From NCBI GenBank assembly GCA_002707365.1, contig PAMQ01000013.1, positions 7,157 to 71,156 of the forward strand: 64,000 bases of DNA, in the 5' to 3' direction. Positions 1 to 64,000 of the stretch are shown in pieces (within the stretch, counting starts at the first letter, position 1; every line of letters starts with the position of its first letter). The position numbers and the translations under genes were made by a program. The notes below the pieces were generated by a model, which was given only the letters and a program-made list of their open reading frames with translations, was not told the origin of the DNA and searched no databases. Source of the stretch: Trueperaceae bacterium (lineage in GTDB: Bacteria > Deinococcota > Deinococci > Deinococcales > Trueperaceae).

Positions 1-11
1 AAGGGTGGATA

Positions 12-1277
12 ATGAAGCCTGAAGAATTACGCTCTTGGCTTTTTGAACGGAAAAATGTTGGGATGAGGCCAGGCTTGACAAGGGTTAGGTCGATGTTGCA
101 GAAATTAGGAAACCCTGAGCGGGAATTTGATTCCATTCTAGTAGCGGGGACTAACGGGAAGGGAAGCGTTACGGCTTCTCTCGATTCATGTTTAATGGCG
201 GGTGGGTACTCTTCAGCTCGTTTTACAAGCCCCCACTTGCAGAGAGTTACAGAACGGTTCGTTATTAATGGCCAGGAAGCGTCATTTGATCACCTGGCTC
301 AGGTTTTGGCTGAGCTGAGGGATGAGGCGGATCGACTTAGAGCAAGTTTTTTTGAAATAACCACGGCTGCTGCCTTCCGGTTGTTCGCAGACGCAAAGGT
401 TGATTTTGGTGTTATAGAAGTCGGACTTGGCGGTCGTCTTGACGCTACCAATGTGGTGGAACCGGTACTAAGCGTTATTACAGAGATTGGTCTTGATCAC
501 ACAGGAACGCTAGGTGAGACCTTAGCCGAGATTGCAAAGGAGAAAGCAGGGATACTCCGATCTGGCGTACCAGCCGTTACTTCAGCTCGAGGACAGGCGT
601 TACGTGAAATAAAATGTTCTGCAGCCCGGCTTGGTACCCCTCTGTTAACTCTAGACGAAGCTTCTATCAGCCATCAGAACCTTGGTTGGTCAGGATTGAA
701 AATAGGCATAGAGGGATGGGGTAAGACAATTTCAGTACAGTCCCCCGCGGTTGGAACGCATCAGGTTAGGAATCAGGCTTTGGCTATAGCCGCAGGTTGG
801 GCGATTAATTTGCCTAACGAATCTCTCAAGCGGGGGATAAAGAACTCTGTTTGGCAGGGGAGGCTGGAGAGGTTTTTGTATCGAGGTCGTGAAGTCGTTC
901 TTGATGGGGCTCATAATCCGGCTGCAGCTAGAATCGTTAGTCGGGAGCTAACAAAACTACTTCCCGCGGGTTATACGCTCTTACTTGGCATCACTAAAGG
1001 TAAGGATGCTTTAGGGGTACTAAAGCCTCTCTGTAAAAATGCCAACCATCTGGTTTTAACCGAGGCAGTTAGTGGCCCCAAAGGTATGCCAGTATCGGAG
1101 CTTAAAGCTCTGTGTCCAGAATCTGATTCCGTGATAGATCCTGTGCAAGCTTTAGGAGCAGCCATAGAACAGACTCCTACGGGGGGTGCATTAGTGATAG
1201 CGGGAAGCCTTTATCTTGTTGGAGTCCTGCGGGAAATAGTTATGACAGATACCGTTAAATCAAAAAATAGGGTTTAA
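12..1277 (+). CDS. folC: Folylpolyglutamate synthase / dihydrofolate synthase
   Basis: Mur-ligase family enzyme that adds glutamate to (dihydro)folate with ATP in the cytoplasm. The 421-residue protein has the P-loop AGTNGKGS at about residues 45-52, the folate-loop segment TSPHLQRVTERF just after it, the conserved GLGGRLDATN block around residue 140, and the C-terminal DGAHNPAA motif of the ligase domain. Length fits the family. The ATG at 12 is the first in frame, but the window edge lies only 11 bases upstream, so upstream context cannot be judged. The gene converges on plsY: the two stop codons are only 2 bases apart, with no hairpin between them. Whether it is bifunctional (dihydrofolate as well as folylpolyglutamate synthase) cannot be told from sequence. 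Confidence 0.95.
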   Translation: MKPEELRSWLFERKNVGMRPGLTRVRSMLQKLGNPEREFDSILVAGTNGKGSVTASLDSCLMAGGYSSARFTSPHLQRVTERFVINGQEASFDHLAQVLAELRDEADRLRASFFEITTAAAFRLFADAKVDFGVIEVGLGGRLDATNVVEPVLSVITEIGLDHTGTLGETLAEIAKEKAGILRSGVPAVTSARGQALREIKCSAARLGTPLLTLDEASISHQNLGWSGLKIGIEGWGKTISVQSPAVGTHQVRNQALAIAAGWAINLPNESLKRGIKNSVWQGRLERFLYRGREVVLDGAHNPAAARIVSRELTKLLPAGYTLLLGITKGKDALGVLKPLCKNANHLVLTEAVSGPKGMPVSELKALCPESDSVIDPVQALGAAIEQTPTGGALVIAGSLYLVGVLREIVMTDTVKSKNRV

Positions 1278-1279
1278 AT

Positions 1280-1897
1280 CTAAAAAAGTGTAGGTTCGTG
1301 TGTCTGGAGCGAGGGTATGTGTTTAATGAGCCCAATTATCCCTAATAGAAGCACACCACAGAAAATGGTAATGGCCACCCTTGAAGTTTCGCCAGCGTAA
1401 ATTAGTACCAATAACACTATGAGTGGATAGATACCGATAGTTATCGTCGAGGCGAGATTAACGCGGCGAAGCACCAGGATTATGGTAATCAAGGTAATTA
1501 AGCCAAATAGGGCAGGAATAGGGTAAAGAGGCAACCCAACTCCTAAAGTTGTAGACAACCCCTTACCGCCTTTTAAGCCAATATAAGGTGACCATCCGTG
1601 ACCGACTACAGCCGTGGCCCCAGCGACTAGCGGAATGGCTAATAACCACAAATCAGTTGCTCCGTTTAAGGAAGCTAGCTTCATCCCGAGAAAAGTAGCC
1701 AGTGAACCTTTTCCGATGTCTGCTAGCAGTACTAATACGCCTTTAACCACCCCAACGTTACGAACGGTGTTCATGGCACCCATATTTCCGGATCCAATCG
1801 TAAAAATGGACTTACCATTTAACCTTGCTAAGAGAGCGGCGCTTGGAAATCCCCCTATCAGGTAACCAAAAAGTGCCGAGACTAGTAACGCGAACAC
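1280..1897 (-). CDS. plsY: Acyl-phosphate:glycerol-3-phosphate acyltransferase PlsY
   Basis: Integral membrane enzyme that transfers an acyl group from acyl-phosphate to glycerol-3-phosphate, the first step of phospholipid synthesis. The three family motifs are present: GSGNMGAMN, then GHGWSPYIGLKGGKG (glycine-rich, acyl-phosphate binding), then a C-terminal HIPSL...HEP. Several membrane helices lie between them. I chose the GTG at 1897 because it sits one base after the recO stop and gives the usual dozen or so residues before the GYLIGGFP segment. An in-frame ATG at 1960 would add 21 residues and overlap recO by 62 bases, and no Shine-Dalgarno precedes it. It is the last gene of the dnaX-to-plsY minus-strand run and is probably translationally coupled to recO. 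Confidence 0.93.
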   Translation of the reverse strand: MFALLVSALFGYLIGGFPSAALLARLNGKSIFTIGSGNMGAMNTVRNVGVVKGVLVLLADIGKGSLATFLGMKLASLNGATDLWLLAIPLVAGATAVVGHGWSPYIGLKGGKGLSTTLGVGLPLYPIPALFGLITLITIILVLRRVNLASTITIGIYPLIVLLVLIYAGETSRVAITIFCGVLLLGIIGLIKHIPSLQTHEPTLF

Positions 1898-1898
1898 T

Positions 1899-2633
1899 TT
1901 ACTGGCTCGTCTCGCTAAAAGTAGGGCGATTACTATCAAAAGAGTGGAGGTGTTCAACATGGAAGGAGCAATATTGACGAAATAGCATTTCGTGCTCTTT
2001 CCGCTTAGCGAAGGGACGTTGGAGGCTAGAGCGAATCGTACCGACTAAAATTTCTCTTAGGTCGTCTCCTACTATTGTAGGAATTGGGAGGCCAATTTGG
2101 CACTTTTCACAGGTGATTCCCCCACCAGAAATATCGAAGAAATGAAGAGGAGGCGCCGTATTGCATCGGGAGCATCTCTGCACTCTCGGTGCTATTCCAG
2201 CTGCCTGTAGAAGTCGCCATGAGAAGATTAGTCCAATTTTAGCTGGATCTTCTGACTGGTTGAGTCCACGGAGGCCGCCAGCCAAGTAGTAATAAATCCG
2301 TTCCCCGATTTGGATATCTACGGTTAGGGCATCTGCCAGTTCCGCGAGCTGGTGCGCATGAGGATAAATTTCTGGACGGCTTAGGTTAGGTAGAGCACCG
2401 TTGAGCTGAACTTGCGTTAAGATCGCAAGGTCATCTTCCCGCCGGCGATAACTCTGGACAATTACATCGTGGAATAGACTTAGCCGACCTAAGTTCCCAC
2501 CAGGTAGCTTACCTTTCCGAGCAATACCTCGCCATTTTAGGTTCGTGCTCAGAATGGTCGCAATTACATCCCCACTTGGTAAGGGCTTTCTCCTTATAAC
2601 TATTCCTCCCGAGGTGGTATAGCGTTGTGCCAT
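1899..2633 (-). CDS. recO: DNA repair protein RecO
   Basis: Recombination mediator that helps RecR load RecA on SSB-coated gaps. The 244-residue protein has the N-terminal OB-fold region (start MAQRYTTSGGIVIRR), a helical middle, and a zinc-finger-like pair of CxxC motifs at about residues 158-185 (CSRC ... CEKC), as in many RecO proteins of Gram-positives and Deinococcota. Its partner recR lies in the same minus-strand run about 3.3 kb upstream, separated by topA and the cupin gene. The ATG at 2633 is a good start, giving the usual N-terminus. RecFOR is the main recombination mediator route in Deinococcus because RecBC is absent there, so finding recR and recO in one run is consistent with the taxon (inference). 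Confidence 0.92.
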   Translation of the reverse strand: MAQRYTTSGGIVIRRKPLPSGDVIATILSTNLKWRGIARKGKLPGGNLGRLSLFHDVIVQSYRRREDDLAILTQVQLNGALPNLSRPEIYPHAHQLAELADALTVDIQIGERIYYYLAGGLRGLNQSEDPAKIGLIFSWRLLQAAGIAPRVQRCSRCNTAPPLHFFDISGGGITCEKCQIGLPIPTIVGDDLREILVGTIRSSLQRPFAKRKEHEMLFRQYCSFHVEHLHSFDSNRPTFSETSQ

Positions 2634-2676
2634 GGTAGATTATTTCATCCGTTCGTATTGAGAAGTTTGTGTTTGG

Positions 2677-2964
2677 TTAGGGGTCGTCTGCTCGTAACAA
2701 TACAACGGGTGAAATGGGTTCTAAATGGGTAGGCTCGCCTTTCCCAATCCGAAGAAAATCTCCTGTCTTTAAAATACGAAAATCACCGTGGGGTAGGTCG
2801 ATTATGACCTCTCCTTCAATCACTAAAAACCACTGTGGGGTTTGTGGTGTAAAACGTCCCCTTTCACTCACTCGTTGGACCGACAATGTAGTTCCCGGTA
2901 CCTTTACAGGGAGACCGTCACCTGCACTTGCTAACCCTGAAAGATTCAAGGTATGGCCTATCAT
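2677..2964 (-). CDS. Small cupin-domain protein
   Basis: A 95-residue single-domain protein with a cupin fold pattern: the stretch around WFLVIEGEVIIDLPHGDFRIL and the later GDFLRIGKGEPTHLEP look like the two conserved cupin motifs. Histidines are present (H in PHGDF and H in PTHLEP), but the full metal-binding HxH...H set is not obvious. It starts 3 bases after the topA stop codon, so it is probably translated with topA. The substrate is unknown. It could be a small metal-binding or sugar-binding sensor. Confidence is good for the fold and low for any function. Confidence 0.8.
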   Translation of the reverse strand: MIGHTLNLSGLASAGDGLPVKVPGTTLSVQRVSERGRFTPQTPQWFLVIEGEVIIDLPHGDFRILKTGDFLRIGKGEPTHLEPISPVVLLRADDP

Positions 2965-2967
2965 AAG

Positions 2968-5832
2968 TTAAGGACGTTTCTCAGATTGGGCCCTAGCCTT
3001 ACCGTGAGCCATACGGAGCTTGAACATTCCGCGTTTGTGCATCGCGGCAACCTCTTCCTCGGTAAGTCTGGTGGCAGTGGCTACTGCCTTTAAGTCGATA
3101 GCGGCAGAGCCGTTTAAACCCTCGATTCGTGTTACTACATCGGCTACGTTTTTGTCTAGTTCAGCTAAATGCTGCGAAAGATCATCCCAAGTGGCTTTAG
3201 GCCGAGAGCTTTTGGGCTTACTGGCTTTAGGACGTTTCTTTTTGGCAGCGGCCCGACTACCCCTGGGTGTAGGTTTTTTTGCTTCCTTTTCAGCTAGCAG
3301 GGTAAGTCCCTGTTCAAATGTTACGGTTTCAGGAGTTATCCCTTTGGGCAAGGTGGCGTTTGTGGACGCATGTTTAACATAAGGCCCGTAACGTCCATCC
3401 AATACTTGCACGGGTTCTCCAGAATCCGGGTGGTCCCCAAGTATTCGGAGCGGTTTATTCCGGTTTTCTTTTTTGGTTATTAGTGCTATCGCACGATCCA
3501 GTGATGTCTCGAATAGATTGTCGCCCTTCGGTAGCGAGGCGTATACCTTTCCATGGCGTACGAATGGCCCGTAGCGACCTATACCAATTTCAATAGGGAC
3601 TCCCGATTTAGGATGTAGACCAATATCTTTTGGCAAGTTAATGAGTTCAACGGCCAAAGATTCCGTGACATCCTGTCGGCTTAACCCAGGAGGTAGGGAT
3701 ACGCGCTTCGGTTTTTTCTTTGTATCCTTTTCGCCTAGTTCTAGGTAGGGTCCATATGGTCCGGAACGAAGGGTTATAGGAAGGCCTGTGTTAGGGTCTT
3801 CGCCAATAGCCTCATCGCCATCTTGGCCGTTACGTAGAAGTTTTTCTATACTTTCCTGGGTTAGGTCAGCGGGCGATAAATCATTTGGCAGAGAAGCGGT
3901 AACAATTTCGTTATTTATGCTACCTTCTACATAAGGACCATAACGACCAACTCGGACCCGATAGGGTCCCCATTTTTCAGCTTGGATAGTTGAGATAGAA
4001 CGTGCGTCAATTGTTGTAAGACCCTCCTCAACACGAGCTTCTATACCATCTTCACCCAGGAAAAATGACTTTAGATAAGGAGTGGAATTAAGTTTGCCAG
4101 ATGCAATATCGTCGAGAGCTGATTCCATTGTAGCCGTGAATTCTGTATCAACAAGATGAGAGAATTGATCTTCAAGGAGACTGTTGGTTGCGAAGGCCGT
4201 AAAAGTTGGCACCAGCTGACTTCCAGACTTCCTTGCATATCCACGTTGCATGACGGTTTCAATTATGCTGGCATAGGTGCTCGGTCGCCCAATCCCTTCC
4301 AACTCAAGAAGCTTTACAAGAGAGGCCTCAGTATATCGAGCGGGTGGTTTTGTTTCGTGTCCGATAACCCCAACACCATTACAAGCCAATTCATCCCCAG
4401 CAAATAATTCTGGTAAGGGTTGTTCTCTGTCCTCTAGAACGGCTTCGGGATCGTCTGAACCTTCAACGTAGGCCCGGAAGAAGCCTGGGAAAAGGGTAGT
4501 TCGGCCAGTTGCGCGGAAGAGGGCGACTTCGCCATCTCCTAACACTTCTATTCTCGCAGTGACAAACTTTAAACGAGCGTCAGTCATCTGTGTGGCTACG
4601 GTACGCTTCCAAATAAGATCGTATAAAGCTCCTTCTGAACCGGATAGTCCGAGACTGTCCTTTGTTTTCATTGCATTTCCGGCTGGCCTGATAGCCTCAT
4701 GAGCTTCCTGGGCGTTCCTAGATTTGTTGGCGAATTGCCTTGGCGAAGGACTTAAGAATTCGTCGCCGTAAAGGTCCTTCACTGCTGTACGGGCCGATTC
4801 TAGGGCCTCTTGCGAGAGTAAGGTTGAATCAGTCCGCATATAGGTAATGAGGCCTTTCTCGTACAGTCCCTGGGCGACGCGCATAGTGTTTCGAGCAGAA
4901 AGGTTCAGTTTTCTGCTGGCTTCCTGTTGGAGGGTAGAAGTGATGAACGGCGGAGATGGGGATCTAGAAGAGATCCTTTCGTCTATTTCCTTTACGGACC
5001 AACGGTTCCGAGAGGCTGCTTCGGCTATAGTGGATGCTTTTTGTTCTTTTAGTAATAGAACGTCATTTCCAGCTTTGAGATGAGATTTCAATAGACCAGT
5101 ATCTGGATCGAAGTCGCGTCCAGTTACGAGCCGGGTGTCTCCCAAGTGTGTAAGGGTTGCCTCAAAGGTAGTCTGGGCCTTTCCGAGGTTCGCTTTTAGA
5201 TTCCAATATGCAGCAGGAACAAACTTCAATCGTTCTTTTTCACGGAGCACCATTAAACGAACAGCGACACTTTGGACTCGTCCTGCGCTTAGGCGGGGAG
5301 CGATCTTTTTCCAAAGAAGCGGAGAAATAGTGTAGCCAACAAGCCGGTCAAGAACTCTCCGAGTTTCTTGCGCCTCAACTAGGTCTTGGTTAATGGCACG
5401 AGTGTTTTCTAAAGCTTGAAGTATTGCTTTCTCGGTTATTTCGTGGAAGACCATTCTGCGTACCGGAATTTTTGGCTTTAATAGCTCTAGAAGATGCCAA
5501 CCAATAGATTCGCCTTCTCGATCCTCATCCGTAGCTATATAAAGCTCATCGGCTTTTTTGAGGGCAGCCTTGAGATTCGTTACTACTGATTTTTTCCCGT
5601 TGCTCACAACATATATGGGCTGGAAATTGTTTCCTATATTTACGCCCAATCGCGACCATGTTTCTTTTTTGACCGCGGTTGGAATTTCTGCGGCGGAGGC
5701 TGGTAGGTCACGCACGTGACCCATGCTGGCTTCGACTTCGAAATTTTCCGGGAGGAAACGACTAATCGTTCTAGCCTTAGTTGGGGATTCGACTATCACA
5801 AGACTTCTGGTTTTAAGTTTGCCCATAATCAT
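2968..5832 (-). CDS. topA: DNA topoisomerase I (type IA)
   Basis: Relaxes negatively supercoiled DNA through a transient 5'-phosphotyrosine link. The 954-residue protein has the N-terminal Toprim domain (VIVESPTKA at about 12-20, acidic TDEDREGE at 101-108), and the active-site YMRTDS motif with the tyrosine near residue 331. The C-terminal third carries four copies of a topoisomerase C-terminal repeat, each marked by a G-x-YGPYV/F-type core, followed by a Lys/Ala/Pro-rich linker and a short helical end domain. None of the CxxC zinc ribbons found in E. coli TopA is present. The ATG at 5832 has a good Shine-Dalgarno (AGAAGG, 5 bases upstream); a second ATG lies 6 bases inside. Confidence 0.97.
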   Translation of the reverse strand: MIMGKLKTRSLVIVESPTKARTISRFLPENFEVEASMGHVRDLPASAAEIPTAVKKETWSRLGVNIGNNFQPIYVVSNGKKSVVTNLKAALKKADELYIATDEDREGESIGWHLLELLKPKIPVRRMVFHEITEKAILQALENTRAINQDLVEAQETRRVLDRLVGYTISPLLWKKIAPRLSAGRVQSVAVRLMVLREKERLKFVPAAYWNLKANLGKAQTTFEATLTHLGDTRLVTGRDFDPDTGLLKSHLKAGNDVLLLKEQKASTIAEAASRNRWSVKEIDERISSRSPSPPFITSTLQQEASRKLNLSARNTMRVAQGLYEKGLITYMRTDSTLLSQEALESARTAVKDLYGDEFLSPSPRQFANKSRNAQEAHEAIRPAGNAMKTKDSLGLSGSEGALYDLIWKRTVATQMTDARLKFVTARIEVLGDGEVALFRATGRTTLFPGFFRAYVEGSDDPEAVLEDREQPLPELFAGDELACNGVGVIGHETKPPARYTEASLVKLLELEGIGRPSTYASIIETVMQRGYARKSGSQLVPTFTAFATNSLLEDQFSHLVDTEFTATMESALDDIASGKLNSTPYLKSFFLGEDGIEARVEEGLTTIDARSISTIQAEKWGPYRVRVGRYGPYVEGSINNEIVTASLPNDLSPADLTQESIEKLLRNGQDGDEAIGEDPNTGLPITLRSGPYGPYLELGEKDTKKKPKRVSLPPGLSRQDVTESLAVELINLPKDIGLHPKSGVPIEIGIGRYGPFVRHGKVYASLPKGDNLFETSLDRAIALITKKENRNKPLRILGDHPDSGEPVQVLDGRYGPYVKHASTNATLPKGITPETVTFEQGLTLLAEKEAKKPTPRGSRAAAKKKRPKASKPKSSRPKATWDDLSQHLAELDKNVADVVTRIEGLNGSAAIDLKAVATATRLTEEEVAAMHKRGMFKLRMAHGKARAQSEKRP

Positions 5833-5929
5833 CGATCCCTTCTGAGAGTATCATCGCCAAAATATTATGCGGCGTTTTCGTTATTGTCAACTATTGTGCT
5901 ACACGAATAACAAAAAAGCTATTGGAAAA

Positions 5930-6526
5930 TTATAGCGGACTCCTGTGGGTAATGGCTCTTCCAAGGGTAACTTCATCTGCGTATTCGAGGTCACCACCGA
6001 CCGGTAAGCCATAAGCTATTCGGGAGAGAGATACTCCTTTAGCTGAAAAGAGCTTTCCCAGGTACATTGCGGTTGCTTCCCCTTCCACTGTGGTTGAAGT
6101 GGCCAATATGACTTCGGAAACCTCGGTAAGCCGTTCGTCCAATTCTCGAATAGTTAGTTGATCCGGGCCTACACCATTCATGGGGCTTAAAGCACCATGG
6201 AGTACATGATATATCCCACTGTATTCTCCACTTCGTTCAATAGCTAGTAGGTCAGCAGGTTGTTCAACTACGCAAAGCGTCGCACGGTCACGACTTGGTT
6301 CATTGCAAACTGTGCAAATAGTTTCTTCGGTCGATTTGACATTGAAACAAGCAGGGCATTTGCTTAGGCCGGAGGCAGCGTCTTCAATGGATTGTGCTAA
6401 CCGCAAAACTTCTTCTTCTTCCTTGTTGAAAATATGGAAGGCCAGTCGTTGGGCGCTTTTTGGGCCTATACCTGGAAGGCGCCCCAGCTCTCTTATCAGG
6501 TTGAGTAAGGCAGGAGGATATTTCAT
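5930..6526 (-). CDS. recR: Recombination protein RecR
   Basis: RecR forms a DNA-clamping ring and works with RecO (and RecF) to load RecA. The 198-residue length is typical. It shows the helix-hairpin-helix LPGIGPKSAQRLAFH near the N-terminus, the C4 zinc motif CPAC...CTVC at about residues 58-75, and a Toprim domain (LCVVEQPADLLAIE) ending in the Walker-B-like region. It follows ybaB with a 12-base gap, giving the classic dnaX-ybaB-recR order. Downstream, 97 bases separate it from topA. Confidence 0.97.
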   Translation of the reverse strand: MKYPPALLNLIRELGRLPGIGPKSAQRLAFHIFNKEEEEVLRLAQSIEDAASGLSKCPACFNVKSTEETICTVCNEPSRDRATLCVVEQPADLLAIERSGEYSGIYHVLHGALSPMNGVGPDQLTIRELDERLTEVSEVILATSTTVEGEATAMYLGKLFSAKGVSLSRIAYGLPVGGDLEYADEVTLGRAITHRSPL

Positions 6527-6538
6527 TAAAGCAGCACT

Positions 6539-6850
6539 TTAAAAAAGGCCTGGCAGTCCACCTAGACCCCCCATAGCTGAGCCCATTTCTTGTTCTTGGA
6601 GCTCCTTAGACTTTCTTTGAGCATCACTTATGGCCGCTACTAACAAATCCTCAAGCAGTTCTAAATCATTGGTATCAACAGCACTAGGATCAATGTTTAT
6701 CCCGGTAATATTTCCGTCCCCTGTAGCCTTGACGATAACTAGTCCACCTCCCGAAGAGCCTTCAGTCGTAAGATTAGAAAGTCGCTTCTGTACTTCAGCT
6801 ACGCGTTCCTGTGCTTTCTGCGCTTCTTTCATAAGTTTTTGGATATTCAT
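6539..6850 (-). CDS. YbaB/EbfC family nucleoid-associated protein
   Basis: Small dimeric DNA-binding protein, 103 residues. It has the family's N-terminal MNIQKLMKEAQKAQERV amphipathic helix, a central G-rich beta region (GGGLVIVKATGDGNITGI), and a C-terminal glycine/methionine-rich tail (MGSAMGGLGGLPG). It lies between dnaX and recR, the conserved neighbourhood of this family in many bacteria. The usual role is to coat or bend DNA and affect local gene expression; a specific role here is not shown. The start ATG at 6850 gives the canonical N-terminus. Confidence 0.95.
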   Translation of the reverse strand: MNIQKLMKEAQKAQERVAEVQKRLSNLTTEGSSGGGLVIVKATGDGNITGINIDPSAVDTNDLELLEDLLVAAISDAQRKSKELQEQEMGSAMGGLGGLPGLF

Positions 6851-6941
6851 AATCGCCTCGAAACATATTCTACATTAGACTCCGGTCAAGTTAAGGCCTA
6901 AGGTTTCTTAGTCATATTTTCAACAAGGCCTTAGTTTAGTC

Positions 6942-7349
6942 TTAATTAGAATTATCTAGATTCGTTGAGTGTTGAGCGGATTCGGGGTCTGATGTTTGTT
7001 TACCCGGTTTCAGCCCAAGAAATTTTCCAGGAAATATTGCCTGAAGATTTTTGACGTATTCCCGCAACCCTTCGGTTAGGGGTAGGCCTCTAGATTCGTC
7101 CAAAGGACCTTTTAGGCGGTGCGCGTTTAGGGGGGGCGATTCAGCGATTTCAGTATCTATAGAATCACGGGAATCTGTTTTGGGCAAGCTATCAAAATGA
7201 TTTTCTTGGAGAGTAGAGTCCTTAACATCGGAATCAGGACAGGCGTCTTCGGGTGCATTTACTAGGTCTACTTGCCTCGGGCTCGTAGATTGTGTCTTGC
7301 CACTTAGTAAAACGGGTGAAGTTTGAGCCCGGTTATTAGCCGGGCTCAA
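6942..7349 (-). CDS. dnaX: C-terminal extension of DnaX (tau tail) in the -1 frame
   Basis: A 135-codon open frame, low in aromatic residues and rich in Ser/Asp/Glu/Pro/Asn, that begins inside the last codons of the dnaX zero frame and lies in the -1 frame relative to it. Its only start codon near the 5' end is a TTG overlapping the dnaX stop (TTGA). That TTG has no Shine-Dalgarno and sits within a strong stem. An in-frame TGA lies only about 18 bases upstream of the slippery run, so the open -1 frame begins right at the shift site. The last third holds a conserved-looking helical piece (LREYVKNLQAIFPGKFLGL), which could be the tau C-terminus that contacts polymerase alpha. Read by frameshift it would extend DnaX to about 620 residues. 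A free-standing small protein is the alternative and seems less likely. Confidence 0.6.
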   Translation of the reverse strand: MSPANNRAQTSPVLLSGKTQSTSPRQVDLVNAPEDACPDSDVKDSTLQENHFDSLPKTDSRDSIDTEIAESPPLNAHRLKGPLDESRGLPLTEGLREYVKNLQAIFPGKFLGLKPGKQTSDPESAQHSTNLDNSN

Positions 7350-7358
7350 ACTTTTTTT
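7319..7358 (-). promoter_or_regulatory. Putative programmed -1 frameshift signal in dnaX
   Basis: On the minus strand the zero frame reads TTA AAA AAA GTT TGA. This contains the slippery heptamer A-AAA-AAA at 7358-7352, followed directly by a perfect 14-bp stem (arms 7340-7353 and 7319-7332) with a 7-base loop. Slippage by -1 continues into the 135-codon frame downstream. The arrangement resembles dnaX of E. coli (A-AAA-AAG plus stem) and the A-run of Thermus dnaX. There is no T-run after the stem in the sense direction, so it is not a sense terminator. The T7 lies on the plus-strand side, where no gene is transcribed. Confidence 0.7.
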
Positions 7359-8803
7359 AAGATCTTTTCAGGCCCTGAGAGAGTGATGGAATATTCAGGT
7401 CCTGCTACTGAATGCACGAGTTGTTCTAATTCCCCAACCCTCTCAGTTATCCGATCATAATGGAAACGATGAGTCTCGGAGTAAAAGAGGGTAATGTTTT
7501 TGCTGGTTACCTCCGCTTTGGCTGGAATTAAAAACGCTTTTAACTGGGCTGCTGCCTCACCCTTTACCTTTTCCCAAATCCTTGCGGGAGAATTCGTGTT
7601 TTCTGTTTGAGAAAGAGGAGGTATGGTCGGGACCGGACTATTGTTAGATAAAGCGTGGTGGACTTCAGCAGCTGGGTCCACTGACTCCGGTAGGTTACTC
7701 TCAGAGGAAGATACTTGGGATAGCCCAGTGGCGGAATCAGTTAAAGGTAGCGGAGTGTTGCCCGTTAAGGCGTTAGCTGCTTTTATGAGGGCAACTTCGC
7801 AGGAGTACATGTCTTCGCTCTGCGTAAAACGGTAGTCCTCGTCGTCTAAAGCGTGAAGTAATCGTAGAAGGTCGTTAGGTGGGGTCGATAAAGAAAAGCC
7901 TTTCTCTCCCCAAGCCGAGTGGATAGCTTCTCTAATTATCTTGCCTAGGTTATGGCAAATGGTACGGGGTGAGTAACCATCACGATAAAGAAGGTCGGCC
8001 GTGACCATGGCTTTTTTGAGGTCGCCGTTAGTTATGTGGCTAGCGAGAGTCTCTAATAAATCGCGAGGTGGTAGGCCAAGTGCTTGTTCGGCAACTTCAA
8101 TAGATATTTGTTTTCCCATCGCCAGCAACCGCTCTAACAAACTCTCAGCATCTCGCATAGCCCCATCGGCAGATCGGGATACGAGGTTAAGAGCCTGTTC
8201 CGAGGCTTGGATACCGGCCTCTGCGCAAAGACGGACAAGCTTAGACGTGATCTCAGGTTCGGACAACCGCCGAAAACGGAAATGTTGACAGCGGGAAACT
8301 ATGGTCGCTGGTAACTTCTCTGGCTCTGTTGTCGCGAGTATGAACATTAGTCCAGGAGGAGGTTCTTCTAAAGTCTTCAGGAGAGCATTAGCAGCGGCCT
8401 TGCTAAGCATATGGGCTTCATCTAAAATCCATACTCTCGTGTGACCTAAAAGGGGAGTGAGGCCAATTTTTTCACGCAAATCACGTACGTCTTCTACGGA
8501 GTTATTGCTAGCTGCATCAAGCTCAGTTACATCCGGGTGGTTACCTGACTGAACTGAGAGGCAGCCGTCGCAGGTTCCACAAGGACCCTTTGTTTTGATT
8601 GAAGTCCCACAATTTGCTGCCATTGCGAGTAGTCTAGCTGTGGTAGTTTTGCCGACACCTCGTGGTCCGGAGAAAAGATAAGCGTGGCCAAGTCGACCCT
8701 TTTCAGTTGCGGCAGCCAAAACATCCCTGACATGATCTTGGCCAATCAATTGATTAAAGTTGGCAGGTCTCGCGTGTTGGTAGATGGCTACCATTGAGGC
8801 CAT
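7346..8803 (-). CDS. dnaX: DNA polymerase III subunit gamma/tau (zero-frame product)
   Basis: AAA+ clamp-loader subunit that opens the sliding clamp for loading. Numbered from the ATG at 8803: Walker A GPRGVGKT at 46-53, zinc-module cysteines at about 65, 75, 78 and 81, Walker B WILDEAH at 125-131, and the SRC sensor at 170-172. Domain III follows, then a Ser/Pro/Thr-rich linker and a short final domain. The zero frame ends at 485 residues, right after the slippery site, and would be a gamma-like protein. The ATG at 8803 is preceded by GGTGG. A TTG at 8818 and an ATG at 8794 are alternatives. It is the first gene of the minus-strand run and is divergent from the patatin gene. Confidence 0.96.
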   Translation of the reverse strand: MASMVAIYQHARPANFNQLIGQDHVRDVLAAATEKGRLGHAYLFSGPRGVGKTTTARLLAMAANCGTSIKTKGPCGTCDGCLSVQSGNHPDVTELDAASNNSVEDVRDLREKIGLTPLLGHTRVWILDEAHMLSKAAANALLKTLEEPPPGLMFILATTEPEKLPATIVSRCQHFRFRRLSEPEITSKLVRLCAEAGIQASEQALNLVSRSADGAMRDAESLLERLLAMGKQISIEVAEQALGLPPRDLLETLASHITNGDLKKAMVTADLLYRDGYSPRTICHNLGKIIREAIHSAWGEKGFSLSTPPNDLLRLLHALDDEDYRFTQSEDMYSCEVALIKAANALTGNTPLPLTDSATGLSQVSSSESNLPESVDPAAEVHHALSNNSPVPTIPPLSQTENTNSPARIWEKVKGEAAAQLKAFLIPAKAEVTSKNITLFYSETHRFHYDRITERVGELEQLVHSVAGPEYSITLSGPEKILKKV

Positions 8804-8845
8804 GCTACCACCAGACAACCGTTTCTACTCTGATAAACTTATCCT

Positions 8846-9721
8846 ATGTGGTCTATACGCCCGAAATTAGGGGTTGCCCTTGGCGGTGGGACTGCCCGGG
8901 GGTTCGCGCACGTTGGAGCTCTTAAGGCACTCGAGGAGCGTGGATTTTTTCCTGATGCAATTGCGGGGAGTAGTTTCGGAGCAGTTATTGCAGCCTTATA
9001 CGCTCTCGGGATGAACGGTGTAGCTTTAGAGCACCTAGTTAGACAACAGAATAATCTTGAAATTTGGGCCCAAGGTATTGATTTTGGTCTGCATCGTGGA
9101 GCTCTGATTAACGGTACAAAGTTGTCCGCATGGTTGGATCGAAAATTTTTTTCTGGAGCAAAATTCGAAGATACGGAGATTCCTTTGGCGGTAGGTTGTA
9201 CTGATATAGAATCCGGTGAATTAGTTGTCATAAATGAGGGTTCAATTGCTGAGGCTATCCGGGCTAGTTGTGCCTTGCCACTTTTTTTCTCAGCGGTTTG
9301 TTGGAAGAACCATTTTCTTACCGATGGTGGGTTTGTGGAGCCAGTTCCCTATCGCGCCCTTGCTCTACTCAAGCCAGAAAAGATGGTTGGGATCCACGTA
9401 GGAGTTAATACCGAGCTTTCTAATGTTGTCCGAATAGTGTCGCAATTAAGTCAGTCTAAATTCGGTCAAGCTTTTCATCGGGTTGTAAGAGCTTTACCTA
9501 TTCAGTGGCCTTTGAGTCAACAACTTAAGGGAGCTTCAGTCGCTGCTCGATCGTTTTCAAACAAGATCGACGCGCCTCCCGGAGTTCATTTAGTGAGCGT
9601 GGACCCTCCAATCTCGTGGTTGCAATTTCATCGCTCTCCTCTGGCCATAGAAGCGGGAGAAGCAGCAGTTTTTGAAAATACGCCTGACCTGGCTCGTAAA
9701 AAAACTCTGCAACAAGCATGA
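8846..9721 (+). CDS. Patatin-like phospholipase (RssA type)
   Basis: Predicted Ser-Asp dyad lipid acyl hydrolase of 291 residues. It shows the oxyanion loop LGGGTARGFAHVGAL (residues 12-26), the nucleophile elbow GSSFG (Ser43), and the DGG motif with the catalytic Asp at about residue 160. No signal peptide or membrane helix is seen. The short bacterial form fits the RssA/YlbK group, whose substrates are mostly unknown. Its stop codon overlaps the next gene's start (ATGA), so the two are translationally coupled. It is divergent from dnaX with only 42 bases between starts. Confidence 0.9.
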   Translation: MWSIRPKLGVALGGGTARGFAHVGALKALEERGFFPDAIAGSSFGAVIAALYALGMNGVALEHLVRQQNNLEIWAQGIDFGLHRGALINGTKLSAWLDRKFFSGAKFEDTEIPLAVGCTDIESGELVVINEGSIAEAIRASCALPLFFSAVCWKNHFLTDGGFVEPVPYRALALLKPEKMVGIHVGVNTELSNVVRIVSQLSQSKFGQAFHRVVRALPIQWPLSQQLKGASVAARSFSNKIDAPPGVHLVSVDPPISWLQFHRSPLAIEAGEAAVFENTPDLARKKTLQQA

Positions 9722-10932
9722 TGTTTTATTTGTTATCTGGACTCGAGGATAAAAAGTGGTGGCAGAGGCTGGTCGATCTCGAAAGGGCGATTGAACGTGG
9801 GCAAATACAAGAAGCCCACGGAGCGTATCGGGATGTTTTCCGGTGCCTTGTTGAACGTGGTTGCTGTGACCTTACCCAAATCGCAGCAGAAGATTTGCTG
9901 GGATGTAATTCAGATGGCGGTAGGGATTTAGGTTCTGGCGCCCTTCTTACTGATTCCTTAAATTGCGCACTTTCTTTAGATATTGAATGTTTAATTTCCG
10001 CTATTAATCGAGACTGGGAAGAACTTCTAGCAGCGATTACCGATCGACCGATACCAAGTTTGCAGGGAGTAGGCTCAGGCACAATGTCCCCAGAGGTTGG
10101 TCAATTATCCGCCTGCATAAAGGAAGCTGATTCTATCGGGGTTATACGATTACTTGAAAGTATTTATAGAAAAATTGGTTTAGGTAGATTTGCTCAGCAC
10201 CATGCGTTTGTATGGCAGCAGGACTTCATCGCTCTTCCTCGGGTAGAAACTGATGATTCAAACATCCTCTTTGATGTAGATGACCAGTTAGATAGATTAG
10301 TAAGCAATACGGAGGCCCTGTTAACTGGCAGCTTTTCTCAAGATGTCCTCCTTTACGGGCCAAGGGGAACGGGTAAATCAACAGCCATCCGTGGCCTGTT
10401 AAAGCAGTTTGCTGGACAGGGACTACGGATGGTAGAAGTCCGTCGAGAACATCTAAACGATTTGACAAGCATCCTCTCTCAACTAGCCCATCATCCTCAA
10501 AGATTTGTAGTATTCCTAGATGATTTAAGTTTTGAGAAAGGCGAAGTAGGATATAGAAACCTGAAGAGTCTCATCGAGGGTGGTTTGGAAAGGCGCCCAA
10601 TTAACGTCAGGTTTTATGCAACTAGTAACCGCCGCCATTTAATTAGAGAGAACTTTACTGATCGTCCTGATCCCCTTGATGATGATGTCAACCGTTGGGA
10701 CAGCCACAATGAAAACCTGTCATTAGCAGATAGGTTTGGTTTGACCATTACTTTTCCTAATCAAACACAACACAGTTATGTTCGCATAGTAGAACAACTT
10801 GCAGCACAAGAGGGCGTGTTAGAACCGCATCTTACTAAGAAGGCCATCAGGTACGCAGATTGGGGTAACGGTTATTCAGGCAGGACAGCACGCCAATTTA
10901 TCGATAGCTTGAAAATCCATCTAAATGATTAA
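9718..10932 (+). CDS. DUF815-family AAA+ ATPase
   Basis: A 404-residue protein with an N-terminal helical region of about 190 residues and a C-terminal AAA+ module of the DUF815 family. The Walker A is GPRGTGKST at about residues 214-222, the Walker B FVVFLDDLSF is near 263-272, and the family's sensor region YATSNRRHLI follows, then a C-terminal lid. The family is conserved in many bacteria but has no established function. Overlap with the patatin gene by 4 bases indicates one transcriptional and translational unit, hinting that the ATPase and lipase act together (inference). ATG at 9718 and ATG at 9721 are equally possible starts. Confidence 0.9.
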   Translation: MMFYLLSGLEDKKWWQRLVDLERAIERGQIQEAHGAYRDVFRCLVERGCCDLTQIAAEDLLGCNSDGGRDLGSGALLTDSLNCALSLDIECLISAINRDWEELLAAITDRPIPSLQGVGSGTMSPEVGQLSACIKEADSIGVIRLLESIYRKIGLGRFAQHHAFVWQQDFIALPRVETDDSNILFDVDDQLDRLVSNTEALLTGSFSQDVLLYGPRGTGKSTAIRGLLKQFAGQGLRMVEVRREHLNDLTSILSQLAHHPQRFVVFLDDLSFEKGEVGYRNLKSLIEGGLERRPINVRFYATSNRRHLIRENFTDRPDPLDDDVNRWDSHNENLSLADRFGLTITFPNQTQHSYVRIVEQLAAQEGVLEPHLTKKAIRYADWGNGYSGRTARQFIDSLKIHLND

Positions 10933-10977
10933 ATAGAGTAACTGTGAGACTTGTGTCCTTGTCCCTGGGCTTACTAA

Positions 10978-12735
10978 TCAAAAAATATCTAACCCAGCTA
11001 TTGTTACGGCAAGTTGATACATTTGTCCCCGTGATATTGGGTTTGAGAGATGAAGGTCAAAAATCATAAGGTTCAAATCTGGCAGTGGTTTTTCGGTTGA
11101 TTGCAACGGACACGAAGTGGCTATACATGCGGCTAACTGTGTTATCTCAAGTGCTAGTTTTGGGGTTAAGGATCTCTCGGAGGTTCCGTAAAGATTAAGT
11201 AGATCCCGTCCTAAGAGTGAGTTGTTGAGAAAGCGTGTCCCTATATTGCTCAGAAGATAAAGATAGTTTAGCGCTGACATAGGCTCGTCAAGGTTAGGGT
11301 CGTTATCATAACCACCGACTGCTAGGCCACGACTCAGGAGAAGACGATATGCTTGATAATTTGGGTGTGACCTAGGCCCCAAAGGGCTTTTGTCATGAAG
11401 GGGGGGAAGTACTGCTCCACGGGTCAGAAGCTCGCTACGGATTTCCTGTTGAGCTACAATGTTTTTTAGGATCATGTGCGGAGTAAGATTTTCCGACGAA
11501 GCTTTAGAGGCTGCTAGTCCGACAGCTTCTCCTAGGGCCATTCCAAAGGGTACAACCCGAGCACTTGAAGCTGCGATAGGATCGAAGCCGACTGATTTCC
11601 CTACGACCCAAATTCCATCGAGATTATTCGGAACGGTCACGCATAAGCGAGCACCATATATTTCAGGTGTACCAAAAACGAAACCCGAATCGAATTGAGA
11701 TAGGGGTTGGACGTCGAGAGGGTAGCCACCTGTGACTACATCAAAAGGAGTCACGCGATTGTCTATTATGTCGTTTATCGTTAATTTACACATTGCCTCA
11801 AGGTGTCTCGTGTCCCTTAGGTAGAGTCGGTCAGCAACTCCAGCTAGTTGCGCTTTTTGGAAACCCGGAATACCTCGGCTTAGATATCGGACTACTCGAC
11901 CAGCTTCTGTCGAAGCACGGTTTCGGCCAGTACGCAAACTATCAGGCGAAAATGGGTCAAGACCATGTATCAATAGTGCGTTTACTAAGATCGATCCGTC
12001 GTGTTGGCGCCCAAGATTGAGGCCTCGGAGACGTAAGTTTGGGTCTAAGGATTCGTATTCAGCAGGGTACCCCCCAAAGTGGCCCCAGGCTGCATTGGCG
12101 TCGCTATTAGCATAGTTCGGACCGCGTAACCTTATTTCTTGGGTAAGTTCCTCCCAATCTACATCTATAATTCGGAAAACAAGTGTGTCTGCCATTCGGG
12201 CGTTCAATCCTACAGAATTAAAACCCAGAGTGTAATTAGCTCCAGCCGCAGCAGCTAAAGACATTTCGCTAGTTCCGTCTATCACTTGATTAGCAAGGTA
12301 AAGGTCTGAGTCGACCCAAACCCCGAGTACCCGCTGATCACGATCTATCTCAAGTCGCATTGGGCCAGAATCAAGTTTGACATCAACGGCAGCTTGTTCT
12401 AACAAGACTCGAAAGGCCTGTTCTGCTTCCGAAACGTCAAATGACGAGGAGCCACCAACCAAATCCCACCACCTTTTGAATAGACCCCCTTGGTAATTAT
12501 AGGGTTGGGTTCGTAGATCAAGCATGTTGAGCATTCCTTCTACAAACAGTCCCCCTAGTCGATTATCGCTACTTATCAATAAAGTCTTAGCGCCACTTTC
12601 AGCCGCAGATATTGCAGCAACGATTGCCTCAGGTTCGCTACCCAGAACAATAACGGAATAACTTGTGTTTTTGGCCCAAACAAACATGATGAGGAAAACC
12701 GTTACTGTCGCAATGAATAATCTACCGAATTTCAC
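10978..12735 (-). CDS. Exported FAD-dependent oxidoreductase
   Basis: A 585-residue protein with an N-terminal hydrophobic signal or anchor (residues about 5-21), then an FAD-binding Rossmann unit VIVLGSEPEAIVAA. This degenerate form of the GxGxxG motif, with the downstream DNRLGGLFVEG segment, is typical of the FAD_oxidored (PF12831-like) group. The motif GIWVVGKSVGFDPIAASSARVV and a later helical domain also fit that group. These flavoproteins are often exported and of unknown substrate. The C-terminal ~130 residues look like an extra helical domain, possibly S-layer-homology-like (weak). The gene stands alone, convergent with the DUF815 gene and divergent from the lipoprotein. Confidence 0.82.
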   Translation of the reverse strand: MKFGRLFIATVTVFLIMFVWAKNTSYSVIVLGSEPEAIVAAISAAESGAKTLLISSDNRLGGLFVEGMLNMLDLRTQPYNYQGGLFKRWWDLVGGSSSFDVSEAEQAFRVLLEQAAVDVKLDSGPMRLEIDRDQRVLGVWVDSDLYLANQVIDGTSEMSLAAAAGANYTLGFNSVGLNARMADTLVFRIIDVDWEELTQEIRLRGPNYANSDANAAWGHFGGYPAEYESLDPNLRLRGLNLGRQHDGSILVNALLIHGLDPFSPDSLRTGRNRASTEAGRVVRYLSRGIPGFQKAQLAGVADRLYLRDTRHLEAMCKLTINDIIDNRVTPFDVVTGGYPLDVQPLSQFDSGFVFGTPEIYGARLCVTVPNNLDGIWVVGKSVGFDPIAASSARVVPFGMALGEAVGLAASKASSENLTPHMILKNIVAQQEIRSELLTRGAVLPPLHDKSPLGPRSHPNYQAYRLLLSRGLAVGGYDNDPNLDEPMSALNYLYLLSNIGTRFLNNSLLGRDLLNLYGTSERSLTPKLALEITQLAACIATSCPLQSTEKPLPDLNLMIFDLHLSNPISRGQMYQLAVTIAGLDIF

Positions 12736-12940
12736 AAATCACCTCTACAAAAAGTCGGTTGAAAGCGAACATGAGCATGTCACTCCTAGCGCTAAGCTGC
12801 CGGACCCTAACTAACTAAAATATCCTGTTCTGTTAAACGGAAAAGTGAAAAAATGAGGTTATCGTGAAAATCACACATGATTGGTGAACGTTCCTAAGGT
12901 TTTTTAGAATGGGCTTCTTCCGACAGGGAGGTGATAGCAT

Positions 12941-13042
12941 ATGTTCAATCGGAGGAAATCCTTATGCGCCTGGCTCTTTTACCCAAAGCCCTTTCCCTTG
13001 TGGGACTGCTTCTACTGGGTGCCGCGTGCCAACGTAATGTAG
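12941..13042 (+). CDS. Possible short leader ORF overlapping the lipoprotein start
   Basis: A 33-codon frame starting at the ATG at 12941. It is preceded by an unusually complete Shine-Dalgarno (GGGAGGTGAT, at 12926-12935, 5 bases before the ATG). It contains the Shine-Dalgarno and start of the next gene in another frame and ends 76 bases inside it. The peptide is aromatic-rich and resembles nothing I know. It may act only in translational coupling, or it may be chance. Confidence 0.3.
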   Translation: MFNRRKSLCAWLFYPKPFPLWDCFYWVPRANVM

Positions 13043-14037
13043 CGCCATCGTTACACGAAATCCAGCTGTTTGGCGATAGGAATACGAGTCTTTCATTCGT
13101 ATATGGAGAGCCAACCACGCTAAAAATACACGGACAAAAATATGACATCACTGATGGTAATAGCGAAGACCCCCTTTGGGTGTTTGGTGCTTCCCTTATT
13201 GATGCAAAACCGTTTTTGCAGAAAAATATTGAACAGATTGAGGCTCCTGCCAGTGTACAGCGCATCCCTTTGACTACGGATCTACATATAGATGTTGTCG
13301 GTTTAGTCGAAGAAATAGTCTATTTTGATGGAGAGAGATGGTTTACGCTTGCAACAGAGCCAGCTTTTGGCGTTTCAAAGCGAGTTATACCAGTACCGAG
13401 GTTAGGCAGGATGAGGAATTTAGGGCAACTTACTTCGCAAGAAGCAGATGTGTTAGCCGACACTTTCGAGGAATCTGGCCAACCATTTGTTTTATACCTT
13501 ATCCCAGAAAGCACCCTTGAGCGTAAGGTAATAGGTGGCCTCAAAGAGCATCTAGTTACGGGGTTGTTTTTTGATGCGGACCTTAGAGTGAATAACGCTT
13601 CATTCGAGAGGGCTGCGCAGGTAGTTCAATGGGAAATACTTGCTTCAGGATCTAATTCAGGTGGTGTTGCGGAGGAGACCTATTTTCTTGCGTCTGATCA
13701 AACGGAATTGCTTGAAATTTGGTCGAGAGGCTATGCGGATAGGTTAACTCTCCCGGAGGTGCCTGAAGTTAACTTTGATCGGGAGGTTGTTGTTGGGGTG
13801 TTCCTTGGGGAACGGCCGACTAGTGGGTATGCAGTCAGCGTAGAGGGAATAGAAATAGATGGTAACGACCTGTTCGTAGATGTTTTTAAAACGGTGCCCG
13901 ATGAAGGTATTACTGTTTCTCAGGTAATTACTAGCCCGTGGTTGATCATTAGGGTGCTTCGTCGCGACGTCAATGTTTCTTGGTTTCGGGATGCAGAAAC
14001 AGGTGCGCTTATAGGCGTTTCGCAGTCTTTGCGATGA
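12964..14037 (+). CDS. Putative lipoprotein with PrcB-type C-terminal domain
   Basis: A 357-residue secreted protein. From the ATG at 12964 it begins with a classic lipoprotein signal peptide ending in LLGAAC, with the cysteine near residue 22. The last ~100 residues (VVVGVFLGERPTSGYAVSV ... SPWLIIRVLR) match the PrcB C-terminal domain, seen in surface protease-complex proteins. The middle part has no domain I recognise. The start is supported by GGAGGAAAT 8 bases upstream; the longer frame from GTG at 12931 would put 11 residues before the signal and is unlikely. Function is unknown; it is likely on the outer face of the membrane. Confidence 0.85.
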   Translation: MRLALLPKALSLVGLLLLGAACQRNVAPSLHEIQLFGDRNTSLSFVYGEPTTLKIHGQKYDITDGNSEDPLWVFGASLIDAKPFLQKNIEQIEAPASVQRIPLTTDLHIDVVGLVEEIVYFDGERWFTLATEPAFGVSKRVIPVPRLGRMRNLGQLTSQEADVLADTFEESGQPFVLYLIPESTLERKVIGGLKEHLVTGLFFDADLRVNNASFERAAQVVQWEILASGSNSGGVAEETYFLASDQTELLEIWSRGYADRLTLPEVPEVNFDREVVVGVFLGERPTSGYAVSVEGIEIDGNDLFVDVFKTVPDEGITVSQVITSPWLIIRVLRRDVNVSWFRDAETGALIGVSQSLR

Positions 14038-14052
14038 ATTAGTTGCAAAAGT

Positions 14053-15201
14053 TTAAGTTAGCAAATTTGGGTAAAATAATTTTCCATACTCTTCACTAGC
14101 ATATCGGTCCGTCATGCCTGCGATGTAGTCGGTAATAGTTCTCCTTAAACCTAGAAGTTCTATTTCTTCGTAGGTAGCCGAAGGCAGCATTTGGGGACTG
14201 GTCATGTATGCTTCAAAGATTTGCGACAAAATTTGATCAGCCTTTTTTCTCATTCTTATAATCCGATAATGGAAGTATAGATTGTCGTGTAAAAAGGTTC
14301 TTAGTTCTAACAATTGCTTGGTAACCCTAGCGGAATTGGTTACAAGCCTGCCTTCTTCTCCTCGAACATCATTAGCATCTCGCGCCCCAGCTCTCCTAAT
14401 CTGCTTCACAGTTGTTGCTACTGCGTCCTCGATTGCCAGGCCGAGCAACTCGCGAATTAAGAGGTAGCGATCCTCACGGCTGAATGGCTGATTATCGATT
14501 CCGAGGGAATTCATTAGGATCCCAATCAGGGGAACATTAGCTATTTGGCGGATATTTAGAAGGCCTGATCGAAGGCCGTCGTCAAGATCGTGGGCGTTAT
14601 AAGCCAGCTCGTCAGCAAGATTCACTACCTGAGCTTCGAGGCTTGGCTGTTTACCTGGTTGCCACTGATCATCGGCAGTGTCATACGCAGTTTCATGTTT
14701 AATAATTCCTTCTAGAGTTTCCCAGCATAGGTTAAGGCCAGGGAAATTAGCGTATCGTTGTTCCAACTTGCTGACTATACGTAGACTTTGTTTGTTGTGG
14801 TCAAAGCCACCAACTGATGAAGCAAGACGATCTAGAGTTTCTTCCCCAGCGTGTCCAAATGGGGGATGGCCCAAGTCGTGGGCTAGAGCTACTGTTTCTG
14901 CTAAATCCTCATTGAGGCCGAGTGCTCTAGATAAAGCCCGAGCGACCTGGGCGACCTCAAGGGTATGGGTTAAGCGTGTCCTGTAATAATCGCCCTCATA
15001 ATTAACAAAAACCTGGGTCTTGTACTCTAGGCGACGGAAAGCGCTAGTGTGGATGACGCGGTCCCGATCCTTTTGAAAAGCGGTCCTGGACCGACTTTCC
15101 GGTTCTTTATATTTTCGGCCTTTAGAGTCAGCAGAAAAACTTGCATATGGAGCCAGAGTCTTACGTTCGTTTTCTTGTAGTGTTTCTCGGTCAAAAAGCA
15201 C
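14053..15201 (-). CDS. Deoxyguanosinetriphosphate triphosphohydrolase-like protein
   Basis: HD-domain dNTPase that splits dNTPs into nucleosides and triphosphate. From the GTG at 15201 the 382-residue protein has the standard N-terminal block (LAPYASFSADSKGR, then FQKDRDRVIHTSAFRRLEYKTQVF), and the HD motifs H...HDLGHPPFGHAGE that bind the metal. The longer open frame to 15324 would run across the start of the divergent hisN gene and adds residues unlike the family, so I reject it. The ATG start in another frame inside this region is a shadow. Length and motif order fit type-2 dGTPase-like proteins known in Thermus. Confidence 0.93.
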   Translation of the reverse strand: MLFDRETLQENERKTLAPYASFSADSKGRKYKEPESRSRTAFQKDRDRVIHTSAFRRLEYKTQVFVNYEGDYYRTRLTHTLEVAQVARALSRALGLNEDLAETVALAHDLGHPPFGHAGEETLDRLASSVGGFDHNKQSLRIVSKLEQRYANFPGLNLCWETLEGIIKHETAYDTADDQWQPGKQPSLEAQVVNLADELAYNAHDLDDGLRSGLLNIRQIANVPLIGILMNSLGIDNQPFSREDRYLLIRELLGLAIEDAVATTVKQIRRAGARDANDVRGEEGRLVTNSARVTKQLLELRTFLHDNLYFHYRIIRMRKKADQILSQIFEAYMTSPQMLPSATYEEIELLGLRRTITDYIAGMTDRYASEEYGKLFYPNLLT

Positions 15202-15243
15202 AAAAACATGGTACCACCGGCTTTTAAAAGATAGAGTGGGGTT

Positions 15244-16029
15244 GTGTCTGATCTGTCCAAGTATATTGATTTCGCTGTGGAGACAGCTCACCTTGCAGGT
15301 AAAGAGACCCTTCGCTTGTTTCAATCAGGGGTGGAAACTGAGTTTAAAGTGGATAACACCCCAGTTACTGAGGCTGACCGGAGGTCGGAACTTCTTATCA
15401 GGAGCCGAATAGAGGATACCTTTCCCAATCACGGGGTTTTGGGGGAGGAATTTGGGGAGATGGGAAGCGGCGAGAGTCATCGATGGGTAATTGATCCCAT
15501 TGACGGAACTAAAGCTTTCAGTCGAGGCGTACCACTTTATGGTGTTTTGATTGGGCTGGAAATAGAGGGAAATATTGAGGTAGGAGTCTCCCATTTTCCG
15601 GGACTTGGAGAAACCGTATATGCGGCCTCAGGTGTAGGGTGCTTCTGGAATGGGCGGCGGTGTAATGTTGCTGGTACAACCAGCCTTGAGCATGCATACT
15701 TATCGTGTACGGATCCTAGTCCCTATCAGTTCGCTAAATATGAGAAAGGCGATTCTTTCGCACGAATGCAGGAAGCAGTCTATCATCGGGCTGGTTGGTC
15801 TGATGCATACGGACATGCGCTAGTTGCTACTGGGCGGATAGAAGTGATGTTAGATCCCATTCTTGAACCTTGGGACGCTGCACCGTTTCCAGTGATTTTG
15901 CGTGAAGCGGGGGGCTATTTTGGAGATTGGGAAGGAACCGAGACTATATATGGTCGAGAAGGTATGAGCACTACGAGAGTGCTTCTAGAAGAAGTCCTAA
16001 AGACTATTCGGGGTGAAACTTCTCTGTAG
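15244..16029 (+). CDS. hisN: Histidinol-phosphatase / inositol-monophosphatase family
   Basis: Mg-dependent phosphatase of 261 residues. It has the metal-binding EEFGE, IDPIDGTKAF (about residue 84) and the C-terminal EPWDAAPFPVILREAGG motif. The YGHALVATGRIEVMLDP segment is of the kind found in HisN-type histidinol-phosphate phosphatases, which would make it the penultimate step of histidine synthesis. hisD lies elsewhere in the window at 33.6 kb. The start GTG at 15244 is divergent from dGTPase with a 42-base gap. It is followed 63 bases later by ispG. An inositol-monophosphatase specificity cannot be excluded. Confidence 0.88.
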   Translation: MSDLSKYIDFAVETAHLAGKETLRLFQSGVETEFKVDNTPVTEADRRSELLIRSRIEDTFPNHGVLGEEFGEMGSGESHRWVIDPIDGTKAFSRGVPLYGVLIGLEIEGNIEVGVSHFPGLGETVYAASGVGCFWNGRRCNVAGTTSLEHAYLSCTDPSPYQFAKYEKGDSFARMQEAVYHRAGWSDAYGHALVATGRIEVMLDPILEPWDAAPFPVILREAGGYFGDWEGTETIYGREGMSTTRVLLEEVLKTIRGETSL

Positions 16030-16092
16030 CCTCTATTCCCATAATGGGGAGTTTATATCGGTTGATGTATATAAGGTTGGTCTAAAGGTAAA

Positions 16093-17340
16093 ATGAAGCG
16101 CATGATTAAAGCACCAAGACGTACAACTCCTACCGTTTGGATTGGTGGCATTCCTGTCGGTTCAGATCATCCGGTGGTTGTCCAGTCGATGACTAATACA
16201 GACACTGCTGACGTTGTTGCAACTGCAAATCAGGTCGTGAGGCTTGCTGAAGCTGGTAGTGAAATTGTACGTATTACAATAAATAATACTGAGTCCGCCA
16301 GAGCGGTACCCCAAATACGTGACCTTATTGCCGATCAAGGAAAACCAGTTCCACTGGTAGGGGATTTCCACTATAACGGTCACATCTTGCTTAAGGAGAA
16401 TCCCCAGGCGGCTGAAGGTTTAGCGAAGTACCGGATTAACCCTGGGAATGTTGGCGTGGGTAATAGGCATGATACTAATTTTCTAACAATGATAGACGTA
16501 GCTATAGAGTTTGATAAACCAATCAGAATCGGTGTGAATTGGGGTTCTTTAGATCAGGATCTACTAAAAAATCTCATGGATCGCAATGCCTCCCTTTCAA
16601 ATCCCCAAGAGGCAAACGAAGTACTCATCGAAGCAATGATTGAATCCGCTTTAAGGTCAGCAGATCTTGCTCAACGTCGGGGTCTTGGGCGGGACAAAAT
16701 AGTTATCAGCGCTAAGGTCTCACGAGTTTGGGATCTATGGAGTGTTTATCGGCAACTTGCGCAACGTTGCGAATATCCGCTTCATGTAGGGCTCACAGAG
16801 GCAGGTATGGACACCAAAGGGATTGTGTCTAGTACGGCTGGAATCACCACCCTCCTGGCAGAAGGTATTGGGGACACGATTCGTGTTTCGCTTACTCCTC
16901 AACCGGGTGCCCCACGAGATCGTGAGGTGCAGGTGTCCCAAGAGATACTCCAGGCCCTAGATATACGAAATTTTGTTCCAACGGTGACTGCCTGCCCAGG
17001 TTGTGGGCGTACCACGAGTACTCTATTCCAAGAAATGGCAAGAGACATTCAAGTTTATTTAAAGGAAATGATGCCCTCCTGGAAAGAAATATACCCAGGC
17101 GTTGAAGGGCTTAGGGTAGCAGTGATGGGTTGCGTTGTTAATGGTCCGGGAGAGTCTAAGCATGCTGATATAGGAGTTTCTCTTCCTGGTACAGGAGAAT
17201 CACCTCGGGCTCCGGTCTACCAAGATGGCAAACTTGTTGCGACGCTCCAAGGGAGAAATATTGCCCAACAGTTCAACCAGATGGTCCAGGATTACGTGGA
17301 AAATCGGTATGGAGTGACTTCTGATGTTGACAGTAACTAA
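16093..17340 (+). CDS. ispG: 4-hydroxy-3-methylbut-2-enyl diphosphate synthase
   Basis: [4Fe-4S] enzyme of the MEP isoprenoid pathway that reductively converts methylerythritol cyclodiphosphate to HMBPP. The 415-residue protein shows the [22 protein letters not shown]-terminal signature, the [12 protein letters not shown] block, and the cluster ligands CPGC (about residues 301-304) and GCVVNGPGE (about 347-355). Its position 45 bases before crtB links precursor supply to carotenoid synthesis. ATG at 16093 gives [10 protein letters not shown]; a second ATG lies 9 bases in. Confidence 0.97.
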
Positions 17341-17385
17341 AAACCGCAATAAAGACCGATATTACCCTAGTTTTGGGGGTAAGCC

Positions 17386-18288
17386 TTGCGGCCATTAGGT
17401 TCTGGTAGATCTTTAGTGAGTCTCCAAGCGGCCATTAATTATGCCCAGGGCGTAACCCGGGAACACTCTAGTACGTTCTTTTTTGGGTCGAAGTTCTTCG
17501 GACGAAATACTCGGATCGCTATCCAGATTATATACGCGGCTTGTAGAAGTGGCGATGACTCTGTTGACGAGGCTTGCAATCGTGATGATGCCAAATCACG
17601 ACTTGCTTTATGGTGGCAGGTAATTAACCAAGCTTATGGAGACGAACGGTGTCTTGAGGACCCTTTAGCTGTTGGCTTACGTTGGGTTGTTGAGCGTTTC
17701 CCGATACCATTTTCAGCCTTTGAGGAACTCCACCTCGGGCTCCTCAGCGACATTTCTTTTAAGCAATTTAAGTCATGTGATGAACTTATGGTTTATTGCC
17801 GTCGTGTTGCTGGCGTGATTGGATTGCTCGTTACTCCGATCACTGGTTATCGGGGTGGTCCCGAGACTCTGGATTATGCAGTAGCTCTTGGTAATGCTAT
17901 GCAACTCACTAACATTTTGAGGGATGTCGGTGAGGATCTTAATAATGGTCGTTGTTATCTTCCAGACGAACTCCTAGAAAAATATGATGTTTCGGTGGAC
18001 GATCTTTCTCAAGGAAGGGCTACTAAGGGGTACTTCGCCTTACTTGAAGAACTTATAGGAAAGGCTAAAGGGTTGTACCGTATCGGTTGGAAAGGTATAC
18101 CCCGCCTTCACGGTAGCGCCGGCATAGCGGTTGGAATTGCGGCTCTCAGCTATGAAGGCATTCTGACCAAATTAGAAAACAACCAATACAATAATCTCAC
18201 GCAGCGTGCTCACTTAAAGCCCGTTGAAAGGGTTTCCGTTATCCCGAGAGTTTTATTAGAGATTTTCGTGAGAACAAGAGCTAGTTGA
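17386..18288 (+). CDS. crtB: Phytoene synthase
   Basis: Condenses two geranylgeranyl diphosphates to phytoene, the first committed carotenoid step. The 300-residue protein has the two Asp-rich motifs of head-to-head prenyl synthases: DDSVDE at about residues 57-62 and RDVGEDLNNGRCYLPDE near 179-195. The start is a TTG at 17386 behind GGGGGT. That Shine-Dalgarno can pair with TTACCC at 17362-17367 in a short hairpin, which might modulate translation (weak). It lies 45 bases after ispG. The rest of the carotenoid cluster begins about 410 bases downstream. Confidence 0.95.
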   Translation: MRPLGSGRSLVSLQAAINYAQGVTREHSSTFFFGSKFFGRNTRIAIQIIYAACRSGDDSVDEACNRDDAKSRLALWWQVINQAYGDERCLEDPLAVGLRWVVERFPIPFSAFEELHLGLLSDISFKQFKSCDELMVYCRRVAGVIGLLVTPITGYRGGPETLDYAVALGNAMQLTNILRDVGEDLNNGRCYLPDELLEKYDVSVDDLSQGRATKGYFALLEELIGKAKGLYRIGWKGIPRLHGSAGIAVGIAALSYEGILTKLENNQYNNLTQRAHLKPVERVSVIPRVLLEIFVRTRAS

Positions 18289-18701
18289 CGCCTTATCATT
18301 GTATTGTTGTTAGTTTTCCGCTGCGATTATTATTGCTTCGCATAGGCGCCGTTCTAGATTTCCAGGAATGCACTTTTTAGATTCCGATAAAGAGGTTCAA
18401 TCGTAGGCGTGTCATGGCCGGAGTACAGATACGTTGATTTTGTAGACCTTAACGTTAATAAGTGTGCTGAAGCTTTATTAGAGGTCATGGGTATGAGCTG
18501 TCAGCCCAAAAAAGCGGGAGCTCTATTGTTCACAACTTAATTATGACAGCATCGGTCAGTAGTTTCTTAGGTTGCCTATTAGTTCTTTTTAATTGAGTCT
18601 ATGGAGTGAGTTATTACTGAATGTTGGCAGATATACCCTGCTTCACATGTTTAGAAAGGCACAACCTACAAATTCTCTTAAATCGGCGATAGGATGAAGG
18701 A
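18289..18701 (+). other. Intergenic region before crtO
   Basis: A 413-base gap that interrupts the carotenoid run. It holds one protein-like 43-codon frame (annotated separately), and the region just before crtO carries AGGA followed by the GTG start. No clear terminator or riboswitch was recognised. It may contain the crtO promoter. Confidence 0.5.
18409..18540 (+). CDS. Small ORF or decayed gene remnant, unknown
   Basis: A 43-codon frame from GTG at 18409 to TAA at 18538, reading MSWPEYRYVDF...MGMSCQPKKAGALL in outline. Its composition looks like real protein, yet no good Shine-Dalgarno is present and I recognise no family. It may be a remnant of a lost gene within the carotenoid region. 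Confidence 0.3.
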   Translation: MSWPEYRYVDFVDLNVNKCAEALLEVMGMSCQPKKAGALLFTT

Positions 18702-20267
18702 GTGCCGGACTTTGACGTAATTACTATTGGAGCAGGCCACAACGCACTGGTTGCTTCTGCCTATCTGGCTCAGGCAGGTTATAAAGTTGCTGTGTTCGAA
18801 AGGCGCTCTCAGGTGGGTGGTGCCGTATCAACCAAGGAAATCGTACCTGGTTATCAGTTCGATTTAGGCGGAAGTGCTCATATCCTTATTCGATTAACCC
18901 CGATTGTCCAGGAACTTGGTTTAGAGCGGTTTGGTCTTGAGTACTTGGAACTAGATCCATTATTTTTTGCGCCCTTTGAGAGTGGAGATCCGCTGTTTTT
19001 CTATCGAGATGCGCAGAAGACTGCGGATGGTATCGATCGGATTTTTCCAGGCGAAGGTGAATCTTACGCTAACTTTTTAGATTACTGGCGACCGTTTGCT
19101 CGTGTAGTTAAGGATATCTTCCTCGAAGTTCCAAGCCCATTAAATCTTGGTCGGAAGATGTTGTTTGGTAGAGGCATAACTCGAGATTGGCGAAGGTCGC
19201 TGTCCGCAATCTCCCGGCCATATGGTGAGGTTATCGACGAATTTTTCCACGAGGAAAGACTTAAAGCGCCTCTTGTGTGGATGGCTGCTCAATCTGGTCC
19301 GCCCCCAAGTGAATCGATGTCAGCTCCATTTCTTCTTTGGCATCCCCTCTATCATGAAGGAGGGATCGCCAGGCCCCGAGGAGGTTCAGGCAAATTATCG
19401 GAGGCTCTTTCCCGACATATCGAAGAGCACGGCGGGGAGATATTCACTGAGGCTCCTGTAGATGAAATTCTGGTTAAGGGTAACCGAGCCACCGGAATTC
19501 GGGTTGGTGCCGAGAACTACACCGCACGAGCTATTATTTCTGGAACTCATGCAATAGAGGTATTTTCCAGGCTTTTGCCTTCTCAACACAGGCCACCGGC
19601 TGCCAAATCGATGCGGACTGGTAATGGTTTTGGGGCGGTTGTTCGCCTAGCTTTATCTGAGCCTATTAAATACGCGTCGCATAGTGGGATCGAAGCTAGG
19701 ACTGCTTTGCAGTTGATTTGTCGGTCCCGTTCACAGATTATGGCTGCATATGGCGACTACCTTCGCGGGGATCCCGCTACTGACCCACCTATTGTGGCAA
19801 TGACCTTCAGTGCTGTGGATGACACTCTTGCTCCGCAAGGAGGTGAGGTACTATGGTTATGGGCCCAATACTTTCCTTACAAATTATCCAATGATCGCAA
19901 CTGGGATGTCATAGTGGATCAAGTTGCCGACTCGATTATCGATAAGTTTGAAGAGTTTGCGCCAGGGACAAAAGAGAAAATAGTGGGAAGTCTCTTCCAG
20001 CATCCGTTATGGCTAGAACGGGAGTTGGGGTTGTTTCGTGGGAATGTAATGCATTTGGAAATGAGTTTAGACCAGATGTTTGCGCTTCGTCCCTTCCTTG
20101 GTATGGCTCAATATAAGTCCCACCTTAAAGGCCTTTACTTAACTGGTGCGAGCACCCACCCTGGAGGGGGAATTATGGGAGCATCGGGGCGAAATGCGGC
20201 GAGGGTTCTTCTTAGAGATTTGTCACGCCGCCGGTTCATTGGCTTAGGAATAGGAGGTGCGAAATGA
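18702..20267 (+). CDS. crtO: Carotenoid ketolase, CrtO type
   Basis: FAD-dependent desaturase-like ketolase that adds a 4-keto group to a beta-ionone ring. The 521-residue protein begins [20 protein letters not shown] with a Rossmann FAD site. It has the long family block around [21 protein letters not shown], the [22 protein letters not shown] region, and the C-terminal [22 protein letters not shown] motif. By memory these read strongly like the CrtO of Deinococcus (deinoxanthin pathway). The start is a GTG at 18702 with AGGA upstream. Its stop overlaps the next gene by 4 bases, so they are coupled. Close homologues include other phytoene-desaturase-like enzymes, but the ketolase group fits best. 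Confidence 0.9.
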
Positions 20268-21754
20268 CCTACATGCAATTTCACCTCGCGTTTACCTTGC
20301 CTGCCGTTGCAGCAATGATTGTCTGGTATTTGATCTGCTTCCGAACTCAGGTCTTTGATAAGGGCAAGTTTGGAGCCTTAATGCGATGGCCAGTAATCGC
20401 TCTTTTAGCACACGTGGTTATGGCTGTCCTATACACGACCCCTTGGGACAATTATCTCGTTGCTAATGGCGTTTGGGGGTATCCCGCAGGAAAGGTGATC
20501 GCCACAATTGGTCATGTGCCGATTGAAGAGTATCTGTTTTTTGTTTTGCAGACAGTAATCACCGGCCTTTTCCTTTTGACTCTCCGATTTCGGTTTAAGG
20601 AGTTAAATGCGCCTAAGGTGGCTGAAAGTCGGATATTTCGGCCAATTGTCGCGTGCGTGTTTGTTAGTGTGGCGGCCTTGGGGCTTGTCCTTACTAATGT
20701 ATCCTGGGGATCCTATCTCGGTCTTATCTTGGTTTGGGCTTGCCCTATTCTTGCGATACAATGGGGCTTCGGTGGGGATCTTATTCTTCGCCGAACTAAG
20801 TTGTGGGCAGTTGCTTTGTCTATACCAACAATCTATTTTTGGTTGGCGGATCGCATAGCCATTGGTCTAAACATTTGGTGGATCAGTTCTGAACATACGA
20901 CCGGCATACTGTTACTGGGGTTGCCTCTCGAAGAAGCAGTATTTTTCCTCATAACAAATCTTATGGTCGTTTCGGGAATGTTGCTTGTCTTGGAACCCGA
21001 ATCAAGAGCTAGATTGCGTGAGATACTGAAAACCCCGGGGTTTTGGTGGAAAGCTACCTTGGTGATGTGGGCTATTTCGATGGTACCAACGCCCCTTTTT
21101 CCTAAGTTGTTCCCTTTATTTTCCTACCTTAGTACGGCACTGTTAGCTATTGGTGTGTTCGGCGCAGTCAAGGCCTTGATCGGAAATAAAGCATTCGTAC
21201 TGGCTATAGTGACTATAGTCTTTGGTGTAGCAATAGAACTTTTAGGGACTCGCACTGGTGTTCCATTCGGTAACTATACTTATTCAGCGCCTGGCCCAAC
21301 TATCTTTGGCGTTCCAATACTCGTCATCCTAGGCTGGTGGGCTTTCACGATCGTAGCTATCGCTGCCGCTCCAGATCGTGGAATCAGATGGCTTGCACCG
21401 TTGTTTTTGGTTGCTTGGGACCTTGGATTAGACCCTCTAATGGTGCACCAAGGGTTTTGGCAATTCGACCCAGCCGGAAGGTATTTTGGGGTACCTATCA
21501 GCAATTTTATGGGTTGGTACGTGGCGGGAGTGATCTTGGTATCTATCCTGTTACGTATTGAGCCCCGACTCCGTTGTCAGGGACTCAAATCACTTAGAAT
21601 TGTTTTTGTCACCCAAGGCTTTTTAATGGTAGTTGGGTTGATAATATTTAAGCTTCATGCTGCAGCGCTTGTGGGTTTTGTCGCTATAACGGCCCTTACT
21701 GTCCTTTGGACTCCGTTAACCCAGAAAATACGTCTACTAAGGCAGAGCACATGA
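20264..21754 (+). CDS. Lycopene cyclase domain fused to CruF carotenoid hydratase
   Basis: A 496-residue membrane protein with two parts. Residues 1-240 hold two copies of the heterodimeric-type (CrtYc/CrtYd) lycopene cyclase unit, each with a conserved head (TTPWDNYLV 58-66; WISSEHTTG 206-214) and a P-x-EE motif (PIEEYLFF 86-93; PLEEAVFFL 221-229). Residues about 310-435 form a CruF (DUF422) domain, seen at [17 protein letters not shown] (325-341) and DLGLDPLMV (386-394). CruF adds water across the 1',2' double bond of an acyclic end. The fusion could thus cyclise one end of the carotenoid and hydrate the other. It overlaps crtO by ATGA. Confidence 0.88.
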
Positions 21755-22455
21755 GGCATTTTCGAAAAAGACCTCTCGAAGTATTCCAATGTGCATTAGA
21801 GCGATGGATCGTTTTAATTATGCCACTGATCATTCGTCGGTCGCTGAGAACTGGGCTAGGCGGAGTTTATGTTCGAGGGTGTTGGGAGAGTTTCCCTTAT
21901 GCCGCCGTGATTGCTTTAAATCACCATTCTTGGTGGGACGGGTACCTACTTTGGTTGATACGGCTAAAGATTTCTCGTCATGTAGGCGGACTGATGGATC
22001 CCGATCAACTAGGTAGATTCCGATTTTTCCGAAAACTAGGAATGATTGATGCGCGTAAAGTACGGAAAGTTTTAAAGAGATTGCAGAAGGGCCAATCAAT
22101 GTTTATTTTTCCCGAAGGAGAACTTAGGAAACCAGGTAGGGTAAAACATGTTTTCAAAGGCGCGACCTATCTGAGCTCAAAGGCACGAGTTCCCCTAGTA
22201 CCTATAGCTTGTCGGGTTGTTCTTAGGGGAGGCGAGCGCCCTGAGGCTTTTCTCAACATCGGCATTCCAAGGGACCTGGAGAATCATAACGGGACTGAAT
22301 TGATAGATGATCTTAACCTTCTCCTTGACGAGGTAGACTCAGCAATAGGTGTAGCTGACCCTCAGGAAATACCCGAAGGTTTTGTAACGTGGATTAGGGG
22401 TCGGCGACCAGCTAATGAGCGCAATGCATGGGTTGAGAGGTTCTGGAGATTCTGA
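21751..22455 (+). CDS. PlsC-type acyltransferase in the carotenoid cluster
   Basis: A 234-residue membrane-associated acyltransferase of the PlsC/LPLAT family. It shows the HxxxxD catalytic motif as NHHSWWDGYLL and the substrate motif FPEGELRKPG. The ATG at 21751 overlaps the previous stop (ATGA); an upstream TTG at 21706 is less likely. Its place between cyclase/hydratase and glycosyltransferase suggests it may esterify a glycosylated carotenoid, as in thermozeaxanthins or staphyloxanthin (inference). A housekeeping 1-acylglycerol-3-phosphate acyltransferase role remains possible. Confidence 0.85.
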   Translation: MRHFRKRPLEVFQCALERWIVLIMPLIIRRSLRTGLGGVYVRGCWESFPYAAVIALNHHSWWDGYLLWLIRLKISRHVGGLMDPDQLGRFRFFRKLGMIDARKVRKVLKRLQKGQSMFIFPEGELRKPGRVKHVFKGATYLSSKARVPLVPIACRVVLRGGERPEAFLNIGIPRDLENHNGTELIDDLNLLLDEVDSAIGVADPQEIPEGFVTWIRGRRPANERNAWVERFWRF

Positions 22456-22499
22456 CAATACTTTTTTGGTCTTCGGTTTGCTTTCTTGGTGTACAGTTT

Positions 22500-23525
22500 A
22501 TGGTTTTGATTCTTAATCTCTGTACCTTTCCAACAATTCGTTTCGGATTAAGGACCGATGAGAAGGTTTCTATTCTTATGCCAGTTAGGAACGAGGTTGA
22601 TATTCTTCCCCTGACACTGCCACTACTTTTGGCGCAACCAGCTGACGAGATTTTGGTCCTTGATGACGAGTCGAGTGACGGTAGTTCACAGCTACTAGCT
22701 GAAGCAAGCAATAACAATATCCGACTCCGGGTTGTGAAAGGAACGCCATTACCGAAAGGATGGGGTGGAAAAAATTGGGCATGCCATCAGCTCGCCAAGT
22801 TGGCTCAGGGAGAAATTCTTATTTTCACGGATGCCGACGTATTTTGGAAGGAAGGAGCACTTGGGGCGATACTAAGTTTTCGGAAGGCCCAAGGCGCAGG
22901 GCTTCTAAGTGTATGGCCCTTACAGAAAGTTGAAAGCGTTCTTGAGCGGATTGCAGTACCCCAACTAGATGTCATTCTCTTGGGTGGGTTACCGCAACTT
23001 GGCGCCAAACACCTGCCCTTAGATTCTTTAGTGGCTGCCAATGGGCAAATGATGATGTGGACTCGAGAGGCATATTGGAAATCAGGAGGACATGTATCAG
23101 TCAAGAACCTAGTGTTAGAGGACGTGTCTCTAGCCCGTCGCGCTAAGGCCTCAGGTCAACTTGTAGCGCTGGCACTTGGTGCACAAGTACTTCAAACTCG
23201 TATGTACAGACGATCGAAGGACCTTATTGAGGGGTTTGCTAAAAGTATTTTACCAGCAGCAGGCCACGTGTCATTTCTTTTTATCATCCTCATACTTAGC
23301 GCCCTCAGCTATACCCTTAGCTGGGGACTTGTTATCTTCGAGGAGCGTTGGCTCCTGGTGTGCTTGCTTGGATTGGGGTTGCGAATATTGGTCGATTTAA
23401 AGGTTGGGAGAAATCCAATGTGGTTGTGGTTGCAGCCAATCGCCCCTATCGTTGTTTGGTTCATTAGCCTTTATGCTCTGAATAAGAGAGGAAGCTATAC
23501 CTGGAAGGGGCGTAATTACCCGTGA
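22500..23525 (+). CDS. Family 2 glycosyltransferase, likely carotenoid glucosylation
   Basis: GT-A fold transferase of 341 residues with VSILMPVRNEVDILP near the N-terminus, a DDES motif, a FTDADV DxD-type metal site, and two to three C-terminal membrane helices. In frame upstream of the ATG at 22500 a hydrophobic stretch reads through to 22437 without any ordinary start codon, so the true N-terminal helix might begin at a rare codon. The sequence resembles CrtQ/CruC-like glycosyltransferases near carotenoid genes. The sugar and acceptor are not shown by sequence. Its stop overlaps the next start (GTGA). Confidence 0.8.
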   Translation: MVLILNLCTFPTIRFGLRTDEKVSILMPVRNEVDILPLTLPLLLAQPADEILVLDDESSDGSSQLLAEASNNNIRLRVVKGTPLPKGWGGKNWACHQLAKLAQGEILIFTDADVFWKEGALGAILSFRKAQGAGLLSVWPLQKVESVLERIAVPQLDVILLGGLPQLGAKHLPLDSLVAANGQMMMWTREAYWKSGGHVSVKNLVLEDVSLARRAKASGQLVALALGAQVLQTRMYRRSKDLIEGFAKSILPAAGHVSFLFIILILSALSYTLSWGLVIFEERWLLVCLLGLGLRILVDLKVGRNPMWLWLQPIAPIVVWFISLYALNKRGSYTWKGRNYP

Positions 23526-24922
23526 GAAAAGTCGTAGTACTAGGCGGGGGGCTAGCCGGATTATCAGCTGCTATCTATCTGGCGCTTAAAGAGAACCAGG
23601 TCATTCTTGTAGAACAGGAACCAACATTAGGGGGTAAGGCGAGCGAGATTGTAGAAGATGGTTTTCGTTTTGATACTGGCCCCAGTGTTCTTACTATGCC
23701 AGATGTGGTCACTGGAATATTTCAAGATGCAGGTTATAAATGCCCAATCTCTTTCGAGCCTCTTGAGCTGCTTAGTAGAAATATTTTTTCATCTGGACGG
23801 GTCCTTGATGTCTACCAGGATTGGGAGAAGACTCAAGAGCAATTAGATCCAGCGGAGAAGGTTAGTTTCGTTCAGCTTCTTAAAGAGGCTCGAAAGTTAT
23901 ACGTTGGGGCCTGTGAGACTTTTGTATTTGGGAGAGCTCCTGGAATTCTCAGTCTCTTCAAGTATGCTATTAGATACGGCTTTAGGTCTTACCCCACAAT
24001 GAAGTTGGCAAGTCTTATAAGGTCTTTCAATCCTAGTCCTGATCTTGAGCGGATATTCTTACGGTTCGCGACTTATCTAGGTGCCAATCCGTATCTAGCC
24101 CCAGCTATATTGCATAATATTGCCTGGGTTGAATTCGGACAGGGGACTGTGTTCCCAAGAGGCGGGATGTATGGGTTGGTGAGAGCCCTAGAGGAATTAG
24201 CAGTAAATCTTCGTGTCGATATTCGCCGATCAGCAGAAGTTACGCACTTAGAGATAAACAAAGGGTGTATAAGTTCAGTCGTTGCTGATGACCAAATCAA
24301 ATGCGATGCTGTCGTGTCCTCACTAGATATCATCCGGACCTACCAACTACTAGGTTGGCGACATCGATTAGAACAGGCTAGGCCAAGTCTGTCGGGTTTA
24401 GTAGTATTTTTGGCGGTACGTGGCCATAATCCCTTAATGTCTCATCACACAATTTCCTATCCGGCTAACTATCGTTCTGAGTTTGACTCAATCCAACTAG
24501 GGGAGTGGCCTGAAGATCCAACTTTGTATATTTACCTTAGCTGCCGGGGTGATTCGGGTGACGCTCCCTTGGGTTGCGAGAACTGGTTTGTAATGACTAA
24601 TGCGCCAACAGTTGAGCACTCAATCGATGAGGAGCGTCAAACTCGTCGGGTTACCCAATTACTCATAAATCGCGGTTTTCTTGAACCTGAGCAAATAATT
24701 TGGACAAAGCATTTAGGGCCTAGGCACCTTGCTAGGATGGCTTATCGGGGCAGTATTTATGGTAACGCTCCAGACAGCCTTCTATCGACATTGCGTCCGA
24801 ATAATCGGGTTCCAGGTATTTCTAATCTTGCACTTGCAGGTGGCACCGTATTCCCAGGAGGAGGGGTGCCCTTAGCCTTATTATCGGGTAAAGAGGCTGC
24901 CCGGGTCATCGAGGTTAAGTAG
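23522..24922 (+). CDS. CrtI/CrtD-type carotenoid desaturase
   Basis: FAD-dependent polyene desaturase of 466 residues. It has the N-terminal VVVLGGGLAGLSAAIYLA dinucleotide site, the GGKASEIVEDGFRFDTGPSVLTMP block and the C-terminal LALAGGTVFPGGGVPLALLSGKEAA motif. It could be the phytoene desaturase CrtI or the C-3',4' desaturase CrtD; the sequence alone does not separate these. No second copy is in this window, so the other enzyme, if needed, lies elsewhere. Start is GTG at 23522, overlapping the glycosyltransferase stop. It ends the carotenoid operon. Confidence 0.85.
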   Translation: MRKVVVLGGGLAGLSAAIYLALKENQVILVEQEPTLGGKASEIVEDGFRFDTGPSVLTMPDVVTGIFQDAGYKCPISFEPLELLSRNIFSSGRVLDVYQDWEKTQEQLDPAEKVSFVQLLKEARKLYVGACETFVFGRAPGILSLFKYAIRYGFRSYPTMKLASLIRSFNPSPDLERIFLRFATYLGANPYLAPAILHNIAWVEFGQGTVFPRGGMYGLVRALEELAVNLRVDIRRSAEVTHLEINKGCISSVVADDQIKCDAVVSSLDIIRTYQLLGWRHRLEQARPSLSGLVVFLAVRGHNPLMSHHTISYPANYRSEFDSIQLGEWPEDPTLYIYLSCRGDSGDAPLGCENWFVMTNAPTVEHSIDEERQTRRVTQLLINRGFLEPEQIIWTKHLGPRHLARMAYRGSIYGNAPDSLLSTLRPNNRVPGISNLALAGGTVFPGGGVPLALLSGKEAARVIEVK

Positions 24923-25163
24923 GCGCTTTAACGCTTAATATCAAAAGCATTAAGGCTCAGGACTTGTGATTTGATGACGAGGGAAAGATAGTTTCTCTAA
25001 TAGCAATAAAGCCTATAAATAATTAATATGTAGGGTTAGGACTATGCTTTTCTAATCGGTAGTTTGGCTAATAAAAGGATCCTAATCATAATGTCGCTCG
25101 AGTTCCAGGAACATGGTAATGGCCTCTATAATTAATTGTTTCGACACGGGGTAGTCTTTAGGC

Positions 25164-25727
25164 ATGAAGATATATACCCGAACTGGAGATGACGGCGTAA
25201 CAGGGCTTTTTGGTGGCGATCGTGTTTCAAAAGCTAACCCGAGAATTGGGGTTTGTGGCGCAGTTGACGAAGCGAATAGTGCTATTGGATTTGCCGTTAG
25301 TTTCGCTGGAGACGAATTAGGGGATATCGTAAAGGAGCTGCTCGGTATTCAGAAAAGATTGTTTGAGATTGGGGCGGACCTAGCAACACCAATGGACGCC
25401 TCGCCTCGACAGAACCTAAGAGTCGTTACGGAAAAAGATGTTTCACAACTTGAAAAATTAATAGACCGATTCGATCATGAACTCTCACCACTGCAGTCCT
25501 TTATTATTCCTGGTGGTCATTCCTGTGCTGCTGGGTTACATCTCGCTCGAGGCGTTACACGGAGGGCGGAGCGAGAGGTAGTGGCAATGGCTAATAAGGA
25601 GGAGGTAAATACTCAAATTGTAGTTTACCTCAACCGCCTTTCTGACCTTCTTTTCACGTTAGCTCGGACGGTGAACGTCAGGACTAAAGCGACCGAGACT
25701 TTGTGGTTGCCTCGGTCGAAGGAGTAG
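25164..25727 (+). CDS. mmaB: Cob(I)alamin adenosyltransferase, PduO type
   Basis: Transfers the 5'-deoxyadenosyl group of ATP to cob(I)alamin to give coenzyme B12. The 187-residue protein begins with the nucleotide loop YTRTGDDGVTGLFGGDRVSK, has the GAVDEANSAIG motif, and ends with RGVTRRAEREVV and NRLSDLLFTLART helices, as in PduO/MmaB. It stands alone after the carotenoid cluster with a 241-base upstream gap. I looked for a B12 riboswitch there and found no recognisable B12 box. The start ATG has only a weak Shine-Dalgarno. Confidence 0.94.
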   Translation: MKIYTRTGDDGVTGLFGGDRVSKANPRIGVCGAVDEANSAIGFAVSFAGDELGDIVKELLGIQKRLFEIGADLATPMDASPRQNLRVVTEKDVSQLEKLIDRFDHELSPLQSFIIPGGHSCAAGLHLARGVTRRAEREVVAMANKEEVNTQIVVYLNRLSDLLFTLARTVNVRTKATETLWLPRSKE

Positions 25728-25930
25728 TAGGTAGTAGATCTAGTTGAAAATCTGTATACCAGGGTTTCCATATAAGCACACAACACTTACCGAGCATGAT
25801 TACCATGGTTGTTCGTTAGTCTCAGGAAAATATAGCTTTTAAAATTGAATGAATCATCGGAAAATTAGCTTCCCGAAAAACATACTTACTCTGGCTGTTA
25901 TATAGATCGACTGATTCTGGTGTGGATTGA

Positions 25931-27007
25931 CTACTTAGCTTTTGATTTCCTTAGTTCGGTAAGATTCTTATAACCATCGCGATTCAAAAGCTTAATTAGG
26001 CCCTGGTTTATGTCACATACCCAGGTTGGGCCGTGAAAGACAAAGGCAGTATACCCTTGTATCAAGCTAGCCCCAGCAGCAAAACGATCATAGGCATCTT
26101 CTGCCGAGAAAATCCCACCGACGGAGATTATCGGAAGGTCGCTAATGCTGGCTAGTGTCCTTAGTGTCTGCAAAGATAATTCTGAAAGAGGCTTTCCAGA
26201 AAGACCACCAGCTTCGTTCAGATTTTTCGTTGTACCGGGACGGGTGACAGTTGTGTTAGTTGCAATAATTCCATCTAAAGCATGTTTGTGAGCCAACTCA
26301 GCAATCTCTTCTACTCTTCCTGGTTCTAAATCAGGGGCGATTTTTATCAGAATTGGTTTAAATCCTCGGCTTTCACGAACTTCATGAATAGATTTAAGTA
26401 TTGATTCAAGGGCTTCAGTGGCTTGGAGCTCTCTAAGTCTCAAAGTATTTGGAGAACTAACGTTGATGACAAAGTAATCCCCGTGCGACCACAAAACTCT
26501 CATTGCGCCAGCGTAATCTTTCGGAGCAAGGTTGTTAGGAACTATTTTAGTCTTTCCAATATTGATCCCGACAGGGATTTTAGGCCACCTACCCGAACCT
26601 CGTAGGAGGGATAATCGTTCTGCGATCGCAGCAGAACCCTCATTATTAAAGCCCATACGGTTTATAAGAGCCGAGTTTTCGGGAAGTCGAAATAGCCTGG
26701 GCCTGGCATTCCCGACTTGACCTCTAAAAGTGACGCTCCCGAGTTCAATTGTGCCGAAACCTAGGGCAGCCCAAACGGGGATAGCTAGGCCGTTTTTATC
26801 AAGACCTGCAGCTAGACCGACAGGATTTGGGAAATCTAACCCCATAACTTGGGTTCGGAGGCGATCGTCAGACACTGGCAGGCGACTAGTCACCCAACTC
26901 AATAGGCTGGGCCGCTCGGCTAGATATGAAAGCAAACCCATTGTGAGGTCATGAATGTGTTCTGGGTCAAATTTAAAAAGAAGAGGTCGGGCAAAGTGGT
27001 GATACAC
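25931..27007 (-). CDS. pyrD: Dihydroorotate dehydrogenase (quinone), class 2
   Basis: Membrane-associated flavoenzyme that oxidises dihydroorotate with quinone in pyrimidine synthesis. Motifs include the N-terminal helix ARPLLFKFDPEHIHDL, GLAAGLDKNG, MGFNNEG, the FMN site INVSSPNT with the nearby catalytic serine, and LIKIAPDL. I start it at the GTG at 27007, which gives the family-typical N-terminus and 358 residues. The open frame extends to 27118, but those 37 residues resemble no PyrD. Menaquinone is the likely electron acceptor here, given the futalosine genes nearby. Confidence 0.94.
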   Translation of the reverse strand: MYHHFARPLLFKFDPEHIHDLTMGLLSYLAERPSLLSWVTSRLPVSDDRLRTQVMGLDFPNPVGLAAGLDKNGLAIPVWAALGFGTIELGSVTFRGQVGNARPRLFRLPENSALINRMGFNNEGSAAIAERLSLLRGSGRWPKIPVGINIGKTKIVPNNLAPKDYAGAMRVLWSHGDYFVINVSSPNTLRLRELQATEALESILKSIHEVRESRGFKPILIKIAPDLEPGRVEEIAELAHKHALDGIIATNTTVTRPGTTKNLNEAGGLSGKPLSELSLQTLRTLASISDLPIISVGGIFSAEDAYDRFAAGASLIQGYTAFVFHGPTWVCDINQGLIKLLNRDGYKNLTELRKSKAK

Positions 27008-27148
27008 AAGGACCAGTGTAACTTTGGGGGAGGTAAATTTCGACGATGTTAAGGTTTTTGGAGGCTCAAGAGATTGTCTTCCTCCTCTTGTACTCAGGTG
27101 AGGACAATCCGACATCACGCCTAAGGACCTACCTGATAAACTTCTCTA

Positions 27149-27865
27149 GTGAAAGTTAAAACGGGTTTTCTTGTTGTTCAGGACACATTTAAAGGAACTC
27201 TTACCGAACTAGGGTATTCGCTAAGAGCTGGTTCTATTCTACCTTCTGAGGTAAACCTAGTAGGGTTAGTTAAGTCTTTTCTTAGTTTCTTTAATAATTA
27301 CGTCGATGATTTGTCGTTAGCCACACAGGCCCTACCGCAACTTGCCCATGTCGTTGAGTTGAAAGTTCGACTCCTTCTGCCTAAACCGCCTAAAATAGAA
27401 GATGACGAAATAAGCGTTATGGAGGAGACCTTAGAGGTCATCCTAGAGTTGGAAGCCCTTGAGGGAGCCATAGAATTTCTCCGTAATCAAAGGGAGCAGC
27501 GACGCTTAGTTTTACCTGCGCGTGCCGAGAGCCCAAAATACGACCGACCAAGGCCTCCTACTGATACTTCGGCTCGTAAGCTTGCAGCTCTTATTTCCAG
27601 GTTTAGGGTTGGGAGTTATTTCGAAGTTGCTGTTGAACGCTTCTCTGTCGCTGATGCCGTAAAAAAATTGATCCGATGGTTGCTTCGTAAGCAAAATGGC
27701 ACCTTTCGTGAACTAGCGGAAGGTTGTGCTTGGCAAAAGGTCGGCATTCTATTCGCTGGTCTACTCGAGTTGGTGAAGGACGGGCGTGTGCTTGCCAGCC
27801 AGGCAGAGGTTTATGGGGCCATCCAAGTCGAGGCCAATGAATTAGGACAACGGAAAGTCGCCTAA
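27149..27865 (+). CDS. scpA: Segregation and condensation protein A
   Basis: Kleisin subunit that bridges the SMC heads in the condensin complex. The 238-residue protein shows the kleisin-like N-terminus (FLVVQDTFKGTLTELGYSL ... ALPQLAHVVELKVRLLLPKPP) and a C-terminal winged-helix-like part (FRELAEGCAWQKVGILFAGLLELVKDGRV). The usual partner scpB is not adjacent and does not appear in the window. Start is GTG at 27149, divergent from pyrD. N-terminal conservation is moderate, so confidence is a little below that of the other core genes. Confidence 0.85.
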   Translation: MKVKTGFLVVQDTFKGTLTELGYSLRAGSILPSEVNLVGLVKSFLSFFNNYVDDLSLATQALPQLAHVVELKVRLLLPKPPKIEDDEISVMEETLEVILELEALEGAIEFLRNQREQRRLVLPARAESPKYDRPRPPTDTSARKLAALISRFRVGSYFEVAVERFSVADAVKKLIRWLLRKQNGTFRELAEGCAWQKVGILFAGLLELVKDGRVLASQAEVYGAIQVEANELGQRKVA

Positions 27866-27951
27866 AGAGAGGTTAATTCACTCGATTCGGGGGATACTGG
27901 GTTTGCGATTAAGTATGCGGGATTCAGAGATGCATAAGGCGGAGGATAAGA

Positions 27952-28218
27952 ATGCACGAAAAAGTAAAGGTTTACACCACTCACTGGTGTGGAGACTGCA
28001 TAATTACCAAACAGTACCTTTCAAAGCTCAACATTCCTTTTGAAGAAGTTAATATAGAAGAAGATCAGGATGCCGCGGAATACGTAATGGCGCTGAATGG
28101 CGGCCGGAGAAGTGTCCCTACCCTTGTTTATAATGGCAATGCTACTAGTCTTTCCGGGTTCTCAAGGGCCAAATTAGATAACTTTTTGTCTACCTACGAT
28201 CTCCCAGATTTAAAGTAG
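27952..28218 (+). CDS. Glutaredoxin-like / mycoredoxin-type redox protein
   Basis: An 88-residue thioredoxin-fold protein with the active-site WCGDC (CxxC) near residue 13, the cis-proline RRSVPTLVY, and a GFSRAKLDNFL C-terminal helix. It resembles NrdH/mycoredoxin-type proteins that reduce disulfides or mixed thiols. The start is ATG at 27952 with GGAGG about 8 bases upstream. It sits alone between scpA and menG, and its electron donor is unknown. Confidence 0.88.
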   Translation: MHEKVKVYTTHWCGDCIITKQYLSKLNIPFEEVNIEEDQDAAEYVMALNGGRRSVPTLVYNGNATSLSGFSRAKLDNFLSTYDLPDLK

Positions 28219-28263
28219 ACCAAATTTGCCGTTCATTTTCAAAAGCTAACTGGTACTTATCGC

Positions 28264-29001
28264 GTGGTACCTTTGCTTGTGGGTGCTCAAATAGCTAACC
28301 AGAGACAGGTAAAAGCTGAACAAGTGGAAGAAATGTTTTCATCAATCGCACCGAGATACGATCTAATAAATTCTGTTCTTAGCCTTGGTTTGGATCAGAG
28401 GTGGCGATCCCAGGCAGTAAAAGCGGCCTTAGTAGATTCACCGTCTAGAATTCTAGATGCCGCAACTGGAACTGGAGATCTTGCATTAGCCATAAAAAGG
28501 TATGGCCCAAGAGTCAACGTAGTAGGAGTAGATTTGTCCGAGCGCATGCTAACTATCGCACGTCGAAAGGCTAATTTACGAGGGCTTAGCATCACCTGGG
28601 AAGTAGGTAACGCTAGTGAGCTATCTTACCCGGATTGTAGCTTTGGGGCAATAACTATATCTTACGGACTCCGTAATTTAGAGGACGTCGATCAGGGCCT
28701 TAATGAGTTCTTTCGCTTGCTCATCCCAGGAGGAAAATTAGTAATACTGGAATTTACTTCCCCGCCTTCGGGACCGCTAGGTAACTTAGTTAGACTGTAC
28801 AGTTCCAAGATTATTCCCGCGATCGGGGGTGCTTTATCTGGTTATAGAAGCGCATACGAGTATCTTCCTGATTCGATAAAAGGCTTTTTCCACCCATCAA
28901 TCCTAAGTGAGCATATAGAATTAGCAGGGTTTTGCAACATTAACTATTGGCGGCAATTCCCGGGTCTATCAGCGGTTCACATAGGGATAAAGCCTATGTG
29001 A
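28264..29001 (+). CDS. menG: Demethylmenaquinone methyltransferase (UbiE/MenG)
   Basis: SAM-dependent C-methylation of demethylmenaquinone, the last step of menaquinone synthesis. The 245-residue protein has the family signature MFSSIAPRYDLINSVLSLGLDQRWR, the SAM motif LDAATGTGDLALAIKR, and ISYGLRNLED. mqnD and an mqnP-like gene lie in the same window, so menaquinone by the futalosine route is likely. Its last codons and stop form one arm of a perfect 24-bp inverted repeat (see that entry). The start GTG at 28264 gives a slightly long N-terminus; internal TTG or GTG codons are possible. Confidence 0.92.
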   Translation: MVPLLVGAQIANQRQVKAEQVEEMFSSIAPRYDLINSVLSLGLDQRWRSQAVKAALVDSPSRILDAATGTGDLALAIKRYGPRVNVVGVDLSERMLTIARRKANLRGLSITWEVGNASELSYPDCSFGAITISYGLRNLEDVDQGLNEFFRLLIPGGKLVILEFTSPPSGPLGNLVRLYSSKIIPAIGGALSGYRSAYEYLPDSIKGFFHPSILSEHIELAGFCNINYWRQFPGLSAVHIGIKPM

Positions 29002-29016
29002 ACCGCTGATAGACCC
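28962..29016. repeat. Perfect 24-bp inverted repeat across the menG stop codon
   Basis: Arms at 28962-28985 and 28993-29016 are exact reverse complements, with a 7-base loop between. The left arm encodes the last codons of menG and the stop lies just after the loop, inside the right arm. No T-run follows on either strand, so it is not a textbook intrinsic terminator. It could be an mRNA stabiliser, a bidirectional termination element or a mobile-element footprint. Confidence 0.9.
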
Positions 29017-29346
29017 AAAGTTAGGTCGAGATTAATGCAATTAAGCTCCCAATGGATAACAATCAACAAGCTTTAGAGATTAGGCCTGATAATTTACGGG
29101 AAGGACAATCAATAATCTGCCAAGATCTATCGTAACTTCAGGCTGGTAGCTTCATGCAGCATAAGATTGGAAAGAGATGCCAATCAGGACGGGCACAATT
29201 CGCTTTACAAAGTCTGACAATTCGTGATTGACGTTAGGCGCTCATTAATCTTTCAAATACTTAGCTTCAACATGGTTTTGGTTTCGTTAAATCCTTGGAA
29301 AAGGAGATAGATCGTTTCTGCAAACACGAGGCTTAAGCAACCATTT
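29017..29346 (+). other. Intergenic region before the GidA-related gene
   Basis: About 330 bases without a clear gene. A good Shine-Dalgarno, AAGGAG, is seen at 29301-29306. The nearest in-frame codon for the next gene at the right distance is ATC (29311), so a rare start there is conceivable but unproven. Nothing else was recognised. Confidence 0.45.
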
Positions 29347-30123
29347 ATGGCATCTGGGGGGTATCACTTGAAAGTAGATAGAGGTCTGGGGATTAGTACT
29401 AGCGGATATGAGATCATCATTGTTGGGGCCGGAATAGTTGGAAGTGAGGCAGCTTTTGTGTGTGCCTCTAAGGGCATCAAAACTCTTTTAGTTACGACAA
29501 GCCTGGACTCGGTTTATGCTTTAGGAGCAAGAGTCGGACAATTAAAACCCGCACCTGACACCCTTATGGCTAGTCTGCTGGACGGGAACATGGGCGCAAG
29601 TCAACCCGATGGCGCCGTATTGCGAGTCAAGGCTAAATACATTCTTGAGAGTTTAGAGAGCCTTCATCTATTACAATCCAACGTTACAGATTTGATATGG
29701 ACCGAAACCAGGCTAGGTGGTGTTGTGACGTGGGAAGGAGTGGTTCGATTTGCGCCAAGAGTGGCCCTTTGCGTCGGCAGCTTTCTTAAAGCTCGTTTGA
29801 GTTCTGGAAGCGTCATTGAGGTAGCCGGCAGGCTTAGCGAAATGGCCTACGATGATCTTTTTTTAAACTTGATCAAATACGGATATGCGTTTGAGAACAC
29901 TAGCGTTGAATTTCCAAAAGAGTGTGGGGCGCTGCCCTATACTGTAACTTTTCAACGGTTCGGGCTGCATGAACTCGGGCAGGACGGATTCACCCTTAAA
30001 AGGACCCCAGGCCTATACAGTGCTGGCGTTTGTGTAAATGGCGAACTTCCTTATGAAATTGCTGCTAATACGGGACGTAAATTAGGGATAACGCTAGCTT
30101 CCGCGATGAACGAAGAGGGTTGA
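29347..30123 (+). CDS. GidA-related FAD protein (short MnmG-like)
   Basis: A 258-residue flavoprotein with an N-terminal FAD motif EIIIVGAGIVGSEAAFVCASKGI. It is much shorter than MnmG (about 630 residues) and lacks its C-terminal tRNA-binding region. The pattern AKYILESLESLHLLQ and EVAGRLSEMAYDDLFLNLIKYGY matches the 'GidA-related' protein known from Thermus thermophilus. The Deinococcota seem to carry this family; its activity is not established. Start is ATG at 29347; an upstream in-frame ATC with a good Shine-Dalgarno is an alternative. Confidence 0.82.
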   Translation: MASGGYHLKVDRGLGISTSGYEIIIVGAGIVGSEAAFVCASKGIKTLLVTTSLDSVYALGARVGQLKPAPDTLMASLLDGNMGASQPDGAVLRVKAKYILESLESLHLLQSNVTDLIWTETRLGGVVTWEGVVRFAPRVALCVGSFLKARLSSGSVIEVAGRLSEMAYDDLFLNLIKYGYAFENTSVEFPKECGALPYTVTFQRFGLHELGQDGFTLKRTPGLYSAGVCVNGELPYEIAANTGRKLGITLASAMNEEG

Positions 30124-30198
30124 GTCCTCCTAAGCGATTTAGGGGGGGTTCTACCTTTTTTGAGGTTTGACTTAGTTTGGTACTGGTTAGTTGGGGGC

Positions 30199-30747
30199 TT
30201 AGGAAGCGTTAAATAGCGTAATGAATAACGCAAAAAGCGAGGTCGGTAAAAAAAATACCGTCCCCAGATACAACAAAAATGTAGGGCGGGTCTTCGTAGG
30301 CGATAGGGTTTTTATTGCTCCGTGGATAATGACCAGGTGCCAAATTGATAATGCAATCCCGAAAAACAAAATACCCGGTGCCGGCATGAGCCATGCCAGC
30401 GGCGAAAATAACAAAGCTATGAATCCAATTGGGATCCATGCCAAAGCAACAATTTCCCAAGCAACAAGACCAATATAAGCGGTGTTCATAATTATGAAAC
30501 CGCCAATCAGCCAAATTAAAATCAAATAGACTAGGCCAAGGGGGATGGCAAGGGCTGAAAATACAGTAATTGGTCCCGAGGTGAACAAGTTATTGATAGC
30601 TACAGCAAAAAAAGTAACACCTAAGGTGCTAGAAATAACAGAAACAATAAGGGTTTTAGTTAATGTTGATCGTCTAGCAACATGTTGGTTAAACAGTACC
30701 GCCGGTTGGGTCGTTGCGTCCCAAGCGGTTACCAGGACTTGAAGCAT
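30199..30747 (-). CDS. Yip1-like membrane protein, function unknown
   Basis: A 182-residue polytopic membrane protein with about five hydrophobic helices and a soluble N-terminal ~30 residues (MLQVLVTAWDATTQPAVLF) of the kind seen in bacterial Yip1-domain proteins. There is no catalytic motif. It follows mqnD with a 66-base gap on the minus strand and may be cotranscribed. Function is not known. The assignment to Yip1 rests on topology and the N-terminal block, so confidence is moderate. Confidence 0.65.
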   Translation of the reverse strand: MLQVLVTAWDATTQPAVLFNQHVARRSTLTKTLIVSVISSTLGVTFFAVAINNLFTSGPITVFSALAIPLGLVYLILIWLIGGFIIMNTAYIGLVAWEIVALAWIPIGFIALLFSPLAWLMPAPGILFFGIALSIWHLVIIHGAIKTLSPTKTRPTFLLYLGTVFFLPTSLFALFITLFNAS

Positions 30748-30813
30748 AACAGTTTATACCACCGCCATGGTTCTGGCTTTGGTCAGCCCAGTTGGGGCAA
30801 GAATAATTTTAGT

Positions 30814-31650
30814 TTAAGCCGTTAAAAATAAATCCTGAGGGACCTTTGGAATTAGATTCCGTTCGGCCGACAATTCTAGTAAGGCACGGCAGGCAGCCCT
30901 ACCCGAGGGTCCAAGATCAATGCTGAAATCATTCACGTAGAGGTCAATATGTTGTTGTCGCACTTCGGCACTCATTTCCTGAGCGTGCTCTGCAATGTAG
31001 GAATTAGCTTCTGATAGGTGCTGCTGACCAAACTCTAGGCTTTCTCGGATGATTTCTTCGATTCTGAGCAAGCGTTGCCAACCTAGTTCCCTCTTAGCAG
31101 CAATCCCCCCTAAAGGGATTGGAAGGCCCGTGCTTTCTTCCCACCATGCTCCCAAGTCAATGTATTTGTAGAGACCTAAGTCTTCGTATGTAAACCGACT
31201 TTCATGGATGATTAGGCCAGCATCCACCTCACCAGAAGAAACGGAAGGCATAATCATGTCGTAACGAACCGGAACCATTTTTATGGTGTCTGGTTGCGAA
31301 AGGCGGAGTAGTAAATGTGCCGTTGTTAAGGAGCCAGGTATCGCAACTGTTTTTCCCTCTAAGTCAGAGAGCGGTTCGCGTGAAACTACCAAGGGGCCGA
31401 CCCCTCGCCCTAGGGCTCCTCCAGCTCCTAGCATGACGTATTTCGATGCAACATGGCCGAAGGCGTTGTAGCTTATTTTTGCAACGTCGATCGTGTTAGT
31501 TATTGCTAGGGAGTTTAGAGACTGAATGTCATCAATATGGAGATTCCAATTAATTTCAGCACCAACGTACTTGTGGGCTAGGCCATAAAAAATTAGGGTG
31601 TCGTTAGGGCAGGGCGAGAAGCCGAGTGAGAGTGTATTTGAAGATTTCAT
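30814..31650 (-). CDS. mqnD: 1,4-dihydroxy-6-naphthoate synthase
   Basis: Converts cyclic dehypoxanthinyl futalosine to 1,4-dihydroxy-6-naphthoate in the futalosine menaquinone pathway. The 278-residue protein has the family pattern: LSLGFSPCPNDTLIFYGL at the N-terminus, DVAKISYNAFGHV, then GRGVGPLVVSREPL and the lid region around YDMIMPSVSSGEVDAGLIIHESRFTY. Start is ATG at 31650, 4 bases after the CoA-binding gene's stop, so they are coupled. The rest of the pathway (MqnA, B, C) is not in the window, but an MqnP-like prenyltransferase and MenG are. Confidence 0.93.
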   Translation of the reverse strand: MKSSNTLSLGFSPCPNDTLIFYGLAHKYVGAEINWNLHIDDIQSLNSLAITNTIDVAKISYNAFGHVASKYVMLGAGGALGRGVGPLVVSREPLSDLEGKTVAIPGSLTTAHLLLRLSQPDTIKMVPVRYDMIMPSVSSGEVDAGLIIHESRFTYEDLGLYKYIDLGAWWEESTGLPIPLGGIAAKRELGWQRLLRIEEIIRESLEFGQQHLSEANSYIAEHAQEMSAEVRQQHIDLYVNDFSIDLGPSGRAACRALLELSAERNLIPKVPQDLFLTA

Positions 31651-31654
31651 AAGG

Positions 31655-32074
31655 CTAATTTAAGCGGTTATGTTCTGTAAATATACATCGTTGTTGAATC
31701 ACTGTTATGCCTGCGTTATAAAGTTCGCAGGTGACTTTAGGATCGTGTGAGCCGGGCTGGAACCAAGCTAAACGAGGAAGAGGCTTTAGGGCTAGAATTT
31801 CGGGAAGATGTGCGAGTAGAAGATGGCTGGCTCGAAAGATATTGATAGTGTCCAGGGGTTCATCAATTTCGGAAAGGGAAGCGACGAAAGGGCGGTTCTC
31901 AAGGCTTTTGCCAAGATAGGTAGGATTTACTGGAAAAATAGAAAATCTTACCTGATGAAGGTATGTGCTCACGTAGTATCCTGCCCTTAGAGAATTTAGG
32001 CTAGCACCGAGAATTGCAATGCGGTTCATCTGGTCAAATATTTTTCTAAGATAACTGTCGGTGAGGTCCACCAT
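31655..32074 (-). CDS. CoA-binding domain protein (YccU-like)
   Basis: A 139-residue protein consisting of a single CoA-binding Rossmann domain, recognisable at RIAILGASLNSLRAGYYVSTYL and FPVNPTYLGKSLENRPFVASLSEI, and near the end LAWFQPGSHDPKV and AGITVIQQRCIFTEH. Standalone proteins of this kind (YccU family) are widespread; their roles are unclear, perhaps CoA sensing or CoAlation-related. It is the first gene of a minus-strand group with mqnD, divergent from infC. Confidence 0.88.
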   Translation of the reverse strand: MVDLTDSYLRKIFDQMNRIAILGASLNSLRAGYYVSTYLHQVRFSIFPVNPTYLGKSLENRPFVASLSEIDEPLDTINIFRASHLLLAHLPEILALKPLPRLAWFQPGSHDPKVTCELYNAGITVIQQRCIFTEHNRLN

Positions 32075-32128
32075 CTAATTAAACCACCATACACGTTATG
32101 CAGATTAAACTACTTGACTCGATCTCCG

Positions 32129-32157
32129 TTGAACGGGATCTCTTTTTCTGCTACACT
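32129..32157 (+). promoter_or_regulatory. Promoter for the infC-rpmI-rplT operon
   Basis: TTGAAC at 32129-32134 and TACACT at 32152-32157 with 17-base spacing match the housekeeping sigma consensus at four of six positions each. The predicted transcript would start near 32165, leaving a leader of about 60 bases before the proposed infC start at 32228. Confidence 0.6.
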
Positions 32158-32227
32158 TACTCGCCGTGACTTTTTAAGTCGGCGTTTAGGCGCACGGCTA
32201 GTACCATCAAAACTGGAGGTGGAGTTT

Positions 32228-32773
32228 ATATCGAGAGAGATGAAAGTCAATGATCAGATTCGTGCTCGCCAGGTAAGGTTTATTGATTCTGGTGGACAAC
32301 AACAAGGTATTCTCGATACTAAAGACGCGCTTAGTCGGGCTCGAGAAGAGGGTTTGGATCTAGTGTTAGTTGGGGAGAACTCCCAGCCCCCAGTGGCTCG
32401 CATGATGGACTACGGTAAGTATAGATACGAAATACAGCAACAGGCCAAGGAGGCTCGTAAGCGCGCCAAGAACCAAGAGATGAAATCAATCAAGTTCCGA
32501 ATTAAGATAGAGGAGCACGATTACACAACCAAGGTTAACCATATCAAGAGATTTTTGAAAAGTGGTCACAAGGTAAAGGTAGTAATAATGTTCAGAGGAA
32601 GAGAGCGCACTCATCCAGAGCTTGGTAAAGAAATTCTCAATAGAGTCTCGCATGACGTGGGTGAAATAGCTGCTATAGATTCACCGCCAACTCTTGCTGG
32701 TATGGATATGACCATGACTCTCCGGTCTGTTACGGGACGGGTATCCCCGGATAAAGAGCCGGCTTCGGAATAA
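32228..32773 (+). CDS. infC: Translation initiation factor IF-3, probable ATA start
   Basis: Binds the 30S subunit and checks initiator tRNA and start codon. The protein shows VNDQIRARQVRFIDSGGQQQGI at its start, MARMMDYGKYRYE and the C-terminal domain KEIKFRIKI-like segment (SIKFRIKIEEHDY), then GRERTHPELGKEIL. I place the start at ATA (32228), because GGAGGT at 32215-32220 lies 7 bases upstream and this gives 181 residues, near the family norm. The first ATG in frame, at 32240, has no well-placed ribosome site. The frame open to 32114 adds residues unlike IF-3 and runs through the promoter. infC commonly uses rare starts for self-control. Confidence 0.9.
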   Translation: MSREMKVNDQIRARQVRFIDSGGQQQGILDTKDALSRAREEGLDLVLVGENSQPPVARMMDYGKYRYEIQQQAKEARKRAKNQEMKSIKFRIKIEEHDYTTKVNHIKRFLKSGHKVKVVIMFRGRERTHPELGKEILNRVSHDVGEIAAIDSPPTLAGMDMTMTLRSVTGRVSPDKEPASE

Positions 32774-32818
32774 ATTTAGCGATAAAAGTGGTACTGTCGA
32801 CATGAGGAGAATGAGCTG

Positions 32819-33016
32819 ATGCCGAAATTAAAGACCCATAAGGGCACCAAAGCCCGTGTGAAAATCACAGGGCGAGGTAAAGTAAAGGCGATGAAGTCGG
32901 GGAAGCGACACCTGAACTTCAAGAAATCAGGCAAACGTATTAGACAAGGTCGGAACGGCCTCGTCATTGCAGATTCTGAAGCGAAACGCCTCAAAGCGTT
33001 GTTGCCTTACGAGTAG
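32819..33016 (+). CDS. rpmI: 50S ribosomal protein L35
   Basis: A 65-residue basic protein with the family's [24 protein letters not shown]-terminal pattern (given here in parts: PKLKTHKG, then [13 protein letters not shown]). The expected order infC-rpmI-rplT is kept. AGGAG lies 9-11 bases before the ATG at 32819. It ends 11 bases before rplT. Confidence 0.97.
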
Positions 33017-33027
33017 GAGTATCTGTT

Positions 33028-33378
33028 ATGCCAAGAGCTAAGACTGGAACAGTTCGTAGGGCTCGTCACAAAAAGACCCTTAAACAAGCCAAGGGTTTTT
33101 GGGGCAGGCGGTCCAAAAACTATAAGACAGCTCATCAAACCTTGCTTAATGCTGCAGATTATCAATACCGAGATAGACGAAATCGCAAGAATGATTTTAG
33201 GAGACTCTGGATTTCGAGAATTAATGCCGCTGCTCGGAAAGAGGGGACTACCTATTCTAGCTTGATGTTTGGACTCCGAAAGCTAGGAGTTGAGATAAAT
33301 CGTAAAGTTTTGGCTGATCTAGCAGTTCGTGAACCTGAAGCTTTTCGTAGCCTAACCCAAACAGTAAAAACCTCATAA
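33028..33378 (+). CDS. rplT: 50S ribosomal protein L20
   Basis: Primary 23S rRNA-binding protein required early in 50S assembly, 116 residues. The N-terminal [19 protein letters not shown] and central [14 protein letters not shown], then [18 protein letters not shown] match the family. It is the last gene of the infC operon, with AGGAG 7 bases upstream of its start. In other bacteria L20 represses its own operon; no L20-binding fold was identified in the leader here. Confidence 0.97.
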
Positions 33379-33562
33379 GGATTAGGGGGCCAGGTGGTCT
33401 CAGGGCTACCTTTTCTGACAGCCAAATAAATTTTAGCTTTGCGGGGTTTCTGATTGAGTCAAAGTAAAAATGGTGGGAAATATCTCACCAAAGAATGGGG
33501 CCTATCCGAACCAAAGGATTTGGGCATCAATGTAGGTAGCCTGATACAAGTATGATTAACCT

Positions 33563-34840
33563 ATGAAAATTTTGCGTGGTCTAGCCGCTGCTGAAGAACT
33601 GTTTAAAAGCAGGAGGGGAGACCTGGTTTTTGACAGAGCTTCAGTTGCAGCTGTTACAAAAATCATTGAACAAGTTAGGCGCGAGGGTGATCAACAAATC
33701 CGGGAACTTACCAAGGTATTTGATGGGGTTGATGTGGAAAAAACCCAGGTTCCTATTGAAGAAATCGCTCGTGGTGCCGCGCGGACTGATCCTCAACTAA
33801 AAACAGCAATTGCTGAAGCAGCAGGAAGAATAGAAAGGTACTATCAAAAACAACCCACTAAAGGGTTTTGGTTACGCGAAAAAGGTGCGCTTCTGGGGCA
33901 GGTCATTAGGCCTCTTGCTAAAGTAGGTATTTACGTACCCGGTGGCTCAGCCCCTCTGTTTAGTTCTCTATTAATGTTAGCCATACCAGCCAAAGTGGCA
34001 GGCGTGAGCGATCTTGTAATAACTACCCCACCAGGACCCAATGGAGAGGTTCCTGATCCGATCTTATGCGCAGCGCATCATCTCGGTATTACTAGCCTTT
34101 TCAGGATTGGTGGAGCTCAGGCCATTGCGGCTCTTGCCTACGGTACCGAGTCGGTTCCCCGAGTAGATAAAATAGTTGGTCCTGGAAACAAGTTCGTAGT
34201 GATTGCTAAACGACTTGTTTTTGGGGATGTAGGGATAGAGGCGTTACCTGGACCAACTGAAACTTTGATTCTTGCTGATGAACATGCCGACCCGATACAT
34301 GTGACCTCAGATTTGGTTGCACAAGCAGAACATATAGGAGCGCAGCCCCTGTTAGTCACTACCAGTGAGCGTTTGATTGATGATGTCCAGACTAAGCTTC
34401 TTTCTGCAACCGAGAATTTGCCTACCGCATCCAACGCAATTTCGTCTCTTGAGGAAAGGGCCGTTATGATTTTGGTAGATGATCTTTATGAGGGTATCGA
34501 GGTAGCTAACCTTTATGCCCCGGAACATTTGTGCCTTCTTACTAGAGAACCCTGGGAGCTTTTGGATTTTGTTAAAAATGCTGGGGGTGTTTTCCTGGGT
34601 ACCAATAGTCCCGAGGCCATAGGTGATTACAATGCTGGACCTAGTCACGTTATGCCGACTGCCGCCACAGCTAGATTCGCAAGTTTTGTTAACCTCCGGG
34701 ATTTCCAGAAGGTAATGCCTGTAGTGGAACTAAGTCCAGAAATCGTAGAATTATTAGGTCCCTCGGCGGCTCGAATGGCAAGGGCTGAAGGGCTCGAGGC
34801 GCATGCTAAGGCTATTGAGTCCCGTTTGGCTGAGAATTAA
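33563..34840 (+). CDS. hisD: Histidinol dehydrogenase
   Basis: Zn-dependent, NAD-linked enzyme that makes histidine from histidinol in two oxidations. The 425-residue protein has IPGGSAPLFSS-type (YVPGGSAPLFSS) region, IVGPGNKFVVIAKR, and the signature ALPGPTETLILADEHADP, then the AQAEHIG metal/catalytic block and GTNSPEAIGDYNAGPSHVMPT near the C-terminus. Length is typical. It has no his neighbours; hisN, if correctly named, is 18 kb away. Confidence 0.97.
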   Translation: MKILRGLAAAEELFKSRRGDLVFDRASVAAVTKIIEQVRREGDQQIRELTKVFDGVDVEKTQVPIEEIARGAARTDPQLKTAIAEAAGRIERYYQKQPTKGFWLREKGALLGQVIRPLAKVGIYVPGGSAPLFSSLLMLAIPAKVAGVSDLVITTPPGPNGEVPDPILCAAHHLGITSLFRIGGAQAIAALAYGTESVPRVDKIVGPGNKFVVIAKRLVFGDVGIEALPGPTETLILADEHADPIHVTSDLVAQAEHIGAQPLLVTTSERLIDDVQTKLLSATENLPTASNAISSLEERAVMILVDDLYEGIEVANLYAPEHLCLLTREPWELLDFVKNAGGVFLGTNSPEAIGDYNAGPSHVMPTAATARFASFVNLRDFQKVMPVVELSPEIVELLGPSAARMARAEGLEAHAKAIESRLAEN

Positions 34841-34864
34841 TTCGACTAGTTGGTTCTCGTAATG

Positions 34865-35488
34865 TCAAAGAAAAGGATTGGTTGCTTTCTCTATAGCTAT
34901 TGTTGTGGGTGGACCGTGACCTGGGAGGACAGTGGTGGTTTCTTCTAAGCCCATCAGGCGAGACTCAATGCTGTGGCGTAACAGGTCCAGGTCACCGAAA
35001 GGTAAATCAGTGCGGCCAATGGAACCGCTGAAAAGTGTGTCGCCAGAGAAAACTAATTTTTCATTCTTAAACCAAAAAGCTATATGCCCAGGGGCGTGCC
35101 CAGGTGTCGCTAGGCATAGGCATTGATGAGTACCGACAGCTAGTAGCTGCCTATCTTTTAATGGGATAAAGTTTGTTGGCGGTTCATTTATCGAGAAACC
35201 AAAAGCTTTAGCCATGCCTGTAGCGTGTTCTAAGAAGTAGCTAGCGTCTGGATGCATATAGAACGGTACCGAATATTGTGCGACAATTTGATGTAAAGCC
35301 GAGACGTGATCGAAGTGAGCATGGGTTAACCAAACAGCCTCTAGTCCCCCTCCGGTCTTATCTATGGCATTAGCAATGTCATTAAAGTTGCCACCAGGAT
35401 CGATGAGAACCTTGGCATTATCGGCTTCTATTAGATATGCATTGGTTTTTAAAGGGCCTACTTCTATTGTTTCGAAGGAAAAATTCAT
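34865..35488 (-). CDS. Metallo-beta-lactamase fold hydrolase (glyoxalase II-like)
   Basis: A 207-residue MBL-fold enzyme with the zinc motif THAHFDHV, the later ATPGHAPGH, FSGDTLFSGSIGRTDLP and VLPGHGP, the pattern of the small glyoxalase-II-like group. The metal ligands appear complete. Substrate is unknown. Its start overlaps the preceding glycosyltransferase by 4 bases, so they are coupled. Confidence 0.9.
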   Translation of the reverse strand: MNFSFETIEVGPLKTNAYLIEADNAKVLIDPGGNFNDIANAIDKTGGGLEAVWLTHAHFDHVSALHQIVAQYSVPFYMHPDASYFLEHATGMAKAFGFSINEPPTNFIPLKDRQLLAVGTHQCLCLATPGHAPGHIAFWFKNEKLVFSGDTLFSGSIGRTDLPFGDLDLLRHSIESRLMGLEETTTVLPGHGPPTTIAIEKATNPFL

Positions 35489-36180
35489 GAACCAAAACCT
35501 TTAACCAAGGAAATAAATATTTCCCAGTACATGCGAATTCGTGCATGAAGGCCTCTAATTAGTCCTCTTTTTTCTTCTTTTAGGACTTGTGATACCCCCG
35601 TTAGAGGGACCTCCACAATACTCCAATTTTCTTTTCGGGCAGCCGCTGTTATGGCAGTTTCAATCCCATAACCAGAATTTGCTAATCCAGGGATCTTTAG
35701 GAGGCGTTCCCGACTTAGCATTCGCTGGCCACTTAATTGGGGAGAAATGATCTGTGCGGCGGTGGTTTGCCAACGACCGCCACGGAAGTAGCCGCGTGTC
35801 ATATTGGTTGCTTTGGTTAGGACTGGAATTGCAAGATCCTGTAGGTGTTTTTCATTTAAGCCAAGGAGGTCGGCGTCAATCATAAGAATATAATCGGTCT
35901 GCATTGAAGTAGCACCAGTTACTATTGCTCTGCCTTTACCACTATTTTTGCTTAAGGAGAGGACAACGGAACCGTTTTGTAGTGCGTTTTCCACGGTTTT
36001 GTCGGTAGATCCATCGTCTATTACCAAGACTGGGCCTAAATCGGAAGCTATAGCAGCTTGTACAACAGACGCAATTGTTTTTTCCTCGTTAAAAGCCGGG
36101 ATTAAAATGCCGCAAGTACCTGTGAGATCAGCGTGTCGTGGGGTGAGTAAAGGCACTGTATCAGGGGTTAAAGAGGCCAC
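35485..36180 (-). CDS. Family 2 glycosyltransferase, soluble form
   Basis: A 231-residue GT-A transferase beginning with CGILIPAFNEEKTIASVV, DDGSTDKT, and MIDADLLGL (DxD). No membrane helix is evident. It resembles dolichyl- or glycerate-type family 2 enzymes that use sugar nucleotides; acceptor unknown. Start GTG at 36180 overlaps the rseP end by 20 bases, giving a coupled dxr-rseP-GT2-MBL run on the minus strand. An internal start is possible but the N-terminus looks complete. Confidence 0.85.
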   Translation of the reverse strand: MASLTPDTVPLLTPRHADLTGTCGILIPAFNEEKTIASVVQAAIASDLGPVLVIDDGSTDKTVENALQNGSVVLSLSKNSGKGRAIVTGATSMQTDYILMIDADLLGLNEKHLQDLAIPVLTKATNMTRGYFRGGRWQTTAAQIISPQLSGQRMLSRERLLKIPGLANSGYGIETAITAAARKENWSIVEVPLTGVSQVLKEEKRGLIRGLHARIRMYWEIFISLVKGFGS

Positions 36181-37246
36181 TAATCTCGTTTAAGGTAATT
36201 AGTACTATAAGTGCAAGGACAGCAAATACCCCGAAAAAATGGATCGTCTCTTCTTGTCCAGGCCGAAATGGTTTACCTCGAAGCGATGTCACGGTGGCAA
36301 GCAACATCCGGCCACCGTCGAGTCCTGGGATTGGGAAAAGGTTAAATATTGCCAGAGACAGGTTTATCACTGCAGCTAGAAACAAGACCGGTGCTAAGCC
36401 GATTTGTGCTGCCTGATTAACAAGGGATATTATTCCTACTGGACCAGCTATCTCGTCACTTCGTTTGCCAGTTAGGGTGGTGGCGAGACCTTTTGCGAAA
36501 CCGTGCACCATCTTAGGTAGGAGCTTTACGCTGAACCAAAAGGCTTCTCCTATCGCTTCAAATGTCCCTATTCTCGTATGCTCTATAGTTAACGGTGCTA
36601 AGTGCACTCCAAGCACTGGCGTGGCTCTAGAATCGTTTGGTGGCCATGGTAAAGATAAGTTGACCGTAGCGCCTTCTCGTAACAGAAGGAAATCTAGTTT
36701 ATTCGAATTCTGTATTTCACGTACAACAATGTCACGGTTTGGGTTAGAGATGTTATTGATACTTATAATTGTGTCTAGGGGTTTTAGTCCGAATGAATCA
36801 GCAGCTGATTCCGGCAAGACACTACTAATTAGGGCTCCCGTTTCAAACGGAATAACGTTCGCAGTAATTTGGCGATAACTAGGGGAAATTATTATAACGA
36901 TACAAATGAGAATGACGCCAAGGAAAAAATTGGCGATCACCCCTCCCGATAGAACCCATAATTTTTCTGGTAGTGATTTTATTGCCATCCCATTGGTCGG
37001 ATGTTGCAGCTTACCTTGATCATCTGATGTAGGCGCCATTCCTGGGAGGTCAACGTATCCCCCGATGGGGAATAGCGAAAGGCGCCACTCAGTGTTGTGC
37101 CAGATCCGTCGTAACAACACTGGTCCTACTCCAACACTAAATGTTCGTACGGGTAAGCCAACGCTCTTAGCGTTTATATAGTGAGCAAGCTCATGGATAG
37201 TAACTGCACTCAGAAGAATTAGAAGAAATATTACTGTGGTTAACAC
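36161..37246 (-). CDS. rseP: Site-2 zinc metalloprotease (RseP type)
   Basis: Membrane-embedded protease that cuts substrates within the bilayer in regulated proteolysis. The 361-residue protein has the HELAH (HExxH) motif at residues 18-22 in the first helix, a PDZ domain in the middle, and the LDG zinc ligand motif as PGLDGGRMLL in a later helix. Its place just after dxr is the usual one. Only one PDZ domain was recognised. Its target is unknown. A 120-base gap separates it from dxr. Confidence 0.93.
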   Translation of the reverse strand: MLTTVIFLLILLSAVTIHELAHYINAKSVGLPVRTFSVGVGPVLLRRIWHNTEWRLSLFPIGGYVDLPGMAPTSDDQGKLQHPTNGMAIKSLPEKLWVLSGGVIANFFLGVILICIVIIISPSYRQITANVIPFETGALISSVLPESAADSFGLKPLDTIISINNISNPNRDIVVREIQNSNKLDFLLLREGATVNLSLPWPPNDSRATPVLGVHLAPLTIEHTRIGTFEAIGEAFWFSVKLLPKMVHGFAKGLATTLTGKRSDEIAGPVGIISLVNQAAQIGLAPVLFLAAVINLSLAIFNLFPIPGLDGGRMLLATVTSLRGKPFRPGQEETIHFFGVFAVLALIVLITLNEISGLFNP

Positions 37247-37366
37247 GAATCGTCGCTCACTACTTTATTATGCCAGAAAGGTAACCAAAAAGGTTTGTTT
37301 ATGAAAATTACCCTACCGATAAGGGACGATTTGCTGCACAAGTGTACTTGGGGGGGTATGTAAATA

Positions 37367-38500
37367 CTACCGGGCAATGTTTTCCGCGATGCTTGTTGCA
37401 AGAAATGACGCTTCTTCGTTAGCTTGATTTAGATTGTCCCAGGATAGATCAACAGATGGAGTTTCACTCAAGACTGCAGCTAAGATTTTTGGGATATCCG
37501 GGAAAGAAATTTTTCCAGCAAGAAAAGCCTTTACTGCTACCTCGTCAGCGGCATTGATATAGGCCGGGGCTACGCTCCCTAGTTCACCAGCCTGGTAAGC
37601 GAGGTCTAAACTTGGGAAGCGATCCCGATCTGGGGCCATAAAACTCCATGTGCCTTGTAGGTGAAACGGTGGTAACGGAACACTAGGGCGATTCGGGTAT
37701 TCGATAGCCAACTGAATAGGAAGGCGCATGTCATGTGGGCCTACCTGTGCTTTAGTACTACCGTCAGTAAATCTAACTAGGCCATGGACTAGAGATTCCG
37801 GATGGATAACAACTTCGATCGCACAAAGTGGAATGTTAAAAAGGAAATGAGCTTCAAGTATTTCGAGGCCTTTGTTAAATAGAGTTGCAGAATCGATAGT
37901 TACTTTTGGCCCCATTGACCAATTAGGGTGGCGCAGTGCTTGTTCTACTGTTACAGTCTTAAGATCTTGAGGTTGTCGAAGGAAAGGGCCTCCAGAAGCA
38001 GTTAATATAAGGGCCTCAATATAGGCAGGATCCTCCCCCACAAGGCACTGGTAAAGGGCAGAATGTTCCGAGTCAATGGGGGTGATAGTCGCTCCCGAAG
38101 CGAGGACCGTATTCTGCATTAAAGGGCCAGCCACGACCATTGCCTCTTTATTTGCTAAGGCTACGTGACGTCCCTGTTCGAGAGCTAAACGGGTAGGTTT
38201 CAAGCCGGCATAACCAGGAATAGCTGATATAACTGTATCTGCCTCCAATAAAGCCACTGCTTCGGTTCCCTCATCCCCTGTTAGTAGATTTGTTCCGGGA
38301 GGAAGGTGAGGCCGAATGGCGCTTTCAGCCTCAGGTTGGCATGAGACTAAATTAGGGCGCCAGCGGTTCGCCTGGCCTATCAATTCATCGGCATTAAGGC
38401 CGCCACTAAGCCCTACGATGTTATAGCCTCGCCACGCTGCTACCTCTAACGATTGCCGGCCGATAGACCCTGTAGAACCAAGGATGCTTAAAGTTTTCAC
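37367..38500 (-). CDS. dxr: 1-deoxy-D-xylulose 5-phosphate reductoisomerase
   Basis: Second enzyme of the MEP pathway, NADPH-dependent. The 377-residue protein has the NADPH motif GSTGSIGRQSLEV, NKEAMVVAG, IDSEHSALYQCL, LTASGGPF, and the active-site region WSMGPKVTIDSATLFNKGLE, then IHPESLVHG. With ispG at 16 kb, two MEP genes lie in the window. The start ATG at 38500 fits. The upstream region to the ylmH-like gene is 311 bases and divergent. Confidence 0.97.
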   Translation of the reverse strand: MKTLSILGSTGSIGRQSLEVAAWRGYNIVGLSGGLNADELIGQANRWRPNLVSCQPEAESAIRPHLPPGTNLLTGDEGTEAVALLEADTVISAIPGYAGLKPTRLALEQGRHVALANKEAMVVAGPLMQNTVLASGATITPIDSEHSALYQCLVGEDPAYIEALILTASGGPFLRQPQDLKTVTVEQALRHPNWSMGPKVTIDSATLFNKGLEILEAHFLFNIPLCAIEVVIHPESLVHGLVRFTDGSTKAQVGPHDMRLPIQLAIEYPNRPSVPLPPFHLQGTWSFMAPDRDRFPSLDLAYQAGELGSVAPAYINAADEVAVKAFLAGKISFPDIPKILAAVLSETPSVDLSWDNLNQANEEASFLATSIAENIAR

Positions 38501-38811
38501 AAGGTGTATTGTCTCATTTTTAGGCCTAGGATGGACTGGATACGATGGTTGAAGGAGAGGGGACTAGTTTAATGGTTGAGTCATAAGAGAACTAAATGTT
38601 GTTTGAGCGGCACCCTAAGAATGAACGAAAGCACAAGTTTTGTGATCGATTTACTGGATCGCACTTTGGTTATTTATTACAAAGGTTTGGGAAATAGCGT
38701 CTAGGGTTTTCCTAATAAAAATCAGGGTAGGAAGTAAACCCTGTCAAATAGATTTGGTAAGGTTAAGGCACTTAATTGGGTAGCGTCAGTCCCATTTGAG
38801 CGTGAAAGAGT
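38501..38811. other. Divergent intergenic region between dxr and the ylmH-like gene
   Basis: 311 bases. It contains a 27-codon frame from ATG at 38621 to TAG at 38702 that may be chance, and the inverted repeat AGGGTTT (38703-38709) / AAACCCT (38736-38742) with a long loop. No promoter or regulatory RNA was recognised with confidence. Confidence 0.4.
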
Positions 38812-39525
38812 TTGGTGATTTCAGTAGGGGAACCGTCGTCGTTGATAAAAGCCGCATATGGAGGGCGGGTTGCACACACGGATTTTTTGGATCCGCGGGA
38901 AGGGGATACTCTAGGAGCTAAGTTGCGTAAGGCAAAAATTAACTATACTCGCTCCGGCGGATATCCTGGAGCAGTTAGAACGGTTTTAACGGCTTTCCCT
39001 TCTAATATTCCTGAAGCTTCCACTAAGCTCACTGCGGTGTTTTTCGAAAGCGTAAAGGATGCAGTCACCTTAACCGCCTTGTTTAAAAAGTGGCGTATAA
39101 ATCTGGGAAGTGTAGGCGATATAATTCCTGGAACAAAGGGAATGTTTGCAGTAACCTTGCACTCTAACTTACCTGAAATGACTGTAGGTGGTTTGGAGAA
39201 TAATGAGCTGGGAAAAGGGACTGAAGTCCCTCTGCATGTTCTTGGCGAAGAAAGTTCTTACCTTTATACAGTTATCGTACCTTCCTTAAGAGTTGATGCT
39301 TTAGGGGCTAAGGCGTTTAAAGTGTCTCGGGCGTTTTTTAAGAAAGGCATAGATGCTTCTAACGTGACCGTCAATGGGTCAGCTACTAAGAAATCTGGAT
39401 TATTAGTACCGGGTGATGAAGTCTTTGCAGAGGGCTTGGGGCGATTCACGATTAATGAGGTTCTCGGCGAAACGCGCAAAGGGAACATCCGAGTTTCTCT
39501 CACAGTAGAAATAGCTACAACCTAA
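38812..39525 (+). CDS. YlmH-like RNA-binding protein with S4 domain
   Basis: A 237-residue protein. Residues about 22-29 hold TDFLDPRE, the segment found near the start of YlmH proteins. A central G-rich part (YTRSGGYPGAVRTVL) and a C-terminal S4 RNA-binding domain (VSRAFFKKGIDASNVTVNG ... GDEVFAEGLGRF) follow. YlmH works in ribosome-associated quality control and cell division in Firmicutes. Start codons are TTG (38812) or GTG (38815); no ATG fits. Its 3' end overlaps der by 11 bases, tail to tail. Confidence 0.85.
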   Translation: MVISVGEPSSLIKAAYGGRVAHTDFLDPREGDTLGAKLRKAKINYTRSGGYPGAVRTVLTAFPSNIPEASTKLTAVFFESVKDAVTLTALFKKWRINLGSVGDIIPGTKGMFAVTLHSNLPEMTVGGLENNELGKGTEVPLHVLGEESSYLYTVIVPSLRVDALGAKAFKVSRAFFKKGIDASNVTVNGSATKKSGLLVPGDEVFAEGLGRFTINEVLGETRKGNIRVSLTVEIATT

Positions 39526-40834
39526 TTCGTTTGGTGCCATTCCGACCCCGGGTTTTAAAGACGAGTCGCACTGGCACTTCGGAAAAATCTAAGTCTTCTC
39601 TAATCCTGTTTCGTAAATATTGTTCGTAAGCTCGAGTAACGTAACTGGCATTATTTATGCTGAAGATAAACGTTGGCGGAGCTATATCAGCCTGAGTCGT
39701 ATAAAAGAGCTTTAAAGGGCGTCCACGAAAATTTGGCGGCGCTTGCCTTTGAACCCATGCTTCTACCCAACGGTTTAGTTCGCTTGTTGGGATGCGACGC
39801 CTTGTTGAGTTGTAGACACGGACCGATGTGGCAAGAAGCTCGTGTAAACCGAAGGCTGTTTCTGCGCTTGTAAAAACTCTTGGAGCAAAGGCTATATGTA
39901 GCAATATGTCGTTAACCGAACGACGTGTTTCCTTCAGCACTTCATTTTTGACTAAATCCCACTTATTGATAGCTAGGACAACGGGTTTCCCTGTTTCATA
40001 AGCAAAGTTTGCAAGTCGAAGTTCGTGATCGCCAAGTTCAAACGGGTCAATCACTAAGAGTGCCACGTCAGAGTTGGCTATAGCCTGTTCTGACCTGAGT
40101 TTACTATAATGTTCAAGTCGTTCTGTTGGCTTGCGTCTGATTCCTGCAGTGTCTATTAGGAGAAAGGATCTCCCGCCAAAATGAAACTGAACATCGACAG
40201 AATCCCGAGTCGTTCCAGGCGCATCTGCAACGATGACTCTTTCGTGGCCTACTAACGCGTTTAATAGGCTAGATTTTCCGACGTTCGGCCTACCTATGAT
40301 TGCAAGTCGAACTGGTTCCTCTTCAGGAATCGGTTCGACTTTAGGAAATTTATCTACAATTGCGTCGGCTAACTCCAAAACTCCTCGTGCATGTTCTGCT
40401 CCGGTAGGCCAAGGTTCACCAAATCCTAGGCCATGCAGTTCGTACATTTCTATAGTTTCTTCGTGTTTAGGGTCATCAAGCTTAGTCGCGACAAGGATCA
40501 CTGGTAATGATTTAGTGCGGAGCCAGGAAGCTATTTCGTGGTCTAGTGGTACCATTCCGGTCCTACCGTCAACACAATATAGTATTAGGTCAATGTTGAC
40601 AAATGCCGCTTCTATTCGTTCGCGAATTGGGGTTTCCCATCGATCGCCTGACCACACCCCGCCTGTGTCGAATAGAATAAATGAGTTTCCCAGGTCCGTC
40701 GTTACTACACCTTCTTTTACGTCCCTTGTCACGCCGGGGCGATCTGAAACAATAGCTTCTCGGCTACCAATTAAGCGATTAAAAAGAGTAGATTTCCCAA
40801 CGTTAGGTCTACCGACTATAGCTACCCTAAGCAA
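39515..40834 (-). CDS. der: Ribosome-associated GTPase Der (EngA)
   Basis: Two tandem G domains needed for 50S assembly. Both P-loops are intact: GRPNVGKSTLFN near residue 8 and GRPNVGKSSLLN near 192, each with PGVTRD/PGTTRD G2 and DTGG/DTAG G3 motifs, then a KH-like C-terminal domain. I choose the TTG at 40834: AGGAGG lies 9 bases upstream and the protein then starts LLRVAIVGRPN, standard for Der. It overlaps the fmt stop. The ATG at 40858 would lie well inside fmt. Confidence 0.96.
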   Translation of the reverse strand: MLRVAIVGRPNVGKSTLFNRLIGSREAIVSDRPGVTRDVKEGVVTTDLGNSFILFDTGGVWSGDRWETPIRERIEAAFVNIDLILYCVDGRTGMVPLDHEIASWLRTKSLPVILVATKLDDPKHEETIEMYELHGLGFGEPWPTGAEHARGVLELADAIVDKFPKVEPIPEEEPVRLAIIGRPNVGKSSLLNALVGHERVIVADAPGTTRDSVDVQFHFGGRSFLLIDTAGIRRKPTERLEHYSKLRSEQAIANSDVALLVIDPFELGDHELRLANFAYETGKPVVLAINKWDLVKNEVLKETRRSVNDILLHIAFAPRVFTSAETAFGLHELLATSVRVYNSTRRRIPTSELNRWVEAWVQRQAPPNFRGRPLKLFYTTQADIAPPTFIFSINNASYVTRAYEQYLRNRIREDLDFSEVPVRLVFKTRGRNGTKRIRL

Positions 40835-41762
40835 AAAATGCTCCCTCCTGAACGCCATAGCCGTTACACCAATCCATTGCCGACATAGTAGCCTTTCCTT
40901 CAGGCTTTACTTGCTCAAGACAAATGGCCCCTGAACCCGTACTAATGATTACTCCGGACTTAGTTATTGCTAATACCTTCCCAGGAGGACCATCCCTATC
41001 GATAACACTCATGCGTTGGATCTTTAACCTCCTACCCAGAAATAGGCACCAGCTTCCTGGCCAACTATGAACACCACGATACCGGTTATAGATCTCTCGT
41101 GCTGCACGGTCCCAGTAAATCCTCCCATCATCGCGGGTTAGAAGAGGGGCAAATGTAGCTCGGTCGTGATCTTGAGTATAGGTTGGAAGGTTACCTTTAT
41201 CTAGGCGAGTCAAGGCCTCTGTCAGCGTTTTGGCTGAGAGTTCTGATAACTGCCTAAATAAGTCTGTAGATGTCGAATCAGGTCCTATTGGTAAGCTCCT
41301 AGTAAGACGAACGGGTCCAGTATCAAGGCCGATTTCTGTACTCATGATTGAAATTCCCGTTTCAGTGTCTCCATTTATCAGAGCCCACTGAATTGGTGCC
41401 GCTCCACGGTAACTAGGCAATAAACTTGCATGAGCATTTAGGAAGCCGTATGGGGGTATTTGTAATAGATTTTCTGGCAAGATTTTGCCGTAAGCAACCG
41501 TTACTGCTACATCGCAGTTGGCCTGTATAAATTTGTCTCGAAATACCGAATTAGTTTTTAAAGTTTTTGGCTGCAACAAGGGAATTTCGTTACGAGATGC
41601 CCAAATTGCTACCGGTGGCGGCCGCTTCGATAGCCCGCGACCAGCAGGTTTGTCAGGTTGGGAAATTACCAAAGCAAGATGGTGTTCCTGATTAATTATT
41701 TCCAATGAAGGGAGAGCAAAGGCAGGAGACCCGAAGAAGGCAATCCGTAAGTCGGTCATCAC
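40827..41762 (-). CDS. fmt: Methionyl-tRNA formyltransferase
   Basis: Formylates Met-tRNAfMet using 10-formyltetrahydrofolate. The 311-residue protein has RIAFFGSPAFALPSLE, the catalytic block LNAHASLLPSYRGAAPIQWALINGD, and STEIGLDTGPV, then a C-terminal OB-like domain. Its stop overlaps the der start; def ends 8 bases before its start. The cdaA-cdaR-def-fmt-der order on the minus strand looks like one operon. Confidence 0.97.
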   Translation of the reverse strand: MMTDLRIAFFGSPAFALPSLEIINQEHHLALVISQPDKPAGRGLSKRPPPVAIWASRNEIPLLQPKTLKTNSVFRDKFIQANCDVAVTVAYGKILPENLLQIPPYGFLNAHASLLPSYRGAAPIQWALINGDTETGISIMSTEIGLDTGPVRLTRSLPIGPDSTSTDLFRQLSELSAKTLTEALTRLDKGNLPTYTQDHDRATFAPLLTRDDGRIYWDRAAREIYNRYRGVHSWPGSWCLFLGRRLKIQRMSVIDRDGPPGKVLAITKSGVIISTGSGAICLEQVKPEGKATMSAMDWCNGYGVQEGAFFA

Positions 41763-41770
41763 TATTGCTC

Positions 41771-42400
41771 CTAATACCAGTGTGATTTGCCGTCAGTGGA
41801 AGTTAGAGACTTGATGAAAAGCTTTGAATGACGTTGCATTTCCGCTAATTCAGATCTGTATTCATCTTTGAATTTTGCCCGCTGGCTCGCAGATAATCTG
41901 TCAAAGAACAGGATCCCGTTAAGGTGGTCGGTCTCATGCTGGATGATATGAGCCAGGCGACCAGAAGCTTTCATGGTGGTGGGCGTCCCATCAATCTTCT
42001 GGTAATTAACAGTGATAGTGTCCCATCGTTCCATTGTTTCGTAGAAGAGGCCTGGGACACTCAGGCACCCATCTGGCCCAACCTGAGTTCCTGAATGTTC
42101 AATTATTTCGGGGTTTACAAGGATATGTTCAGCCTGAACACCCCACAATTCACGTTTTTCCTCTTTAGCCGTAGTTTCGGAATAGTTACGCTCATCTTCT
42201 TCTAAAGGTGTGGTTTCGAGCGCCAAAAACAGTCTTACTGATACACCGATTTGAGGTGCCGCAAGGCCAATGCCGTTTGCGTCATATACAGTCTCAACCA
42301 TATCGTCAACAAGTTTTGCCAGATTGTCATCGAACGAGGTGATAGGTTTCGCCACTCGGCGAAGAATAGGATCGCCATAATAGCGTATGGGATGTATCAC
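41771..42400 (-). CDS. def: Peptide deformylase
   Basis: Iron-dependent enzyme that removes the N-formyl group from new proteins. The 209-residue protein has the three family motifs: GIGLAAPQIG, GCLSVPGLF (metal-binding Cys) and QHETDHLNG (HExxH). An insert between motifs 1 and 2 (LEEDERNYSETTAKEEKRE) is a little long. Start ATG at 42400 gives MIHPIRYYGDPILR, standard. It lies beside fmt as in many bacteria. Confidence 0.97.
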   Translation of the reverse strand: MIHPIRYYGDPILRRVAKPITSFDDNLAKLVDDMVETVYDANGIGLAAPQIGVSVRLFLALETTPLEEDERNYSETTAKEEKRELWGVQAEHILVNPEIIEHSGTQVGPDGCLSVPGLFYETMERWDTITVNYQKIDGTPTTMKASGRLAHIIQHETDHLNGILFFDRLSASQRAKFKDEYRSELAEMQRHSKLFIKSLTSTDGKSHWY

Positions 42401-42438
42401 ACAGTTCCTCCTGTCATTTGGTAATGATTCGCAAGAAC

Positions 42439-43368
42439 CTAGGGTTGAGGCTGAATACGAACTCGGGCACTTGAAATGAAATTTTCCCTAAGACCCTCAG
42501 GGAGGGTTACGAAAACCGGCAAAGTATAATCGCCTGGTAGAGGGTTAAGGGTAGGCAATTCTACTACGCCTGGGACCGCATTTAAGTCAGCAAGAAGGTC
42601 CTCTGGTCCCAAAAGCTCTATCAAATGGCGTTCGGAAATTATAGTGACTATCGATCCTGGTATCTTTGGTGTCCTTACGATTAATGGGACCGTTCTGGTA
42701 GTTGTTATAGGTGCAATTTTGACACTAACTGCAATTGTTTCGGGCAGGATTTCTATTGCAGAGATAGGTAAACCATTGACATCGGAAGCAAAGATCGCCA
42801 AATCATAGATACCTGCTATTGGACTTATCGGTGCCGTGACCTGGGTTACTAAGTCAAGAGTATTAGCCCGACCGCGCACTAAGACTTTATCTGGGTCAAT
42901 AGACGTTTCGAATGAACGGCCTCGAGGTATTTCTCCCTGAAAGACTACAGTAACTGGTACGAGTTTTGTGGACACTACTTCTACAGCACCAATTACTTCG
43001 GACGGAGTCACTGAAATGAGGTCAATTTTGTTTGGCACAGACACCTCAATCGGATCTTCGAAGGAGCCAGGCGAGTCTGGTAGTTGTATGAAGGCATAGA
43101 GGCTTTCGGGATTCAGTCTGTTGACCCGGTTATTAGGACCTGAGATCGTTACCTCTACGTAATTTGGAATTCCACTTGCCACTTCATTAGCGTCCAGGCC
43201 TTCTATATGGATGGGGATAAGAAGGCTTCTTTGCGTTACTGCAACACTGGCTGTCGACACGAACAACCACAACATGACCGCTGCGATTATTGCTGCGACT
43301 TTGACTGGCCAGTGCTCTACTATACGAAGAATGAATGTAAAAACCGTTTGTTTTGTTACTTCAATCAT
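42439..43368 (-). CDS. YbbR-domain protein, CdaA regulator-like
   Basis: A 309-residue protein with one N-terminal membrane helix (residues about 20-40) followed by several YbbR domains, each a small beta-rich unit with hydrophobic repeats of the sort seen in CdaR. It overlaps cdaA by 4 bases (ATGA) so the two are coupled. In Firmicutes CdaR binds CdaA and alters c-di-AMP production; the same role is likely here. Repeat boundaries are approximate. Confidence 0.88.
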   Translation of the reverse strand: MIEVTKQTVFTFILRIVEHWPVKVAAIIAAVMLWLFVSTASVAVTQRSLLIPIHIEGLDANEVASGIPNYVEVTISGPNNRVNRLNPESLYAFIQLPDSPGSFEDPIEVSVPNKIDLISVTPSEVIGAVEVVSTKLVPVTVVFQGEIPRGRSFETSIDPDKVLVRGRANTLDLVTQVTAPISPIAGIYDLAIFASDVNGLPISAIEILPETIAVSVKIAPITTTRTVPLIVRTPKIPGSIVTIISERHLIELLGPEDLLADLNAVPGVVELPTLNPLPGDYTLPVFVTLPEGLRENFISSARVRIQPQP

Positions 43369-44108
43369 TCTTGATAAACCTTGCGTAGAGCCTCTAAGAC
43401 TTCTGATGGGGGTACCCCAGGTCGAAGTCGGCCTTCTTGGGCAAGACTAACCGTACCTTGTTCTTCGCTTATGACTATTACCAATGCGTCAGTTATTTCA
43501 GAAAGACCTAACGCTGCTCGATGGCGAGTTCCGTGGGTGATTGTCCAGGCCTCCTGGTAATCCGATAACGGGAATATTGCTCCCGCTGCCAAAAGTTGTT
43601 TTCCTTGTATTATTACTCCACCATCGTGCAAAGGGCCTTTAGAAGCAAATATGGTTTGCAGGAGGGCTGAGGTGACGGGAGCATCTAATATTGTTCCGCT
43701 AAGACTATATTCTCTGAGGGGAGTTCCCTGTTCTATGGCGATGAGGGCACCGTTCTGTTGCGTTGCAAGTTCCCGTACAGCAGACATTATTTCCTGGACA
43801 GGCTTTTCGCCCACGGGCCTACCAAAACGGCCTCGCCCTACCCGTTCCAAAGCCGCTCTTAGTTCCGGTTGAAAAACTACTATTAGTGCTATAAACGCAA
43901 CCGGAGCAACACGGTCAAAAATCCATTTTGTTGCGTCTAATTGGAATTGCGTAGCCAACAACCACAACAAAGTGACAGCTGCAAGCCCGCGGAAAACGTT
44001 CCAGGCCCTTGTGCCAATGAGTAGCTTGTATCCCTGGTAAAGCAGTATCGCAATGATGGCAATATCGAGTAAGTCAAATACTGGACGGAAGGGTTGAAGC
44101 ACCTTCAA
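43365..44108 (-). CDS. cdaA: Diadenylate cyclase CdaA
   Basis: Makes c-di-AMP from two ATP at the membrane. The 247-residue protein has three N-terminal helices, then the DAC domain with DGGVIIQG (the DGA motif, here DGG) and the GTRHRAALGLSE (RHR) motif. TTG at 44108 is the start, with GGAGG 4 bases upstream. It heads the minus-strand cdaA-cdaR-def-fmt-der run. glmM, the usual third gene of this locus, is not here. Confidence 0.95.
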   Translation of the reverse strand: MKVLQPFRPVFDLLDIAIIAILLYQGYKLLIGTRAWNVFRGLAAVTLLWLLATQFQLDATKWIFDRVAPVAFIALIVVFQPELRAALERVGRGRFGRPVGEKPVQEIMSAVRELATQQNGALIAIEQGTPLREYSLSGTILDAPVTSALLQTIFASKGPLHDGGVIIQGKQLLAAGAIFPLSDYQEAWTITHGTRHRAALGLSEITDALVIVISEEQGTVSLAQEGRLRPGVPPSEVLEALRKVYQE

Positions 44109-44310
44109 ACCGCCTCCATGGAAAATCAGATCGCTTCTGTAAGAGTGTCAAAAAAAGTAGTCTTAGAAGCATACAAGTATACCCCAATATATCATAGGCT
44201 CCGTTGAGTTTCGATTTAACTTGGTTTACGTTAGATCTCGGCAAGCTATTGCAATCTATGGGCCAACGATATGTTCTGAAGTTTGGTAGGCTTCGCTGTG
44301 AGGTGAAGTG

Positions 44311-45403
44311 GTGTTAGAAATTATTGAGCGGCTAGATGCTCTTCGGGGGTATCTTTGATCTATCTAGTAAGCAGCTTCGCTTAGAACAGCTCGAACCAAT
44401 ATTGAACGATCCCGAGCTTTGGAATTCTCCAGAGCGCGCACGCATTGTCACGCAAGAAGCTACTAGGTTACGTAAGGTTATTAATGAATTTTCTTCCCTA
44501 AAAAATGATATTGAAGATCTTCAAGAATATTTGGAAATCTCTTCGGAAGATCAAAAGGAGAACGAAGAACTCGGTGCCGAGCAAGACAGGATTGAAGGTG
44601 TTTTATCAACCCTATTCCGAGAAACACTCTTTTCTGGGCCAAATGATGAGCGGCCGGCTATCTTGACCATTAAGCCGGGAGCTGGTGGGACCGAGTCATC
44701 CGATTGGGCTGGAATGTTGCTGCGTATGTATCGGAGATTTGCAGAACGAAATGGTTTTGTGTTTGAACTTCTTGATCTTGCGTCCAATAGTGATGCTCCT
44801 AAAGGAATTGATCACGCGCAGTTTATTGTTCGCGGGGAAAGAGCATTCGGCCTACTCCGAGTTGAGGGCGGTGTACATAGGCTAGTTCGAGTTAGTCCTT
44901 TTGATTCCCAGAACAGAAGGCATACGAGTTTTGCTTCGGTGGATGTGGTGCCAGAAATTGCTGATGAAATTGAGATCGATATTGACCCTAAAGACGTTCG
45001 TGTTGACGTCTTTAGATCAAGCGGGCCTGGTGGTCAGTCTGTAAACACAACAGATTCAGCTGTGCGTTTGGTTTTTCGGGGTGGGACCCAAGATGAAATT
45101 GTCGTGACCTGCCAGGACGGGAAATCACAAATCAAGAATCGAGAGAAAGCCATGACTGTTCTTCGGAGCCGATTGTGGGAGAGGGAAGAACAACGTCGCC
45201 TCGATGAGCAGTTGAAGGCTCGGGGTGAGCAAAAAGCGATAGAATGGGGATCCCAGATACGGAGTTACGTTCTAGATAAGCAGTACATAAAAGATCACCG
45301 GTCAGGTGAGATGAGCCATGATCCAGATGAAGTTCTTGATGGTGATATCGAAGGCTTGATTTGGGCTGGCCTCGAGTGGCAATTAGGTGATAGAAACTCA
45401 TGA
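44311..45403 (+). CDS. prfB: Peptide chain release factor 2, with +1 frameshift
   Basis: Recognises UGA and UAA stop codons. The gene runs in two frames: GTG at 44311 with Shine-Dalgarno GAGGTGA about 4 bases upstream, 15 codons to CTT (44353-44355), then a UGA stop (44356-44358). A +1 shift skips T at 44356 and continues at GAT (44357) to the TGA at 45401-45403, giving about 363 residues, the normal RF2 size. The second frame alone starts at 44336. The RF2 tripeptide SPF (VRVSPFDSQ), with GPGGQSVN for the GGQ loop, is present. Confidence 0.96.
44344..44358 (+). promoter_or_regulatory. prfB programmed +1 frameshift site
   Basis: Reads CGG GGG TAT CTT TGA: a Shine-Dalgarno-like G-run 3 bases before the slippery CTT, then an in-frame TGA. 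The same signal autoregulates RF2 in E. coli. The base after TGA is T, not the usual C. Confidence 0.92.
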
Positions 45404-45743
45404 TAGTTACTTGGGTTTAGCTGATTTAAAAGCAAAAAACAATTAGAATTACAAACGGATTTGTTAGACTTAATGCTTTAGCCTAATGGTTATAATGTTA
45501 TCCCATACAGTTCCTGGGTATCTCCAAAATTTGGGTTTTGTAATTGCTAAATAACTGTGGAATCAACTAACGTGTATAGAAAGAGTATGGGCTAACCATA
45601 TTGGGAGAAAACCCTGAGTAGTAAGCTTCGGGTGAGATAAGGTACTGGCGTATGCATTTAACTAGCCTCCAGAATTAGTCTGTTAATCGTCTGTACGGGT
45701 ATTGTGTAGGCGAAGGTAAGAGTAACGGCTAAAGGAGCTAATC
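45404..45743 (+). other. Intergenic region between prfB and ygfZ
   Basis: 340 bases, AT-rich. A good -10 element TATAAT lies at 45491-45496, with no well-spaced -35. GGAG precedes the ygfZ ATG. No RNA gene or riboswitch was recognised. Confidence 0.4.
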
Positions 45744-46805
45744 ATGGAAGCCGTAAAGGGGCCAACGGGACTCCGGCAATTGTTGATCGGGCTGGGTGCT
45801 TATATTCAAGGAACAGAGGTCGTCACATTCGGCGACGCGTTTGAGGAATATAAAACTCTTCAGTCTAAGAATAGTGCATTGTTGATTCCACTGATTAGTT
45901 CGGCTCCGCTAGCCATTCGGGGGGCAGATAGGATCGATTTTGTCAATGGGCAGGTTTCGAATGTCGTTAAGGAGCTGAACATAGGGGGGGTAAATCAGTC
46001 TCTGTTGCTTGATCACCGAGGTCACGTACAAGCTGAAATGAGTGTGCTAAAGCATGAGACAGATATATTTATTGCTGTTGAAAATCCCGGTGGCGTACTT
46101 GTCGAACTAGGATTCAATAATCATATAGTTTTCGATCAGGTTACTGTCCATAATTTACAAAGCAAAATGTGTACGTTTTCCCTCCAAGGCAAAGGCGCCA
46201 CCATAATCCTTGAGGGAATGGGAGCCTTGCCTAACCAAGGATATTCATATGAGGGGTGTATTGATGGAATAGAGGTATTGATTTACGAGAGGGCTCGTAC
46301 TGCATCGCGAGGCTTTGATGTGCATTGTAAAATTTCCGATTGTGAAGCTCTACTGTCAGGAAAATTTATGGAGCATGTTTCTCTCGGGGGTGTCGATGCA
46401 ATTCAAATAGCCCGTGTTGAAGCAGGAATTCCTTCAGTAGCGACCGAAGCTAGAAATGGCGCCCTTCCTCAAGAGATTGATTTAACTAAAGCAGTTTCTT
46501 TTAACAAGGGTTGTTACCTAGGCCAGGAGATTATGGCTCGTGTCGATGCTCGTGCTCGCGTTAATCGGGGATTAGCCGGGGTAATTCTTGAGAAACCTCC
46601 GTGTTCCGGTGAATATAGGGTTGAAAATCAAGGTCGGTCAGTAGGTTGGCTTGGGCATGTCGTTGAACACCCGATAATTGGTTTGATTGGGCTTGCAGTA
46701 TTGCGTCATGACTTTCCTTCCGGGAGTGAAGGTAATGTTGGTGATTCCCGTGTAAGGCGGGTTGAGATTCCATTTGAAATATCCACAAGGCAGAAACGAT
46801 TTTGA
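45744..46805 (+). CDS. ygfZ: YgfZ/GcvT-type folate-binding protein
   Basis: Tetrahydrofolate-binding protein linked to iron-sulfur cluster maintenance. The 353-residue protein has the YgfZ signature KGCYLGQEIMARVDARARVNRG, in which the cysteine is conserved, after a GcvT-like body (ALLIPLISSAPLAIRGADRIDFVNGQVS). The fold is that of glycine-cleavage T protein, but the KGCYxGQE motif marks YgfZ. GGAG is 8 bases upstream of the ATG at 45744. No obvious operon partner. Confidence 0.9.
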   Translation: MEAVKGPTGLRQLLIGLGAYIQGTEVVTFGDAFEEYKTLQSKNSALLIPLISSAPLAIRGADRIDFVNGQVSNVVKELNIGGVNQSLLLDHRGHVQAEMSVLKHETDIFIAVENPGGVLVELGFNNHIVFDQVTVHNLQSKMCTFSLQGKGATIILEGMGALPNQGYSYEGCIDGIEVLIYERARTASRGFDVHCKISDCEALLSGKFMEHVSLGGVDAIQIARVEAGIPSVATEARNGALPQEIDLTKAVSFNKGCYLGQEIMARVDARARVNRGLAGVILEKPPCSGEYRVENQGRSVGWLGHVVEHPIIGLIGLAVLRHDFPSGSEGNVGDSRVRRVEIPFEISTRQKRF

Positions 46806-47352
46806 TTAGCCAGGTGGCAGCAGTTTCGGATTCAAAACGGTAAGCGCCCTTAGGTTAGGAGATATGCATAGGTTGATTCATCAACAGCCGGGGAGTTTAG
46901 TATGACGGAACATTGGATCCTAAGCCAATAACCTTGTTTAGGAGGTGAATTCTACTGGAGATAGCTTATTGCGATTTAGAGAATCTTGTAGGGTCAAGAG
47001 ATGATTAATGTTGCACAAATGGCATAATTACAGTTAGTTAAACCTTCCAACAGAATTTTAATATTCGTTGACTGTAATCGACCCTTAAAGTTAAAGCGGC
47101 CAAGTAAAAATCAGTATGTAACAGAAATTTTGGTAGTAGTCTCAGTAGGTGAAAAAAATCATGGGAGCTTTAATAAGAAAGCTCGGGTAGCTATTTCTAG
47201 GGCTCCTAGGTGCTTACTTTCCTGGCTGGAGTTAGAGCTGTTCTAGTACAATTGGGGGTTTACAGTTTCTAGGGATCCCTCATCTACCTCACCCAAACTC
47301 CTGGTACTTTGCTCGGGCGTTAGTGGGAACTTGTATTACGATTATTTAAGGA
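46806..47352 (+). other. Intergenic region with an orphan Shine-Dalgarno
   Basis: 547 bases with no normal gene. It contains a very strong ribosome-binding sequence, AGGAGGTGA at 46940-46948. The nearest start-like codon, CTG at 46955, opens only 17 codons. No terminator or structured RNA was recognised. Confidence 0.4.
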
Positions 47353-48348
47353 ATGAACATTAGACGGTTTTTACTCATTGCGATATTAGCCTCTTCGGGT
47401 ATTTGTGCCGGTAGTGGTTATGTGGTTCGTGTAGTGCAGCCAGGGGACACAATCGGGGGAATTGCTGAAAAGTACAATATTAGCATTGATGTATTGATGC
47501 AGTATAACGATTTGGTAAGGACTGTGTTACAACCAGGCCAGATATTAAGGCTTCCTTACACGCGTTATCAAGGAGGTCAGGCAGATACAGCTCCGACTCC
47601 TCCCCCTAGCTTTCGACAACACACCTTAATGTCAGGTGAGACATTGACTGAGGTAGTAGAGAAATTTGGGATTAGTTTAGATGCTTTGGTGGGTGCCAAT
47701 CCAGATCTTTCTTCTCTTGATTTGCTTCCCGTGGGAGTGGAGTTACTGATCCCACCGGTTGGCGCAGAGGGTTTATTGGTAACGATACAACCTGGCGAAA
47801 CCCTGATTGATATTCTGGGGCAGTATCGGATAAATCCTGTTGCGCTAGCTCGAATTAATGGAATAACTGGTCCAAACGATTTGCAGCCGGGAATGATGAT
47901 CTACCTTCCAGATGTGGAACCGACTCGTGCTCTGGAAAGACTCGCTCAGGTTAGAGAGGAAGAGCAGCGGTATCGCTGGCCAGTTCATGGGCGTATTACT
48001 TCCTACTTTGGTCGACGGAGTCTCGGTATGGGTACGTCAGGGTTCCATCGTGGGCTTGATGTTGCGGCACCTTATGGCACTGGTATTCACGCATCTAGGA
48101 GTGGGACGGTCATTTTTGCAGGCTGGTCCGGCAGCGGTTACGGCCTACTTACTAAAATTCGCCACGGTGGACAGGAAGAAACCTGGTATGCCCATCACAG
48201 CCAAATTCATGTAGACGTCGGTCAGTATGTTAATCAAGGGCAGATTATTGGAGCAATTGGGTCAACTGGTATTTCTACTGGGCCTCACTTACACTTTGAA
48301 TTGCATCAACGAGGTCGTCCTGTGGATCCGCTTACTCAGCTTCGTTAG
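47353..48348 (+). CDS. Exported LysM-repeat M23 peptidoglycan peptidase
   Basis: A 331-residue secreted cell-wall enzyme. An N-terminal signal peptide (to about residue 20) is followed by three LysM units (around residues 26-70, 93-138 and 142-188) and an M23 peptidase domain at about 210-330. The metal ligands are seen in HRGLDVAAP and HLHFELHQRGRPVDP, with the usual GYGLLTKIRHGG and YAHHSQ motifs. It should cut or remodel peptidoglycan cross-links. Long upstream gap; no neighbours with a clear link. Confidence 0.93.
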   Translation: MNIRRFLLIAILASSGICAGSGYVVRVVQPGDTIGGIAEKYNISIDVLMQYNDLVRTVLQPGQILRLPYTRYQGGQADTAPTPPPSFRQHTLMSGETLTEVVEKFGISLDALVGANPDLSSLDLLPVGVELLIPPVGAEGLLVTIQPGETLIDILGQYRINPVALARINGITGPNDLQPGMMIYLPDVEPTRALERLAQVREEEQRYRWPVHGRITSYFGRRSLGMGTSGFHRGLDVAAPYGTGIHASRSGTVIFAGWSGSGYGLLTKIRHGGQEETWYAHHSQIHVDVGQYVNQGQIIGAIGSTGISTGPHLHFELHQRGRPVDPLTQLR

Positions 48349-48490
48349 ATTTTGATATCCCTCGAACCCCCGGTTTTCCACACGAGGGAACTTTCTGGTC
48401 CTGTTAAACAGGCCTAACGAATCTAAGGCTCTAGTTAGTTATCGCGTTTGTTGGGAATCACAAGAATCTCGGTGCTATGACTAACCCCGC

Positions 48491-49195
48491 CTAGGTTTTA
48501 TTCCAAAGGATTCTTCCGCAACTTGGGCACCTAGTAACCGTTTTGCTGGCTCGAGCTTTTTGAACTACATGTATCGGTAGCTGCATCGTACAACCGCCAC
48601 AAGTTTTGTTATTTTGAATGGTAACCAGGCCCAAGCCTCGGCGTGCACGCCTTACTTGATCATATTGCCTAAGGAGTTTGGGGTCGATTATATCGGCTAG
48701 GGAATTTCTCTCGTCCTGAACCAAGTTGAGGCTCTGATCCAGCGAGTCTATTCTGACTTGCTCTTCTTGTGTAAGGGATTGAAGGTGTGGCTCCAATTCG
48801 TCTAATTCTTGCTCTAGCGAGCTGACTACTTCTGAAACCTGTTCAACGCTTTCCATTAGAGGGAGGGTATCCTCTTCTAGCTCTTGAATCCTGGTAGCGA
48901 ATTGAAGTTCCTGGTTTTGGAACTGGGAGGCTTCTTTAGACGATCCAGCTCTTAGCGCGCCTTCGCTTGCCTGTCGACGGCGGGATTCAAGGCTAGATAA
49001 TTCTAATTCATTTCTATTCAACTCTTTGCGCAATTCAGCTTGTTCCCCAAGACGTGTTTCGAGAAGTTTATTTAGGTTGATCTTTTGTTGGCGAGTAGAA
49101 ATCAGGTCTGGGGGGACCTGCCCCACTTCTTCCTGCAGAGCGTCAAGTTTTAGATCGAGATTTTGGACTTCGTCTAGTTGTTCGAGCATGGCCAA
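48491..49195 (-). CDS. Coiled-coil protein with C-terminal zinc ribbon (DUF164 type)
   Basis: A 234-residue protein, mostly one long coiled coil (residues about 1-180, rich in Glu, Gln, Leu) ending with a C4 zinc ribbon CGGCTMQLP ... CPSCGRILW. This is the C4-type zinc ribbon/DUF164 family, known structurally but of unknown function. The ATG at 49195 follows a divergent region with a hairpin at 49217-49250. Confidence 0.88.
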   Translation of the reverse strand: MAMLEQLDEVQNLDLKLDALQEEVGQVPPDLISTRQQKINLNKLLETRLGEQAELRKELNRNELELSSLESRRRQASEGALRAGSSKEASQFQNQELQFATRIQELEEDTLPLMESVEQVSEVVSSLEQELDELEPHLQSLTQEEQVRIDSLDQSLNLVQDERNSLADIIDPKLLRQYDQVRRARRGLGLVTIQNNKTCGGCTMQLPIHVVQKARASKTVTRCPSCGRILWNKT

Positions 49196-49216
49196 CTCTC
49201 TGACCGATTCACATGC

Positions 49217-49250
49217 AAATCCCCGTCTGACTTCGCTTCGACGGGGATTT
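49217..49250. other. Hairpin between divergent genes
   Basis: Perfect 11-bp arms (AAATCCCCGTC at 49217-49227 and its complement at 49240-49250) around a 12-base loop. It lies in the 5' side of both neighbours. No T-run follows on either strand. It may be a regulatory stem in the leader of the zinc-ribbon gene or an operator-like palindrome. Confidence 0.55.
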
Positions 49251-49345
49251 TGTCATAGTCGGATCCTTTTTTTCACGAGGTATAGCTTAACACGGGGGCC
49301 TTGTGCATCTCGCAATTGGGTAACTGTCACGCTGGGCAGTGTAGA

Positions 49346-49819
49346 ATGCGCAACGTGTTTGAGGATTCTGTCGATGGTTTTATCCAAACTTGGAAATCGT
49401 TCTCTACGCGAGTCCGGTTGTTTCCTAAGGTTGAGGGGAGCCCCCTTCTGGAATGTCAAGTTACTAATTCTATTCTCCATCTTTTGGATAGAACTGGACC
49501 CTATGCCTTAACCAGTGGGGAAGTTGAAGTAATTATTAACGCCACAGGGGTCATTCATGCTTGGCAATCGACCGGGGCGCGCGAGTTTGAGGTTAAAACA
49601 ATTAGCCACCTAAAGGGTACTGGCGAAGTTTTAGCTATTTCTAACGATATTATGGTCGTCGACATCGGGTTTCCCTTGGTTTTCGGTCCGGAAAAAGGGA
49701 TACCTAACGGAGTTGCCGAAGGATCAAATGTTTCTGTAGAAACTTTTCCGCCTATTCATGGGTTTGTGGTTTCTGTGGTCAGGGATTCTGAGCCTATTGA
49801 CGAAGATCAGTTGGTATAG
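49346..49819 (+). CDS. Protein of unknown function
   Basis: I do not recognise this family. From the ATG at 49346 it gives 157 residues; the open frame can begin as early as TTG at 49301. It looks like a soluble alpha/beta protein with regular hydrophobic spacing (VEVIINATGVIHAWQ, IMVVDIGFPLVFGPE). No signal peptide or catalytic motif is visible. It precedes the DUF512 gene by 71 bases and may be cotranscribed with it. The start is uncertain because no clear Shine-Dalgarno is present. Confidence 0.6.
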   Translation: MRNVFEDSVDGFIQTWKSFSTRVRLFPKVEGSPLLECQVTNSILHLLDRTGPYALTSGEVEVIINATGVIHAWQSTGAREFEVKTISHLKGTGEVLAISNDIMVVDIGFPLVFGPEKGIPNGVAEGSNVSVETFPPIHGFVVSVVRDSEPIDEDQLV

Positions 49820-49893
49820 CTGCCTAAGCAGCCCAGATTAATGCAACCCGAGTGAGCTTGACTCCTAATTAATTTTGCTAAACTGCAGCCTTG

Positions 49894-51288
49894 ATGCCTA
49901 AAGAAGACCATTTATCCGTACCTCCTAGAGGCGTCGTGAAATCGGTCGAGTCAGGATCGGCTGCTGCGAGAGCAGGCATATCAGCGGGCTGGTCGTTGCT
50001 TTCGGTTAATGGCTTAGCTATCCCGGATATTCTTGCATACAGACGCGAACTCTCGACCGGGGCAGCTCAGCTGAAGCTTGGGGATCAATACGGTAAGGTA
50101 ATTAGCTTTTCTGTATCTTGGGAGGACCCTGGCCTAGAATTTGAAGATGTCATATTTGATGGTATTAATTTATGCGCTAATCAATGTGAATTCTGCTATG
50201 TCCATCAAATGCCTAAAGGATTTCGGAAAAGTCTGTATTTGATGGATGATGATTTCCGGACTAGCTTTCTTTACGGTTCTTTTGTTACGTTAACCAACCT
50301 TACTGAACAAGATGTGTGTCGCATTTTGGATGAAAGGCTTAGTCCATTGTACGTGTCGGTTCATACGACTAATGCAGGTCTTCGTGACAAAATGATGAAG
50401 CCTTTAGCAGGAAAAGTAAAGGATCCCAAATCCCTTCGTATCGCAGAAATGATTGAGCGGCTTCAAGAGATTGACCTATATACCCAAATTGTTTTGGTAC
50501 CTGGTAGGAACGATGGTGCTGAACTTGAAGAATCACTTGAATATTTGGCCAGCAGATCAAATGTGTTAGCAGTAGCACTTGTGCCTGTAGGTCTTACTGA
50601 ACATAGGATTAATCTTCCGGAAATTCAGACCTATGCGATCCAAGAAGCTCAGGATGTCGTTAAACGGGTGGAACGATTTCAGAAACTGATGAAAGCTAAA
50701 CGTGATTCACGCTTTGTATATTTGAGTGACGAATTTTATCTTGTATCTGGCCTGCGAGTACCTCCGACTTACGCATACGAGGGTTTTCCAATGCTAGAGA
50801 ATGGAGTAGGCATGGTTCGTGATTTTTTGGACGAACCCTTAACAAAACCAACAGGTATTTATAAGGGACCGCGTCGCGTTATGCTTGTAACTGGGCAGCT
50901 TTTTTATCCGATACTTTCAGAAGCCATAGAGCCCTTGAAGCTTGTTGAGGGGTTGGATCTTGAAATCAGATGTTTGGAAAATAGAACGTTTGGTGCCATG
51001 ACAACAGTCGCTGGTCTTCTTGCAGGTCGAGATATCCTTGAACAGATTGAGCCTGAGGAAGCAGACCTTTTGCTACTATCACCAAACATAGTGCGTTATG
51101 GAACTGAGACGTTGCTTGACGAAATAAACCTCGACTACCTAAGAAAAGAATTAGGTATGGAGGTTGCCTTGGGAGAGAATACGTTGGGTAAACTTGGTCA
51201 GCAGATATTATATGGCGCAACTACTTCAACTCGGCCTAGTTTCGGTTTCTCTACTCATGCCCTTAAAGAGGCCTCACGCCAACATTGA
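49894..51288 (+). CDS. DUF512-family protein with PDZ and Fe-S (radical-SAM-like) motif
   Basis: A 464-residue protein. The first ~80 residues form a PDZ domain (SVESGSAAARAGISAGWSLLSVNG), followed by the CANQCEFCYVHQMPKG cluster, a CxxxCxxC arrangement as in radical-SAM proteins, and then the DUF512 domain with LYVSVHTTNAGLRDKMM and VPVGLTEHR. The family is conserved in bacteria with unknown activity. Start is ATG at 49894 (a TTG lies 3 bases before). It is followed 26 bases later by the prenyltransferase gene. Confidence 0.9.
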   Translation: MPKEDHLSVPPRGVVKSVESGSAAARAGISAGWSLLSVNGLAIPDILAYRRELSTGAAQLKLGDQYGKVISFSVSWEDPGLEFEDVIFDGINLCANQCEFCYVHQMPKGFRKSLYLMDDDFRTSFLYGSFVTLTNLTEQDVCRILDERLSPLYVSVHTTNAGLRDKMMKPLAGKVKDPKSLRIAEMIERLQEIDLYTQIVLVPGRNDGAELEESLEYLASRSNVLAVALVPVGLTEHRINLPEIQTYAIQEAQDVVKRVERFQKLMKAKRDSRFVYLSDEFYLVSGLRVPPTYAYEGFPMLENGVGMVRDFLDEPLTKPTGIYKGPRRVMLVTGQLFYPILSEAIEPLKLVEGLDLEIRCLENRTFGAMTTVAGLLAGRDILEQIEPEEADLLLLSPNIVRYGTETLLDEINLDYLRKELGMEVALGENTLGKLGQQILYGATTSTRPSFGFSTHALKEASRQH

Positions 51289-51314
51289 TATATCGTTATG
51301 AAAAATAGAAAAAT

Positions 51315-52229
51315 TTGGTCGGTGATTTGAAGTCATACCTATTCTCTATGGTATCGTCCAAACCTGTGGGCAACGGGGTTCGGCAAAGGAATTTGGGGAC
51401 CTATTTAAACTTCCTGAAGATCGAACATACATTGTTTGCCCTTCCTTTTGCCTATGGAGGGATGCTGCTAGCAGCTTCTGGGTGGCCGGGATGGACCAAA
51501 TTTTTTTGGATTAGCCTTGCTATGGTCGGTGCCCGGACAGCCAGCATGGCTCTTAACCGGGTTTTAGACGCTCAGATTGATGGGAAGAATCCACGGACAG
51601 CAGCTCGAGCAATTCCTTCTGGGCTTCTAACCAAAACTGACGGCATTATTGTTACGGGCTTAGGGTTTACTTTGCTGACGGTGTCGGCCTGGTCGCTAAA
51701 TGAATTGACTTTGGCTTTGCTCCCTATAGCTATTTTTTTCCTCGCCTTTTACCCCTTGACTAAGAGATGGACCTGGTTGTGCCATTTCTGGCTCGGGCTG
51801 ACAATCGGCGCCGCGGCTCCAGCAGGATGGATAGCGGTTACGGGTTCGTTTTCTGGGATTGCCATTGTCCTTTGGATTGGAGTTGGATTCTGGGTAGCTG
51901 GCTTCGATATTATTTACTCGTTGCTTGATAAAGAATTCGATATTTTTGAAGGTATTCACAGTATTCCTGCTCGGTTCGGCACCAAGAAGGCCCTTTTTAT
52001 AGCTGCTTTAGCGCACAGTTGCGCTCTTGGGGGTTTATGTTTAGCAATTCCAATATATGGTTTTGGCATTCCATACACGTTTAGTCTTGTTGCGATAGGT
52101 TTGGTATTAATCTATTCTCATATTGTGGTGCGGCGCGGTGGAACTAAGGCAGTTGTGAGTTCATTTGGAATGAACCTAGCAATTAGCGCTATTGTTCTTG
52201 TGGGCATTTTGATGGAATTACTGGTTTGA
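51315..52229 (+). CDS. UbiA-type prenyltransferase, likely MqnP
   Basis: Membrane prenyltransferase with about eight helices, up to 304 residues. Both Asp-rich prenyl-diphosphate motifs are present: NRVLDAQIDGKNPRTAARAIPSG and DKEFDIFEG. The pattern NPRTaxRaiPSG and the second motif GIHSIPARFG are typical of the futalosine-pathway enzyme MqnP, which prenylates 1,4-dihydroxy-6-naphthoate. With mqnD and menG in the window this assignment is favoured; a 4-hydroxybenzoate enzyme is the alternative. Start may be TTG at 51315 or ATG at 51348. Confidence 0.86.
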   Translation: MVGDLKSYLFSMVSSKPVGNGVRQRNLGTYLNFLKIEHTLFALPFAYGGMLLAASGWPGWTKFFWISLAMVGARTASMALNRVLDAQIDGKNPRTAARAIPSGLLTKTDGIIVTGLGFTLLTVSAWSLNELTLALLPIAIFFLAFYPLTKRWTWLCHFWLGLTIGAAAPAGWIAVTGSFSGIAIVLWIGVGFWVAGFDIIYSLLDKEFDIFEGIHSIPARFGTKKALFIAALAHSCALGGLCLAIPIYGFGIPYTFSLVAIGLVLIYSHIVVRRGGTKAVVSSFGMNLAISAIVLVGILMELLV

Positions 52230-52240
52230 TAGCTATCCTA

Positions 52241-52270
52241 TTGACACCTTAATCTCTGTGCCAATAGACT
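52241..52270 (+). promoter_or_regulatory. Promoter of tRNA-Asp
   Basis: Perfect -35 TTGACA at 52241-52246 and -10 TAGACT at 52265-52270, spacing 18. The transcript would start a few bases before the tRNA at 52284. Confidence 0.65.
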
Positions 52271-52283
52271 TTTGTTGAGTTGA

Positions 52284-52359
52284 GGAGCCGTAGTGTAGCG
52301 GTTAGCATATCTGCCTGTCACGCAGAAGGTCGCGGGTTCGAATCCCGTCGGTTCCGCCA
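52284..52359 (+). tRNA. tRNA-Asp (anticodon GTC)
   Basis: A 76-base cloverleaf with encoded CCA end. Acceptor arms GGAGCCG/CGGTTCC pair (one G-T), the anticodon stem TCTGC/GCAGA frames loop CTGTCAC with GTC, and the T-arm has GGTTCGAATCC. A stem-loop follows at 52363. Confidence 0.97.
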
Positions 52360-52362
52360 GAA

Positions 52363-52395
52363 AGAGGGATTCCATATTCACAGTGGGATCCCTCT
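52363..52395 (+). terminator. Stem-loop after tRNA-Asp
   Basis: Eleven-bp stem (arms 52363-52373 and 52385-52395, one G-T pair) with an 11-base loop, 3 bases after the tRNA. No T-run follows, so it may act in processing rather than as a strict intrinsic terminator. Confidence 0.55.
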
Positions 52396-52501
52396 ACAAC
52401 CAAAGTAGCCTCTTTTAGGCCAATCAAATTATGTGTTCACTTAGTTCGAGTCGATGCTGTTAAATCAACGCAGTAGTGCTTGTTCTTGGTAACCTTATCT
52501 T

Positions 52502-53161
52502 ATGAGTAGCCTCCCGCTCTTTCTGTTACCTGATACGGTTGTGTTTCCCGGGATGACTATTCCGTTATATGTGTTTGAGGAGCGTTACAAAAAGCTTGTG
52601 AGGCTTTGTATGGAAGAAGATGACCCACGGTTTGCCATAGCGCTTGACAGGTCATCGAGTCCGGTGTCAGATGGCTCTCCAACTATGTGGGGAATGGGAA
52701 CCTTTATGACTATTCTTTCTGTCGATGAAAATCCTGACGGGACGTATCATATCCTTAGCCATGGTCGTGAACGGTGTCGTCTAGAAGTTGCCTGCGAGGA
52801 AGGAATTCAGGATCGGGACGGCGTGGAAAGAAGCCTTTTTCATATTTCCGACCTGCCTGCGCCAATAAAGAGGAGTGATCCTAATGAAGAACAGATTGCG
52901 GCTTGGGACGCTCTAGACACGTTCCGCCTTTATGCAGCTTCGTTCTTCTCTAAAGATGCAACAAAACAAATCGAAAGGGCACTACCAAGCGATTTGTTTC
53001 ATCAGGCGTCATTCATATGTGCGAATCTCCAATTACCTAGTCAGTCGGGACAAGTGTTGCTTGAAGCAGAAACTCTTGAAAGACGCTTTTATTTGGCTAG
53101 GCAGTTCATGCAGGAGCGAATTGAAAATCAAAACCGTAAAACACGTGGTGCTTTGGAATGA
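52502..53161 (+). CDS. LON substrate-binding-domain protein
   Basis: A 219-residue stand-alone protein of the Lon N-terminal domain type. The block LPLFLLPDTVVFPGMTIPLYVFEERYKKLV and the later GTYHILSHGRERCRL match the fold. There is no ATPase or protease part, as in similar small proteins of actinobacteria and Deinococcota. It may bind unfolded proteins or a partner. It ends 57 bases before the truD remnant. Confidence 0.9.
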   Translation: MSSLPLFLLPDTVVFPGMTIPLYVFEERYKKLVRLCMEEDDPRFAIALDRSSSPVSDGSPTMWGMGTFMTILSVDENPDGTYHILSHGRERCRLEVACEEGIQDRDGVERSLFHISDLPAPIKRSDPNEEQIAAWDALDTFRLYAASFFSKDATKQIERALPSDLFHQASFICANLQLPSQSGQVLLEAETLERRFYLARQFMQERIENQNRKTRGALE

Positions 53162-53218
53162 ATCAACTAGGATATCGCTTTCCAGAAATGACTAGTGTTT
53201 CTAATATTGCTTAAAGGA

Positions 53219-54282
53219 GTGGCGTTCAATTAGGCTGAATTACCGTTAGGAACACCCGATATTGAGAGTAGTGGGGCAAATCTTCGTGAAAAACTAGAAG
53301 AAAATGCTATGATTGAGGTGCCCTTGTATGAACCTAAGGGGTCCGGTGCCCATCTCTTTTTCTATGTTCGGAAGAAGGGATTAATAAAGCGTGATCTAGC
53401 CAGAGCCTTGGTCTATTGGTGGTCTTTGCGAAAGGGAAATCGGGGTTGCAGGGTTGAAAGACAAGTGGGCAATTATTAAGCAGTGGCTAAGCATCCCGAA
53501 TCGTAAAGCTGGAGCAGTACGTCTACTCGCAGATGTGCCGGGGGTCGAGGTGCTTTCGGCGTCTCAAAAAATAGCTATAGGTCATTTACGGGGTAATGAA
53601 TTCAAGATAAAGATTCGGGACATTTCTTCTTCGGATAGATTCTCTGGTAGATCTGTTTTGGAAGCTATCAACAGTCGCGGGTCCCCAAACTATTTCGGGC
53701 CACAAAGGTTCAGGCGTTGCGGCCGAAATGCTATAGCCGTTTCAGGTCGGCTAGGGGAGAAAATGTACTTGGCGGACAGAAGTTAAAGCGGTTCTTTCTT
53801 GGAGCTTTAAAGAGTATGCATTTCAACAGGGTTTTAGAAAGATGTTTCTTTGAGGGCCTGTTTGATCAGGTTGTGGTGGGAGACTGGGCTCGGAAGCATA
53901 ATACGGGCGATACGTTTCTAGTAGACAATATAGAGATGAATGACTGCCCTAAAAAGTTAGAGATCAGTGGACCTTTACCGCTCTATGGTCGAAAGGTACA
54001 TATATCCAAAGGACAAGAAAGTCTCGTAGAATAACAGGTTCTTCAGGAAATGGGAGTGACCTGGTCGAACTTTTAAACAGACTAGGAGACCGTCGATTCA
54101 GCCGCGGTGTACATAGTGACTTTAGAATTGAGCGTCATGGAAAATATCTTTTTGTTCAATTCAGGCTTCGTAAAGGCTCTTATGCAACCTCTTCGCTTCG
54201 TGAGATTACTAAGACGCCAGTCGATGAGTATCATTGTCCCCCCCCCCGGATTGACCGCTGTGCCAATCGAGAGGTGCCGTAA
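53219..54282 (+). pseudogene. truD: Decayed tRNA pseudouridine synthase D (truD)
   Basis: The whole region reads as TruD when frames are joined. The pieces are: N-terminus near 53234-53411 (SGANLREKLEEN, then VPLYEPKGSGAHLFFYVRKKG); catalytic block near 53439-53480 (IGVAGLKDKWAIIKQWLSIP, holding the nucleophilic Asp motif); NYFGPQRF near 53690; LGALKSMHFNRVL near 53800; GDWARKHNTGDTF near 53880; and KGSYATSSLREITK near 54175. These fall in four successive frames. There is a TAG at 53231-53233, then shifts near 53415, 53760 and 54020, plus a C10 run at 54238-54247. Neighbouring genes are intact, so decay is more likely than sequence error. A working copy may exist elsewhere. Confidence 0.85.
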
Positions 54283-54291
54283 CGAAACTGT

Positions 54292-56697
54292 TTACTGGTT
54301 GACGGCAGCAATATAGCCAAAGCGGCGCAGAGTTAACTCCACCAGAAATATGATTGTGCTGGTCAGGATTAAATAAGGCCTTAGAGGCACTGAAGACGAA
54401 GACGAAGATGGGGAGTATTTCGACAAATCATCGTAAACGTTTCCTCCAGTTCTTGTAGCTATTCGCGTCAGCAGGTCACTCGCTCCTTTTCGGTTAAATT
54501 CCCCTGGGGGTGCGCTTACCCGCGTTCTAGCTACGATCTCGTTGTTATCAGCTATAAGTAATGTGCCGGATGTTTCTGATGCCGAAACGGAGCCTTGGTA
54601 TCGACCAGGTCCAATCTGTTCGAGGGGTCTTTCTTCTCCTAGATATCGAACTATTAAATTACGATTATTTACGTAAGAACCGTTCCTAACAGCATCTACT
54701 ACTATTCTTAGTTCATTTTTCTCTTGATAGGCGTAGACCGTGAACTCTTCTGGGGTTGTTTGTAGCCAACGAACAACTGCGCTTAAGGAATTTGGAAGCT
54801 GGGACCATCTACTGAATTTACCGCCCCAAAGATTAAGGTCTGTGGTTAATGCAGCGGTGCGTCCCAGGCCGTGGTGACGAACCGCCAGTAGGGGTTCGTT
54901 GTTCAGAGCCTCTATCAATATTTCTGAATCAGGTTTGAGGGTGCTGGCTACATAAGCGTCTGGTGGCGGGGGAGAACTGCCAAAGATTGCTAGTGGGTGG
55001 CGATGAGTCACGGGTTGGAAGGGATCATCGCGAATAAGTGACCGTGTGGCGGTAATGGCCTCATTAGTGAATATCCTTGGGAGGGTGCCTGTATCCAAGG
55101 TCTCGTAGTATCTACCCCCGCCAGAGGTAGCTATTGCCTCTAGAACATCAAAATCAGCGGACTCCCCAATCGCGATAGTGGATGTCGTGATCTTTTCTAC
55201 CAGTGCTTGAGCAGCCATTTGGTTCAATGTTTCCACTGGACCATCTGAAGGGGAAGATCGTTCGTCGTAAAGATTGCCGTCAGAAAGAACAATAATATGT
55301 TTTAGAGAAGCGTTTGCATTCGAAAGGGCCCGCACTCCTTTCGCATATGCAGGCCCGAGAATGGTTCCTCCTCGCGTTGTGATTGCTAATATGCTGTTTA
55401 GCATTTCCGATTTTCCTCGATCGGTTGCTGGCCTGAGTTCAAAAACCCAATCAGTAAGGGCCTCGTCGCTGAAGGCAACAAGGCCTAATAGGTCTTCGTG
55501 ATAGGCAAGATCAACTACTCCTATCGCTCCCTCTTTAGCCAGATCGATTTTGCTTGGCTTACCTGCACCCATAGATTGCGAACGGTCAAGAATGATCACC
55601 ATGGCTACGAGAGGAAGATCCGTGTCAGTGCGGAGGTCTGTATTAACAGGAAGAACTTCCTCTATTGGAGTCCTGTACCATGAGCCCAGACCGAAACTAT
55701 CCGGCCCACCCGTCATCATCAATCCACCGCCATCTTCGACATAACGCTTAAGTAAAATCATCTGACCAGGAGTAAATGTGCCGGCAGATTCTCGTAGGAT
55801 GACGCTACTGAATAGGAATGGAATTTCGACATCTGCCACAGTTCCTTCATGGATTTTAAAGCCTTGTCGTTTGAGCAAAAGAGCTGTTGCTGGATCGCCA
55901 ATTACTAAAACCGGATCCTGGTCTTCTAGGGCGATTGTTATCTCTAAATTGTCGTCGGCAGTTGGTTGTGTAAAGGCTATCTCGAATCCGACTTTCATTC
56001 TGACATCTGAGTCCCCCGATATTTGATATTGGAAAGGGACGGAGCTAAGGCCTTTGGGGATGCCTAGTTGAATAGTTTTCAAGGATTCGTTGTTTGCTTC
56101 TGGACGCAAAATAATGTTGGCTTCCTGATCCGTTTCAATAACTGCAACAATTTCTACTGTTTCACCGGGATTTGCCTGGTTCGGGCCAAGCAATTTGACC
56201 ATTCGAGCATTCGGTAGGGGCTCTATAGGAAAGACATCTACAGGAAAGTCTGGAAGGGCCTCCAAGGCATTACCAGTACTTTCTGTACCGTCGGAGATTA
56301 ATAATATACGTTGGGCCCTTGATGAACCGGCTACATGAAGGGCACGAGCAAGGTCCGTCTTGTTTGTCTCTAGGAATCCCGGAACGTTTGAAGTAGGATT
56401 TGATATGCGCGTCGCGCTCTCAGCAAAGAAATATACTTCGAAATCAACTTTAGTCGTCGAAAAGTCAAGATCCAATGCCGTAAGCTTAGCTCGGCTCTCA
56501 ACACTATCAGAGACATCAATCAGTAGGGCAACGCTCTCTTCAGGTGCCTTAAATTCAGGTTGGGCCAATGCGATGATGAGTACCGCAAGAGTGAGACAGC
56601 GCAAGGTCCTGGTGCCACTCGCTCGAGGAAGGAATAGGACCAAAGGTAAAAGTAATAAGGCCCAAGCAAAGGTAAAGCCGAAATTAAAACCAAACAC
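54292..56697 (-). CDS. Membrane VWA-domain protein
   Basis: An 801-residue protein with two N-terminal membrane helices, a first VWA-like segment (VALLIDVSDSVES), and a second clear VWA domain with MIDAS motif DRSQSMGAG near residue 370 and LKHIIVLSDG. A C-terminal membrane helix (PYLILTSTIIFLVELTL) is present. The layout resembles BatA-like or glutamine-amidotransferase-like VWA proteins of the aerotolerance type. Partners and function are not known. Its start region follows two helices, and the stop converges on the truD remnant 9 bases away. Confidence 0.88.
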   Translation of the reverse strand: MFGFNFGFTFAWALLLLPLVLFLPRASGTRTLRCLTLAVLIIALAQPEFKAPEESVALLIDVSDSVESRAKLTALDLDFSTTKVDFEVYFFAESATRISNPTSNVPGFLETNKTDLARALHVAGSSRAQRILLISDGTESTGNALEALPDFPVDVFPIEPLPNARMVKLLGPNQANPGETVEIVAVIETDQEANIILRPEANNESLKTIQLGIPKGLSSVPFQYQISGDSDVRMKVGFEIAFTQPTADDNLEITIALEDQDPVLVIGDPATALLLKRQGFKIHEGTVADVEIPFLFSSVILRESAGTFTPGQMILLKRYVEDGGGLMMTGGPDSFGLGSWYRTPIEEVLPVNTDLRTDTDLPLVAMVIILDRSQSMGAGKPSKIDLAKEGAIGVVDLAYHEDLLGLVAFSDEALTDWVFELRPATDRGKSEMLNSILAITTRGGTILGPAYAKGVRALSNANASLKHIIVLSDGNLYDERSSPSDGPVETLNQMAAQALVEKITTSTIAIGESADFDVLEAIATSGGGRYYETLDTGTLPRIFTNEAITATRSLIRDDPFQPVTHRHPLAIFGSSPPPPDAYVASTLKPDSEILIEALNNEPLLAVRHHGLGRTAALTTDLNLWGGKFSRWSQLPNSLSAVVRWLQTTPEEFTVYAYQEKNELRIVVDAVRNGSYVNNRNLIVRYLGEERPLEQIGPGRYQGSVSASETSGTLLIADNNEIVARTRVSAPPGEFNRKGASDLLTRIATRTGGNVYDDLSKYSPSSSSSSVPLRPYLILTSTIIFLVELTLRRFGYIAAVNQ

Positions 56698-56852
56698 AAA
56701 CCAGCCTATCAGGCTGACAAAAATTATTCACTCGCGCCTTAAGGCTAACTTAGAAATAAAGCTAAGCTTAGGTGTGTAGTGGTAACTTGGAGATTAAAGG
56801 TTTATAAGAAGATGTTAACCGGTGATAGGTATCAGTTAGATCTCATCTTGGT

Positions 56853-57491
56853 ATGAAAAGAAACGGTCCTAACTCAAACGCTAAATGGTCGTTAGAGCGG
56901 AAGTTATGGTCTCTCGGAAGTACCCCGTTAGTGGGAATTGACGAGGCCGGCCGGGGCGCCCTGGGAGGTCCAGTTGTGGTCGCTGCAGTCATGCTCCCTT
57001 ACGGAAATTATCCGTACAGAGATTCGAAGGAGGTTTCTGGCAAGCAGCGCTATGAGTGGGAAAAGCGTATTATTGAGGAAGCTCTAGCTTGGGGTATTGG
57101 GGTGGTTGAGCCACGGGACATAGACCGTCTTAATATTTTGGGAGCTACCCATCTTGCTGCCGAACGGGCTGTGTCGCGGTTAGTAGTTTCCCCAGGTGGC
57201 TTGATTACTGATTATCTCTTTCTTCCTTCCACCGTCCCGGTGCTTTCGCCTCCCAGAGCAGATAGCATTAGTATTCAAGTGGCGGCCGCGAGTATTCTAG
57301 CGAAAACCTATCGTGACAGGCTATTGGTTAGGTTGGCTCGGGCATATCCGGGATATTTTCTTGAAAGCAATATGGGTTATGGAACCGCGGAGCACCTTAA
57401 GGCTATTCGTAAGCATGGTCCTACCTCTTTTCATCGCCATTCATTCAAACCGGTACTCGAGGCAAACAGAGTCTCGCATTACCATGACTGA
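56853..57491 (+). CDS. rnhB: Ribonuclease HII
   Basis: Removes ribonucleotides from RNA-DNA hybrids. The 212-residue protein has the catalytic DEAGRGALGGPVVVAAVML near residue 30, the DSKEVSGKQR loop, and SIQVAAASILAKTYRDR plus a C-terminal HRHSFKPV. Start ATG at 56853. It is followed 27 bases later by the PSP1 gene. Confidence 0.96.
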   Translation: MKRNGPNSNAKWSLERKLWSLGSTPLVGIDEAGRGALGGPVVVAAVMLPYGNYPYRDSKEVSGKQRYEWEKRIIEEALAWGIGVVEPRDIDRLNILGATHLAAERAVSRLVVSPGGLITDYLFLPSTVPVLSPPRADSISIQVAAASILAKTYRDRLLVRLARAYPGYFLESNMGYGTAEHLKAIRKHGPTSFHRHSFKPVLEANRVSHYHD

Positions 57492-57518
57492 CGGTGTAAC
57501 ATTGGGCTTTGAAGGGCT

Positions 57519-58370
57519 TTGGTGGCAAATGTGCCTGAGTGTGTAGGAATAAAGTTTGATAATGGACCGAAGATCCATTACATGGAGGTGTCGCCGGAGG
57601 TTCCGGATCTTGGCAGTCTTTGTATAGTTAAAACCCGACGAGGAGTAGAAATTGGACGTGTTCGTACTGAAGCTAACAGCCATTCGCAGGCTAATGGGCG
57701 CGTAATTCGCTCGGCGTTACGTGAGGATATCGAACGCTATCGACATCTCATCGCTAAAGCTGACGATCTCAAATGGCTCGTTCGGGCTCGAGCCAGAGAG
57801 CAAGGGCTTAAATTAAAAATTGTTTCCTTAGAGTTCACATTGGACGAGAAATTACTGATCGTCAATTACTCTAGTGAACGTAATGCTTCGCTACAGGGCT
57901 TAGCAAGATTATTGAAGGCACATACGTCAGCACGGACAGAGTTCTTGAATATAGGCCCACGGGATCAGGCGCGAATAATGGGTACCCTGGGAGCCTGTGG
58001 TGATGGGTCGTGTAGTTCGACGTGGTTGCAGGAGTTTAAGCCTGTTGGAATACGTATGGCGCGTGACCAACAGTTACCTCTCAATCCGGACAAGATTACT
58101 GGGCCGTGTGGGCGGCTCAAATGTTGCCTTCAATACGAACACGAACAGTATAAGAGCCTCCTAAAAGGAATGCCTAAAAAAGGTGGTCGAGCATGTCATA
58201 AAGAAAGTGGCACCTGCGGCCGTATAATTAACTTAAATCCTTTGAAAGGTACTGTAGAAATGCGAAAGGATGAGGGTGGTACGGTGCAGTATCCAGCGGA
58301 AGAAGTAGAACGTATTACAAGTCAGGGTAATCGAAAGAATATTGAAGTGGCATCGTCACAAAAAGGGTAG
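57519..58370 (+). CDS. PSP1-domain protein, RicT-like
   Basis: A 283-residue protein of the PSP1 C-terminal domain family (RicT/YaaT). It shows VGIKFDNGPKIHYME and the family cysteine cluster CGDGSC...CGRLKCCLQYEHEQY, which can hold an Fe-S cluster in RicT of Bacillus. In Firmicutes RicT works with RicA and RicF on RNA maturation; the partners are not in this window. Start is TTG at 57519 or GTG at 57522. It converges on holB. Confidence 0.92.
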   Translation: MVANVPECVGIKFDNGPKIHYMEVSPEVPDLGSLCIVKTRRGVEIGRVRTEANSHSQANGRVIRSALREDIERYRHLIAKADDLKWLVRARAREQGLKLKIVSLEFTLDEKLLIVNYSSERNASLQGLARLLKAHTSARTEFLNIGPRDQARIMGTLGACGDGSCSSTWLQEFKPVGIRMARDQQLPLNPDKITGPCGRLKCCLQYEHEQYKSLLKGMPKKGGRACHKESGTCGRIINLNPLKGTVEMRKDEGGTVQYPAEEVERITSQGNRKNIEVASSQKG

Positions 58371-58383
58371 TTAATAGTAATCT

Positions 58384-59289
58384 TTAGCGGGTTATCTTCC
58401 TTAAATTAAGGATCAATTCTACAAATGCTAAAGAGGCTGAGCCGTAGTGCTTCAGGCGGGTTTCACATCTATCTATGGCGTTGGATGCTTTGTAATATAA
58501 TGTTGGTGGTAACAACCGGAAATGTTCACGCAGAGTGGTGAATATATCTATATTGGAAACCAACCAATGGTTTTCCAGTCTTTCCGCAATCTCAAAACTA
58601 TTACTTAAATTCCTCTCAAGCGAAGCTGCCAAAGCCGAAACAGTTTCAGCTAATTCTTTGGCGGATTGTAGGTTTGAACGGGCCCTTAAGAGTGGACCGA
58701 TTTGGCCTAGCCGGTAAGCGGGTAAAAAATCTAAATCTGAGAAATCAGATGTGTCAACAGGACCCAAGCGTATCTGGGTGCATCGGGAGGTCACCGTGGG
58801 CAACACTGCGGATTTGCTTGGGGCAATGAGTATTATTGTGGCGTAGTTAGGGGGCGCCTCGAGCGTCTTGAGGAAAGAATTAGCTGCACTCCGAGTGAGG
58901 TGTTGAGCTCCATCTATTACCCCCACTCTACGTTTATATATAGGTCTTTGTTCTAGCCACGACACCAAAGGCTGGTCGGCATTGCCCTGCCGTACAACTA
59001 GTTCCCCAATGCGGATTTCGGGATTTCGGGATCTTTTACCTGAGGTAGTAGAGGTTTGGGGGAATAATTCCCGATAATCAGGGTGTTTGTCGGGAGGCGT
59101 AGCACAACTTTTGCATGTTCCACATGGGTCCGAATCCTTTGGTTTTTCGCAATTAAGATATGCGTTATACCAGTGAGCCAAGGCGCGTCTTCCTACACCT
59201 TCAGGACCTGTTAATAGGAGGGCGTGACCACGAAAGTTTCTGACAAGATCTTGGGCCTCCTCATGTCCCAAGAGAGAGGGAAGTGCCAT
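58384..59289 (-). CDS. holB: DNA polymerase III delta-prime subunit
   Basis: Clamp-loader subunit, 301 residues. It has the AAA+ P-loop LLTGPEGVGRRALAHW (a variant P-loop), a zinc module C...CGTCKSC, and SFLKTLEAPPNYATIILIA with an SRC motif as TSRCTQIRL. The variant P-loop is expected for delta-prime, which need not hydrolyse ATP. dnaX is 50 kb away on the same strand. Start ATG at 59289. Confidence 0.92.
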   Translation of the reverse strand: MALPSLLGHEEAQDLVRNFRGHALLLTGPEGVGRRALAHWYNAYLNCEKPKDSDPCGTCKSCATPPDKHPDYRELFPQTSTTSGKRSRNPEIRIGELVVRQGNADQPLVSWLEQRPIYKRRVGVIDGAQHLTRSAANSFLKTLEAPPNYATIILIAPSKSAVLPTVTSRCTQIRLGPVDTSDFSDLDFLPAYRLGQIGPLLRARSNLQSAKELAETVSALAASLERNLSNSFEIAERLENHWLVSNIDIFTTLREHFRLLPPTLYYKASNAIDRCETRLKHYGSASLAFVELILNLRKITR

Positions 59290-59511
59290 CTAAAATCTAC
59301 AAACTTGACACGTAGGTAGTGCCTGGAAACGGCCCTCAAGTGCTGGGCTAGTGTTAGGTGTTTGAGTAGAAGGATTCATAGTTAAAAATGTTTTATTCCC
59401 ACAATAGTTTTGAGAGATCCCATAGCTAGGCGGTTTAGGGGCCGCTCCATAAAACTGAAACAAGACATCATATAATTTCCATCCTCCTTTGAGGTTACTT
59501 AGTTTTGGTGA

Positions 59512-60441
59512 TTAAGGCTTCAGATCAATTATTAACTTAATACCAGTATGTAAAACAGTTTCTACCTCCATTTTAGTCAGTCCGGAGCCTAATTGTAAGG
59601 AAAAACCGGGCTCGTTAAAAGGTAAAATTAATTCAGTTGATAAGCGATACTTCTCCGAATCATCTTTGTAAGGTTCTGATGAAAATGAAACGACGATCTC
59701 GGTCTGGTTTCGTAAGTAGTGAGTTCCTTTCAAACGGGTACCAAGTATTAAACCATCACTATTACCGCCAGCTGTAAACGCTAGTTGCCAGCTGGGATAA
59801 TGACGCGGCGATGATACGAACGTAGCCCCTAAATTGAAATAGTCGTTTTTTTGTGGATGATTGGTAAGCCCTTCAGCTTCGAATTCTAGGTTATGGTTTC
59901 CGAGGGCTCGGTAAAAATGTGCCTCTGTTCTGATAAAACCCCCGAAATTACTAGTAGTTCGAAAAACAGAAGGAGAAAGATTTAGGAGAATAACGCGGGA
60001 CGGTCGATAATCTAATTTAAAACTGACTTGTTGCCAATGTGCTGTTAAAAATCCTGAAGCTGGTGGTTCCAAGGGAAACCGTGTTTCAGGGGAGAAGGGC
60101 CTCAAGGTCGTATTTCCGACGGCTATTGTGACCTTACCTGCGATTGACCCGAACGCTGCCTGTCCGGAAAGGTCGACAAAATACTCACCATGGTTGCTAA
60201 CAGAGGCTGAACCCGAAAGCTGTAGATTCCCAATGGGTCCAAAGCTACGTGAATTACGAAATGCTGCTCGAACCTGTGGTGTTGGTGCTAGGGAAACACC
60301 AAAGTTCAGCTTGGTCCTTTCAACTGAAACATCTTTCATCTGCACAGAGAAGCCCAAGGCTTGAGCCTCTGAATTAAGGTTCAAGACTAGTGTTTGTGCA
60401 TAAGTTGAACCCGCCAAAAGTAGTAAGGCGAGAACTCTCAT
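59512..60441 (-). CDS. Putative outer-membrane beta-barrel protein
   Basis: I do not recognise a family. From the ATG at 60441 the protein starts with a signal peptide (MRVLALLLLAGSTYAQ) and continues with about 290 residues of alternating hydrophobic/polar strands with Gly/Ser/Asn turns, of the sort found in outer-membrane beta-barrels (for example LNLSPSVFRTTSNFGGFIRTEAHFY). Deinococcota have an outer membrane, so this is plausible. It ends in IDLKP, not the usual aromatic residue. An in-frame ATG at 60486 would add 15 residues before the signal. Function unknown. Confidence 0.6.
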   Translation of the reverse strand: MRVLALLLLAGSTYAQTLVLNLNSEAQALGFSVQMKDVSVERTKLNFGVSLAPTPQVRAAFRNSRSFGPIGNLQLSGSASVSNHGEYFVDLSGQAAFGSIAGKVTIAVGNTTLRPFSPETRFPLEPPASGFLTAHWQQVSFKLDYRPSRVILLNLSPSVFRTTSNFGGFIRTEAHFYRALGNHNLEFEAEGLTNHPQKNDYFNLGATFVSSPRHYPSWQLAFTAGGNSDGLILGTRLKGTHYLRNQTEIVVSFSSEPYKDDSEKYRLSTELILPFNEPGFSLQLGSGLTKMEVETVLHTGIKLIIDLKP

Positions 60442-60763
60442 GTTTCTATTTTGGCCCATACAGGCAGTGGGGGTGGCCGGTTGCATGAAAATTGTACCGT
60501 TGGGATCTTTGCAAACTTATCCCAACGACGGTTAGAACCATCAAGCGGTTGCCATAAAACACTATTAAATGGGTATCAAGGGAGTTCACCTTGTTGCGAA
60601 AGGAGTTAAAAATAGAGGGCTAAGTTAATAAGTAAACTCTTAAATCGTTGTCATTCCTTTGGCCGAAATAATTTGTATTTCAGTTATTAACTGCCTTTTG
60701 TCTAACGGATGAAGGGATCAATGTGTCACAATCGCTCCAGTCAGGTATGGAGGCGTGATTTGA

Positions 60764-62968
60764 GTGAATGAGCGGTTAGTAGTTCTTGTTCTTGCGGGTA
60801 TTGCTTTCCTGGGATTGTGGGTTGCCCCGTGGGCGGCCACTAACCGCGAGACAGGAGCTAGAAGCGCTGTGGTGCTCTTAACTAACCGTTCGATTGACTT
60901 CACTGGGCGCACAGAACCAGTTGACGTCCCTGGTCAGGTGCCTCTATTGATACTAGGATCAATCTGTTTAATAGGCCTTGCTGGGAGTACAGTTCTGGTT
61001 GGTAGGACCCGGCAATTTCTATGGCTTGGATTCGGGGTTGCTACGATTGGCCTTAACGCATGGGGTCTGAATCTTTTTAGTCAAGCTGTAACGGAAGCCC
61101 GGATGGGAGCTTTCGTTGAGGTAGTTGAAGATCGGATTAAAAATCCTAAAGGTACTACTGATATATTGCGTTTACGAGAAATAGCCGATCGTGCTTATTC
61201 TGTACCCCTAAAATATTCCCTTGCAGAAGCTAAAGAGGCTGGTCTGAATGTTCGTCGGCTTCCGTACAAAAACGGAGGGATGGGCCTATCTGCTTTTCTC
61301 ATGTTCTTAGCTGGGAGCGTTTCGGTATTCCTTAGTTTGAGACTTTCTTCTCAGATTAGCGGTGTAATTGATAGAATTATAACAATTACAGCTGTCCCAA
61401 CTATGTCCATACTATTAGCTTTGGTTGTAGCTGCTATTGTGGTGTTGCTGCTACAGCCAACCCCTATAGGTCGCAGTGTTGAAATTTCGAGTCCCTATAT
61501 GTATTTGGTGGGACGGATAGACACGTTATGGCATGCCTATCTAACGCTGTTCTCAGACTCGTTAGGGACACTTTCTGGCTTCATGGAAGCGCTGAAGTTT
61601 TCTACTCCTCTGATTTTTACAGGCCTGGCAGTAGCCTTTGGCTTTCAAGCCGGCCTATTCAATATTGGTGCTCCCGGTCAGATGATTATTGGGGCTATTT
61701 TTGCAATGTTGATAGGTGTGTATTTACCTGGACCAAAGATTTTAATTCTTCCTGCAACCGTCATAGCAGCCGCAGTTGGAGGTGGACTGTGGGGAGCTCT
61801 ACCCGGCTGGCTTAAAGCTCGATTTGGAGCTAGCGAAGTTATCAATACTATTCTCCTGAATCTTGTCGCGGCGGCATTTTTGCTATTTATTTTGTCTTCG
61901 AGTCCCTCCTTTGCGGCTTCCGCTCTCCGGATTATCGTTTTCTTTGCGCTGGCAGGGTTATTTATTCTCGCGTTAGCAATTATCCCCATCATCCGGAAGG
62001 TTTTTAAGAAAGCTCCGCGGGCAATACTAGGATTAGTAGGTGTTACGGTTTTGATTGGCACGGTTTTGGTTGGGTTACCACGGGTTGGTGATCAGGTAGT
62101 TGTTCTCAACCTACCGTTTAAGGTTGCGGGGTCAGAACCTAAGTCGCAGGAGGTTAGGGAAGCCGCAAGGTTGCCCCAGTTACCTGAGTTTTTTGGGATT
62201 GATGTGCGAGAAACTCCGGGTGTTAATGAGGTAAAGATCAATGGTGCCTTAGTTATTGGGATAGTGGTAGGACTAGTAATCCTTTTAATTATCACGAAGA
62301 TGGCTACTCGTATGCCTTGGTTGTTTCGGTTCGCTATATCTTGTTTCGCTGGAGTGTTGAGTTTTGGTGTGAGCGCGGCATTTGGACTTACGAAAGCCAG
62401 CATTGCTATACCTCCAACAAATCTTAACGCTGCCTTTCTTATCGCTATAGCATCTGCGGTTTTGATGCAGTACGTCCTGTGGCGAACAAAGTGGGGATAC
62501 GAACTTAGAGCTGTAGGGGTTTCTCCTGAGGCCGCAGAATACGGTGGTGTTAGCATTTCTAGGAATACTATACTAGCCATGACGGTGAGTGGCGCGTTCG
62601 CTGGTCTTACCGCCTGTCATTATGTTTTGGGTGGCGCCTTAAATGATTTTTCTTTGCGACAAGCTTTGCCTACCGGCGATGGTTTCGATGGAATTGCGGT
62701 AGCCCTATTGGGCGGCAATTCCCCCCTAGGTATAGTTTTGTCAGCTTTTTTGTTCGGGGTATTAAAGAACGGTGGTTCAGTTCTAAACATTACTTTCCCA
62801 GGGTTGACTAGAGATGTTGTCAGCATGATTCTTGCCTTGGTAGTGCTGTTTATTGCTGCCAAAGGATTTCTTCTTCGCAAGGCTAGCAAAGGGTTGGTTC
62901 AGAGATCTTCCAGTCTAGGGAATGCGGGACGAAAATCATATCAGGAGAGGTCATCTGGTGAGTCTTGA
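60764..62968 (+). CDS. ABC transporter permease, nucleoside/BmpA type, enlarged
   Basis: A 734-residue membrane protein of the BPD_transp_2 (nucleoside permease) family. The core motifs FGFQAGLFNIGAPGQMIIGA (about residue 290-305) and WGYELRAVGVSPEAAEYGG (about 573-590) are present. The protein is about twice the usual size, with an N-terminal extra part of about 260 residues and an insert of about 130 residues between the two core halves. It pairs with the next permease, overlapping by 11 bases. The ATP-binding and BmpA-like binding proteins are not in the window, so they may lie outside it. Confidence 0.9.
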   Translation: MNERLVVLVLAGIAFLGLWVAPWAATNRETGARSAVVLLTNRSIDFTGRTEPVDVPGQVPLLILGSICLIGLAGSTVLVGRTRQFLWLGFGVATIGLNAWGLNLFSQAVTEARMGAFVEVVEDRIKNPKGTTDILRLREIADRAYSVPLKYSLAEAKEAGLNVRRLPYKNGGMGLSAFLMFLAGSVSVFLSLRLSSQISGVIDRIITITAVPTMSILLALVVAAIVVLLLQPTPIGRSVEISSPYMYLVGRIDTLWHAYLTLFSDSLGTLSGFMEALKFSTPLIFTGLAVAFGFQAGLFNIGAPGQMIIGAIFAMLIGVYLPGPKILILPATVIAAAVGGGLWGALPGWLKARFGASEVINTILLNLVAAAFLLFILSSSPSFAASALRIIVFFALAGLFILALAIIPIIRKVFKKAPRAILGLVGVTVLIGTVLVGLPRVGDQVVVLNLPFKVAGSEPKSQEVREAARLPQLPEFFGIDVRETPGVNEVKINGALVIGIVVGLVILLIITKMATRMPWLFRFAISCFAGVLSFGVSAAFGLTKASIAIPPTNLNAAFLIAIASAVLMQYVLWRTKWGYELRAVGVSPEAAEYGGVSISRNTILAMTVSGAFAGLTACHYVLGGALNDFSLRQALPTGDGFDGIAVALLGGNSPLGIVLSAFLFGVLKNGGSVLNITFPGLTRDVVSMILALVVLFIAAKGFLLRKASKGLVQRSSSLGNAGRKSYQERSSGES

Positions 62969-63893
62969 CGCAATCCTACTAGTTACTTTAATAGGTTCTA
63001 CCCTTAGAGCTACAACGCCCCTTCTCCTAGCTGCGCTCGGTGGGATGTTTAGCGAGCGGTCGGGTGTGGTGAACATTGCCCTTGAGGGCATTATGCTTTT
63101 TGGGGCTCTAAGCGCCGCAATAACTGCTCAGTTGATTGAGGCCCCGTTTTTGGTAGACAACCCTAATGCCTTCGTGCCTCTGGCTCCAGTAGCTGGCGTT
63201 TTAGCGGCTGCAGCAGCGGGGGCCTTAGTCGGGTGGATACATGCAGTTATATCAATCCGGTATAACGCTGACCAAATAATTACAGCCACTGCAATAAACC
63301 TTATGGCAATCGGAATACCTAGACTTATACTGACTGGGCTTTACGATAATTCCTCGACTAGTGAACCGCTTCGGAATCGGTTACCTGAGTGGGGTTTCGG
63401 TGATTTTACCTTAAGTCCCCTTGTTTATTTGGCTTTTTTGTTGGTACCAATAACCTGGTATGTAATCTTCCGTACCCCCTTTGGCCTAAGATTACGATCT
63501 GTGGGAGAGCATCCTGAAGCAGCAGATTCTGTTGGGATTGACGTACGCCAAATCAGATATTACGCTGTGATACTTTCGGGTGTTTTAGCAGGTCTAGCTG
63601 GTGCCTTCTTGTCTATAGGAAATCTTAATCAGTTTATTCGGGAGATGGCTGGAGGGAGAGGGTTTATTGCGCTGGCCGCACTAATTTTTGGCAAATGGAA
63701 TCCGTGGGGTGTTCTTGGCGCAACGCTTCTTTTTGGGGCTTTTGAGGCGGCAGCTACGTTGTTGGGTGGTACGCAACTTCTTCCACCTACTATAGTCCAA
63801 GCTATCCCATTTGTGCTCACCATGCTTGTCTTAGCTGGTTTCGTCGGACGGGCCATAGCCCCTAAAGCTATCGGAAAGCCTTTCGAGAAGTAG
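62958..63893 (+). CDS. ABC transporter permease, second subunit (nucleoside type)
   Basis: A 311-residue permease with LLLAALGGMFSERSGVVNIALEGIMLFGA and TPFGLRLRSVGEHPEAADSVGID, typical of the NupQ-like partner of the first permease. The start is GTG at 62958 with AGGAGAGG about 8 bases upstream; the frame open from 62922 is a longer alternative. It runs to 63893. Substrate by family is nucleosides, but sugars are possible. An inverted repeat lies just after the stop. Confidence 0.92.
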   Translation: MSLDAILLVTLIGSTLRATTPLLLAALGGMFSERSGVVNIALEGIMLFGALSAAITAQLIEAPFLVDNPNAFVPLAPVAGVLAAAAAGALVGWIHAVISIRYNADQIITATAINLMAIGIPRLILTGLYDNSSTSEPLRNRLPEWGFGDFTLSPLVYLAFLLVPITWYVIFRTPFGLRLRSVGEHPEAADSVGIDVRQIRYYAVILSGVLAGLAGAFLSIGNLNQFIREMAGGRGFIALAALIFGKWNPWGVLGATLLFGAFEAAATLLGGTQLLPPTIVQAIPFVLTMLVLAGFVGRAIAPKAIGKPFEK

Positions 63894-63901
63894 GCTACTT
63901 T

Positions 63902-63958
63902 GATACTTTTCTGGCCTTTTTGCCACTGGGGTATCGGCCATGCTGTTTAAAAAGTATC
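63902..63958. other. Inverted repeat after the permease genes
   Basis: GATACTTTT at 63902-63910 and its complement at 63950-63958, with an inner GGCC pair. It could fold as a terminator-like stem for the permease operon, but a clear T-run after the stem is missing. The window ends 42 bases later. Confidence 0.4.
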
Positions 63959-64000
63959 GCCAGGTGTTATATACCTTGTTCAAACGAGAAAGTTTGGGGT

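Follow-up and report, generated by a model that had tools for sequence, protein, structure and literature searches.

The dnaX gene in the window (the whole stretch of 64,000 nucleotides of a Trueperaceae bacterium contig that was analysed) raises the question whether a reading frame that stops directly behind a run of adenines, with a long open frame following in the -1 register, is a damaged gene or one from which two products are made. The zero frame lies on the minus strand (7346..8803) and, read from ATG 8803, encodes a gamma-like product of 485 aa; a start at TTG 8818 is also possible, which gives a reading of 490 aa. By its domains this protein is identified as DnaX, since Pfam finds the AAA+ clamp-loader domain (PF13177, 2.9e-45), the lid (PF22608) and DnaX_C (PF20964; 7364..7582, minus strand, E 1.1e-6, residues 413-485 of the 490-aa reading) all present. 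It is the one full-length dnaX copy in the genome. Downstream on the same strand lie a ybaB/ebfC-like gene (6539..6850) and a recR-like gene (5930..6526), named from their sequences and from dnaX-ybaB-recR being the usual gene order.

Direct reading bears out the preliminary description of the frames. Positions 7360-7346 of the minus strand read TTA AAA AAA GTT TGA, and the zero frame of dnaX terminates at this TGA (7346..7348), one codon past the slippery heptamer A_AAA_AAA (7352..7358, i.e. 7358-7352 in the direction of reading), which is followed by a G and has the X_XXY_YYZ form in zero-frame phase. From AGT 7352 (AGT TTG AGC ...) the -1 frame extends to TAA 6944-6942, an ORF (6942..7352, minus strand) of 136 codons, so that the joined product would count 484 + 136 = 620 aa. 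The last upstream stop of the -1 frame is the TGA at 7370-7368 (7368..7370, minus strand), which precedes the heptamer by ~9 nt and the stem discussed below by ~14 nt; a nearby upstream stop had been announced and does exist, but its distance from the stem is not the ~18 nt first given. Because the -1 frame is closed by this stop, the shift is confined to ~20 nt, a stretch in which the A7 is the sole slippery site.

On sequence grounds, the -1 tail can be identified as the C-terminus of DnaX/tau. Three relatives (L010, L013 and L029) carry this tail in the zero frame, fused to the rest of DnaX, and a profile of the relatives' -1 tails, from which the window was left out, matches zero-frame tails (L013 at ~1e-10, L010 at ~1e-7) as well as the tau tails of other families (L057 at 3.6e-4, L049 at 1e-3). 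Against the tail of the window the same profile gives a modest E of 0.005, in a search of about 5,400 ORFs of which the best unrelated one reaches 0.59. The alignment to tau tails that had been proposed as a check thus came out in favour of the tail, through this profile and the in-frame tails of the three relatives. The tails are low-complexity linkers that close with the motif LQxLFPGxV, in many cases together with ELPPDFW; the former is a C-terminal motif common to tau of the Thermaceae and other families. In the window the C-terminal tau motif region (EYVKNLQAIFPGK; 7035..7073, minus strand) is predicted by AlphaFold to form a helix (residues 94-106 of the tail, pLDDT about 80-86); apart from this helix the model of the tail shows no structure and is of low confidence, with a mean pLDDT of 61.5 for the tail. 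Pfam recognised no domain in the tail, and a PDB profile search with the tails returned nothing meaningful. It seems, then, to be a linker, probably disordered, plus a short C-terminal motif rather than a large tau domain, and it would presumably bind a replisome partner (e.g. the Pol III alpha subunit). The proposed division into a gamma-like and a tau-like product is supported by its conservation in the family, but has to be qualified in that the zero-frame product still contains DnaX_C (PF20964).

That conservation was assessed in 39 Trueperaceae genomes (17 genera, mostly metagenome assemblies), in 34 of which the site was readable. The inverted layout, i.e. a slippery run, one codon, a zero-frame stop (TGA, TAG or TAA) and a -1 frame open for 76-288 codons, is found in 31 of these 34, from 14 genera, and this recurrence far exceeds chance. 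One codon separates heptamer and stop in 30 of the 31 (two in L023), and L023 is also the single exception to the presence of an A_AAA_AAR or G_GGA_AAA heptamer (30/31). Short runs prevail, with A6 in 12 genomes, A7 in 17 (together 29/31) and an A9 in one (L005), while L036 (genome G004) has G_GGA_AAA, another canonical heptamer with only four As, and keeps both stop and hairpin. The lysine codons at the site are 47 AAA and 12 AAG; elsewhere in the same genes AAG is found 233 times versus AAA 112 times, and this bias towards AAA at the site counts in favour of the frameshift reading. Tau lies in the zero frame in the remaining 3/34 genomes, i.e. the three relatives with the fused tail.

The perfect 14-bp stem described behind the A7 is also present as stated (7353-7340 with 7332-7319), with a 7-nt loop (7333-7339), forming a putative frameshift-stimulating hairpin (7319..7353, minus strand) that can reach back into the slippery run. 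The 101 nt around the stem fold with z = -4.3 (0/200 shuffles fold as well). For the 45 nt that follow the A-site codon, z is -6.1 when compared with dinucleotide shuffles and -3.5 when the codons of the -1 frame are reshuffled synonymously, the latter being the proper control because the -1 frame is coding. Among the 31 genomes the hairpin of the window is one of those that exceed shuffled sequence most. Averaged over these genomes, the MFE of 36-nt windows reaches -20 kcal/mol exactly at the site versus about -7 to -11 around it, and the hairpin beats synonymous reshuffles at p<0.05 in 19/31 (Stouffer Z -11, a combined value that overstates independence since the genomes are related). The check in sister genomes that had been suggested for the A run and the stem therefore has a positive outcome, the layout being kept in 31/34 and the hairpin peak being common to the family. 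In the family, the stem begins ~6 nt after the A-site codon, a spacing that is kept among relatives and falls within the about 5-9 nt at which downstream RNA structure is expected for a -1 ribosomal frameshift signal. The stem pairs themselves differ between genomes (G-C, C-G, U-A, A-U), even within one genus (GGAGCG/CGCUCC in L024 vs GGGGC/GCCCC in L009), a covariation that is descriptive, as the pairs were taken from each sequence's own predicted fold. Upstream, anti-Shine-Dalgarno complementarity peaks across the family in 8-nt windows that start 14-16 nt before the heptamer (about 7-14 nt upstream), roughly where the stimulator of E. coli dnaX lies. This peak is strong family-wide but poor in the window, where a weak Shine-Dalgarno-like AGGG (7373..7376, minus strand) has an anti-SD energy of -3.1 kcal/mol versus a family mean of -5.8 at the peak.

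Following these results, it is likely (with a probability of roughly 0.85) that programmed -1 ribosomal frameshifting makes tau and standard reading makes gamma, the roles being reversed with respect to E. coli. Normally reading ribosomes would halt at the TGA one codon past A_AAA_AAA and release gamma (485 aa), whereas some ribosomes, held back by the hairpin, would move back by one base at the pair of lysine codons and translate 136 further codons, yielding tau (620 aa) with LQxLFPGxV at its C-terminus. The short runs, the swapped heptamer, the hairpin at fixed spacing and the Shine-Dalgarno-like peak together argue for such ribosomal frameshifting. That the shift takes place on the ribosome and not on RNA polymerase is inferred from sequence, and so are the existence of both products and any ratio between them. 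The preliminary reading, in which the unshifted product is gamma-like and the shifted one tau-like, with a stem as stimulator, is in line with the conserved heptamer, stop, hairpin and Shine-Dalgarno-like peak. One possible complication concerns the tRNA pool: a second tRNA-Lys has been suggested to disfavour ribosomal slippage at AAG (Atkins et al. 2016, PMC5009743). The window genome has tRNA-Lys with both UUU and CUU anticodons, but both codons of its heptamer are AAA, so this would be no issue for its AAA-AAA; it is one for some A6G relatives that likewise carry both tRNA-Lys(UUU) and tRNA-Lys(CUU).

The reading of the locus that would do away with any recoding, namely an error of sequencing or assembly (or a pseudogene) in a gene that is truly single-frame, draws on the A7 homopolymer being a typical place for indels and on the genus of the window being known from one genome. 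However, across 14 genera the frame breaks at the identical codon in each of 31 separate assemblies, among which are single-contig genomes, and the flanking nucleotides differ between them; this refutes an indel here (the outcome for which relatives had been proposed as a test) and makes an error hardly credible. A hairpin of this strength could also be read as an intrinsic transcription terminator, the more so as a T run follows the stem on the plus strand (window 7319-7358) and the stem is unusually strong. Yet no plus-strand gene ends at the hairpin, the coding strand lacks a U run after the stem, a terminator scan lists none at the stem, and in the relatives the stem stays ~6 nt from the slippery site with conserved coding sequence running through it, so that a terminator in place of a frameshift stimulator can practically be dismissed. 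Somewhat less far-fetched, but still very improbable, is termination followed by reinitiation, by which the tail would be a separate small protein starting at TTG 7349. This TTG overlaps the TGA in the window, and a TTG or GTG is found there in 9/31 genomes; in 17/31, however, the -1 frame lacks any ATG, GTG or TTG over its first 30 codons, the tail is fused to DnaX in three relatives, and reinitiation would leave the conserved slippery heptamer without a reason.

The remaining alternative is transcriptional slippage as in Thermus, where RNA polymerase would insert one extra A into some of the transcripts, whose ordinary translation would then give tau, one inserted A restoring the frame of the tail just as well. 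It is the explanation to which most inverted dnaX genes were assigned by Antonov et al. (2013, PMC3711429), and it gains from the other families of the class, of which 20 of about 70 genomes were examined: the eighteen dnaX genes sampled there for site signals have A8-A10, no hairpin peak comparable to that of the Trueperaceae and no Shine-Dalgarno-like peak at that place. These same long-run families speak against slippage in the Trueperaceae, though, because a conserved hairpin at fixed spacing and a Shine-Dalgarno-like peak are unnecessary for it and are absent precisely where the runs are long. Moreover, the runs are mostly just A6-A7, and together with G_GGA_AAA in genome G004 (four As) these argue for slippage of the ribosome instead. 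For the family as a whole, transcriptional slippage is therefore considered unlikely. The closest relative of the window (L005, genome G029) does combine A9 with a hairpin of little strength (z +0.9), and its branch may therefore rely on slippage by RNA polymerase.

The frameshifting proposed here for the Trueperaceae resembles that of E. coli dnaX (RF00382) in its A_AAA_AAG-type heptamer in lysine codons, the hairpin ~6 nt downstream, the two products and, at the family level, the upstream Shine-Dalgarno-like element. Unlike in E. coli, the zero frame and not the -1 frame carries the stop, shifting yields the long product (136 open codons) and not gamma, and the window has A_AAA_AAA as its heptamer. 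An Rfam scan of the site gave nothing in the window; RF00382 appeared in L028 only, at the exact site but sub-threshold (22.4 bits, cut-off 35). With dnaX of Thermus thermophilus, from the same class, it shares an A run late in the gene and a related C-terminal tau motif; unlike it, Thermus has A9, tau in the zero frame and no conserved hairpin at the site, with slippage leading to gamma. An A9-like run with zero-frame tau is lacking in the window and 30 relatives; the sampled sister families for the most part show it.

An order of frames in which tau depends on recoding is supported for the window, but it is less unusual than the preliminary description had it, since there is precedent. Antonov et al. 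(2013, PMC3711429) reported 17 dnaX genes from 12 genera in which tau requires recoding, 12 of the genes having poly-A (A10 in nine), for which slippage was proposed. These two-ORF genes (e.g. in Chlorobi) likewise have a zero-frame stop after an A run and tau in the -1 frame, but mostly with A10, whereas here A6-A7 comes with a conserved hairpin and a Shine-Dalgarno-like element within one family. According to Atkins et al. (2016, PMC5009743), there seem to be few bacteria in which ribosomal frameshifting has its products reversed, Chlorobium phaeobacteroides being named; its dnaX (A7, with possible ribosomal stimulators) is the nearest inverted case. A literature search found no inverted dnaX in Truepera; the main text of Antonov et al. 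(2013) is without Truepera, and its supplement may list one. As reversed dnaX has been described earlier and a Truepera report was not found, it is the family-wide variant that is counted as new, i.e., as far as searches show, a family-wide inverted dnaX that bears ribosomal signals, together with what looks like a switch away from transcriptional slippage at the base of the family.

In the DnaX tree the family forms one clade (100/99), over the main branches of which the inverted state is scattered, and the inverted dnaX is therefore most simply ancestral in the Trueperaceae, with three losses by fusion. The sampled sister-family genes mostly have tau in the zero frame, in a Thermus-like manner. 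It is rather probable that at the base of the Trueperaceae RNA-polymerase slippage (A8-A10, zero-frame tau) gave way to ribosomal -1 frameshifting with the products flipped, after which all tau would have been frameshift-dependent in almost the whole family, but for the three later fusion losses. The class would thereby offer a clade-wide natural experiment on the evolution of recoding, with polymerase slippage in the sister families, apparent ribosomal frameshifting here and the products swapped, and with three lineages that separately returned to one frame. If tau is made by shifting only, the proportion of tau to gamma in the replisome would follow directly from how efficiently ribosomes shift. 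On the practical side, gene finders will truncate DnaX at the zero-frame stop in Trueperaceae genomes of the inverted type.

The three single-frame genes differ from each other. L010 (from the AT-rich genome G002) has kept an A9, and its tau is encoded in the zero frame, so that a Thermus-like layout lies nested in the frameshifting clade; in L013 the A run is absent. In L029 (genome G007) the run is broken (CCT AAG AAA AGC); it is a close relative of L028 and L032, which keep the frameshift, and its single frame is likely a recent reversion. Outside the family, L047 (A10), L048 (A9) and L050 (A9) stop in the zero frame directly behind the run and carry the tau tail in the other frame, with no hairpin, which fits a slippage-type inverted dnaX beside relatives with zero-frame tau. 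The window genome itself (L002), a small assembly of 2.08 Mb, sits within the family on a long branch of the DnaX tree (0.73 changes per column).
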